Assembly: GCA_949289455.1 (NCBI GenBank)
Contig: CASEOA010000040.1
Location: 1-34,937, forward strand
Length of the DNA: 34,937 bases
Reading direction: 5' to 3'
Source of the DNA: an uncultured Eubacteriales bacterium
Lineage (GTDB): Bacteria > Bacillota > Clostridia > Oscillospirales > Oscillospiraceae
In this document: positions 1-34,937 of the stretch, piece after piece
Position numbering within the stretch: position 1 is the stretch's first letter
How the letters are laid out: the number at the start of each line of letters is the position of its first letter
Notes under the pieces: generated by a model
Told to the model about the DNA's origin: nothing
Databases searched by the model: none
What the model saw: the letters and a program-made list of their open reading frames with translations, nothing else
Made by a program: the position numbers and the translations under genes

Positions 1-254
1 AGATCGTGCAGAGCATGAGCGGCACCGGCCGCTGCTACGACAACGCCCGCATGGAGAGCTTCTTTGCTACCTTGAAAAAGGAGAAGCTCTACCACATGGA
101 TACCACCAAACTGCGGCGCGAGGAGGTGAAGGCCATCATCTTTCGGTATATCCATTACTACAACCTGCGCCGGATCTCGTCGGTCAACGGTGGTTTGCCT
201 CCGTTGGTGTATCGAAAGAGTTATTGGAACTCACTCCAATCTACCGCTGCCTGA
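1..254 (+). mobile_element. IS3-family transposase (OrfB), C-terminal end, cut by window edge
   Basis: The reading frame is open to the left edge, so only the last ~84 residues of the transposase are present. The segment CYDNARMESFFATLKKE is the classic end of the rve integrase core of IS3-type OrfB proteins; the Glu of MESFF is the third acidic residue of the DDE triad. The following FRYIHYYN-RR segment and PPLVYR tail are the usual C-terminus. The DDE transposase cuts and joins IS ends through a circular intermediate. Catalytic Asp residues, OrfA and the left inverted repeat lie outside the window, so it cannot be said whether the element is intact. No second copy is seen here. Confidence 0.85.
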
Positions 255-304
255 TGGAGCCAAGCATCTCTGAAAAATCCTTGCATTTAGGGACTAAACT
301 TTTC

Positions 305-333
305 TTGACAACTCCATCTTCCTTCTATAGTAT
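305..333 (+). promoter_or_regulatory. TTGACA at probable IS right end, possible outward promoter
   Basis: A perfect TTGACA (305-310) lies about 50 bases past the transposase stop, where the right inverted repeat of an IS3 element would end. TAGTAT follows after 17 bases and TATAGT after 15. IS3-family ends are known to carry outward -35 boxes. The IS boundary itself cannot be fixed without the left end. Confidence 0.3.
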
Positions 334-388
334 ACCACAGACCCGTCCAAAGAAAAAGACCGGGTTCCGCTGGCCCGGCTCCGGAGCA

Positions 389-418
389 TTGACAGGCCCG
401 CCTCTGCGGCAGTATGAT
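389..418 (+). promoter_or_regulatory. Sigma-A type promoter for the 73-codon gene
   Basis: TTGACA (389-394), an 18-base spacer and TATGAT (413-418) precede the ribosome site and ATG of the small gene at 450. The rest of 255-449 shows no gene. Confidence 0.6.
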
Positions 419-449
419 AGCGGCAGCAAGGTCAGAGGAGGGATACGGG

Positions 450-668
450 ATGTTGTTCAGAAAAAAGCAGGAAATACGCACCTATGACAGGGAGAACCAG
501 AAGCCGGTGATCCGCTCCAGCATCTGCACCGGGGAAAAGGTGGCGGGGTTCCAGGATATCCATACAGGGAAATTCACCGACATTATGCTGATCCGCAAGC
601 CTGGTGATCTTGAGGAGTTCCGCCGCCTCTACGGCATCGGAGGGGATGAAATCTCTACCCTATATTGA
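450..668 (+). CDS. Small conserved clostridial protein of unknown function (72 aa)
   Basis: The ATG at 450 is preceded by a strong GAGGAGGG ribosome site; an in-frame upstream start at 414 has none. The 72-residue product is basic at the N-terminus (LFRKKQEIRTYDRE) and carries the phrase ICTGEKVAGF followed by DIHTGKF and IMLIRKPGDLEEFRRLYGI. It has no signal peptide, membrane segment or cysteine cluster. I recognise the overall pattern as a short family seen in many Clostridia, but know of no established function; database names for it should be treated with caution. It has its own promoter and a terminator directly after it, so it appears to be a single-gene unit between the IS remnant and the convergent SGNH gene. 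Confidence 0.7.
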   Translation: MLFRKKQEIRTYDRENQKPVIRSSICTGEKVAGFQDIHTGKFTDIMLIRKPGDLEEFRRLYGIGGDEISTLY

Positions 669-670
669 AC

Positions 671-706
671 GGGGCTGTTGCAACATCACGCAGCAGCCCC
701 TCTCTT
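671..706 (+). terminator. Rho-independent terminator after the 72-aa gene
   Basis: GGGGCTGTTGC pairs with GCAGCAGCCCC (one G-T wobble) around an 8-base loop, and is followed by TCTCTTT. It begins two bases after the stop codon. It belongs to the recurring GGG-CTGC stem type described in the findings. Confidence 0.75.
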
Positions 707-786
707 TGTCGTCCTGAGCAGCAATAAAGCAACTTGACCGCCTTACTCAGATCCAGGCAGAACCGTTTTTCGGTAAACGGCATGAT

Positions 787-1326
787 TTACTTTCCCTTTA
801 ACACCTCCAACAGGCCGGCGGCAAAGTCCTTGTGCCCCTGCTCTGTAAAATGTACGCCATCATAGGCCAGGGAGATGTTCCACTTGCCGGCATCGGCAAA
901 GCCAATACCCATTTTCTCCGCCAGGGCTCGGCAGCATGGGGCAAACGTGAGAGACGCGTCCAATAACTTCTGGCCTGGCACCCACGCACCCAAGGCCATA
1001 GGCGGCGGCGCGATCAACAGAAGCTTGCTTCGATCCAGGGATACGCCGGTGAAAAACCGTTCCAGCTGTTCAGCGGCCTGCTCCGGGCTTCTGCCCTGGA
1101 GCAGATCATTGGTCCCAAGCATGACAATCAACAGATCTGTATCCGCCGGAAAATCTGGCGCGGCGGAGGGAATCTCCCGGCCATTTTGGCCCATATTGCA
1201 GACAGTCCAGCCGGTTTGCGCCGCCAGAATATCCACCCACCGGCTGTCCGCCTCGTAGCGCCCGCCCAACCAGGCACGGGGATCATAGCCAAAGGTGTTG
1301 GAATCGCCAAAACAGATGACGTTCAT
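787..1326 (-). CDS. SGNH/GDSL-type esterase or lipase (179 aa)
   Basis: All SGNH-hydrolase blocks are visible: GDSN at residues 7-10 with the nucleophile Ser9, the block II glycine (NMGQNG, ~44-49), GTND at 71-74 for the oxyanion hole, and DGVH at 156-159 supplying the Asp/His of the triad. At 179 residues it is a normal-sized single-domain member. There is no signal peptide, so it is probably cytoplasmic. These enzymes hydrolyse ester or acyl bonds of lipids, sugars or peptidoglycan; nothing here indicates the substrate. The start has GGGAGG ten bases upstream. It is transcribed alone on the minus strand from its own promoter, convergent with the small gene on its 3' side. Confidence 0.85.
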   Translation of the reverse strand: MNVICFGDSNTFGYDPRAWLGGRYEADSRWVDILAAQTGWTVCNMGQNGREIPSAAPDFPADTDLLIVMLGTNDLLQGRSPEQAAEQLERFFTGVSLDRSKLLLIAPPPMALGAWVPGQKLLDASLTFAPCCRALAEKMGIGFADAGKWNISLAYDGVHFTEQGHKDFAAGLLEVLKGK

Positions 1327-1428
1327 CTCACACAGGTCCTCCCTTGTCGCTCCAAAATGTATTCTGGTTGTCCAGGATCTATTTTGTGCCGCTTTCTTGC
1401 ATATTGCAGCGATATCCTACCGGCATAT

Positions 1429-1457
1429 AGTATAACTGGAATCCAAAACTGCGGCAA
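1429..1457 (-). promoter_or_regulatory. Promoter of the SGNH hydrolase gene
   Basis: On the minus strand TTGCCG (1457-1452), 17 bases, TATACT (1434-1429), about 100 bases upstream of the start codon. Confidence 0.5.
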
Positions 1458-1503
1458 TAGTCATCCGTAAAACAGCGGATTCCACACCGGCAGCGCCATC
1501 CTC

Positions 1504-1532
1504 TTGACGATTTTCCACTTCCGTGCTATCTT
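1504..1532 (+). promoter_or_regulatory. Promoter of the histidine kinase gene
   Basis: TTGACG (1504-1509), 17 bases, TATCTT (1527-1532). Apart from this, the minus-strand promoter and the inverted repeat at 1570, the 349-base gap 1327-1675 shows no gene. Confidence 0.5.
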
Positions 1533-1569
1533 CAATGTGCAATTCGTTTTAAAATTCAACACAGCAGCT

Positions 1570-1599
1570 CAAATTTTGCATCAATATGCGCAAAATTTG
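1570..1599 (+). repeat. 10-bp perfect inverted repeat in the kinase leader
   Basis: CAAATTTTGC (1570-1579) and GCAAAATTTG (1590-1599) flank a 10-base spacer in which GCAT/ATGC extends the pairing. It lies in the predicted 5' untranslated region, between the promoter at 1504-1532 and the ribosome site at ~1663. It could be a protein-binding operator or an RNA hairpin; there is no T-run, so it is not a standard terminator. Confidence 0.6.
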
Positions 1600-1675
1600 C
1601 AGTTTACTTGGGCAGGCAGACGGCTGCGCAGGCAGTCTCCTTGTGGTGCTCCATACTTTTTTGGGAGGCGGAGAG

Positions 1676-2962
1676 ATGGAATTTTCAGGTGGGGTCAAAT
1701 TTCTAATCTTCCGCAGTTTTTTCATTACGATCATGACCCTTGGCATGATGACCAGCCTGACGGAGTTTCGCTTTGGCGTCAAAAAACTGCTGAAGATCCT
1801 GGCGCTTTACCTGGTCTGGGCGGTGGCGGCCTGTGCTGTGCTGCTGCGGATCGGCGGTGAAATGCTGTTGCTGCGGTCCTTCCTGCTGGCCGTGTCTCTG
1901 CCTGCCATCGCCATCTCTTACTGGGCGGCCAAGGACACGCCTACCCAGGCGGTGTTTAACTACATGACACAGATCACCTTTTCCCTGCTGGGCGCCTCCG
2001 TATGCCGCCTGCTGACTTATCGCTGCCCACTGCCCGACTGGATGAACATTTTGCTGATGTGCTGCTTTTATGTGCCGGTGATCTTCCTGGAGTGGCGGTT
2101 CCTGCGCCGGCCGTTTCGGCAGCTGGTGGCTGTGCTGCCCAACCGCTGGGCAACCCTCACCCTCATTCCCTGCGCCTTTTGTTTCTATCTGCTTTTTGTG
2201 GCCTCCTGGCCGGACAACTACTTCTATAATAACGTCCAGATGGCCTATCTCTATGCCGGGAGCATCCCCCTTGTATTGGTGTATGTGGCCGTATTCAAAA
2301 GCCTGTTTCAGCAGTACCAGGATCAAATGGAACAGCGGACCGCCGCCATCATGGCAGTCCAGATTTCTGCCTTAAAAGAGAAACTGCAAAAGGTGCAGGA
2401 GGTGGAGGACGGCATCCGAATCCAGCGCCACGACATGCGCCATCAGTTTCAGACCGTCACGGAGCTTCTTACCAGAGGGGAGCGGCAGGCGGCGCTGGAC
2501 TTTTTGGACGCCGCCAAAAAGCGCCTTGACGAACAAAAGCAGGTCCGCTGGTGCGGCCCGCCAGTGCTGGACGCCGTGTTTTCCTCCTACTTTGGCCAGG
2601 CCAAAAGCCAGGGCATCCAGGTAGAAGCGGCCATCCAACTGTCGGGCGCCCTGCCGGTAGACGAGGGCGAACTGGCTATTGTGCTGGCCAATGCACTGGA
2701 AAACGCCATCCACGCCAATCAGGCGCTGCCCCTGGAGCACAGAAAGATACGCTGCCGGATGGTCAGCACCCCCTCCGTCATGCTGGAGCTCTCCAATCCC
2801 TGCATCGAGCCGGTGACCTTTGACGACAAGGGCCTGCCGGTGGCCCGCCAGGACGGTCATGGTCTGGGCGTACAGTCCATCTCCACCTTCTGCCGGAAGA
2901 ACGGGGCGGTCTGTCAGTTTATGCAGGCGGACGGCTGGTTCCGGCTGCGCCTGGTGCTGTGA
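1676..2962 (+). CDS. Membrane sensor histidine kinase, GHKL type (orphan)
   Basis: The start at 1676 is chosen because GGGAGGCGGAGAG lies directly before it; the frame is open further upstream without a ribosome site. Of the 428 residues, roughly 1-205 form six or seven hydrophobic segments, a membrane sensor of the AgrC/VirS style. A short coiled-coil follows, then RHDMRHQ with phospho-acceptor His252, the hallmark of the peptide quorum-sensing (HPK10/GHKL) kinases. The ATPase domain has the N-box NALENAIHAN near 339 and the G-box GHGLGVQSI near the C-terminus. Such kinases normally pair with a LytTR response regulator encoded next to them; none is here, nor a peptide or AgrB gene. It stands alone between its own promoter and a strong terminator. 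Confidence 0.88.
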   Translation: MEFSGGVKFLIFRSFFITIMTLGMMTSLTEFRFGVKKLLKILALYLVWAVAACAVLLRIGGEMLLLRSFLLAVSLPAIAISYWAAKDTPTQAVFNYMTQITFSLLGASVCRLLTYRCPLPDWMNILLMCCFYVPVIFLEWRFLRRPFRQLVAVLPNRWATLTLIPCAFCFYLLFVASWPDNYFYNNVQMAYLYAGSIPLVLVYVAVFKSLFQQYQDQMEQRTAAIMAVQISALKEKLQKVQEVEDGIRIQRHDMRHQFQTVTELLTRGERQAALDFLDAAKKRLDEQKQVRWCGPPVLDAVFSSYFGQAKSQGIQVEAAIQLSGALPVDEGELAIVLANALENAIHANQALPLEHRKIRCRMVSTPSVMLELSNPCIEPVTFDDKGLPVARQDGHGLGVQSISTFCRKNGAVCQFMQADGWFRLRLVL

Positions 2963-2985
2963 CGGACGGCGCCTCTGTCTGCGCG

Positions 2986-3030
2986 AAAAACCTCCTGCGT
3001 GGCTTAAAATCCAGCCGCACAGGAGGTTTT
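2986..3030 (+). terminator. Long terminator hairpin after the histidine kinase
   Basis: AAAACCTCCTG (2987-2997) pairs with CAGGAGGTTTT (3020-3030). An inner stem (GTGGCT/AGCCGC) extends it, and it ends in TTTT. The A-run on the 5' side makes it usable in both directions. Confidence 0.75.
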
Positions 3031-3065
3031 CCATTCATCCGGCGAGAATGATGCACACCGGCCCT

Positions 3066-3125
3066 TCCGTACCGCGGCCTGTACGGATGTCCAACGGTGA
3101 CAAGCGGCTTTCTTTGTGATATGGT
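3066..3125 (+). promoter_or_regulatory. Promoter and candidate TetR operator of the redox operon
   Basis: A 7-bp inverted repeat, TCCGTAC N8 GTACGGA (3066-3087), sits just upstream of GTGACA (3097-3102), 17 bases, TATGGT (3120-3125). The arrangement fits autoregulation by the TetR protein encoded 70 bases downstream. The operator is inferred from symmetry and position only. Confidence 0.45.
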
Positions 3126-3195
3126 ATAAGGCAGGATGAACCGCAGGGCTGCCCATGCAGTCTATCTGTCAACAACGCGAAATGAGGTGAACCCC

Positions 3196-3774
3196 ATGCA
3201 ACCGAATGTCAACAGACAGCGGGGCCTGGAGCTGCTGGAGATTTGCTTTGACACCTTTTGTCAGTACGGGCTGGAGAACACGGGCCTGAAGAAGCTGGCG
3301 GAGGCCTGCGGCGTAACCAACGCCGCGCTGACCTACTACTTCGGCAGCAAGGACAATATTGTCATCGAAGCCACTGCCCACTGCATGGCCAAGGTGGAAT
3401 ATGATTTCATGTCCAAAGCGCCTGCGAACTTTGCAGACATCGAGCGTTTCCTGAATGAAATGCCCCATCTGACCGCCATACTCCATGGGGCAAAATACCG
3501 CTTTATGTATCAGGTTTACGCAAGCCCCAAATACCGGGAGTATGGGAAGGAGTTTTTCAAAGGGGTCAATATCCGCTACAGCACCTATGCCGCGGAGCTG
3601 GCCCCCAGGCTGGGCCTGCCGGCGGATCTGATCCAGGGCATGACCTATCTCTTTGTCCGCGCCTGCGTGCATTATGCCCTGTTTGAGGACGAGGAGTATC
3701 TGAACTTGCAGCTGGACGCTATCCGGGCCATGCTGCGCACCCTTGTGAGGGATGAACAGGAGGAACACCCATGA
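3196..3774 (+). CDS. TetR/AcrR-family regulator, first gene of the redox operon
   Basis: The 192-residue protein begins at the ATG behind GAGGTGA; an in-frame ATG at 3136 lacks a ribosome site. Residues ~10-55 form the TetR helix-turn-helix: FDTFCQYGLENTGLKKLAEACGV then ALTYYFGSKDNI, the standard recognition-helix wording. The C-terminal ~130 residues are the ligand-binding, dimerising part and resemble no specific subfamily I can name. Its stop overlaps the next gene's start by four bases (ATGA), so it is co-translated with the reductase gene. It most likely represses its own operon through the palindrome at 3066-3087; the inducer is unknown, but the downstream genes suggest a redox or electrophile signal. 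Confidence 0.88.
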   Translation: MQPNVNRQRGLELLEICFDTFCQYGLENTGLKKLAEACGVTNAALTYYFGSKDNIVIEATAHCMAKVEYDFMSKAPANFADIERFLNEMPHLTAILHGAKYRFMYQVYASPKYREYGKEFFKGVNIRYSTYAAELAPRLGLPADLIQGMTYLFVRACVHYALFEDEEYLNLQLDAIRAMLRTLVRDEQEEHP

Positions 3775-5147
3775 AGATTCTTGTATTAAACGCCAGCCCC
3801 AAAGGCAAAAATTCCACCACGGTTCACACCGCTCTGTACCTGCAAGCCCTGCATCCGGAGCACAGCTTTACCGTCCTCCCGGTGGGCCAGGCGTTGAAGC
3901 GCTACGAGAAAGACTTCGCCCCCCTGCGGGCGGCTCTGGAGCAGGCGGAGCTGCTGCTGTTCTGCTACCCGGTGTACACCTTTATCGCCCCCTATCAGCT
4001 CCACCGGCTCATCGAGCTTATCAAGGCCGACGGCGTGGACCTCTCCGGTAAATTCGCCTCCCAGATCACCACCTCCAAGCACTTCTACGATGTGACCGCC
4101 CACCGCTATGTGGAGGAGAATTGCTTTGACCTGGGGATGCATGTGGTCCGGGGCCTCTCCGCCGACATGGACGACCTGCTGACCAAGCAGGGCCAGCGGG
4201 AGGCCCGGAACTTCTTCGCGCAGCTCATGTTCTCCTGCCGCCACGGCCTGTTCGTCACGCCTCCCGTCCCGGCACCCCAGCGGGAAAAAACGGTCTACCA
4301 GCCTTCGCTGCCCACCGCAGCCAAGCACAAGGGTAAAGATGTGGTCATTGTCACCAACTGCGCCCCCGAGGACCAGAACCTCCAGAATATGATCTCCGAT
4401 TTCCGCGCCGCCCTCCCCTTTGAGAGCCGGGTGGTCAACCTGCGGGAGTTCCCCTTCTCCGGCGGCTGCCTGGGGTGCTTCGGCTGCGCCATCACCGGGA
4501 AATGCGTCCACAAGGACGGCTTTGACACCTTCCTCCGCACTCAGATCCAGACCGCAGACGCCTTTGTCTACGCCTTCACCATCTCGGACCACTACACCCA
4601 TTCCAGCTTTAAATGCTTCGACGACCGGCAGTTCTGCAACGGCCACCGTACCGTCACCCACGGCACCCCTATCGCCTATCTCATCAGCGGGGACTACCAG
4701 TACGAGAGCAACCTGCGCATGATCGTGGAGGCCCGCAGCGAGGTGGGCGGCAATTACCTGTGCGGGGTTGCCACCGACGAGGGCGACACGGCGGCCGGCC
4801 TTCAGACCCTGGCCCGTGCCCTGGCCTTTGCCTTGGGTAAAAAATTGTCCCGCCCGGCCAACTTCTACGGCGTGGGCGGCATGAAGATCTTCCGGGACCT
4901 GATCTACGTCATGCGGGGCATGATGAAGGCCGACCACAAGTTTTATAAGGCCAACGGCATTTACGATTTCCCTCAGAAGCAGAAAAAGCGCATCCTGCAA
5001 ATGAAGCTGGTGGGCGCTATGCTGGCCGTCCCAGCTGTTCAGAAGAAGATGAAGGGGCAGATGAGCCAATACATCATCGGGCCTTATCAGAACGTGGTGG
5101 CCCAGGCCGCGGCGTCCGTTTCCCATCCCAAGGAGAAGCAGCCATGA
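3771..5147 (+). CDS. Flavodoxin-fold NAD(P)H-dependent reductase with two tandem domains (458 aa)
   Basis: The protein contains two flavodoxin-like halves. The first (residues ~1-150) opens with MKILVLNASPKGKNSTT, the phosphate-binding loop of NADPH-dependent FMN reductases, and has CYPVYTF as the second FMN contact. The second (~190-345) starts with VVIVTNCAPEDQN, where the Ser/Gly phosphate loop is eroded. It retains GGCLGCFGC followed by GKC, the cysteine pattern of iron-sulfur-flavoprotein-type reductases, and HYTHSSF-type flavin contacts. The last ~110 residues are basic and unassigned. Single-domain relatives are ~180-250 aa, so this is a duplication/fusion in which only one half may bind FMN. 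It overlaps both neighbours by ATGA. The substrate is unknown; quinone, nitro-compound or disulfide reduction are possible. Confidence 0.8.
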   Translation: MKILVLNASPKGKNSTTVHTALYLQALHPEHSFTVLPVGQALKRYEKDFAPLRAALEQAELLLFCYPVYTFIAPYQLHRLIELIKADGVDLSGKFASQITTSKHFYDVTAHRYVEENCFDLGMHVVRGLSADMDDLLTKQGQREARNFFAQLMFSCRHGLFVTPPVPAPQREKTVYQPSLPTAAKHKGKDVVIVTNCAPEDQNLQNMISDFRAALPFESRVVNLREFPFSGGCLGCFGCAITGKCVHKDGFDTFLRTQIQTADAFVYAFTISDHYTHSSFKCFDDRQFCNGHRTVTHGTPIAYLISGDYQYESNLRMIVEARSEVGGNYLCGVATDEGDTAAGLQTLARALAFALGKKLSRPANFYGVGGMKIFRDLIYVMRGMMKADHKFYKANGIYDFPQKQKKRILQMKLVGAMLAVPAVQKKMKGQMSQYIIGPYQNVVAQAAASVSHPKEKQP

Positions 5148-5554
5148 TCCGGGATATTTGCAGGGACCAGGCTTTTCTGGCCCAGAAAGGGGAACCCGCC
5201 GGACCGGAGGATCTGCCAGTAGCCGGCGACCTGTTGGACACGCTGGAACACCACAAAGCGGGCTGCGTGGGCATGGCGGCCAATATGATCGGGGTGAACA
5301 AGCGCATTATCGCCTTCGACAACGAGGGGAAATACATGGTCATGTTCAATCCGGAGATTGTCAAGCAGTCCGGGCCTTATGACGCGGAGGAGGGCTGTCT
5401 CTCCCTCTCCGGCTCCCGCCCGGCCAAGCGGTGGAACTCCATCAAGGTGCGCTGGCAGAACGAGCAGTTCCAGATACGCCTGAAAACCTTTACCGGCTGG
5501 ACGGCCCAGATTATCCAGCACGAGATCGACCACTGCGAGGGGATCATCATATGA
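5144..5554 (+). CDS. Short peptide-deformylase-like metalloprotein (136 aa)
   Basis: Two of the three deformylase motifs are intact: EGCLS (83-87) with the metal ligand Cys85, and QHEIDH (125-130) with His126, His130 and catalytic Glu127. The first motif, normally GxGLAAxQ, reads VGMAANM (42-48), so the active-site Gln is Met48. The region between motifs is shorter than in housekeeping enzymes and the protein ends soon after the HEIDH helix, as in a short clostridial subclass. True deformylases remove the formyl group from nascent proteins at the ribosome. Embedded in a TetR-controlled redox operon and lacking Gln, this copy may act on another substrate or be a stress-specific paralogue. Four-base ATGA overlaps on both sides indicate translational coupling. 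Confidence 0.85.
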   Translation: MIRDICRDQAFLAQKGEPAGPEDLPVAGDLLDTLEHHKAGCVGMAANMIGVNKRIIAFDNEGKYMVMFNPEIVKQSGPYDAEEGCLSLSGSRPAKRWNSIKVRWQNEQFQIRLKTFTGWTAQIIQHEIDHCEGIII

Positions 5555-5865
5555 AACAGTGCCGGATCACCGTCATGCGGATCACTCAGTATCAGGATTT
5601 GATGGCCCGATACGAAAACCCCATCTCTCACGCCTGCGACATGGAGGAAGGGCAGATCTTTATTTCCAACGGCTGGGAGAAGCCGGAGGGCTTCTCCCAG
5701 AGCGCCTGGGACACCCTCTCCCCCTTCGTGCTGGCCCTGAGTCATGGCGCAGAGAATTTCTACGACGGATGGATGAAAAATCCCAAATCCGCCATGCTCT
5801 CCTGCAACGACGGCTTCCGTCCGGTGAGCTTTTTGGTGGAGGCGCTGGAGGAGGATGCGACGTGA
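5551..5865 (+). CDS. TIGR04076-family protein (104 aa)
   Basis: The ATG at 5551 overlaps the stop of the deformylase-like gene (ATGA), which decides the start; an earlier in-frame start at 5431 would lie inside that gene. The sequence shows the TIGR04076 pattern: an N-terminal strand (CRITVMRI), then CDMEEGQIFI, PEGFSQSAWDTLSPFVLALSHG, and the C-terminal CNDGFRPVSFLVE. Family members are ~90-110 residues, cytoplasmic, and of unknown function; they recur beside flavoproteins and oxidoreductases in anaerobes. Two cysteines (in SHACD and SCNDG) are candidates for a redox or metal role. No membrane segment is present. Confidence 0.8.
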   Translation: MKQCRITVMRITQYQDLMARYENPISHACDMEEGQIFISNGWEKPEGFSQSAWDTLSPFVLALSHGAENFYDGWMKNPKSAMLSCNDGFRPVSFLVEALEEDAT

Positions 5866-5877
5866 GGAGGAAGAACC

Positions 5878-6591
5878 ATGTTTGAACACAAGGTGACTGT
5901 GGTCACCGGCGGCGCAAAGGGCATCGGCAGGGCCATCGCCCGGGAATTTCAGAACGAGGGCGCCAGCGTGTGCGTTATCGATCTGCTGCCCAACGACTAT
6001 TATGTGGGTGATCTGGCCGACCAGACGGTGCTGGAGGACTTTGCCGCCAGGGTTCTGGCCGACTACGGCCATGTGGATTATCTCATCAACAACGCTCTGC
6101 CCCTGATGAAGGGATTAAATGACTGCACCTATGAGGAGTTCAACTACGCCCTGCGGGTGGGGGTAACCGCTCCCTTTTATCTGGCCAAGCTGTTCGCACC
6201 CCACTTTGCCCCCGGGGCGGTCATCGTGAACATCTCCTCTTCCCGGGACCGGATGAGCCAGCCCCAGACCGAGAGCTACACGGCGGCCAAAGGGGGGATT
6301 GCCGCCCTCACCCATGCTCTGGCGGTGAGCTTGGCGGGCAGGGTGCGGGTCAATTCCATCTCCCCCGGCTGGATTGACACCGACTACACCGTCTATGAGG
6401 GCCCCGATGCCGCCCAACAGCCCGCCGGACGGGTGGGAAATCCCCTGGATATCGCCAACATGGCGCTCTACCTCTGCTCAGACAAGGCCGGCTTCCTCAC
6501 TGGAGAGAACATCTGCATCGACGGCGGCATGACCCGCCAGATGATTTACCACAACGACTTTGGCTGGACCCTGGAGGACAAGACCACATGA
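5878..6591 (+). CDS. Short-chain dehydrogenase/reductase (SDR, 237 aa)
   Basis: A classical SDR: TGGAKGIG (10-17) binds the dinucleotide, an NNA motif follows at ~70, SSS at ~120-122 provides the catalytic Ser, and YTAAK at ~134-138 the Tyr/Lys pair. PGWIDTD and the C-terminal ENICIDGGM wording are typical of the family. The acidic residue after strand 2 (VCVIDLLP) favours NAD over NADP. The substrate cannot be read from sequence. An AGGAGGAAGAACC ribosome site precedes the start, 12 bases after the TIGR04076 gene, and the stop overlaps the flavodoxin gene by ATGA, so the enzyme belongs to the same TetR-led operon. Confidence 0.88.
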   Translation: MFEHKVTVVTGGAKGIGRAIAREFQNEGASVCVIDLLPNDYYVGDLADQTVLEDFAARVLADYGHVDYLINNALPLMKGLNDCTYEEFNYALRVGVTAPFYLAKLFAPHFAPGAVIVNISSSRDRMSQPQTESYTAAKGGIAALTHALAVSLAGRVRVNSISPGWIDTDYTVYEGPDAAQQPAGRVGNPLDIANMALYLCSDKAGFLTGENICIDGGMTRQMIYHNDFGWTLEDKTT

Positions 6592-7055
6592 AAACTGCCA
6601 TCTGTTACTACTCCCGCCACCACGGAAATACACGAAAGGTCCTGGAGGCCATGGCATTGGAGGGCGAGACGGACCTCATCGACGTGACTGCCCGCCGGGC
6701 CGTCTGGCTGGAGGACTACGACTGCGTCGGCTTTGCCTCGGGCATCTACGGCTTTACCTTCCACAAGTCCGTGGCCGACTTTGCCCGGCAGTACCTGCCC
6801 CAGGGCAAGCCGGTGTTCTTCGTCTATACCTACGGCGGCACGAAGGGCAGCGGGCCCAAGGCTGTGGCCGAGGTGGCCCAGGCAAAGGGCTGCCCGGTAC
6901 TGGGGGAATTTGGCTGTAAAGGCTACGATACCTTTGGCCCCTTCAAGCTGATAGGCGGCATTTCCAAGGGCCACCCCGACAGTCAGGATCTGAACGACGC
7001 CCGCCGGTTTTTCCGGGAACTCCAGGAAACCTGTCACCCCGGGGGACAGAAATAA
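6588..7055 (+). CDS. Flavodoxin-family protein (155 aa)
   Basis: The N-terminus AICYYSRHHGNTRKV is the flavodoxin FMN-phosphate loop (S-x-x-x-G-N-T, residues ~8-14). FASGIYGFTFHKSV (~49-62) and FVYTYGGT (~82-89) match the two loops that hold the isoalloxazine ring. At 155 residues it is a compact single-domain flavodoxin, cytoplasmic, likely a one- or two-electron carrier. It could serve the SDR or the double-domain reductase, but no partner is proven. It begins within the stop of the SDR gene (ATGA). The sequence after it (7056-7095) holds only a TAGGAG ribosome site for the DUF5714 gene. Confidence 0.85.
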   Translation: MKTAICYYSRHHGNTRKVLEAMALEGETDLIDVTARRAVWLEDYDCVGFASGIYGFTFHKSVADFARQYLPQGKPVFFVYTYGGTKGSGPKAVAEVAQAKGCPVLGEFGCKGYDTFGPFKLIGGISKGHPDSQDLNDARRFFRELQETCHPGGQK

Positions 7056-7095
7056 AGTGCGCTGCCCCCCACAAATTGAACAATAGGAGAAACTC

Positions 7096-7818
7096 ATGGA
7101 AGAATGTCTGATCTGTAAGGCGCCCCTGGAGTACCTCACCCAGGACCAGGTCATGGAATGCGCCGTCTGCCATCATACGGAGCCCAGCAAGACCCGCTGC
7201 GTTAACGGCCACTATGTGTGCAACGACTGCCACACCCAGGGCATGGACACCATCTTTGGTCTGTGCCTCAGTGAGACCTCCACCGACCCCGTGGCTATCC
7301 TCCGCAAGATGATGGATCTCCCCTTCTGCCATATGCACGGCCCGGAGCACCATGTGATGGTGGGAGCCGCCCTCCTCACCGCCTACCAAAACGCCGGAGG
7401 GCAGCTGGATCTGGCAAAGGCCCTCCAGGAGATGTACAGCCGGGGCAAGGCCGTACCCGGCGGGGCGTGCGGTTTTTGGGGGGCCTGCGGGGCTGGGATC
7501 AGCGCCGGGCAGTTTTTGGCCATCGCCACGCAGTCCACCCCCCTGGCCAAAGAGCCCTGGGGGCTGAGCAACCGGATGACCGCCCTGGCCCTGGACCGCA
7601 TCGGCACGGTGGGCGGGCCCCGGTGCTGCAAACGGGACTCCTTTCTGGCCGTCCTGGCCGCAGTGGACTTTGTCCGGACACACCTTGGGGTGGAGATGAC
7701 GCGTACCGTCCCCGTCTGTACCTACAGCGCCGGCAACGGCCAGTGTCTGGGCGATCGGTGTCCCTTTTCCGCAGGCTGGAATCCCCACCCCCGGCTCCGC
7801 ATGGTCAAGCTTTCATAA
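7096..7818 (+). CDS. Cysteine-rich DUF5714-type protein (240 aa)
   Basis: The N-terminus has CLIC (4-7), MECAVC (20-25) and a Cys/His cluster CVNGHYVCNDCH (35-46), a zinc- or Fe-S-type treble arrangement. The body contains HMHGPEHH, GGACGFWGACGAGISAG and GGPRCCKRDS, and ends with CPFSAGWNP. This is the pattern I associate with DUF5714, a family of unknown function in anaerobic bacteria and archaea. The many paired cysteines point to metal or cluster binding. It lies 40 bases behind the flavodoxin gene and before a hairpin, so it is probably the last gene of the TetR-led operon. The protein is cytoplasmic, with no signal or membrane segment. Confidence 0.7.
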   Translation: MEECLICKAPLEYLTQDQVMECAVCHHTEPSKTRCVNGHYVCNDCHTQGMDTIFGLCLSETSTDPVAILRKMMDLPFCHMHGPEHHVMVGAALLTAYQNAGGQLDLAKALQEMYSRGKAVPGGACGFWGACGAGISAGQFLAIATQSTPLAKEPWGLSNRMTALALDRIGTVGGPRCCKRDSFLAVLAAVDFVRTHLGVEMTRTVPVCTYSAGNGQCLGDRCPFSAGWNPHPRLRMVKLS

Positions 7819-7828
7819 CGGCAATGAA

Positions 7829-7858
7829 GGGGCTGCTGCGATATCTCGCAGCAGCCCC
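7829..7858 (+). terminator. 13-bp perfect hairpin ending the redox operon
   Basis: GGGGCTGCTGCGA and TCGCAGCAGCCCC around a TATC loop, 10 bases after the DUF5714 stop. No T-run follows, so it may act as an RNA 3' end stabiliser or a weak terminator. Confidence 0.55.
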
Positions 7859-7886
7859 GCATCATCCTCTCCCGAGCCCCTGCCGC

Positions 7887-7915
7887 TTGTAAGGCCCCGC
7901 CGGATAGAGTACAAT
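7887..7915 (+). promoter_or_regulatory. Promoter of the AmmeMemoRadiSam operon
   Basis: TTGTAA (7887-7892), 17 bases, TACAAT (7910-7915), 36 bases before the start codon; AAAGGAG precedes the ATG. Confidence 0.6.
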
Positions 7916-7951
7916 AGGATCAGAATCAGCGACGGAAAGGAGCGATCCGGT

Positions 7952-9340
7952 ATGCCCATATTAGGCGCCATTTTGACTCCCCACCCTCCGGTGCTGCTGC
8001 CCGAGGTGGGCAGGGGCCGGGAGCAGGAGATCGCCGCCACCGGCCGGGCCATGGAGGCGGCGGCGGAAGCGGTGGCCCGATGGAATCCCGACGTGCTTCT
8101 CCTGGCCTCCCCCCACACCGTTTTGTATCGGGACTACTTCCACATCGCTCCCGGCACAGGAGGGGTGGGGGACATGTCCGCCTTCGGCGCCCCCCAGGTG
8201 CGCATCGAGGCCCGGTATGACGTTGAGCTCCGGGAGGCCCTCATCCACAAGGCCCAGGTATCCGGTCTGGAAGCCGGCACCCTGGGGCAGCGGGACCCCG
8301 CCCTGGACCACGGGGTGCTCATCCCCCTCTACTACCTGCGCAAGGCGGGGGTGACCTGCCCCATCGTCCGCATGGGCCTGTCCGGCTTTTCTCCCCTGGA
8401 CCACTATAAACTGGGCCGGTGCGCGGCCCAGGCGGCGGAGGAGCTGGGCCGCCGGGCGGTGTTCGTGGCCAGCGGCGACCTGTCCCACAAGCTGAAGGCC
8501 GACGGCCCTTACGGCTTTGCCCCAGAGGGGCCGGTGTTCGACCAGCAGGTAACCCAGGCCATGGCCGACGGGGACTTCCTCTCCTTCCTCACCATGGACC
8601 CCGCCCTGTGCGAGGGGGCGGCGGAGTGCGGCCTGCGCTCCTTCCAGATGATGGCCGGGGCTCTGGACGGGCTGGCAGTGGCCCCCCGGCTTCTCAGCCA
8701 CGAGGGCACCTTCGGGGTGGGCTACGCCGTGGCCCTCTTCCCGGTGACCGGGCAGGACGGCAGCCGCCGCTTTGCCGCGCCCTATGCCCAGGCCAAGCGG
8801 GACCGGCTGGCGGAGCTCCGTGCCCGGGAGGACCCCTGGGTACGGCTGGCCCGGCTGTCCCTGGAGACCCGGGTCAACACCGGACAGGTGCTAGAGGCAC
8901 TGCCCGAGGGCCTGCCGGAGGCCCTGACCCGGCAGGCGGCTGGGGCCTTCGTCTCCCTTCACAAGGACGGCCAGCTCCGGGGCTGCATCGGCACCATCTC
9001 CCCCACCCGGGAGAATGTGGCCTGGGAGATCGTGGGCAACGCCGTGTCCGCCGGTCTCCGGGACCCCCGGTTCCCCGCTGTGTCCGCCGGCGAGCTGGCG
9101 GAGCTGGAGTACAGCGTGGACGTGCTGGGCGCGCCGGAGCCCATAGCCTCCCCCGACCAGCTGGACCCCAAACGGTACGGCATCATCGTCAGCTGCGGCC
9201 AGCGCCGGGGGCTGCTGCTGCCCGATCTGGAGGGGGTGGACACGGTGGAGCAGCAGATTGACATCGCCCGCCGGAAGGGGGGCATTTCCGCCGGCGATCC
9301 CTACCGGCTGGAGCGGTTCCAGGTGGTGCGGCACCGATGA
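7952..9340 (+). CDS. AmmeMemoRadiSam B-A fusion: MEMO-like dioxygenase-fold domain plus AMMECR1 domain (462 aa)
   Basis: Residues 1 to ~265 are the MEMO/class III extradiol-dioxygenase-like domain: LTPHPPVLLPEVG at the start, SPHTVLYRDYF (~52-62), DHGVLIPLYYL (~117-127), SGDLSHKLK (~174-182). The His residues in these segments correspond to the metal-site positions of that fold. Residues ~290-460 are an AMMECR1 domain with its signature LRGCIGT and ISPTREN, and the RRGLLLPDLEGVDT segment. In many genomes these are separate genes (TIGR04336 and TIGR04335); here they are one polypeptide. The radical SAM partner follows with an ATGA overlap. The biochemical role of the system in bacteria is not settled. 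Confidence 0.9.
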   Translation: MPILGAILTPHPPVLLPEVGRGREQEIAATGRAMEAAAEAVARWNPDVLLLASPHTVLYRDYFHIAPGTGGVGDMSAFGAPQVRIEARYDVELREALIHKAQVSGLEAGTLGQRDPALDHGVLIPLYYLRKAGVTCPIVRMGLSGFSPLDHYKLGRCAAQAAEELGRRAVFVASGDLSHKLKADGPYGFAPEGPVFDQQVTQAMADGDFLSFLTMDPALCEGAAECGLRSFQMMAGALDGLAVAPRLLSHEGTFGVGYAVALFPVTGQDGSRRFAAPYAQAKRDRLAELRAREDPWVRLARLSLETRVNTGQVLEALPEGLPEALTRQAAGAFVSLHKDGQLRGCIGTISPTRENVAWEIVGNAVSAGLRDPRFPAVSAGELAELEYSVDVLGAPEPIASPDQLDPKRYGIIVSCGQRRGLLLPDLEGVDTVEQQIDIARRKGGISAGDPYRLERFQVVRHR

Positions 9341-10161
9341 GCGTCACCTGTGAGCTGTGCTTCCACCGCTGCGCCCTGGCGGAGGGCCAGACCGGAGCCT
9401 GCTGGGCCAGGGCCAACCGGGGCGGGCAGATCGTGCCCCTGAACTACGGCAGACTCACCGCCCTGGCCCTGGACCCCATGGAGAAAAAGCCTCTGCGCCG
9501 GTTCCATCCCGGCAGCCTGGTGCTGTCGGCGGGCAGCTTCGGCTGCAACCTCCGCTGCCCCTTCTGCCAGAACGTCCAGATCGCCGGGGCGGGGGCGGAG
9601 TGCCTCGCCCGGCAGGTCTCCCCGGCGGAGCTGGTGGAGCAGGCCCTGGCCCTCCGCAACCGGGGCAATGTGGGCCTGGCCTACACCTACAACGAGCCCC
9701 TGGTGGGCTATGAATTTGTGCGGGACTGCGCCGCCCTGGCCCATGAGGCGGGGCTGGTCAACGTGCTGGTCACCAACGGCACCATCACCCCCCAGCCCTG
9801 GCAGGCCCTGCTGCCCCTCATCGACGGGGCCAACATCGACCTGAAGGGATTTACGGCGGAGTGGTACCGGAGGCTGGGGGGCGATCTGGAGGTGGTGAAG
9901 CACTCCATCGCCTTGGCCGCTGGGCGCTGCCACCTGGAGGTCACCACCCTCATCGTGCCGGGCGAAAACGACAGCGAAGGGGAGCTGGAGGCCCTGGCCC
10001 GGTGGCTGGCCTCGGTGGACCCCCAGATCCCCCTCCACATCACCCGTTTCTTCCCCCGCCACCGGATGGCCCATCTGTCCCCCACCCCGGTGGAGACCGT
10101 GTACCGGCTGGTGGAGGCGGCCCGGCAGCACCTGCGGTACGTCTACCCCGGCAACTGTTGA
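9337..10161 (+). CDS. amrS: AmmeMemoRadiSam-system radical SAM enzyme (274 aa)
   Basis: The cluster motif GCNLRCPFC gives Cys70, Cys74 and Cys77 (C-x3-C-x2-C), which bind the [4Fe-4S] that cleaves S-adenosylmethionine. A second N-terminal cysteine group, CELCFHRC at 5-12 plus Cys22, is typical of this subfamily (TIGR04337) and of PflA-like activases. YTYNEPL (~116-122), GANIDLKGF and HITRFFPRH are further family landmarks. It is slightly shorter than many members (~330 aa) but has no evident break. The start overlaps the stop of the fused A/B gene by four bases, so the enzyme and its presumed partner are made together. The substrate is unknown. Confidence 0.9.
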   Translation: MSVTCELCFHRCALAEGQTGACWARANRGGQIVPLNYGRLTALALDPMEKKPLRRFHPGSLVLSAGSFGCNLRCPFCQNVQIAGAGAECLARQVSPAELVEQALALRNRGNVGLAYTYNEPLVGYEFVRDCAALAHEAGLVNVLVTNGTITPQPWQALLPLIDGANIDLKGFTAEWYRRLGGDLEVVKHSIALAAGRCHLEVTTLIVPGENDSEGELEALARWLASVDPQIPLHITRFFPRHRMAHLSPTPVETVYRLVEAARQHLRYVYPGNC

Positions 10162-10176
10162 GAAAACGGGCATAAA

Positions 10177-10236
10177 TGTCCGGTTTGGTTGGTGGCCATT
10201 TTCCCGTCTGTCCGGTATACTGGGGGCAGCATACCG
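10177..10236 (+). promoter_or_regulatory. Promoter region of the XRE gene with operator-like repeats
   Basis: TATACT (10216-10221) is the likely -10. A direct repeat TGTCCGGT occurs at 10177-10184 and 10209-10216, 32 bases apart (three helical turns). CGGTAT (10213-10218) and ATACCG (10231-10236) form an inverted repeat over the start site. The layout suggests autoregulation by the XRE protein. Confidence 0.45.
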
Positions 10237-10252
10237 AAAAGGAGGATACGCC

Positions 10253-10702
10253 ATGAGTTTGGGCAGCAGTTTGTACCACGCCCGGAAAAAAAGCGGCCTG
10301 TCCCAGGAGAATGTGGCGGAAAAGCTGGGGGTGAGCCGTCAGACCATCTCCAAGTGGGAGACCAATGAGACCCTGCCGGACATCCGCCAGTCCAAGGGGC
10401 TGGCCATGCTCTACCACATGACCCTGGACGAGCTCATCGAGTACGACTTCGATGAGGCCCAGGCCCAGCAGATGATCGACAGCGTCAGCGAGGAGGCCCA
10501 GGCGCGGATCGACTGGAACAAGGTGTGGAGCAAAAAGTACCCGGTGCTGGCCACCTACCACCAGAAGGTGCGCATCGACGACTACGCCTCCCAGCTGCGG
10601 GAGCAGCTCACCCGATTGCAGGTGGAGTACGGCTATAACCGCACCGACGCCCTGCTGGTACTGAAAGACATCCTAGCGCGGGTGTGGAAGGGTCAGATGT
10701 GA
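10253..10702 (+). CDS. XRE-family transcriptional regulator (149 aa)
   Basis: Residues ~6-60 are a Cro/CI-type helix-turn-helix: LYHARKKSGLSQENVAEKLGVSRQTISKWETNETLPD, essentially the consensus of clostridial XRE regulators. LAMLYHMTLDELIEYD completes the fold. The rest, ~65-149, is a small helical tail with no recognised domain and no membrane segment. It may serve for dimerisation or ligand sensing. AAGGAGG lies seven bases ahead of the ATG. It stands alone, with repeats in its own promoter and the CMD-cupin gene 125 bases downstream under a separate promoter, which could be a target. Protein family is clear; its regulon is inference. Confidence 0.88.
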   Translation: MSLGSSLYHARKKSGLSQENVAEKLGVSRQTISKWETNETLPDIRQSKGLAMLYHMTLDELIEYDFDEAQAQQMIDSVSEEAQARIDWNKVWSKKYPVLATYHQKVRIDDYASQLREQLTRLQVEYGYNRTDALLVLKDILARVWKGQM

Positions 10703-10763
10703 CCGGCCGGGCGGCGTTCCCAGCCATAGCGTTTGGGCATGATAAAACATACACCATAGGTAT

Positions 10764-10792
10764 TTGCTATCATTGACTGCCGGTGGTACAAT
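10764..10792 (+). promoter_or_regulatory. Promoter of the CMD-cupin gene
   Basis: TTGCTA (10764-10769), 17 bases, TACAAT (10787-10792), with the GGGAGGT ribosome site and ATG following within 40 bases. Confidence 0.6.
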
Positions 10793-10827
10793 TCAGGTAA
10801 GAAAACAGGACCTGGGAGGTATGGCAA

Positions 10828-11580
10828 ATGGCAGTGAAACAGACCGCGGGCCGGGACGCCCTGGGGCAGTTCGCCCCCAAATTCGCGGAATTAAACGACG
10901 ACATACTGTTCGGACAGGTGTGGAGCCGGGAGGACAAGCTCTCCCTCCGGGACCGCTCCCTGGTGACGGTGGTGGCCCTGATGGCCCAGGGGCTGGTGGA
11001 CAGCTCCTTCCAGTACCACCTGACCACCGCCAAACAGAACGGCATCACCAGGGCGGAAATAGCTGAAATTTTGACCCACGCCGCCTTTTACGCCGGCTGG
11101 CCCAAGGCCTGGGCGGCCTTCCGCATGGCCAAGGAGGTGTGGGCCGGGGAGGACGGCGGGGACGGCAAAGCCGCCCACCAGAACCAGATGGTATTCCCCA
11201 TCGGCGCACCCAACGACGGCTTCGCCCAGTATTTTGTGGGCCAAAGCTACCTCCACCCCCTCTCCACCAGCCAGGTGGGGGTGTACAACGTGACCTTTGA
11301 GCCTGGCTGCCGCAACAACTGGCACATCCACCAGGCCAGCCGGGGCGGCGGGCAGCTCCTGCTCTGCGTGGCTGGCAGGGGCTGGTACCAGGAGTGGGGC
11401 CGGGAGGCCCGGGTTCTGAACCCTGGGGATGTGGTCAATATTCCTGTGGGGGTGAAGCACTGGCACGGGGCGGCGGCGGACAGCTGGTTCTCCCACCTGG
11501 CCCTGGAGGTGCCGGGCGAGGACTGCGCCAACCAGTGGCTGGAGCCGGTGTCCGACGAGGACTACAAGAAGCTGGGCTGA
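10828..11580 (+). CDS. Carboxymuconolactone decarboxylase-like/cupin fusion protein (250 aa)
   Basis: Residues ~30-105 are a CMD/AhpD-like helical domain: LRDRSLVTVVALMAQGLVDSS, then EIAEILTHAAFYAGWPKAWAAF. The catalytic CxxC of AhpD is absent, as in the gamma-CMD branch. Residues ~130-245 are a cupin barrel: PGCRNNWHIHQA supplies two His ligands, LNPGDVVNIPVGVKHWHG the last His, with LALE near the end. Such fusions are common in anaerobes as presumed cytoplasmic detoxification or aromatic-ring/lactone enzymes; the actual reaction here is unknown. It is a single-gene unit with its own promoter. The hairpin-rich gap that follows separates it from the convergent por operon. Confidence 0.85.
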   Translation: MAVKQTAGRDALGQFAPKFAELNDDILFGQVWSREDKLSLRDRSLVTVVALMAQGLVDSSFQYHLTTAKQNGITRAEIAEILTHAAFYAGWPKAWAAFRMAKEVWAGEDGGDGKAAHQNQMVFPIGAPNDGFAQYFVGQSYLHPLSTSQVGVYNVTFEPGCRNNWHIHQASRGGGQLLLCVAGRGWYQEWGREARVLNPGDVVNIPVGVKHWHGAAADSWFSHLALEVPGEDCANQWLEPVSDEDYKKLG

Positions 11581-11626
11581 CCGGCCACGGGGCACAAGGT
11601 TTTCGCATTGGCTCAGAATATCAAAC

Positions 11627-11655
11627 GGGACCTGCCGCAGCGCGCGGCAGGTCCC
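11627..11655 (+). terminator. Hairpin copy 1 (12-bp stem) after the CMD-cupin gene
   Basis: GGGACCTGCCGC and GCGGCAGGTCCC around a 5-base loop, followed only by ATCATCTTG, so termination strength is uncertain. An identical 29-base hairpin recurs at 11873. Confidence 0.5.
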
Positions 11656-11667
11656 ATCATCTTGTCG

Positions 11668-11686
11668 AAAAACCTCCCGCAGGAGG
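11668..11686 (-). terminator. Small minus-strand terminator beyond porB
   Basis: Read on the minus strand, CCTCC-TGCG-GGAGG is followed by TTTTT. It would stop por-operon transcripts about 235 bases past the porB stop. Confidence 0.4.
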
Positions 11687-11699
11687 AAGCCTCGCAGAG

Positions 11700-11901
11700 T
11701 TCCGTCGCCCGCAGGCGACGGAATAAAATAAAAATCCCTCATTTCCGGGGACATGCGCCTCGGGAATGACACTTCTCATGACGGATGGGGTGACTTTTTC
11801 GCAAGAAATCGAACCCCATCCGTCATGCAGCCTTTTTCGGAAAAGACCGCAGGTCTTTTCCGACAGCCTAACGGGACCTGCCGCAGCGCGCGGCAGGTCC
11901 C
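11700..11901. repeat. Cluster of four palindromes in the gap between CMD-cupin and porB
   Basis: The 340-base gene-free stretch 11581-11920 contains, besides the two hairpins above: 10-bp arms TTCCGTCGCC/GGCGACGGAA (11700-11723); 15-bp arms 11778-11792 and 11813-11827 (CATGACGGATGGGGT and its complement) with an inner TTTC/GAAA pairing; 11-bp arms CGGAAAAGACC/GGTCTTTTCCG (11838-11862); and the second copy of the GGGACCTGCCGC hairpin (11873-11901), here extended by AAC/GTT and followed by TCTCTTTT. Some of these must act as convergent terminators; the rest is unexplained. Confidence 0.7.
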
Positions 11902-11920
11902 GTTCTCTTTTCCGTCATGC

Positions 11921-12853
11921 TCAGCCCCGGCACTTGGCCAGCAGGGCCTCCCACTTCTCGTCCACATAGTCCTGGGCGGCCTTCAGAGTCCACTCGTTGC
12001 CCGGCTGGAAGCAGTGCTTGAACCGGCCCTGGAGCTTCATGAACTCGGTGACGGGCAGCTTCTTTTTGGGCTCGTAGGACAGAATCCACTGTCCCTCCAC
12101 CACCTCGAAAAGAGGCCACACACAGGTCTCCACCGCCAGGCGGCACAGCTCAGGCAGCAGTTCCGGGGCGTACTGCCAGCCCCGGGGACAGGGGGTGAGC
12201 ACGTTGACAAAGACGGGACCAGGAGTATAAATTGCCCGGTGGGCTTTTTCGTGAAAATCCTTAAAGTTGCCCAAAAAGGTGGTCTGGGCTACATAGGGGA
12301 TGTGGTGGGCCGCCATGATCTCGGTCAGATCCTTCTTGTCCTGACCCTTGCCGGTGGAGGCGCTTCCCACCGGGGTGGTGGTGGCGCTGGCAAACCGGGG
12401 GGTGGAGGAGGAGCGCTGGATGCCGGTGTTCATGTAGGCCTCGTTGTCGTAGCAGAAGTACACCATGTCGTGGCCCCGCTCCATGGCCCCGGACAGGGAC
12501 TGGAAGCCGATGTCGTAGGTGCCCCCGTCCCCGCCGATGGTGAGAAATTTGTAGTTGTCCTGAATCTTCCCCTTCTTTTTCAGCGCACGGTAGGCCGCCT
12601 CCACGCCCCCGCAAGTGGCGGCGGCGTTTTCAAAGGCGGAGTGGATGTAGCTGTCCTCCCAGGCGGTATAGGGATAGAGGAAGGAACTGACCTCCAGGCA
12701 GCCGGTGGCGTTGCAGATGACGGCCTTATCCCCCTCGTCCAGGGCCCGGGTCATGGCCCGGCACACGATGCCAGCGCCGCACCCGGCGCACAGCCGGTGT
12801 CCGCCTACAAACCGCTCGGGCTTGGAGAGCTCTCTTTTGTGGTTGTATGCCAT
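11921..12853 (-). CDS. porB: Pyruvate-type 2-oxoacid:ferredoxin oxidoreductase, beta subunit (TPP-binding)
   Basis: The 310-residue subunit carries HRLCAGCGAGI near residue 20 and NATGCLEV near 50, which with a later Cys bind the proximal [4Fe-4S]. GDGGTYDIGFQ followed by CYDNEAYMNTG is the thiamine-diphosphate/Mg motif (GDG...N). The segment from NTGIQRSSSTP on matches four-subunit pyruvate enzymes of Thermotoga/archaeal type. The enzyme oxidatively decarboxylates a 2-oxoacid to acyl-CoA and reduces ferredoxin, or runs in reverse; it is cytoplasmic. The start is the ATG at 12853 behind AGGAGG, one base after the porA stop; an in-frame ATG 21 bases earlier lies inside porA. Substrate range is not certain: branched-chain or 2-oxobutyrate use is possible given the T-box upstream. 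Confidence 0.9.
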   Translation of the reverse strand: MAYNHKRELSKPERFVGGHRLCAGCGAGIVCRAMTRALDEGDKAVICNATGCLEVSSFLYPYTAWEDSYIHSAFENAAATCGGVEAAYRALKKKGKIQDNYKFLTIGGDGGTYDIGFQSLSGAMERGHDMVYFCYDNEAYMNTGIQRSSSTPRFASATTTPVGSASTGKGQDKKDLTEIMAAHHIPYVAQTTFLGNFKDFHEKAHRAIYTPGPVFVNVLTPCPRGWQYAPELLPELCRLAVETCVWPLFEVVEGQWILSYEPKKKLPVTEFMKLQGRFKHCFQPGNEWTLKAAQDYVDEKWEALLAKCRG

Positions 12854-12854
12854 C

Positions 12855-14054
12855 TCACAGCACCTCCTCAACATTGCTGCGCTGCCCCATGTGGAGGTAG
12901 CGAGGGCCGGTAATGCCGGTTTCCACCATCTTCAGCAGGTGGCGGTACACCCTTTCCACGTCCTCCACCCGGCAGTCCCGGCCCGCCAGGCCGTACACCA
13001 CGTCGATAAGCATGGGCCGGGTGGGCAGGTCGTAGCAGGCGGCGCAGGTCTCGGCAAAGAGGGGCCCGCCGCAGGCGGAGTTGCCCTCGCTCTTGTCCAT
13101 CACGGCCACTGCCTTTACATGGCAAAGGGCCGCCGCCAGCTCCTCCATGGGGAAGGGGCGGAACACCCGCAGCTTGATGAGGCCGGCCTTCACGCCCTGG
13201 GCCCGGAGCTGCCGGATGCAGGCCTTGGCGGTGCCGGCGGTGGAGCCGATGAGCACCAGGGCCACCTCTGCGTCCTCCATCTCATAGCACTCGAAAAAGC
13301 CGTACTTCCGGCCAAAGGTTTTTTCAAAGTCGGCGGCCACCTCCAGCACCACCTGCTTGGCGGCCTTCATGGCCTCGGCCTGCTGGACCTTGTGCTCCAT
13401 GCAGTAGGGGCAGGTGTCGTAGGGCCCCACCGCCAGGGGGTTTTCATGCTTGAGCAGATAGTTTTCCGGCCTGTACTCCCCCACGAACTTCTTGACGGCG
13501 GCGTCCTCCTCCAGGAGGATGTTCTCCACGGCGTGGGAGGTGATAAAGCCGTCCTGACAGATCATGATGGGCAGGCGGACCCGGGGGTCCTCCGAGATGC
13601 GCATGGCCTGGAGGTAGTTGTCATAGGCCTCCTGGTTGTTCTCGGCATAGATCTGGAGCCAGCCGGTGTCCCGGGCGCCCATGGAGTCGGAGTGGTCGTT
13701 GTTGATGTTGATGGGGCCGGTGAGGGCCCGGTTGACGCAAGCCAGGGTGATAGGCAGCCGGGCGGAGGCCGCCACATACAGCATCTCATACATAAAGGCC
13801 AGGCCGCAGGAGGAGGTGGCGGTAACCGCCCGCACCCCGGCGGCGGCGGCCCCCACACAGGTGGACATGGAGGAGTGCTCGCTCTCCACGGTGACGTACT
13901 CGGTGCTCACCTGGCCGTTGGCCACATACTGGGCAAAATACTGTGGAATCTCGGTGGAGGGGGTGATGGGGAAGGCGGCAAATACGTCGGGGTCGATCTG
14001 GCGCATGGCCCAGGCGATGGCCTCGTTGCCGCTGAGGCGTTCCCGGATACTCAT
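12855..14054 (-). CDS. porA: 2-oxoacid:ferredoxin oxidoreductase, alpha subunit
   Basis: The 399-residue protein has the PorA opening LSGNEAIAWAMRQ and AAFPITPSTEIPQYFAQY. TEYVTVESEHSSMSTCVGAAAAG is the pyrimidine-ring side of the thiamine site, with the conserved Glu-Ser-Glu-His. GLIKLRVFRPFP (~300-311) and AVMDKSEG (~328-335) belong to the transketolase-C-like domain, and CGGPLF follows. Length and order are those of the four-subunit enzyme. Its start lies directly against the porD stop, so porG-porD-porA-porB form one coupled minus-strand operon. A CPYC pair at mid-protein is unusual but not assigned a role. Confidence 0.9.
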   Translation of the reverse strand: MSIRERLSGNEAIAWAMRQIDPDVFAAFPITPSTEIPQYFAQYVANGQVSTEYVTVESEHSSMSTCVGAAAAGVRAVTATSSCGLAFMYEMLYVAASARLPITLACVNRALTGPININNDHSDSMGARDTGWLQIYAENNQEAYDNYLQAMRISEDPRVRLPIMICQDGFITSHAVENILLEEDAAVKKFVGEYRPENYLLKHENPLAVGPYDTCPYCMEHKVQQAEAMKAAKQVVLEVAADFEKTFGRKYGFFECYEMEDAEVALVLIGSTAGTAKACIRQLRAQGVKAGLIKLRVFRPFPMEELAAALCHVKAVAVMDKSEGNSACGGPLFAETCAACYDLPTRPMLIDVVYGLAGRDCRVEDVERVYRHLLKMVETGITGPRYLHMGQRSNVEEVL

Positions 14055-14360
14055 TTACCGCACCTCCTTTTCCATGTGGATGGCCTGGAAGGGGCACACC
14101 TTCCAGCAGATGCCGCAGCCCTTGCAGTGGTCCAGGTCAAATTCTCCCCGGCGCCCGTCGGTGACGGGAATGGAGGAGTCGGGACAGAAGGGAGCGCACA
14201 GCAGGCACTGCTTGCACTTGTCCTTCTCCCACACGGGCACGTTGGAGCGCCACTCGCCCGTCTTGACCAGCCGGGCGGTGCCCCCTTCGCAGATTTCCCC
14301 GCCGGGATTGATCTCCTGCCAGGGGATCTGTTCGTTGATATCCTTGGCCAAACGGCTCAT
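14055..14360 (-). CDS. porD: 2-oxoacid:ferredoxin oxidoreductase, delta subunit (2x[4Fe-4S] ferredoxin)
   Basis: A 101-residue ferredoxin-like subunit. CKQCLLCAPFCP and CKGCGICWKVCP are two complete C-x2-C-x2-C-x3-CP motifs for two [4Fe-4S] clusters, which carry electrons from the thiamine site to external ferredoxin. The N-terminal ~45 residues, with PGGEICEGGTARLVKTGEWR, are the standard PorD extension that docks on the other subunits. The start overlaps the porG stop (ATGA) and has GGAGG upstream; the stop abuts porA. No missing ligand is seen. Confidence 0.92.
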   Translation of the reverse strand: MSRLAKDINEQIPWQEINPGGEICEGGTARLVKTGEWRSNVPVWEKDKCKQCLLCAPFCPDSSIPVTDGRRGEFDLDHCKGCGICWKVCPFQAIHMEKEVR

Positions 14361-14938
14361 ACGCCGTGCACCTCCTTCATGGATTGGATGAGGCAGTTCA
14401 TATTCCCCTGGATCACCTGGGGCTTGGTGGCAAACTTATGCTGGAAGGATGCCTCCATATCGGCAATAAAGCGCCCCGTGTCCAGCACCCGGCTCACCTG
14501 GACGATGGCGGCCAGCATGGGGGTGTTGGGGAAGTAGCCCCCCAGGTGCTTCTCCGAGATAGTGCGGGCGTCGATGGTGCACACTTTTCCGGTGTACCCC
14601 CGCAGCAGGGGACGGATGTCCTCCGGGGACTGGGAGGTGTTCACCACGATGGCCCCCTCCGGGTCCAGCCCGGCGGTGACGTCCACGGTGGACAGAAGGG
14701 TCTCGTCCACCACCACCACATAGTTGGGGTGGTAGATGTTGGAGTGCACGGTACAGGGTTCATCGCTGATCCGGTTGTAGGCCGTGATGGGAGCTCCCAT
14801 ACGCTCCGGGCCATACTCCGGAAAGCCTTGAACATATTTGCCCGAGGCAAAAGCCGCGTCCGCCAACAGCAGGCAGGCGGTTTTGGCCCCCTGGCCCCCC
14901 CGCCCGTGCCAGCGGATTTCAGTCATGGTGCTGCTCAT
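14357..14938 (-). CDS. porG: 2-oxoacid:ferredoxin oxidoreductase, gamma subunit
   Basis: The 193-residue subunit begins MSSTMTEIRWHGRGGQGAKTA; the GRGGQG loop binds CoA and defines the gamma family. FPEYGPERMGAPITAYNRIS follows, and PNTPMLAAIVQVS near the C-terminus is also conserved. The first ATG (14938) is chosen because GGGAGG lies eight bases ahead; MTEIRW four codons in is the alternative. It is the first gene of porGDAB and follows a T-box leader, so expression of the whole oxidoreductase should respond to an uncharged tRNA. POR, VOR and KOR gamma subunits are hard to tell apart by eye. Confidence 0.9.
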   Translation of the reverse strand: MSSTMTEIRWHGRGGQGAKTACLLLADAAFASGKYVQGFPEYGPERMGAPITAYNRISDEPCTVHSNIYHPNYVVVVDETLLSTVDVTAGLDPEGAIVVNTSQSPEDIRPLLRGYTGKVCTIDARTISEKHLGGYFPNTPMLAAIVQVSRVLDTGRFIADMEASFQHKFATKPQVIQGNMNCLIQSMKEVHGV

Positions 14939-14959
14939 GGTTCATTCCTCCCTACAAGT

Positions 14960-15206
14960 AAAAAAGGCGCTCATCCCGTAAACGGGACGAGCGCCGTAAA
15001 AGCACATCGCTGTACCACCCAGTTACGCGTACCACCATACGCTCCTCCGATAACGGGGAGGCCCGCCAGCGCCTACCGCGGCATGTGCCGTTTGGGGCTG
15101 GGACTCCGGAGTGATCTTCGGGCAGGCCGTACCGATACCGGCTTTCCACCAACCGCCGGCTCTCTGAAATCTTCCGTCAGGCCCTACTGTCTCCCTCATA
15201 GTCTTT
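14960..15206 (-). ncRNA. T-box riboswitch leader upstream of porGDAB, specifier AUC (Ile)
   Basis: Read on the minus strand, all T-box parts are present. The stem I base pairs GACU with AGUC (15203-15200, 15105-15102) through a kink-turn-like step. The specifier loop has AGUA (15188-15185) opposite GAAGAUCA (15119-15112), closed by GGGC/GCCC above and GGAG/CUCC below. The AG-bulge/distal region reads AGAGAGCCGG...GGUUGGUGGAAAGCCGG (15163-15138). A stem III-like hairpin follows, then the T-box AACUGGGUGGUACAGCG (15024-15008). A terminator pairs GGCGCUCGUCCCG with CGGGAUGAGCGCC and ends in UUUUUU (14995-14960). The antiterminator can form from AGCG/CGCU and GGG/CCC. The codon next to the conserved A and lower stem is AUC (15115-15113), and the bulge UGGU fits the A discriminator of tRNA-Ile. 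The 321-base gap contains no other gene. Confidence 0.92.
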
Positions 15207-15217
15207 CGCGCATTAAA

Positions 15218-15246
15218 ACGATAGATTGTTAAACATCATACTCCAA
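15218..15246 (-). promoter_or_regulatory. Probable promoter of the T-box/por transcript
   Basis: Minus strand TTGGAG (15246-15241), 17 bases, TATCGT (15223-15218), giving a start about seven bases before the T-box stem I. Hexamers are only fair matches. Confidence 0.4.
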
Positions 15247-15259
15247 ACACCGCCAAATG

Positions 15260-16159
15260 TCAAGCCCGGCCTGTGATAATCCAGGGGGCGGGCTCCTGGT
15301 GGAAGGTGTTCTTCCCGGACAGCTTGGACACGGCGATCTGGATCACCTCGGTCTCCCGGATGCCCAGGGACTCAAAGAGGTCGGGAATGGTGGCGGCGCA
15401 GCGGAAATCCAGGGTGTAGATCACAAATTCCATGTGGGGGTTGAGCCGCAGCAGACATTGCAGCTCCTGCTCCATGCTGGCGGAGGCCACCAGCATGGTG
15501 AGGCTGGGCACCGGCAGGCCCTTCATGGTCTCATCGTCCACGTGGTCGATGATGACGATGTTGTTCAGGCCGAACTGGTTGGCGTTCTCCTCCATGGTGC
15601 GCCGGTCGGCGCCGCTGTACTCCACGGCGATGACGGTACCCTCCCCGGCGATGATGGCGGCCTCCACGGCGATGGAGGCCCCGCTGATGACGCACAGGTT
15701 GTCGGTCAGGTCTGCGTGCATCTTGTTGAGGATCACCGAGCGGATCTCGCTGCCCACATAGTGGATAGACCCCCGGGAGAAGTGGGAGTTGTCCATGCCG
15801 ATTTTATAGGTGGAGCGGGCGTTGGGGTTGAGAATGAGCATCCCCGCCGAGGCGTTGATGCCCCGGTTGATCATGTCCTTCAGGGGCTTGTGGAGGATGG
15901 GGCCGGAGGGGTCGGAGCCCTCATTATACCACACCTCGCACTCCCCCAGACCGGCATCCCACATGCGGTAAAAGATATCGGCGTGGCCCGCCTCGGTAAA
16001 CACCAACACCGCCCGGTGGGACTCCACCATGGGGATCAGGTTCTTATTCTTTCGGGTGATATCCAGAATTTTTACCTTTTCCAGGTCCACGTCCATGTTC
16101 TGTGCAAAATATTGCAGCCAGGACAGGATGTTGGCGTTGCTGAACAGTCTCTCTTCCAT
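15260..16159 (-). CDS. CbiE/CbiT-like (precorrin methyltransferase-like) protein, divergent and outside any cobalamin cluster
   Basis: The 299-residue frame from the ATG at 16159 (behind GGGAGGG) has a C-terminal half laid out like CbiT/CobL: an entry strand (GSIHYVGSEIRSVIL), a Rossmann core (CVISGASIAVEAAII), the acidic strand TVIAVEYS, ANQFGLNNIVIID, and the closing PWIITGR. The SAM motif I, normally DIGAGTG, is ISGASIA, so cofactor binding is doubtful. The N-terminal ~130 residues resemble a shortened CbiE domain (NLIPMVE, then FTEAGHADIFYRM). CbiE/T enzymes methylate and decarboxylate precorrin rings in vitamin B12 synthesis, but no other cobalamin gene is nearby. An alternative is an unrelated SAM-fold protein. 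It is a single-gene unit between degV and the por T-box. Confidence 0.55.
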   Translation of the reverse strand: MEERLFSNANILSWLQYFAQNMDVDLEKVKILDITRKNKNLIPMVESHRAVLVFTEAGHADIFYRMWDAGLGECEVWYNEGSDPSGPILHKPLKDMINRGINASAGMLILNPNARSTYKIGMDNSHFSRGSIHYVGSEIRSVILNKMHADLTDNLCVISGASIAVEAAIIAGEGTVIAVEYSGADRRTMEENANQFGLNNIVIIDHVDDETMKGLPVPSLTMLVASASMEQELQCLLRLNPHMEFVIYTLDFRCAATIPDLFESLGIRETEVIQIAVSKLSGKNTFHQEPAPWIITGRA

Positions 16160-16165
16160 ACCGTA

Positions 16166-16223
16166 CCCTCCCCAGGGCCCAGGGAGGGCCCGTACTATGC
16201 TGTATTGGTCTGAGTGCAGTATA
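16166..16223 (-). promoter_or_regulatory. Promoter and ribosome-site hairpin of the CbiE/T-like gene
   Basis: Minus strand TATACT (16223-16218) is a clear -10; the -35 is weak. In the ~55-base leader, CCCTCCC (16188-16182) can pair with the GGGGAGGG ribosome site (16173-16166), hiding the start codon's ribosome site in a hairpin. Confidence 0.4.
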
Positions 16224-16274
16224 CCATACTTCAGGGGCTTTTGCACAGTAAATCGAAAAATTTTTCCTGGCCGG

Positions 16275-17147
16275 TCAGATGGCCTCCCAGCGCACGATGC
16301 CGGCGCCGGCGGCGTTTACCCCCACATGGCTGGCAATACTGCATGGCAACCGGGCGTACACCACGGAAAAGTCCGGGAATTCCGCCTGCACCAGCTCCTG
16401 CCACCGCTTGGCCATCTCCTCCGTCTCAAAGGTGCCGGCGGTGCCCACCAGCAGCTCCTCTTTGGGCAGGTGGGCAAAGCGGGTCTGGAGATCCTGCTTC
16501 ACGGCCTCGATCATCTTCCGCTCCGCCTGCCGCATCCCCCGGACCTTGGCGTGGACGTCCAGCTTGTCCCCCTGGATGGTAAGCACCGGTTTCAGGTTGA
16601 GCACTGAGGCAAAGGCGGCGGCGGCAGGGGTGACCCGTCCCCCCTTTTTCAGATACTCCATGGAGTCCACCGCGATATAGATGCTGGCGTCATAGGCCAG
16701 CTCCTCCAGCCGGGCCTTGATCTCCCGGGTATCGGCCCCACGCTGGGCCATCCGCTTGGCGCTGAGAACCGAGGCCGCCTGGGTCACCGAAATACGGTGG
16801 TTGTCCACCACCTGGATTTTGCCCTCGTAGGCCTGGGCGAACTGGATGGCGGTGGAGCAGGAATTGCTCAGCCCGCTGGACATGGGGATGTAGACCACCT
16901 GGTCATAGCCCTCCGCCAGAATGTCGTCCCAGAAGGCCACCAGCTGTCCGGGAGAGGGCTGAGAGGAGGAAATCCGTTTATGCAGCTTCATGGCCTTGTA
17001 CAGCTGGGCATGGGTGATGTGGGCCCCCTCCAGGTAGGTCTTTTCCTCCACATTCACCGGCATGGGCAGGATATAGACGCCCTTCTCTCCCGGTCCCTTT
17101 CCGGTCATGCCGCTGTTTGAATCGGTCGCAATCGCCACTTTACTCAT
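16275..17147 (-). CDS. DegV-family fatty-acid-binding protein (290 aa)
   Basis: The start at 17147 is taken because AGGTGGC lies upstream; the frame runs on for 45 codons without support. VAIATDSNSGM opens the DegV fold, KRISSSQPSPGQ contains the SSQPS loop, and IPMSSGLSNS with VDNHRISV are the other conserved stretches. Residues ~150-180 have the YLKKGGRVTPAAAAFASVLNL segment, the family's most typical motif, followed by LNLKPVLTI. DegV proteins bind a long-chain fatty acid; some (FakB) present it to the FakA kinase for phospholipid synthesis. No fakA is in the window. The gene is divergent from a TetR gene, and a palindrome overlaps its -10 box, so TetR control is likely. Confidence 0.9.
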   Translation of the reverse strand: MSKVAIATDSNSGMTGKGPGEKGVYILPMPVNVEEKTYLEGAHITHAQLYKAMKLHKRISSSQPSPGQLVAFWDDILAEGYDQVVYIPMSSGLSNSCSTAIQFAQAYEGKIQVVDNHRISVTQAASVLSAKRMAQRGADTREIKARLEELAYDASIYIAVDSMEYLKKGGRVTPAAAAFASVLNLKPVLTIQGDKLDVHAKVRGMRQAERKMIEAVKQDLQTRFAHLPKEELLVGTAGTFETEEMAKRWQELVQAEFPDFSVVYARLPCSIASHVGVNAAGAGIVRWEAI

Positions 17148-17218
17148 CTGACAGCCACCTTTCCCGGGGCCTGTCAACCAGTCACCGGCAAGGTTCCCAT
17201 TGACAGCCCCAAAAATCC

Positions 17219-17264
17219 TGATACAATACGAGACAAGTGTATCACATTGCCGCCGCCATAGCAA
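17219..17264 (-). promoter_or_regulatory. degV-type gene promoter with overlapping palindromic operator
   Basis: Minus strand TTGCTA (17264-17259), 17 bases, TACACT (17241-17236). The inverted repeat TGATACA N12 TGTATCA (17219-17244) covers the -10 and start site, a position suited to repression. Confidence 0.55.
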
Positions 17265-17273
17265 TGACCGGCA

Positions 17274-17302
17274 CTGAGACAATTTGACCTCTTATGTCTC
17301 AG
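17274..17302 (+). promoter_or_regulatory. Second operator-like inverted repeat before the TetR gene
   Basis: CTGAGACA (17274-17281) and TGTCTCAG (17295-17302) form 8-bp arms with a 13-base spacer, 22 bases before the TetR start codon. The half-site GAGACA also occurs inside the degV-side operator (17230-17235). Confidence 0.5.
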
Positions 17303-17324
17303 GTCCGGAGAAAGGAGCCCGGCC

Positions 17325-17870
17325 ATGGACAAGCGGAAGGAAGCCAACCTCCGGGTCAAGCGGGAAATTACCAAAACCCTCTTTGCCCTGATGCAGAGCA
17401 AGAGCCTGTCGGAGATCACCGTCACCGAGCTGGTGGCGGGGGCCGGGGTGGCCCGGGCCTCCTTTTACCGCAACTACTGCTCCAAGGAGGACGTGCTGGT
17501 CACCCTGATCCGGGACGTGCTGGAGGAATTCCGCACCCGGATGACCACCGGCCCCAACGGGGTGTATTCCTATGAAAATGTGCTGCTCAGCTTCCGCTAC
17601 TTCCACGCCTACCGCAGCTACATCCTGGACCTGTACCATTCCGGCTTCATCTCGGTGTTTTTGGAGGAGCTCAACCGGTTCCATGAGAGCGTGGAGGGGA
17701 ACATGCCCTCCTCCTCCATCGAGAAATACCACCTCTATATGTACATCGGGGCCCTGTTTAACACCGCCATCGAGTGGCTGCTGAAGCGGGACCCGGTGAC
17801 CCCTGAGGAGATGGCCCGTTTTTTCTATCCCTCGGTCTGCCGGGCCGCTCCGCCGAACAGCCTGGACTGA
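17325..17870 (+). CDS. TetR-family regulator divergent from the DegV gene (181 aa)
   Basis: Residues ~8-55 are the TetR DNA-binding domain: REITKTLFALMQSKSLSEITVTELVAGAGVARASFYRNYCSKEDVL, where YRNYCSKED is the variant seen in clostridial members (usual YYHFxSKEE). The C-terminal domain has several aromatic patches (SFRYFHAYRSYILDLYHSGF) that could line a hydrophobic ligand pocket. AAAGGAG precedes the ATG. The close divergent pairing with degV and the shared palindromes make degV the obvious target, and a fatty acid or acyl-CoA a plausible ligand. A bidirectional terminator follows, shared with the tRNA gene. Confidence 0.87.
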   Translation: MDKRKEANLRVKREITKTLFALMQSKSLSEITVTELVAGAGVARASFYRNYCSKEDVLVTLIRDVLEEFRTRMTTGPNGVYSYENVLLSFRYFHAYRSYILDLYHSGFISVFLEELNRFHESVEGNMPSSSIEKYHLYMYIGALFNTAIEWLLKRDPVTPEEMARFFYPSVCRAAPPNSLD

Positions 17871-17901
17871 CTCAGGCAAAGAAATTTCCTAAATTTCATA
17901 A

Positions 17902-17946
17902 AAAAAACCTGAAAGCCTTGAAACATCAAGGCTTTCAGGTTTTTTT
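17902..17946. terminator. Strong bidirectional terminator between tetR and tRNA-Gly
   Basis: A 19-bp perfect stem: AAAAAACCTGAAAGCCTTG and its complement around a 6-base loop, with A-run on one side and T-run on the other. It ends the TetR transcript on the plus strand and the tRNA transcript on the minus strand. Confidence 0.9.
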
Positions 17947-17948
17947 CG

Positions 17949-18022
17949 TGGAGCAGGTAAAGGGAATCGAACCCTCATATTCAGCTTGGGAAGCTGACGT
18001 TCTACCACTGAACTATACCTGC
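17949..18022 (-). tRNA. tRNA-Gly(CCC)
   Basis: On the minus strand a full cloverleaf is readable: acceptor GCAGGTA/TACCTGC, D-stem GTTC/GAAC with AGTGGTAGA loop, anticodon arm TCAGC-TTCCCAA-GCTGA with anticodon CCC, T-arm GAGGG-TTCGATT-CCCTT, discriminator T and an encoded CCA end (17951-17949). It decodes GGG glycine codons. The gene is single, with its own promoter, and its 3' end lies three bases from the terminator T-run. Confidence 0.95.
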
Positions 18023-18040
18023 ACTTTGGCTGACTCGGAT

Positions 18041-18069
18041 ATTATAGCATGGGCCGGATGGAAATGCAA
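18041..18069 (-). promoter_or_regulatory. Promoter of tRNA-Gly
   Basis: Minus strand TTGCAT (18069-18064), 17 bases, TATAAT (18046-18041), with the tRNA 5' end 19 bases further on. Confidence 0.75.
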
Positions 18070-18167
18070 GGGCTTTTTTGTCGTCATTCAAAAAATGGAT
18101 GAATTATGAAAAAATTTATTTTGATACTCAAAAAAATATGAATATATCTGAAAATTCCCAAAAGCTC

Positions 18168-18218
18168 TTGCAATTATACCAAAATAATGATATCATTTTC
18201 TAAACTTCTAGTATAGAA
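18168..18218 (+). promoter_or_regulatory. Promoter of the orphan TetR gene with two palindromes
   Basis: TTGCAA (18168-18173), 17 bases, TATCAT (18191-18196). The palindrome AATGATATCATT (18186-18197) overlaps the -10, and TTCTAGTATAGAA (18206-18218) lies over the start site. Both are good autorepression sites. The surrounding stretch 18090-18225 is markedly AT-rich compared with the rest of the window. Confidence 0.5.
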
Positions 18219-18248
18219 ATCTCTGGGTAAGGAAAGGTTGGAAGTACG

Positions 18249-18884
18249 ATGAGCAAAAAACAGGCGCTGACGGAGTTCCACCGGGGCTCAATTCTGGCTG
18301 CGGCCGAGCGGCTTTTCGCCGAGAAGGGCACCGAAAAAACCACCATGGACGACATCGCCCGGGAGGCGGAATACAGCAAGGCCACTTTGTATGTCTACTT
18401 TCAGAGCAAGGAGGAGATCATCAACGCCATCCTCCTCAGCGGGATGGTGCTGCTGAAGCGGAAGCTCCACGAGGCCATTGAGAGCCAGAGCGACTGGTTC
18501 CAGGCCTACGACGCCGTCTGCCAGGCCATTGTCCGCTTCTATGACGAGAATCCCACCGCCTATGATGCCGCCACCGGCTCCCTCCCCCTGTCCCAGCAGA
18601 ACGACACCCTCCAGAAGGGCATCTCCGATATCAGACGGGTCAGCGACGAGATCGAACAGGAACTGACCGGATTCCTCATGCGGGGCGTGGAAGCCGGCGC
18701 GGTCCGCACCCACCTTCCCCCCGCCGAGACCGTATTGCTGTTCTGGTCCGCCTTCTCCGGCATCATCCACACCGCCGAGCTCCGGGAATCCTTCATCCAG
18801 CGCAGCCTGGGCATCTCCCGGGAGGACTACCTCCGTCACGGCGCCCGGATGCTGCTGGATTCCTTCACCAGGACCGACGCCTGA
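18249..18884 (+). CDS. TetR/AcrR-family regulator, orphan (211 aa)
   Basis: Residues ~12-58 carry the standard TetR domain: ILAAAERLFAEKGTEKTTMDDIAREAEYSKATLYVYFQSKEEII. The C-terminal ~150 residues are helical; AGAVRTHLPPAETVLLFWSAFSGIIHTAEL resembles the usual TetR ligand/dimer domain of the AcrR type. The ATG follows GGAAAGGTTGGAAGT. No effector gene follows: a terminator comes nine bases after the stop, and the neighbour is the convergent greA gene. It therefore probably acts on itself through the promoter palindromes and on distant genes. The ligand is unknown. Confidence 0.87.
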   Translation: MSKKQALTEFHRGSILAAAERLFAEKGTEKTTMDDIAREAEYSKATLYVYFQSKEEIINAILLSGMVLLKRKLHEAIESQSDWFQAYDAVCQAIVRFYDENPTAYDAATGSLPLSQQNDTLQKGISDIRRVSDEIEQELTGFLMRGVEAGAVRTHLPPAETVLLFWSAFSGIIHTAELRESFIQRSLGISREDYLRHGARMLLDSFTRTDA

Positions 18885-18892
18885 GGATGCAG

Positions 18893-18929
18893 AAAATGCC
18901 GCCCTGTCTGAGGACAGGGCGGCATTTTT
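18893..18929. terminator. Bidirectional terminator between tetR and greA
   Basis: AAAATGCCGCCCTGTC and GACAGGGCGGCATTTTT around a TGAG loop: a 16-bp perfect stem with A- and T-runs, placed between the two convergent genes. Confidence 0.9.
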
Positions 18930-18943
18930 CGCGGACAGTTTTC

Positions 18944-19447
18944 TCAGAATCCGGTGAGGGGAGCGGAGCCGTCGTCCTCCCCCTTCTCGATGGCAAGCAC
19001 CTTGGCATCGTAACCGTAGCTGTCATTGACCTGGATATGGAAGGTCTCCCCCACCTTGCGGCCCAGCAGCGCCTTCCCCATGGGGGACTCCTTGCTGATG
19101 CGGCCATGGAGGGCGTCCTGCCGCATGGTGGTCACCACCTGGTAGGTCTCTGTGTCCCCCTCGTCCTCCAGAAAGACGGTCACCTTGTCGTAGAGGGCCA
19201 CCCCCTCCCCCTTGGGCTGGTCAGGCAGCACCTTGGCGGTGCGGATCATGTTCTCCAGATAGCGGATACGGCTCTCGTTGCGGTTTTTCTCCTGCTTGGC
19301 CGCCTTGTACTCAAAATTTTCGCTCAGGTCCCCGAAGGCCCTGGCCTCCTTCACCGCCTCCAGCAGCTGAGGGCGCAGGTGGATGCGCCGGTGGTCCAGC
19401 TCCTCCCGCATCATCTGGAGGTCCTTTTTGGTCAGCTCGTTGTGCAA
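18944..19447 (-). CDS. greA: GreA/GreB-family transcription elongation factor (167 aa)
   Basis: The N-terminal ~85 residues form the Gre coiled coil (LTKKDLQMMREELDHRR, then EARAFGDLSENFEYKAAKQEKN). The DLSENFEY tip carries the acidic residues that reach into the RNA polymerase secondary channel and trigger transcript cleavage. The C-terminal half is the FKBP-like domain (DKVTVFLEDEGDTETYQVV, SPMGKALLGRKVGETFHI). Length is normal. The start is TTG at 19447, preceded by AGGGGAG; no ATG is better placed. It follows the DUF3783 gene by 13 bases and shares its promoter. The last residues (EDDGSAPLTGF) differ from usual GreA ends. Confidence 0.9.
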   Translation of the reverse strand: MHNELTKKDLQMMREELDHRRIHLRPQLLEAVKEARAFGDLSENFEYKAAKQEKNRNESRIRYLENMIRTAKVLPDQPKGEGVALYDKVTVFLEDEGDTETYQVVTTMRQDALHGRISKESPMGKALLGRKVGETFHIQVNDSYGYDAKVLAIEKGEDDGSAPLTGF

Positions 19448-19460
19448 AACTCTCTCCCCT

Positions 19461-19856
19461 TTACTCCTGGCGCTGGGTGTGGGCCGCCTGGCCCTCCCGG
19501 ATGGCCTGCCGCTCCCGGCACAACTCGGCGTGGAGGGCGGCGGAGTCCCAGCTCCGGTTGGTGGGGGTGAGCACCGCCTTCAGACTCACCGGCGGGATCT
19601 TGTTCCGGCGGAAGCCCTGGAGGAACTTGTCCAGCAGGGGCCCGGGGAAATTGACCAGCACCAGCATCTCTTCGGTAAAGTCTTCCCCCTGCCAGGGAGT
19701 CTCGGGGGCCTTGCCCTCCGCCAGCTCCCCCAGGGTCAGACCGTATTCCTCCTGGCGCACCAGCCGGGTCCGTACCCCCAGCGGGAGGCACATCCGCCGG
19801 ATCTTTGCCCCCTTGGGGCTGTCCAGGCCATACATCAACACGAGAGGCATATTCAT
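19461..19856 (-). CDS. DUF3783-type protein upstream of greA (131 aa)
   Basis: The ATG at 19856 sits behind AAAGGAGGGG; an in-frame ATG six codons earlier overlaps that ribosome site. The pattern PLVLMYGLDSPKGAKIRRMCLPLGV, EEMLVLVNFPGPLLDKFLQGFRRNKIPPVSLKAVLTPTNRSW and the HAELCRERQAI helix match DUF3783, a clostridial family of unknown function, ~110-130 residues, cytoplasmic. The middle section reads like a thioredoxin-less alpha/beta domain with no catalytic motif I can see. Its position directly before greA, in one operon, hints at a transcription- or growth-linked role, but that is only context. Confidence 0.75.
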   Translation of the reverse strand: MNMPLVLMYGLDSPKGAKIRRMCLPLGVRTRLVRQEEYGLTLGELAEGKAPETPWQGEDFTEEMLVLVNFPGPLLDKFLQGFRRNKIPPVSLKAVLTPTNRSWDSAALHAELCRERQAIREGQAAHTQRQE

Positions 19857-19880
19857 GGTATCCCCTCCTTTCATCCCTCC

Positions 19881-19909
19881 ATTCTACCCGGACGCCGTCC
19901 CGCCGTCAA
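19881..19909 (-). promoter_or_regulatory. Promoter of the DUF3783-greA operon
   Basis: Minus strand TTGACG (19909-19904), 17 bases, TAGAAT (19886-19881), followed by the ribosome site within 20 bases. Confidence 0.65.
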
Positions 19910-19955
19910 CCCGGATTTTCTTCCGCCATACAATGGAGGGAAGGGAGTTGAGGCC

Positions 19956-20177
19956 ATGAATACCCCATCCGGCTCCACCGGCGAGGCCATGCTGGCGGTA
20001 GCCGCTCTGGCCGCCGTCCAGCTCACCCGGGGCCGTTCCCAGGAGGAGATCAATCTGATGGCAGCCTTCTTCACCACCCTGGGGGACGGCATCGCCGTCA
20101 TCGCCGCCGGGCGGGAGGTGGACGCGGCCCGTAAATCTTCTGTAAAGTCCATTGATAATTCATCCCCCATGTCGTAA
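19956..20177 (+). CDS. Small protein of unknown function, DUF6774-like pattern (73 aa)
   Basis: The ATG at 19956 follows GGAGGGAAGGGA. The core, AVAALAAVQLTRGRSQEEINLMAAFFTTLGDGIAVIAAGRE, resembles short clostridial proteins (DUF6774-like) that have an alanine-rich helix, an EE[IL]xLxAxFFTxLGD segment and a final hydrophobic helix. I am not certain of the family. It could be a small membrane-associated or helical-hairpin protein; the two hydrophobic runs are short. It is divergent from DUF3783-greA. The ppx promoter lies inside its last codons, so it and ppx-ppk1 may be partly cotranscribed. Confidence 0.55.
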   Translation: MNTPSGSTGEAMLAVAALAAVQLTRGRSQEEINLMAAFFTTLGDGIAVIAAGREVDAARKSSVKSIDNSSPMS

Positions 20178-20180
20178 ACT
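20152..20180 (+). promoter_or_regulatory. Promoter of ppx-ppk1
   Basis: TTGATA (20152-20157), 17 bases, TAAACT (20175-20180), 24 bases before the ppx ATG. The -35 lies inside the coding end of the 73-aa gene. Confidence 0.6.
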
Positions 20181-20204
20181 AGAGAGGAAAGAGGGGATCT
20201 GCTT

Positions 20205-21119
20205 ATGAATCAGTGTGGGATTGTAGACGTGGGCTCCAACACCATCCGCCTGTCCATTTACCAGTGGGAAGGGCGGAACTTCAAGCTGCTGATGAACAAA
20301 AAAGAGATGGCCGGCCTGGCGGGCTATATCAAAAACGGGGTGCTGTCCGACAGCGGCATCCTGGTGGCCTGCCGGGTGCTGGCCGGGTTCAAGGCCCTGC
20401 TGGCCAACTTCTCCATCGACCGGCTGTATGTGTTCGGCACCGCCTCCCTGCGCAACATCGTCAACACCGAGGAAGCCCTGGACACCATCCAGGCGGTAAC
20501 AGGGCTGAAGGTGGAAGTGCTCTCCGGGGCGGACGAGGCCGCCTTCTCCTTCCTGGGGGCCACCGTGGGAGGCGGCGCCCCGGACAGCGGCCTGCTGGCC
20601 GACGTGGGCGGCGGCTCCACCGAGCTGGTGGCCTACCAAAACGGGTGTATCTCCTGGGGCTGCTCCCTGCCCATGGGCTCCTTGTCCCTGTTCACCAAAT
20701 ACGTCTCCGGCCTTTTCCCCTCCAAGGAGGAGCGGAAGGCTATAAAGGCCCAGGTGAAGGAGGAGTTGGGGAAAGCCCACGCCACCGGGCTGACCTGCAC
20801 TCACCTCACCGGCGTGGGGGGCACCTTCCGGGCGGCCGCCAAGCTGTGCAACGACCTGTCCGGCGCCGACCCGGACAACAGGCTCATCCCCGCCGGGGAA
20901 ATCCACCAGCTGTACAAGGACCTGAAAAAAGGGGATCAGAGTACCCTGCGGCAGATCCTCCGGTCGGTGCCCGACCGGGTGCACACCATTCTGCCCGGCC
21001 TGGCCATCCTCACCGGCATTCTCAACGCCTATCAGGTGGAGACCGTGTCGGTGAGCGCCTGCGGCGTGCGGGAGGGCTATCTGCTCCAGCGGGTGATAGG
21101 AGGAAACCAATATGTCTAA
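20205..21119 (+). CDS. ppx: Exopolyphosphatase, Ppx/GppA family (304 aa)
   Basis: The ASKHA-type fold is evident: GIVDVGSNTIRLSIY (5-19) is the phosphate-1 loop, EVLSGADEAAFSFLG (~105-119) has the catalytic Glu segment, and LLADVGGGSTELV (~130-142) is the phosphate-2 loop. LTGVGGTFRAAAKL and the C-terminal VSVSACGVREGYLL complete the family. At ~300 residues it is the short form without the extra HD-like domain of E. coli Ppx. It removes terminal phosphates from polyphosphate or pppGpp; which one cannot be told. It overlaps ppk1 by eight bases, so breakdown and synthesis enzymes are made from one transcript. Confidence 0.9.
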   Translation: MNQCGIVDVGSNTIRLSIYQWEGRNFKLLMNKKEMAGLAGYIKNGVLSDSGILVACRVLAGFKALLANFSIDRLYVFGTASLRNIVNTEEALDTIQAVTGLKVEVLSGADEAAFSFLGATVGGGAPDSGLLADVGGGSTELVAYQNGCISWGCSLPMGSLSLFTKYVSGLFPSKEERKAIKAQVKEELGKAHATGLTCTHLTGVGGTFRAAAKLCNDLSGADPDNRLIPAGEIHQLYKDLKKGDQSTLRQILRSVPDRVHTILPGLAILTGILNAYQVETVSVSACGVREGYLLQRVIGGNQYV

Positions 21120-23253
21120 TCAGATAGATACCAGATATACCCAGGAGCGGGAGCTGTCCTGGCTCCGCTTCAACGAGCGGGTACTGGAGGAGGCCCAGGA
21201 TGAGACCGTCCCCCTGTTCGAGCGTCTGAAATTCGCCGCTATTTTTACCAGCAACCTGGACGAGTTCTTCATGATCCGGGTGGGCTCCATCACCGACATG
21301 ACCCTGTCCAAACAGACCCACGTGGACAGCAAGAGCGGCCTCACCCCCAACCAACAGCTCCAGGCCATCTTCAAAGTGGTGCCCGGGCTGTACAAGCAGA
21401 AGGACAAAATCGTCTCCCAGCTGGAAAAACGGCTTCGCACCTGCAACATCTGCAACCTGGCCCCCAGCGAGCTGGACGGCAAGGAGCGCAAGCAGGTGGA
21501 GCGGTGGTTTAGGGATTATGTAACCCCGGTTCTCTCCCCCATGGTAGTGGACAGCCACCACCCCTTCCCCCACCTGCCCTCCAACAGTCTGACCATCGCC
21601 CTCACCCTAAAGCTGGGAAACAGCCGGTGCTTCGGCCTGGTCCCCATCCCCAAAGCCCTGCCCCCCTATCTCCAGCTGGAGGAACGGGGGCTGCGGTACC
21701 TGCTCACCGAGCAGGTGGTGCTCTCCTACGCCGACAAGCTGTTCGAGCAGTATCAGATTGAGGAGAAGTGTGTCATCACCGTCACCCGCAACGCCGACAT
21801 CAGCCCCGAGGACGAGGACTATGACGTGGGCGAGGATTTTAGGGCCCACATGCAGAAGGTGCTGAAAAAGCGGGCCCGTCTGGCTCCCGTGCGGCTGGAG
21901 ATCCAGGGGGACGCCTCGGCGGACTTGCAGCAATACCTGTGCCAGCGGCTGAACCTGACCAGCGAGCAGGTTTTCAAGTGCAAAAGCCCCCTGATTATGA
22001 ATTATGTCTACTCCCTGGAGGGCAAGCTGCCCCAGGAGAGCGCCGCCGCCCTGTGCTATCCCCCCTATACCCCCCAGTGGCCCGCCGGGCTGGTGAAGGG
22101 GGAAAAGCTCATCCCCCAGATCCTCCGGCAGGACGCCCTGCTCTTCTACCCCTACCACACCATGGAGCCCTTCCTCCAGCTGGTGCGGGAGGCCGCCAAC
22201 GATCCAGCGGTGCTCTCCATCAAGATCACCATTTACCGCCTGGCCTCCACCGCCAAGCTGGTGGAGTACCTGGCCGCCGCCGCCGAGAACGGCAAGGACG
22301 TGACGGTGCTCATGGAGCTGCGGGCCCGGTTCGACGAGCAGAACAATATCGCCTGGGCCCAGCGGCTGGAGGAGGCGGGGTGCACCATCCTCTACGGCTT
22401 TGACTACTTCAAGGTGCATTCCAAGATCTGCCTCATCACCCGGCAGGAACGGGGCCGTATCCAGTACATTACCCAGATCGGCACCGGCAACTACAACGAA
22501 AAGACCGCCAAGCTGTACACCGATTTCTGCCTGATGACCGCCAACCCGGCCATCGGGGCGGACGGGGCGGCCTTCTTCCAGAACATGTCCACCTCCAACC
22601 TCCACGGGGAGTATCAGCAGCTGCTGGTGGCCCCCTATGGCTTGAAAAACAAGGTGCTGGACCTCATCGACGGAGAAATCGAAAAGGCCCGCCAGGGCAA
22701 GCCCGCCCGCATCTTTTTCAAGGTCAACTCGGTCACTGACCGGGATCTCATCGACAAGCTGGCCCAGGCCAGCCAGGCCGGGGTGCCGGTGACCCTGAAC
22801 GTCCGGGGCATCTGCTGCCTGCGGCCGGGGGTGCTCGGGCTCACCGACCACATCCGGGTATTCTCCATTGTGGGCCGCTACCTGGAGCACCCCCGGATTT
22901 ACGCCTTTGGCGCGGGGGAGGACGCCCGGCTCTATATCGGCTCGGCGGATCTTATGACCCGCAACACCGAGCGGCGGGTGGAAATCGCCTGCCCGGTGCT
23001 GGACCCCCAGGTGCGCCGCCAGATCTGGAGCTATATCACCTGCTTCCAGAACGACAACGTGAAGGCCAGAGAGATGGCCTCCGACGGCAGCTACGCTCCC
23101 ATCCGCCGGGCCGAAGGGGCTCCCGCCCTCAACGCCCAGCAGGCCCTGATGGACCGGGCTTTTCAGGAGGCCCTTCAGGCCGCCAGCGCCCCGCCGCCCC
23201 AGGAGAAGCGCCCCGGCTTTTTCCACCGGCTCTTCCATCGGGACAACAGCTGA
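21112..23253 (+). CDS. ppk1: Polyphosphate kinase 1 (713 aa)
   Basis: All PPK1 domains are present: the N-terminal ELSWLRFNERVLEEA and SNLDEFFMIRVG, a head domain with DSHHPFPHLPSNSL, then two phospholipase-D-like catalytic domains. FKVHSKICLI places the phosphorylated His at residue 436; TGNYNEKTAKLYTDF, the substrate-loop segment PYHTMEPFLQLV and GSADLMTRNTERRVEI near 625 are standard. The enzyme reversibly transfers the ATP gamma-phosphate to polyphosphate at the membrane or nucleoid. The length is normal and the frame intact. Only the last ~40 residues, rich in Ala/Pro/Arg, are variable. AGGAGG lies before the start, inside the ppx end. Confidence 0.95.
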   Translation: MSNQIDTRYTQERELSWLRFNERVLEEAQDETVPLFERLKFAAIFTSNLDEFFMIRVGSITDMTLSKQTHVDSKSGLTPNQQLQAIFKVVPGLYKQKDKIVSQLEKRLRTCNICNLAPSELDGKERKQVERWFRDYVTPVLSPMVVDSHHPFPHLPSNSLTIALTLKLGNSRCFGLVPIPKALPPYLQLEERGLRYLLTEQVVLSYADKLFEQYQIEEKCVITVTRNADISPEDEDYDVGEDFRAHMQKVLKKRARLAPVRLEIQGDASADLQQYLCQRLNLTSEQVFKCKSPLIMNYVYSLEGKLPQESAAALCYPPYTPQWPAGLVKGEKLIPQILRQDALLFYPYHTMEPFLQLVREAANDPAVLSIKITIYRLASTAKLVEYLAAAAENGKDVTVLMELRARFDEQNNIAWAQRLEEAGCTILYGFDYFKVHSKICLITRQERGRIQYITQIGTGNYNEKTAKLYTDFCLMTANPAIGADGAAFFQNMSTSNLHGEYQQLLVAPYGLKNKVLDLIDGEIEKARQGKPARIFFKVNSVTDRDLIDKLAQASQAGVPVTLNVRGICCLRPGVLGLTDHIRVFSIVGRYLEHPRIYAFGAGEDARLYIGSADLMTRNTERRVEIACPVLDPQVRRQIWSYITCFQNDNVKAREMASDGSYAPIRRAEGAPALNAQQALMDRAFQEALQAASAPPPQEKRPGFFHRLFHRDNS

Positions 23254-23269
23254 TCCCTTACAGAAACGC

Positions 23270-23310
23270 AACATGGACTGCCGCGTGCATGCGGCAGTCC
23301 ATGTTTGTTT
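23270..23310. terminator. Convergent terminator between ppk1 and ptsI
   Basis: AACATGGACTGCCGC and GCGGCAGTCCATGTT around a 6-base loop, then TGTTTT: a 15-bp perfect stem between the two convergent operons. Confidence 0.85.
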
Positions 23311-24962
23311 TATGACTCCAGCAGCTCCAAGTTGCCCTGGGCGGCGATGCTCTGGCGGATGGCTGCCCGGAGCGGGAGTACAGCGGTGGGAGAAACGCTG
23401 AGCTCGTCGATGCCCATGGCCAGGAAAGTGGACAGCAGGCTCTGGTCGGCCCCCAGCTCCCCGCAGATGCCAATCCAGATACCTGCCTCATGGGCGGCGT
23501 CAGCCGCCATCTTCAGGGCCCGCAGCACGGCGGGATGGTGGGGATCGTAGAACTTGCCCAGATCGTTGCACTGACGGTCACAGGCCAGGGTATACTGGGT
23601 CAGATCGTTGGTACCCACCGAGAAGAAGTCCACCAGCCGGGCCAGCTCGGGGGCCATGAACACGGCGGCGGGGGTCTCGATCATGATGCCCAGCTCAGTG
23701 TCCCGGTTGAAGGGGACCCCCTCATCGGTGAGCTCCTCCATCACCTTCTGGCAGGCCCGGCGGCACTCCTTCACCTCCCACACGGAGGTGATCATGGGGA
23801 ACATAATGGCCACCTTGCCGTAGGCGGAGGCCCGGTAGAGGGCCCGCAGCTGGGTCCGAAATACCTCCGGCCGGTTCAGGCAGATCCGGATGGCCCGCAG
23901 GCCCATGGCCGGGTTTTCCTCCTTGTGCAGGTCAAAATAGTCCACCTGTTTGTCGGCCCCGATGTCCAGGGTGCGGATGATGACCCGCTTGCCGTTCATG
24001 GCGGCGGCCACCGCCTTGTAGGCCTGGAACTGGGCCTCCTCGTCGGGGTAGTCGCTGGCGGCCAGGTAGAGGAATTCCGACCGGAACAGACCGATGCCCT
24101 GGCCGTCGTTGGCCAACACAGCGTCCACATCCTCGGGAGAGCCGATGTTGCAGTAGAGCTTGATGTGCTTGCCGTCCAGGGTCACGTCCTCCTGGCCCAC
24201 CATGGAGCGCATCAGCTCCTGCCGCTCCTCCTGCTGGGCCTGCCGGGCCTCCAGACCCTGGAGAGTCTCCGGGTCGGGCTCGAAAATCACCTGGCCGGTC
24301 TCCCCCACGATATAGGCCTCTTTGCCGTGGCAGCTCTCATTGAGGGCGGCCCCCAGGCCGCACACGGCGGGAATGCCCATGGTGCGGGCCAGAATGGCGG
24401 TATGGCTGTTGCCCGAGCCCCGCTGGGTGGCAATGGCCAGGATCTTGCTCTTGTCCAGCTGGATGGTCTCGGACGGGGCCAGATCGTCGGCGGCCAGGAT
24501 CACCGGCCGGTCCGAGTCAATGCCTCCCTCCGCCACGCCCAGGAGGATGTTCAGCAGCCGGCTGGTCACGTCCTTTACATCCACGGCCCGGGCCTGCATA
24601 TAGGGGTCGTCCATCTCCGCCAGCATGGCAGAGAACTGCTCCCCCGCCTGCTGGACGGCGTATTCGGCGTTGTAGCCCTCCTCCACCAGCTCGTCCATGG
24701 CCCCGGTGTAATCCTCGTCCTCCAGAAACATGGCGTGGGTCTCAAAGAGCAGGGCGGCGGACTCCCCCGCCTGGGCCCGGGCCAGCTCGGCCATCTCCAG
24801 CAGCTGGGCGCCGGCCTGCTCCCTGGCCTGGTTCAGCTTCTCCCGCTCCCCGGCCACGTCCGCGGTCTGCCGAGGCTCCACCGCCGCCTGCCGGCGGCTG
24901 TAGAAGTAGATGACGCCCCGCTGGATGCCTTTGGAGACCCCTTGTCCTTGTAGTACCTTCAT
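23310..24962 (-). CDS. ptsI: PTS enzyme I, phosphoenolpyruvate-protein phosphotransferase (550 aa)
   Basis: The N-terminal domain has GVSKGIQRGVIYFY and a helical HPr-binding insert. SGNSHTAILAR places the phosphorylated His at residue 187 (usual wording SHTAI). The PEP-binding barrel shows FRSEFLY, the DIGADK segment, MGLRAIRICL, EVKECRRA and GIMIETPAAV, and FFSVGTNDLTQYTLACDR with the catalytic region following; GICGELGAD is near the C-terminus. It moves phosphate from PEP to HPr. It is the last gene of the treP-treC-ptsH-ptsI operon, 27 bases behind ptsH. Its length is a little under the usual 570 without missing motifs. Placement in a TreR-controlled operon is unusual. Confidence 0.95.
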   Translation of the reverse strand: MKVLQGQGVSKGIQRGVIYFYSRRQAAVEPRQTADVAGEREKLNQAREQAGAQLLEMAELARAQAGESAALLFETHAMFLEDEDYTGAMDELVEEGYNAEYAVQQAGEQFSAMLAEMDDPYMQARAVDVKDVTSRLLNILLGVAEGGIDSDRPVILAADDLAPSETIQLDKSKILAIATQRGSGNSHTAILARTMGIPAVCGLGAALNESCHGKEAYIVGETGQVIFEPDPETLQGLEARQAQQEERQELMRSMVGQEDVTLDGKHIKLYCNIGSPEDVDAVLANDGQGIGLFRSEFLYLAASDYPDEEAQFQAYKAVAAAMNGKRVIIRTLDIGADKQVDYFDLHKEENPAMGLRAIRICLNRPEVFRTQLRALYRASAYGKVAIMFPMITSVWEVKECRRACQKVMEELTDEGVPFNRDTELGIMIETPAAVFMAPELARLVDFFSVGTNDLTQYTLACDRQCNDLGKFYDPHHPAVLRALKMAADAAHEAGIWIGICGELGADQSLLSTFLAMGIDELSVSPTAVLPLRAAIRQSIAAQGNLELLES

Positions 24963-24989
24963 ATTTGTGCCCTCTCTGTCCGGACCGCC

Positions 24990-25250
24990 TTACAGGTTGT
25001 CCCGGAAAAACTGCTCCATGGCGGCAATGGCCTCCGCCTCGGCGGGGCCCTCGGCAGCCACCACCACCTGGTCGCCACCCTTCACTCCCAGGCTCATCAG
25101 CTTCATCAGCTGGGTGCTCTTGGCGGTCTTCTCCCCCTTGGACACGGTGATCTCGGTGCCGGCGAAGGCCTTGGCAGCCTTGACCAGCAGGCCGGCGGGA
25201 CGGGCGTGGATGCCCACAGGATCGGTGATGGTGTAGGTAAACGACTTCAT
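24990..25250 (-). CDS. ptsH: PTS phosphocarrier HPr lacking the regulatory serine (86 aa)
   Basis: GIHARPA places the phosphorylated His at residue 15, so PEP-dependent transport function is intact. The start is the ATG at 25250 with AAGGAG eight bases ahead. Aligning on the conserved MSLG(52-55), the position of Ser46 of Bacillus HPr (KSIMGVMSLG) is Gln47 here (KSTQLMKLMSLG), with a one-residue insertion at ~30-33. Ser45 and Thr46 lie next to it, but not at the site. In other Firmicutes HPr kinase phosphorylates Ser46 and this drives CcpA repression; this protein probably escapes that. The gene lies between treC and ptsI. Confidence 0.93.
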   Translation of the reverse strand: MKSFTYTITDPVGIHARPAGLLVKAAKAFAGTEITVSKGEKTAKSTQLMKLMSLGVKGGDQVVVAAEGPAEAEAIAAMEQFFRDNL

Positions 25251-25274
25251 AATCAACACTCCTTATGTTGTTTT

Positions 25275-26921
25275 TTATGCTTTCAGCAGCAAGACGGACT
25301 CATAGGGCCGCAGGGTCCAGCTCTGGGCGGGGGTACTGTCGGGATAGTTGGACAGCAGCACCCGGTATCCCTCCAGGTTCACCGGGCAGTCCCACCGGGC
25401 TTCCTTGGGGTAGAAATTGTTCACGCACACCAGACTCTCCCCCAGATAGGTGCGCCGGTAGGCCAGTACCGCCGGGTGCTCCGGAGTCAGGGGGGCAAAC
25501 TCCCCCAGGGCGATGACGTCGTGCTCCTTCCGCAGCCGGATCAGGGCCTGGTAGTGGGCGAAAACGGAGTCCGGGTCCCCCACCTGGGCGGCGGCGTTGA
25601 TCTCTGCCGTATTGGGGTTCACCGAGATCCAGGGCTCCCCGGTGGTGAACCCACCGTTGGGGCTCCCCTCCCACTGCATGGGCGTGCGGCTGTTATCTCG
25701 GGAGTGGACCTTCAGGATGTTGTACACGCTCTCCTCGCTCATACCCTTGTCCCGGAGGATGCGGAAGTGGTTCAGGCTCTCCACGTCCCGGTACTGCTCC
25801 AGCCGGGTAAAGTTAGCGTTGGTCATGCCCAGCTCCTCTCCCTGGTAGACGTAGGGGGTGCCCCGCATGGCGTGGACGATGTTGGCCAGCATTTTGGCCG
25901 ACTGCTTCCAGTACTTCCCTTCGTCCCCAAACCGGGAGACCACCCGGGGCTGGTCGTGGTTGCACCAGAACACCGCGTTCCAGGCCCCGTGGGCCGCCAT
26001 GCCCTCCTGCCAGGAGAAGAGGATGTCCTTCAGCTTGCCGAAATCGGTGGGCACCAGCACCCACTTGTCGTTGCCCATGAAGTCCACCTTCAAATGGTGG
26101 AAGGAGAACACCATGGACAGCTCCCTGCCGTCCGCCCCGGCGTACCGGAAGCAGTTCTCCATGGAGGTGGAGGACATCTCGCCCACCGTCACAATCTCCG
26201 GGTCCTGGCCGAAGCTCTGCAGGTTCAGCTCCCGGAGGAACTCGTGAATCCGGGGGCCGTCGGTGTAGAACCGGCGGCCGTCCCCCTGGAGGTCGTCGGC
26301 ATACTCCCCCTTGCTGATGAGATTGACCACGTCGAACCGGAAGCCCTTCACTCCCTTGTGCATCCAGAAGCGGACAATGTCCTGGACCTCCCGGCGGACG
26401 GCGGGATTTTCCCAGTTCAGGTCGGCCTGGGTCCGGTCAAACAGATGGAGGTAGTATTGCCCCAGCTGGGGCACATATTCCCAGGCGCTGCCGCCGAACT
26501 TGCTCTCCCAGTTGGTGGGCGGGGTGCCGTCGGCCTTGCCAGGGCGGAAGATGTAGTAGTTCTGATAGGTCTCGTCCCCCGCCAGGGCCTTCTGGAACCA
26601 CTGGTGCTCTGTGGAGGTGTGGTTGAACACCATGTCCAGCATGACCCCGATGCCGCGCCGGGCGGCCTGGGCCACCAGTTCCTCAAAGTCGGCCATGGTG
26701 CCGTACCGTGGGTCAATGGCCCGGTAGTCGGCCACGTCGTAGCCGTTGTCGTTCTGGGGGGACAGGAAGAAGGGGGTCAGCCAGATGTAGTCCACCCCCA
26801 GCTCCTGGAGGTAGTCCAGCTTTTGGATCACACCGGGGAGATCCCCCAGGCCGTCCCCGTTGGTGTCCAGAAAGGACTTGGGGTAGATCTGATAGACGAC
26901 GCTGTGCTGAAAATCTCTCAT
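25275..26921 (-). CDS. treC: Alpha,alpha-phosphotrehalase (trehalose-6-phosphate hydrolase), GH13 (548 aa)
   Basis: A GH13 enzyme with the four regions: DMVFNHTS (~95-102), GFRFDVVNLISKG with the nucleophile Asp near 197, VGEMSS with the acid/base Glu near 252, and WCNHDQPRVVSRFG with the third catalytic Asp near 325. QIYPKSFLDTNGDGLGDLPG, the WYFHxF-like region and the Ca-type DTNGDG loop at the N-terminus are typical of the oligo-1,6-glucosidase/TreC group. It splits cytoplasmic trehalose-6-phosphate from the PTS into glucose and glucose-6-phosphate. Gene context with treP and treR decides TreC over a dextran glucosidase. GAGGTG lies before the ATG, ten bases after treP. Confidence 0.92.
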   Translation of the reverse strand: MRDFQHSVVYQIYPKSFLDTNGDGLGDLPGVIQKLDYLQELGVDYIWLTPFFLSPQNDNGYDVADYRAIDPRYGTMADFEELVAQAARRGIGVMLDMVFNHTSTEHQWFQKALAGDETYQNYYIFRPGKADGTPPTNWESKFGGSAWEYVPQLGQYYLHLFDRTQADLNWENPAVRREVQDIVRFWMHKGVKGFRFDVVNLISKGEYADDLQGDGRRFYTDGPRIHEFLRELNLQSFGQDPEIVTVGEMSSTSMENCFRYAGADGRELSMVFSFHHLKVDFMGNDKWVLVPTDFGKLKDILFSWQEGMAAHGAWNAVFWCNHDQPRVVSRFGDEGKYWKQSAKMLANIVHAMRGTPYVYQGEELGMTNANFTRLEQYRDVESLNHFRILRDKGMSEESVYNILKVHSRDNSRTPMQWEGSPNGGFTTGEPWISVNPNTAEINAAAQVGDPDSVFAHYQALIRLRKEHDVIALGEFAPLTPEHPAVLAYRRTYLGESLVCVNNFYPKEARWDCPVNLEGYRVLLSNYPDSTPAQSWTLRPYESVLLLKA

Positions 26922-26930
26922 AACGACACC

Positions 26931-28850
26931 TCACTGACAGGTGATGATCGTGGTCTCACCGGCCACCGCCTCCAGGCCGGACTGGAACGTGAAGGTAAAG
27001 TCCCCGGGCTCGGTGACCACAAAGGCGGTGGTGGTGGGGTGGCCGGCCTGGCGAATCTTCTCCGGGTCAAAGGTGATGAGCCTGTCCCCCAGGCGTACCC
27101 GGTCCCCCTCGTGGACATGGAGCTGGAAGCCCTCGCCGTTCATGGCTACGGTATCCATGCCCACGTGGATGAGCAGCTCCACCCCGTTGTCCAGCTGGAT
27201 GCCGCAGGCGTGCTTGCTGTCCTCCATGACGGAGCAGATGGTGCCGTCTGCGGGGGCCAGCACTTCCGTTCCGGCGGGCTGGATGCCCACCCCCTCCCCC
27301 AGAACGCCCTGGGAGAACACCTGGTCCGGAATCTCCTCCAGGGGGATGATTTTGCCGGTGATGGGGGACTTGATCTCCCCGTCGTCGGCGGCGGGGACGG
27401 GCTGGGGCTCCTCCTCCGGCTGGCCCTCCCCCTGGAGGGCGGCGGTGTCCAGCTTGCGCTTGCCCACCACAAAGGTCAGAAGGAACGGGATAACAATGGC
27501 GGCAGCCATGGCCAGCAGGAAGGTGACCCAGAACTGGGGCTTGATGGACAGGATGCCGGGCAGGCCCCCCACCCCGATAGAGTAGGCCTCCACGCCGGTG
27601 CCGATGGAGATGACGGCGGCCACCGAGGAGCCAATCATGCCGCACACCAGGGGGAAGCCGTACTTCATATTGACGCCGAAGAGGGCGGGCTCGGTGACCC
27701 CCAGGTAGCAGGAGATGCAGGCGGGGATGTTCACCTGCTGGGCCCGCTGGTTCTTCTTCTGTAGCACCGACATGGCAAGTACGGCGGAGCCCTGGGCAAT
27801 GTTGGACAGGGCGATCATGGGCCAGAGGATGGTGCCCTCATACAGGTTGACCAGCTGGCTGTCGATGGCGTTGGTCATGTGGTGCAGGCCGGTCATGACG
27901 ATGGGGGCGTACAGCAGGCCGAAGAGGGCGGCGAACAGCCAGCGGACGTTGGAGGTCAGGCCCAGATACACCACACTGGCGATGGCGTCGCCGATCTTCC
28001 AGCCGATGGGGCCCACCACGGTGTGGGCCACGATGACGGCGGGCACCAGGGACAGGAAGGGCACCACGATCATGCTCACCACTTCGGGGCAGATCTTTTT
28101 GAAGAACTTTTCCAGGTACACCAGCACAAAGCCCGCCAGCATGGCGGCGATGACCTGGCCCTGATAGCCGATCATCTGGACCTGGGCAAAGCCGAAATCC
28201 CACACGGGGATCTGCTCGGCGGTTGCCACCGAAAAGCCGTTGAGCAGCTGGGGGGACACCAGGGTCAGGCCCAGGATAATGCCCAGGATCTGGGTGGTGC
28301 CCATCTTCTTGGTGATGGACCACACGATACCCACCGGCAGCATGTGGAACACCGCCTCCCCGATGAGCCACAGGAAGTTGTACACCCCCGCCCAGAACTG
28401 GGACACGTCGGACAGGCTCATGGTACCGCCCGCAAAGAAATTGATCTCGCCGATGATATTGCGGAAGCCCAGGATCAGGCCGCCGCAGATGAGGGCGGGG
28501 ATGATGGGGGCGAAAATCTCCCCCAGCGTGCCCACCACCCGCTGAATCAGAGACTGGTTGGTCTTGGCAGCGGCCTTCACCGCGTCCTTGCTCACCCCTT
28601 CGATGCCGGCATAGGCGGTGAACTCATTATAAAAGACGGCCACGTCGTTGCCAATGATCACCTGGAACTGGCCGGCCTGGGTGAAAGTGCCCTTGACGGC
28701 GGGGATGGCCTCGATCCGGGCGGTGTCCGCCTTGTCTGGCTCCACCAGCACAAACCGCATCCGGGTCATGCAGTGGGATACCGCCCGGATGTTCTCCTTG
28801 CCGCCGACGTACTGGAGCAGGGCCTGTACGTCCGCTTGATACTTGGACAT
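26931..28850 (-). CDS. treP: Trehalose-specific PTS permease, EIIBCA (639 aa)
   Basis: Domain order B-C-A. EIIB: SHCMTRMRF with phospho-Cys27. EIIC (~105-460): about ten hydrophobic segments, including GFVLVYLEKFFKKICPEVV and the sugar-binding ITEPALFGVN-like VTEPALFGVNMKYG. A Pro/Glu/Asp-rich linker follows, then EIIA (~490-639) of glucose type with LLIHVGMDTV, phospho-His562, and KIRQAGHPTTT. The protein imports and phosphorylates trehalose at the membrane. Unlike Bacillus TreP it carries its own EIIA, so only HPr and EI are needed, and both are in this operon. Start 28850 is used because AAGGAG is then seven bases away; ATG 28856 is too close. Confidence 0.93.
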   Translation of the reverse strand: MSKYQADVQALLQYVGGKENIRAVSHCMTRMRFVLVEPDKADTARIEAIPAVKGTFTQAGQFQVIIGNDVAVFYNEFTAYAGIEGVSKDAVKAAAKTNQSLIQRVVGTLGEIFAPIIPALICGGLILGFRNIIGEINFFAGGTMSLSDVSQFWAGVYNFLWLIGEAVFHMLPVGIVWSITKKMGTTQILGIILGLTLVSPQLLNGFSVATAEQIPVWDFGFAQVQMIGYQGQVIAAMLAGFVLVYLEKFFKKICPEVVSMIVVPFLSLVPAVIVAHTVVGPIGWKIGDAIASVVYLGLTSNVRWLFAALFGLLYAPIVMTGLHHMTNAIDSQLVNLYEGTILWPMIALSNIAQGSAVLAMSVLQKKNQRAQQVNIPACISCYLGVTEPALFGVNMKYGFPLVCGMIGSSVAAVISIGTGVEAYSIGVGGLPGILSIKPQFWVTFLLAMAAAIVIPFLLTFVVGKRKLDTAALQGEGQPEEEPQPVPAADDGEIKSPITGKIIPLEEIPDQVFSQGVLGEGVGIQPAGTEVLAPADGTICSVMEDSKHACGIQLDNGVELLIHVGMDTVAMNGEGFQLHVHEGDRVRLGDRLITFDPEKIRQAGHPTTTAFVVTEPGDFTFTFQSGLEAVAGETTIITCQ

Positions 28851-28921
28851 GAACATTCTCCTTTATCGGTGTATTTTTCCTGTTTTCCGGGGGCTGACCC
28901 CGGCTGCTTTGTGATGAATAC

Positions 28922-28950
28922 ACAATACTACACTTGTTTAAACAAGTCAA
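28922..28950 (-). promoter_or_regulatory. treP promoter with TreR operator in the spacer
   Basis: Minus strand TTGACT (28950-28945), 17 bases, TATTGT (28927-28922). The 16-bp perfect palindrome ACTTGTTTAAACAAGT (28932-28947) fills the spacer and overlaps the -35, so a bound regulator would block polymerase. Confidence 0.8.
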
Positions 28951-29024
28951 CTCTGGAAAATGGATAAAGATTTCGGCTTCTTTTTGGGCACCTCTCCGAT
29001 TCGGTCCTTCCCGCTGGAAATCCA

Positions 29025-29053
29025 TTGACATCCACATGTCGGCGTGGTATAGT
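29025..29053 (+). promoter_or_regulatory. treR promoter
   Basis: TTGACA (29025-29030), 17 bases, TATAGT (29048-29053). Transcription should start about 29060. Confidence 0.75.
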
Positions 29054-29067
29054 AAGCTAATTCCGAG

Positions 29068-29079
29068 TTGTTTAAACAA
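29068..29079 (+). promoter_or_regulatory. TreR operator in the treR leader
   Basis: TTGTTTAAACAA, identical to the core of the operator in the treP promoter, lies just after the treR start site and next to the ribosome site. It fits TreR autorepression by roadblock. Confidence 0.75.
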
Positions 29080-29091
29080 GGTGGGATGACC

Positions 29092-29838
29092 ATGCCCCGT
29101 CAAAAGTTTATGGAGATCTATGCCGTGCTGAAAGCCCGGGTGGAGTCGGGCAGCTATCCGGTGGGCCAGATGTTACCCTCGGAGAACACCCTGATCCAGG
29201 AGTTTTCCTGCTCACGCAACACGGTGCGCCGGGCCATCTCCGAGCTGGTGCGGGACGGCTACGTCCAGACCCACCAGGGTCTGGGGGTGTGCAGCATCTT
29301 CCAGCCCATTGAGCAGTCCTCCTACACCATGGGCACCATCGAGTCCTTCCGGGAGACTGCCCGGCGCACCGGCCAGCACAGCAGCACCCGGGTGGTCTCC
29401 TTCTCCCGCTGCACGGCGGACCAGGCCATCGCCCGCCAGACCGGTTTTGCCGAGGGGACCGAGCTGTTCTCCCTGTGCCGGATTCACGACCTGGAGAAGG
29501 AGCCCATCATCCTCAACCTGAGCTACCTGCGGGTGGACTGTATGCCCGGCCTGACGGCGGAGATTGCCGGAGGCTCGCTGTACCGCTATCTGGAGGAGGA
29601 GCTGGGCATGACCATCGTCACCAGCAAGCGCACCCTGACGGTGGAGATGGCTACCCAACAGGACAACCAATGGATCGACCTGGCCCCCTACAACTGCGTG
29701 GCGGTGGTGACCAACCAGGTGTACAACAGCCAGGGAGTCCTGTTTGAGTATACCCAATCCCGCCACCATCCCCGCATTTTCCGTTTCCAGGATAATGCGG
29801 TGCGCCGCTCCGCCGTCAGCCAACCCGCGGAGGTTTGA
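29092..29838 (+). CDS. treR: GntR-family trehalose operon repressor (248 aa)
   Basis: Residues ~5-70 are a GntR winged helix: IYAVLKARVESGSYPVGQMLPSENTLIQEFSCSRNTVRRAISELVRDGYVQTHQGLG. The remaining ~170 residues are the UTRA effector domain (GTELFSLCRIHDLEKEPIILNLSYL, QVYNSQGVLFEYTQSRHHPRIFRF), which in TreR binds trehalose-6-phosphate and releases DNA. Divergence from treP-treC-ptsH-ptsI and the two shared palindromes identify the regulon. The start at 29092 is six bases from AAGGTGGG; ATG at 29086 is the alternative and adds two residues. A strong terminator follows. Confidence 0.92.
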   Translation: MPRQKFMEIYAVLKARVESGSYPVGQMLPSENTLIQEFSCSRNTVRRAISELVRDGYVQTHQGLGVCSIFQPIEQSSYTMGTIESFRETARRTGQHSSTRVVSFSRCTADQAIARQTGFAEGTELFSLCRIHDLEKEPIILNLSYLRVDCMPGLTAEIAGGSLYRYLEEELGMTIVTSKRTLTVEMATQQDNQWIDLAPYNCVAVVTNQVYNSQGVLFEYTQSRHHPRIFRFQDNAVRRSAVSQPAEV

Positions 29839-29850
29839 CCGCTACAGACA

Positions 29851-29890
29851 GCAAAAGGGACTGCTGCAACCACGCAGCAGTCCCTTTTGC
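29851..29890. terminator. Bidirectional terminator after treR
   Basis: A 17-bp perfect stem, GCAAAAGGGACTGCTGC and its complement, around AACCAC. The internal AAAA/TTTT gives the T-run in both directions, toward treR and the convergent anti-sigma gene. Confidence 0.8.
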
Positions 29891-29936
29891 ATCTCTTTGT
29901 CCGGCAGTTTCTGGGCCGATATCCGGGGAAACGCCA

Positions 29937-30668
29937 TTATCCTCCGCCATGGTAATGGTGACCATGGCCGTTCCCCTGACCCCCGGGAGTGGGCACGGGC
30001 TTGCCGGCCTCCAGGCGGTCAATCCAGTCCCGGATCTCCCGCATGGTCAGCCCCGCCACATCTTCCGGCGTGACGGTGGGGTCCAGGGCCTGGAGCTCCA
30101 GATAGGCCTGGTACTTGCCCATGGACAGCCCGGCGTGGTGTGCCTCCTCCAAAACCTCCGGGTCACCGTGGCCGCAGCGCACATTCTCCCTTCCGGCGGT
30201 GCAGGCCTCCGCCCCCGCCAGCAGCCGGTCACTCTGGGTCTGGTCCTCCCCCACCACCGTGATGGACAGCAGCTGCCCCTGGGCCAGCCGATCGGCAATG
30301 CTCTCACACTCCATCAGAACCTCCAGGGCCACCTGATAGTCCAACAGCTTCAAATCCAGGCTGTCCGCCAGGGCCTTGCCGTCCTCGTTATACCCCTGGA
30401 CGGTAACCACCTTGTCGAACCGGTTCACCCCCAGCTCCAGGGAGGGGTTGATGTCGATGCTGAGGACGGTGGTGGGTGTAAAGTAGAATTGGTATCCACC
30501 AATACCCGCCGCCAGCAGCGCCAGGCAGGCCAGGGCCGCCGCCAGCCAGTACCGGGGGGCGGGCCTGGACTTGCGGGTTCTGACCTGGTTCAGGTAGGCC
30601 CTGGTGTCCGCTTTCAGGCGCTCTTCCGCCTGGAACTGGCCAAATGCCTCCTTCAGCCGTTCATCCAT
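29937..30668 (-). CDS. RsgI-like membrane anti-sigma factor (243 aa)
   Basis: Residues 1-38 form a short cytoplasmic helical region (EAFGQFQAEERLKADTRAYL) suited to binding a sigma factor. One membrane segment follows (YWLAAALACLALLAAGIGGY, ~40-59), and an outer domain starts with TTVLSIDINPSLELGVNRFDKVVTV, the signature of RsgI-type anti-sigma factors. The tail is Gly/His-rich (NGHGHHYHGGG), which could bind metal. RsgI proteins normally end in a carbohydrate-binding or other sensor module; none is present here. The start overlaps the sigma gene by eight bases, so the two are a functional pair: the anti-sigma holds the sigma factor at the membrane until a signal arrives. Confidence 0.8.
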   Translation of the reverse strand: MDERLKEAFGQFQAEERLKADTRAYLNQVRTRKSRPAPRYWLAAALACLALLAAGIGGYQFYFTPTTVLSIDINPSLELGVNRFDKVVTVQGYNEDGKALADSLDLKLLDYQVALEVLMECESIADRLAQGQLLSITVVGEDQTQSDRLLAGAEACTAGRENVRCGHGDPEVLEEAHHAGLSMGKYQAYLELQALDPTVTPEDVAGLTMREIRDWIDRLEAGKPVPTPGGQGNGHGHHYHGGG

Positions 30669-31146
30669 CCGCCTCGCCTCCCAGCATTTCCTTCAGCCTT
30701 GCCCTGGCTCGGGTCAAATCTGTGTAAATGGTATTTACTTTACGGCCTAAAATCTCACTGAGCTCAGGGGCGGTATAGCCCTCGTAGTAGTGGAGGTAGA
30801 TTACGTCCCGGTATTTGGGAGGTAGAGCCAGCACCGCCTCCCACACCTCCCGGCCGCCATCGGTGAGTCCGGCAGCGTACTGAGGGGACAGCTCCTCCAG
30901 CGAGACGGTGCGGCTGCGGAACACGCTCTTCAGCAGGTCTTTGCAGGCGTTGAGGGTGACCCGGATGAACCAGGCCTTTTCATGCTCCTGGCTCTCAAAC
31001 TCCCCCTTGTATAGCAGGTACTTCAAAAACACGGTCTGAAAAATGTCCTGGCTGTCCGCCTCGTTTTTCAAGTGGAGCATACACAGCCGCCGGATGGTGT
31101 CCCCATACCGCTGAATGGCCAGATCGGTCTCCGCCTCTCCCCGCAT
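30661..31146 (-). CDS. ECF-type sigma-70 factor (161 aa)
   Basis: Region 2 spans ~8-75 (LAIQRYGDTIRRLCMLHLKNEADSQDIFQTVFLKYL), with DSQDIFQTVFLK matching the core-binding/-10 helix. Region 4 spans ~100-155 (LALPPKYRDVIYLHYYEGYTAPELSEILGRKVNTIYTDLTRARARLKE), the -35-binding helix-turn-helix. Regions 1 and 3 are missing, as in ECF factors. The ATG at 31146 is preferred: GAGGTGGAGG precedes it; a GTG three codons earlier (31155) overlaps that site. The downstream RsgI-like gene overlaps it by eight bases, and a small secreted protein gene lies 39 bases upstream. It presumably transcribes this operon itself. Confidence 0.9.
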   Translation of the reverse strand: MRGEAETDLAIQRYGDTIRRLCMLHLKNEADSQDIFQTVFLKYLLYKGEFESQEHEKAWFIRVTLNACKDLLKSVFRSRTVSLEELSPQYAAGLTDGGREVWEAVLALPPKYRDVIYLHYYEGYTAPELSEILGRKVNTIYTDLTRARARLKEMLGGEADG

Positions 31147-31185
31147 ATCCTCCACCTCGCTTCCCTGATCTGAGCCCGGAATTGG

Positions 31186-31452
31186 TTACCAGCTGTGATG
31201 GCCGCCGCGATGACCCCAGCCGGAGCCGTAGTAATCGCACACCCCGTCGCCGTCGGCATCGATGTATCGGCAGTTGGAACCCCGGTTGTCGCACACCCCG
31301 TCCCCGTCGGCGTCCACATACCGGCAGTAGCTCCCCTGGCAGCCGCTCCAGCTCCCGCCGGCGCGATGCCAGCCGCCGGCGGCAAAGGCGGTGGTGGCCC
31401 CGATGGCCAGCACCAGGGCGGCGACCACCGCGCCCTTCCAGATCATTTTCAT
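31186..31452 (-). CDS. Small secreted Asp-rich repeat protein, EF-hand-like (88 aa)
   Basis: The start MKMIWKG at 31452 follows GGAGGGATAACA; the longer frame to 31671 crosses a hairpin and lacks a ribosome site. Residues 1-25 are a signal peptide (WKGAVVAALVLAIGATTAFAAGG), cleaved probably after AFA. Then come two 18-residue tandem repeats, CRYVDADGDGVCDNRGS and CRYIDADGDGVCDYYGS. DxDxDGxxD matches a dockerin/EF-hand calcium loop, and each repeat has a flanking Cys pair. The repeat is also visible in the DNA (54-base period, near 31236 and 31290). The tail is Gly/His-rich (GWGHRGGHHSW), like that of the anti-sigma. It is the first gene of the sigma/anti-sigma operon and a candidate target or signal. 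Confidence 0.75.
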   Translation of the reverse strand: MKMIWKGAVVAALVLAIGATTAFAAGGWHRAGGSWSGCQGSYCRYVDADGDGVCDNRGSNCRYIDADGDGVCDYYGSGWGHRGGHHSW

Positions 31453-31496
31453 TGTTATCCCTCCATCTCTTGGATGGCCGTTGCCGGCCTCACCCA

Positions 31497-31527
31497 TAAT
31501 ACGAGGGAGCGGGGCCGATCCTTTCAC
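31497..31527 (-). promoter_or_regulatory. Candidate ECF-type promoter of the sigma operon
   Basis: Minus strand GTGAAAGG (31527-31520), 16 bases, CGTATTA (31503-31497), ahead of the secreted-protein gene. The hexamers do not match the sigma-A consensus; a GAAA-type -35 with CGTA-type -10 is common for ECF factors. Recognition by this sigma factor is inferred. Confidence 0.4.
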
Positions 31528-31542
31528 CCCAGCAGAATATTT

Positions 31543-31582
31543 TTTCAGGGCCCACCGCGGTATCCCGCGGCGGGCCCTGAAA
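31543..31582. repeat. Long hairpin after the threonylcarbamoyl-AMP synthase gene
   Basis: TTTCAGGGCCC-A-CCGCGG (31543-31560) pairs with CCGCGG-C-GGGCCCTGAAA (31565-31582): 17 pairs with one A-C mismatch. Neither side is followed by a T-run in transcript direction, so it may be a 3'-end stabiliser or weak terminator. Confidence 0.5.
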
Positions 31583-31589
31583 CCAGACG

Positions 31590-32603
31590 TTACGCCTGCA
31601 CGATATGGAATCCGGCGGCCTTGTTCAGCCGGTTGGACACCGCCAGGCCGATGCCCTCCGGATCGGGGCACTGGGCCCAGATGTGGGACACGTCGGTGCC
31701 GTCGAAGTACCGCAGGGCGTCAAACACCCGCCGGGCCTGCTCCGCCGGGTCGTCCTTGGGGCCGCTGGGCTCCACCGGATGGCCCTCGAAGAGGGGCACG
31801 AACTCGTTGAAGCAGATGACCCCATCCCCATCGGTGAGATGGCGGCGGATGTACCGGGCCCCGTCGGCCGGGTCTCCCCGCACCACCGTCACCGGGGCCT
31901 TGGGGGCGTAGTGGCGGTATTTCATGCCGGGGGCCCGGGGCTGCTCCCCCGCCCCCATGAGCCGGGTCACTGCCGGGTCCACCGCCACCTCGCCCAGCAC
32001 CTCCTCCAGCTCCTCCAGGGTCACCCCGCCGGGGCGGAGCAGCCGGGGCGGCTGTTCAGTCAGGTCAATGATGGTGGACTCCACCCCCACCTGGCAGGGG
32101 CCGCCGTCCACGATACCGTCGATCTTCCCCTCCATGTCCTCCAGCATATCGGCCATATTGGTGGGGCTAGGCCGGCCGGAGGTGTTGCCCGAGGGGGCGG
32201 CCACCGGCAGGTCGGCGGCGGTCAGGATGGCCCGGCACACCGGGTGGGCCGGACAGCGCATCCCCACCGTGTCCAGCCCGGCGGTCACCGCCCGGGGCAC
32301 GACGGGCTTGTGCTTCAAAATCATGGTGAGGGGCCCCGGCCAGAACCGCTCCGCCAGGGCATAGGCGGCGGCGGGGATATCCTCGCAGTACCGCTCCAGC
32401 CAGTCCGCCGTTGGGATGTGGAGGATCAGCGGGTTGTCCTGGGGGCGGCCCTTGGCCTGGAAAATACGCTCCACCGCCTCCTGGTCCAGGCCGTTGGCCC
32501 CCAGACCGTACACGGTCTCGGTGGGGATGCCCAGCAGCCCTCCCCGCCGGAGGGTGGCCGCCGCCTCCGCCACCTGGCCGGCATTCAATCGCAGGGTGTC
32601 CAC
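31590..32603 (-). CDS. tsaC: L-threonylcarbamoyladenylate synthase, Sua5/YwlC type (337 aa)
   Basis: The N-terminal YrdC domain (1 to ~205) has GGLLGIPTETVYGLGANG (~21-38), FQAKGRPQDNPLILHI with the conserved KGRP, RFWPGPLTMIL, and the RCPAHPVCRAIL and AAPSGNTSGRPSPT segments. The C-terminal ~120 residues form the Sua5 domain (RAPGMKYRHYAPKAPV). It makes threonylcarbamoyl-AMP from Thr, bicarbonate and ATP for t6A37 of ANN-decoding tRNAs. The start is GTG at 32603, behind AGAGGGG. It lies in a minus-strand run with prfA and follows the 38-codon gene by 16 bases. The fused Sua5 domain is the form common in Firmicutes. Confidence 0.93.
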   Translation of the reverse strand: MDTLRLNAGQVAEAAATLRRGGLLGIPTETVYGLGANGLDQEAVERIFQAKGRPQDNPLILHIPTADWLERYCEDIPAAAYALAERFWPGPLTMILKHKPVVPRAVTAGLDTVGMRCPAHPVCRAILTAADLPVAAPSGNTSGRPSPTNMADMLEDMEGKIDGIVDGGPCQVGVESTIIDLTEQPPRLLRPGGVTLEELEEVLGEVAVDPAVTRLMGAGEQPRAPGMKYRHYAPKAPVTVVRGDPADGARYIRRHLTDGDGVICFNEFVPLFEGHPVEPSGPKDDPAEQARRVFDALRYFDGTDVSHIWAQCPDPEGIGLAVSNRLNKAAGFHIVQA

Positions 32604-32619
32604 AAAACGCCCCTCTTTC

Positions 32620-32736
32620 TCAGCGCCGGCGGAACCGGCGGCGGCGGCAGTGCTTGGGCTGGGCCACTGTCAGGATGCCCGCCGCCAGCAGGGCGGCGCC
32701 GGAGATGATGTGCAGGATACCAATGGCGGTTTTCAT
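32620..32736 (-). CDS. 38-residue predicted membrane peptide with Arg-rich tail
   Basis: A short frame with a strong ribosome site (GGGAGGAAACGCAT before ATG 32736) encodes MKTAIGILHI, then a hydrophobic stretch ISGAALLAAGILTVAQ, and a basic tail CRRRRFRRR. Residues ~5-25 could form one membrane helix with the Arg-rich end in the cytoplasm (positive-inside). The ribosome site, tight packing between the 85-aa gene and tsaC, and sensible composition argue that it is translated. Nothing similar is known to me; a structural or regulatory small membrane protein, or a leader peptide for tsaC, are possibilities. Confidence 0.5.
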   Translation of the reverse strand: MKTAIGILHIISGAALLAAGILTVAQPKHCRRRRFRRR

Positions 32737-32760
32737 ATGCGTTTCCTCCCTCTGCTCCAA

Positions 32761-33018
32761 TTACTCGTAGATGCCCACCGGCGTGCCAGCCAGCTCGATG
32801 GTGGTGTCGGGGGCAAATTTAGCGGTTTGCAGATAATTCTTTACGGTCAGAATGCCGTACTTGGGGTTAACCTTCTCGTCCTCCAGCTCCAGCTCCAGGT
32901 GGTTCGGCCCGGAGCCGGTGAGCCAGCCGTCGTCCTCCAGCAGGTCGGCCAGATCGGCCCGCACCATGTCCAGAGTCAGGTGCTCCGGCAGGGCGTTGAA
33001 GTGGATGATCAGTTCCAT
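32761..33018 (-). CDS. Conserved-looking small protein, unknown function (85 aa)
   Basis: The ATG at 33018 has AAGGAGG eight bases ahead, overlapping the prfA stop codon (TAA), so it is coupled to prfA. The sequence MELIIHFNALPEHLTLDMVRADLADLLEDDGWLTGSG looks like a beta-alpha unit, followed by LELELEDEKVNPKYGILTVKNYLQ and a final strand. It is acidic, with no membrane segment, cysteine or catalytic motif. I do not recognise the family. Context (prfA upstream, tsaC downstream) suggests a housekeeping or translation-related protein, but that is weak evidence. Confidence 0.6.
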   Translation of the reverse strand: MELIIHFNALPEHLTLDMVRADLADLLEDDGWLTGSGPNHLELELEDEKVNPKYGILTVKNYLQTAKFAPDTTIELAGTPVGIYE

Positions 33019-33031
33019 GGGTGGTTCCTCC

Positions 33032-34102
33032 TTAGATATCCTGGCTGTGTTTCAGCCGCTCTGCCTGATCGGCAGTAACCAGGCCGTCGATGATCTCGTC
33101 CAGGTCGCCGTTCATCACGTTCTCCAGCTTGTACAGGGTCAGACCGATGCGGTGATCGGTAAGCCGGCCCTGGGGAAAATTGTAGGTGCGGATGCGCTCG
33201 TTACGCATACCGGTGCCCACCTGGCTGCGGCGCTGGTCGGTGACCGCCTGCTCCTGCTCCCGCACCTTCTCCTCATAGAGCCGGGACCGGAGAATCTGCA
33301 TGGCCTTGTCCCGGTTCTGGAACTGGGACCGCTCCTGCTGGCACTCCACCACCGTGCCGGTAGGCTTGTGGATGAGCCGCACCGCCGAGGAGGTCTTGTT
33401 CACATGCTGACCCCCCGCTCCGGAGGAGCGGAACACCTGCATCTCAATGTCCGCCGGGTTCAGCTCAAAGTCCACCTCGTCTACCTCGGGCAGCACCGCC
33501 ACGGTGGCAGTGGAGGTGTGGATGCGCCCGCCGGACTCGGTCTCGGGCACCCGCTGGACCCGGTGGACCCCGCTTTCAAACTTGAGTCGGGAGTAGGCCC
33601 CGTCTCCCTGAATAGTAAAGCAGATTTCCTTTACTCCGCCCAACTCGGTTTCATTGAGGGCGTCCACCTCCACCGCCCACCGGCGGCTGTCGGCGTACAT
33701 GGAGTACATGCGGAAAAGGGAGTGGGCAAACAGGGCGGCCTCCTCCCCTCCTACGCCCGCCCGGATCTCCACGATGACGTTTTTGTCGTCGTTGGGGTCC
33801 CGGGGCAGGAGCAGAATACGGATCTCATCCTCCAGCCGGGCCAAGTCCTCCTTGGCCTGCTGATATTCCTCCCGGGCCATCTCCCCCAGCTCCGGGTCGG
33901 AGAGAAGGGACTCGGCCTCGACCAGGTCCGCCCCCGCCTTCTGCCAGGCCCGGTAGGCGGTGACCAGCGGCTCAAGCTCCCGCTGTTCCTTGTTCAGCCG
34001 GGCCACCAGGGCCGGGTCCTCGTAGGTCTCCCCCGCCCCCAGTTGGGCCTGGATGTTGGCAAAACGGAGGTCCAGAGCCTTCAGTTTGTCCTGCATATCC
34101 AA
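33032..34102 (-). CDS. prfA: Peptide chain release factor 1 (356 aa)
   Basis: GAGGQHVNK carries the catalytic GGQ at 230-232, which triggers peptidyl-tRNA hydrolysis. [13 protein letters not shown] has the P-x-T tripeptide (PET) that reads UAA/UAG, which marks RF1 rather than RF2 (SPF). The coiled-coil domain 1, [23 protein letters not shown] and the C-terminal [15 protein letters not shown] complete the family. I prefer the TTG at 34102, six bases from AGGTGA, over the ATG two codons on (34096). That AGGTGA contains the stop of the upstream DUF218 gene. The methyltransferase PrmC, often adjacent, is not in the window. Confidence 0.95.
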
Positions 34103-34108
34103 ATTCTA

Positions 34109-34747
34109 TCACCTGTCAAAGAAAAATGACTTCACCAGCGCGAAGGGTTCCCGGATGTACATGCTCAGGCGGGAGGGCAGATGGGAACTGGGGGCCGCCA
34201 GGGTGGACAGGGTGGTTTCTCCGCCCCACACCCGGTCCCACAGCATCCGCACCCGGGCCAGATGGAACCCGTTGGACACCACCACAATATCGGTGGCCTC
34301 CACCTCCTGCTCCGCCAGCAGTGCCTTGGTGTAGCGCAGGTTCTCCCAGGTGTTGTGGGACTGGTCCTCCAGCAGGATCTGGGCGCCGTCCACCCCGTGG
34401 GCAGTGAGGTAGTCGTACATGCACTGGGCTTCGCTCAGCACCTCGTCGTCCCCCTGGCCCCCGGCCACCACAATGGTCAGGTCCGGGTGGTCCTCCAGAT
34501 AGTCCAGGGCCTCGTCCAGCCTGTCCCGGAGAAGCACCGAGGGTCCGTCCGGATTGGCCTGGCAGCCCAGAATCACCATCACCTGAGGCTGGCCATTGAG
34601 CTGGTCCCGGCCGCCCCAGAGCACAATCCCCAGCAGCACCACGAATCCCAGCACAAAAATCAACGCCACCGCCAGCAGGCTCAGCAGCCAGATGGGGCCG
34701 GAACGCCTGCCGCCGTAGGGTTTGTAGTATTGTTTCCGCTTTCTCAT
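34109..34747 (-). CDS. DUF218/YdcF-SanA-type membrane-anchored protein (212 aa)
   Basis: The basic N-terminus (MRKRKQYYKPYGGRR) is followed by one membrane helix (~20-42), so the domain lies outside the cytoplasm or at the membrane. The DUF218 fold is shown by VMVILGCQANPDGPSVLLRDRLDEAL (~55-80), TIVVAGGQGDDEVLSEAQCM, DQSHNTWENLRYTKALL and IVVVSNGFHLARVRMLW. Relatives (SanA, YdcF, ElyC) influence envelope integrity or bind SAM-like nucleotides; the activity is not established. The start overlaps the stop of the upstream ABC-F gene by ATGA, and its stop lies inside the prfA ribosome site, so all three are coupled. Confidence 0.85.
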   Translation of the reverse strand: MRKRKQYYKPYGGRRSGPIWLLSLLAVALIFVLGFVVLLGIVLWGGRDQLNGQPQVMVILGCQANPDGPSVLLRDRLDEALDYLEDHPDLTIVVAGGQGDDEVLSEAQCMYDYLTAHGVDGAQILLEDQSHNTWENLRYTKALLAEQEVEATDIVVVSNGFHLARVRMLWDRVWGGETTLSTLAAPSSHLPSRLSMYIREPFALVKSFFFDR

Positions 34748-34937
34748 CCCTTCGCCTCTTCCAACTCAGCCGCCAGGGTCTCCCACTGGAGATAGAGGGC
34801 GGCGATCTCATCCTCCAGGGCCGTCTGCTCCTCATACACCTTCTGGAGCTCCAGGTAGTTGGAGGACACCTCCTCGGCCTTGAGGGACAGCTCGTACTGC
34901 CGCTCCTCCGCCTTGGCCACCGCCCGCTCGGCGGCGG
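34744..34937 (-). CDS. ABC-F-type ATPase, C-terminal coiled-coil end (partial)
   Basis: Only the last ~64 codons are in the window; the frame is open to the right edge. The visible part, AERAVAKAEERQYELSLKAEEVSS, then YLELQKVYEEQTALEDEIAALYLQWETLAAELEE, is a Glu/Ala-rich coiled coil ending in LYLQWETLAAEL, the usual C-terminal extension of Uup/EttA-like ABC-F proteins. These act at the ribosome E site. No ATPase motif is visible, so the assignment rests on this tail pattern and on the overlap (ATGA) with the DUF218 gene. Another coiled-coil protein cannot be excluded. Confidence 0.6.
   Translation of the reverse strand, partial: AAERAVAKAEERQYELSLKAEEVSSNYLELQKVYEEQTALEDEIAALYLQWETLAAELEEAKG

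Follow-up and report, generated by a model that had tools for sequence, protein, structure and literature searches.

The porGDAB operon of this uncultured Eubacteriales bacterium stands behind an isoleucine-type T-box, and we hold with moderate confidence that it encodes a tRNA-Ile-gated enzyme that would run reductively, most likely converting propionyl-CoA to 2-oxobutyrate for isoleucine synthesis. An enzyme usually read as part of central carbon metabolism is thus found under an RNA switch for isoleucine shortage, and the same arrangement occurs in many relatives. Judged by its sequence, the por leader is a real, conserved, isoleucine-specific T-box. The window, a stretch of 34,937 nucleotides, lies in contig C40 of a 2.25-Mb assembly that is 83.9% complete. 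Its relevant features, all on the minus strand, are as follows.

15260..16159, minus strand: gene X (299 aa), located upstream of the leader and sharing its strand; CbiE-CbiT-like, SAM loop degenerate
15235..15263, minus strand: sigma-70-like promoter TTGACA-17-TATGAT (11 of 12 consensus matches), which overlaps gene X at its 3' end
14980..15208, minus strand: complete T-box leader, stem I to antiterminator (RF00230, 94.1 bits)
15113..15115, minus strand: specifier AUC (Ile), in the specifier loop, with GAA (15119–15117) before it
15014..15017, minus strand: T-box bulge UGGU, fitting the ACCA of uncharged tRNA-Ile (cmscan alignment; tRNA end taken from relative G222)
14966..14995, minus strand: the leader's intrinsic terminator, a 13-pair stem followed by a T tract (folding and sequence read)
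14357..14938, minus strand: porG, gamma subunit, 193 aa (TIGR02175, 203.3 bits; cut-off 81.1)
14055..14360, minus strand: porD, delta subunit with 4Fe-4S domains, 101 aa (TIGR02179, 91.3 bits; cut-off 60.05)
12855..14054, minus strand: porA, alpha subunit, 399 aa (POR_N, 239.5 bits)
11921..12853, minus strand: porB, TPP subunit (TPP_enzyme_C; PorB model 354.2 bits, under its cut-off of 405)

The initial annotation had described a complete T-box in front of porGDAB, and the Infernal search bore this out: cmscan matched RF00230 over its full length (model positions 1–219) at 15208–14980 with E = 1.3e-19, the 94.1 bits barely clearing the gathering score of 93. The antiterminator positions were matched by the model and the terminator is also present; competition between the two is predicted. 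The terminator stretch folded at −33.2 kcal/mol, compared with −14.7 ± 2.6 in shuffled sequences (z = −7.0). AUC was read as the specifier at 15115–15113 and UGGU as the bulge at 15017–15014, both of which had been assigned to tRNA-Ile. The alternative specifier frames GAU and UCA were ruled out because AUC occupies the model position and is invariant, the base preceding it being variable. In relative G222, a tRNA-Ile(GAU) carries discriminator A and CCA, and the resulting ACCA end matches the UGGU bulge; no tRNA-Ile was seen among the 15 of 31 tRNA matches read in the bacterium's own assembly (84% complete). Promoter-like sites in the region numbered two, against 1.0 ± 1.2 expected, which is not significant alone.

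The leader is conserved together with the operon. The PorA protein of the window was found at 93–100% identity in 4 of 20 same-genus genomes (its own counted), and PorA at E ≤ 1e-100 was detected in 40 of 300 family genomes, representing 22 of 106 genera. Rfam identified the leader in 28 of the 32 por loci obtained from the same-genus and family searches (the window, L022–L024, and L070–L097), which answers the earlier suggestion to look for the same leader before related por operons, and all 28 read AUC. The 27 homologous leaders each stand directly upstream of porG and scored 62.5–92.9 bits (all below the cut-off of 93; E = 3e-11 to 5e-19). Two of the loci missed by Rfam (L024 and L086) are truncated by contig ends, with the 3' half of the leader retained in L024, and no leader was found in L072 (G093) or L076 (G253), where porG lies immediately behind gene X. 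In a profile scan of 117 por loci (80 named loci, the best 80 of 586, with 36 family loci and the window), the leader was present in 51 and absent from 62 among the matches listed, the remaining 4 being undetermined. This profile was built from 42 leaders, partly por leaders, and therefore favours por; only the count from Rfam is independent of it. The specifier was AUC in 51 of 51 profile-found leaders among the matches listed, so that a different specifier in homologous leaders, which the initial annotation had named as a refuting result, turned up in neither scan, and the AUC is not a chance reading of these sequences.

Among the matches listed, the PorA rows comprised 115 distinct sequences, with 49 distinct among the 51 T-box rows, and in the FastTree phylogeny all 51 fell within one clade of 68 rows (SH-like support 98). 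The 49 rows outside this clade were 45 without a leader and 4 undetermined, again among the matches listed. The carriers include the named strains Butyricicoccus pullicaecorum ET57 (L200) and Agathobaculum desmolans ATCC 43058 (L204), as well as a Syntrophomonas (L211), a Gelria (L221), and a Desulfoscipio geothermicus metagenome-assembled genome (L226). Rfam confirmed the leader in all four of the named loci scanned (L204, L211, L221, and L226).

In terms of enzyme type, the gamma, ferredoxin, POR_N, and TPP domains are all present, which identifies a four-subunit 2-oxoacid:ferredoxin oxidoreductase, and the gamma and delta subunits belong to the pyruvate/2-ketoisovalerate subfamily according to NCBIfam (TIGR02175 and TIGR02179, both passed). 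The start of porB was placed at the conserved MAYNHK, the open frame beginning at 12874. The window enzyme resembles PorGDAB and Vor enzymes in its G-D-A-B gene order, in the PITPST motif and R109 kept in alpha, and in the TPP domain of beta. It differs from them in reaching none of the equivalog cut-offs, neither those for pyruvate synthase (NF040682, NF008819, and NF040683; 464.5/550, 354.2/405, and 174.9/270 bits, given here and below as score/cut-off) nor, for any subunit in the window, those for Vor, the 2-oxoisovalerate enzyme. The best NCBIfam model for porA was PorA_Arch (464.5 bits, under its cut-off of 550), and the POR-type scores exceeded the Vor-type scores for both alpha (464.5 versus 323.8 bits) and beta (354.2 versus 282.8 bits). 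The best-scoring solved structure was also a Por, 9bt4. Oxalate is an unlikely substrate, because oxalate oxidoreductase has Arg in place of the Thr of PITPST found in the window alpha subunit. The stretch after R109, which we take to line the substrate pocket in PorA, reads PININNDHSD in the window and in 40 of the 51 T-box rows (slightly changed in the others), compared with PINIWNDHQD in 9bt4. An argument from this pocket motif was dropped: it is common to T-box and T-box-free PorA rows and therefore cannot explain the T-box.

The link to isoleucine synthesis comes from gene neighbourhoods and from other leaders. In four T-box-free loci, por genes are arranged with ilv genes on one strand: ilvB-ilvN-ilvB-ilvC-ilvD-unknown-porGDAB in L164 (G100), porGDAB-ilvB-ilvN-ilvN in L167 (the second copy of G289), ilvA (threonine ammonia-lyase)-SstT-like transporter-Rid-porGDAB in L153 (G269), and ilvD preceding porG in L233. 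The ilvB, ilvN, ilvC, ilvD, ilvA, and Rid calls in these loci pass curated cut-offs; the SstT-like call fails (77/308 bits). L164, L167, and L153 form a T-box-free sister group, L233 lies further off, and none is inside the T-box clade. Of the 80 named loci (the best 80 of 586), just two (L233 and L241) had a match to a reference ilv gene inside roughly 9 kb. When other leaders were read (16 in the bacterium's own genome and 30 of 47 in G222, G149, and G109), AUC was found before ileS (G222 and G109), ilvA (G149; 474.9/378.75 bits), and por (G222 and G109). On this evidence, the porGDAB operon very probably belongs to isoleucine synthesis.

The enzyme does not appear to be the sole source of the precursor. 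The ilvC gene was present in 38 of 44 genomes (25 of the 29 genomes with por and 13 of the 15 without), and ilvA scored above its cut-off in the same number (26 of the 29 with por and 12 of the 15 without), including the bacterium's own assembly; ilvC gave no match in that assembly or in G013, both less than 85% complete. Citramalate synthase exceeded its cut-off of 450 in 1 of 44 genomes, and nine more had full-length matches below it (215–234 bits). We rejected the view that por makes up for an absent supply of 2-oxobutyrate, because ilvA is equally present in carriers and non-carriers and leaves no gap that por must fill; por would instead be an additional route to isoleucine beside the threonine route. 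The part of the initial annotation that tied por to isoleucine is supported by the ilv clusters and the AUC leaders on ileS and ilvA; a reading of por as the isoleucine route is weakened. An uncharacterised protein of about 435 aa was also seen adjoining ilv genes (L181:9723-11033 and L164:9857-11164), where it sits just ahead of the isoleucine T-box ilvA (G149) or of porGDAB (G100); the L164 copy had no NCBIfam match at E = 1e-20.

The mechanism that we propose is as follows. When isoleucine is short, uncharged tRNA-Ile(GAU) would pair with the leader both at its AUC specifier and at its UGGU bulge, so that the antiterminator would form and transcription would continue into porGDAB; with charged tRNA, the terminator would stay and porGDAB would remain off. 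The enzyme would then work reductively, most likely combining reduced ferredoxin, CO2, and propionyl-CoA to give 2-oxobutyrate, which would enter isoleucine via acetohydroxy-acid synthase and the other ilv enzymes, alongside the threonine route. We take EC 1.2.7.2 to be the proposed propionyl-CoA/2-oxobutyrate reaction. The reductive direction is probable, and we infer it from the logic of the T-box, which turns the genes on at isoleucine shortage. On a narrow balance of probability, 2-oxobutyrate is our best guess for the product, favoured by the POR-type scores, the ilvA-Rid-por cluster, the isoleucine-only specifier, and the described propionate route, in which anaerobes reductively carboxylate propionyl-CoA to 2-ketobutyrate (Buchanan 1969, Monticello 1984, and Eikmanns 1983, as cited in a passage of PMC7476758). 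Formation of propionyl-CoA from methylmalonyl-CoA was rejected, since methylmalonyl-CoA mutase was found in only one of the eight por carriers searched and not in the bacterium's own genome. CoA-transferase-like genes were present in all eight, with the butyryl-CoA:acetate cut-off passed in four (the bacterium's own genome not among them). Given these two counts, outside acids are the likelier source of either candidate acyl-CoA, and propionyl-CoA would probably derive from outside propionate.

The acyl-CoA could instead be 2-methylbutyryl-CoA, carboxylated directly to 3-methyl-2-oxovalerate, which is one transamination from isoleucine and would by-pass the ilv enzymes. The isoleucine-only specifier suits this direct route, and rumen anaerobes form isoleucine from 2-methylbutyrate (Robinson and Allison 1969, as cited in a passage of PMC7356843). 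There is a parallel for leucine in L221: a leader of 125.4 bits, its specifier read as CUC (Leu), is followed by a Vor-like operon and by a gene resembling butyryl-CoA:acetate CoA-transferase (554/674.8 bits), the whole at L221:804-5633 lying directly ahead of the isoleucine T-box por and X. The bacterium's own genome offers an aromatic version, in which a Phe T-box precedes iorA, iorB, a PaaK-like ligase, an ACT-like protein, and an aminotransferase. However, the isoleucine enzyme is POR-like, and the L221 leucine operon is a separate enzyme, 33–36% identical to por, with a Vor-like beta subunit (334 bits versus 308 for PorB) and an alpha subunit scoring higher as PorA (372 bits) than as Vor (345 bits). 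The ilvA-Rid-por and ilvBNCD-por clusters also suit 2-oxobutyrate better than 3-methyl-2-oxovalerate. We therefore regard the direct route as unlikely. Of the two products offered in the initial annotation, the context leans towards 2-oxobutyrate.

An ordinary pyruvate synthase feeding acetohydroxy-acid synthase, its supply merely tuned by the isoleucine T-box, is less likely still. The top structure (9bt4) and the top models (PorA and PorB) are those of pyruvate enzymes, and the ilvBN neighbours consume pyruvate too, but pyruvate is also needed for valine and leucine, and yet 51 of 51 leaders among the matches listed read isoleucine; moreover, a separate PFOR-type gene already exists in the bacterium's own genome and in G005. 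Oxidative running, from 2-oxobutyrate or a branched 2-oxoacid to the acyl-CoA, appears very improbable. L153, with its threonine ammonia-lyase, SstT-like transporter, Rid protein, and por, resembles a threonine-breakdown cluster and could equally be read as a threonine-fermentation cluster run oxidatively, but the T-box turns the genes on at isoleucine shortage, when breaking down an isoleucine precursor would be counterproductive. That the leader is a decayed or chance T-box with no regulatory role is hardly credible: although its score is just past the gathering cut-off, the remaining por leaders score beneath it, and clade members G093 and G253 have nothing leader-like between X and porG, the position, AUC, UGGU, and terminator are retained across dozens of genomes. 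The core of the initial annotation, a tRNA-Ile-gated, ferredoxin-dependent 2-oxoacid synthase for isoleucine, is supported by the sequence comparisons; gene X and the Phe and Tyr T-box parallels were missing from it, and its interpretation is borne out in part.

The bacterium's own genome contains 16 T-box matches at E ≤ 0.001, five of them above the cut-off. Twelve precede valS, tyrS, leuA, metQ, trpE, trpB, cysE, aspS, alaS, pheS, hisZ/hisS, and thrS, as assigned by eye from the translated downstream frames. The other four are the por leader, an AUC leader that follows a divIVA-like gene, the usual place of ileS, where the contig is cut off, and two on contig C16. One of these last two, a Tyr-type leader (UAC), precedes genes for an acyl-CoA ligase and a sodium/solute symporter; the other is of Phe type (UUC) and is followed by iorA (TIGR03336, 700/650.9 bits), iorB (279.8/230 bits), the PaaK-like ligase (503.8/646.3 bits, under the cut-off), the ACT-like protein (identified by eye, NCBIfam giving nothing at E = 1e-10), and the aminotransferase. 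In the corresponding stretch L051 (G000:C16:22000-37000), the two T-boxes lie at about 6684–6445 and 10434–10198 on the minus strand. The C16 genes have the look of a pathway under T-box control that makes phenylalanine and tyrosine from aryl acids. G109 has iorA behind a Phe leader and the ligase behind a Tyr leader, and in G149, a Phe leader stands on a paaK-like gene. The second, T-box-free pyruvate oxidoreductase whose presence the initial annotation had proposed to check was found as a separate PFOR on C37 (TIGR02176, 1037/911 bits over 617 residues, the fragment ending at the contig edge). A VorB-type enzyme on C5 (440.5/399 bits) adjoins a phosphate butyryltransferase-like gene (327.1/399 bits) and a butyrate kinase (459.4/289.1 bits). 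The own-genome scan gave no T-box match before either the PFOR or the VorB-type enzyme.

Gene X, whose start was set at the conserved Met (its open frame extends back to 16246), is, on the evidence of gene neighbourhoods, a conserved partner of the T-box por clade. It was found in 38 of 109 clustered por loci, where it follows porB, stands ahead of the leader, or immediately precedes porG, and the retrieved stretch contained it in 41 of 117 loci, all 41 inside the T-box clade, among the matches listed. Searches of the 300 family genomes gave 42 matches at E ≤ 1e-20, of which 10 at 25–30% identity were dropped as likely true CbiE/CbiT. X was thus assigned to 32 genomes (one as a contig-end fragment), and 30 of these also have por, compared with about 4 expected under independence when kinship is ignored (por in 40 genomes). 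In G035, which has X without por by the search, X, an AUC leader, and porG were seen at a contig end. Ten por genomes lack X, and in five of them (G027, G193, G281, G100, and G269) por lies outside the T-box clade. By profile, no T-box preceded X away from por in the stretches L183–L193 and L195. The neighbour families other than X (up to 19 of 109 loci) were scattered in position; one family of seven loci was at −3 on the opposite strand in five.

The AlphaFold model of X has a mean pLDDT of 80.9 and a pTM of 0.55. Its C-terminal part has the CbiT fold, as in the precorrin-6 methyltransferases CbiT and CbiET (CobL), and the best Foldseek matches were CbiT chains (E = 4.2e-13; against 3e05, TM-score 0.79–0.80 by target and 0.51–0.52 by query). 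X differs from these enzymes in its tie to por, in falling below the NCBIfam CbiT cut-off (30.4 bits; cut-off 78.3), and in its SAM loop. True CbiT presumably has a glycine-rich SAM loop at the stretch that reads ISGASIAVE in the window X, and, judged against that motif, the loop is degenerate in 23 of 23 aligned sequences. X might act in the module as a regulator, a maturation factor, or a catalyst of some step not yet described, perhaps one that acts on the 2-oxo acid. It is a tentative and rather doubtful proposal that anaerobic Bacillota possess, in porGDAB and X, a dedicated tRNA-Ile-gated, CO2-fixing isoleucine module whose essential fifth component would be X, a cobalamin-type methyltransferase fold put to a new use. 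The association with por would also draw X, a conserved protein, into isoleucine metabolism.

The por leader has all the tested hallmarks of an isoleucine-type transcriptional T-box (RF00230), including AUC, UGGU, and the terminator, and the related ileS and ilvA leaders also read AUC; what differs is the target, a 2-oxoacid:ferredoxin oxidoreductase. The words "ferredoxin" and "oxidoreductase" are absent from the main text of the T-box and riboswitch surveys PMC2494555, PMC7778990, and PMC3766115, and the T-box discussed in the relevant portion of a Clostridium phytofermentans transcription-start study is on trp. A title-level literature search gave no paper pairing a T-box with a ferredoxin oxidoreductase or reductive carboxylation, and prior publication is possible. 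The likeness to the 2-oxobutyrate synthase activity of Buchanan (1969, as cited in the same passage of PMC7476758) would lie in the proposed reaction only, which is drawn from context, and a title-level search of the enzyme names gave no paper on a gene for it. The own-genome indolepyruvate:ferredoxin oxidoreductase and phenylacetate-CoA ligase are comparable in standing under a Phe (UUC) T-box with an aminotransferase behind, and they differ from por in enzyme family and in amino acid, leading from an aryl acid to an amino acid. The Phe (iorA) and Leu (Vor-like, L221) T-boxes on these sister enzymes follow the same logic as the isoleucine T-box on por. As far as seen in print, this widens the T-box target range to 2-oxoacid:ferredoxin oxidoreductases for isoleucine, leucine, and phenylalanine, with the reductive direction that we infer for them. 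In many gut and syntrophic anaerobes, the roles of "pyruvate synthase" genes are guessed from the name; the sensed tRNA is an independent clue to function and yields candidate genes for building amino acids out of fermentation acids, a capacity that rumen work had already described in the 1960s (as cited in a passage of PMC7356843).

Two further observations were made by eye elsewhere in the window. Two genes at 7952–10161 resemble a Memo/AMMECR1 fusion and a radical-SAM partner, and positions 3–254, at the contig edge, hold the end of an IS3-type transposase.
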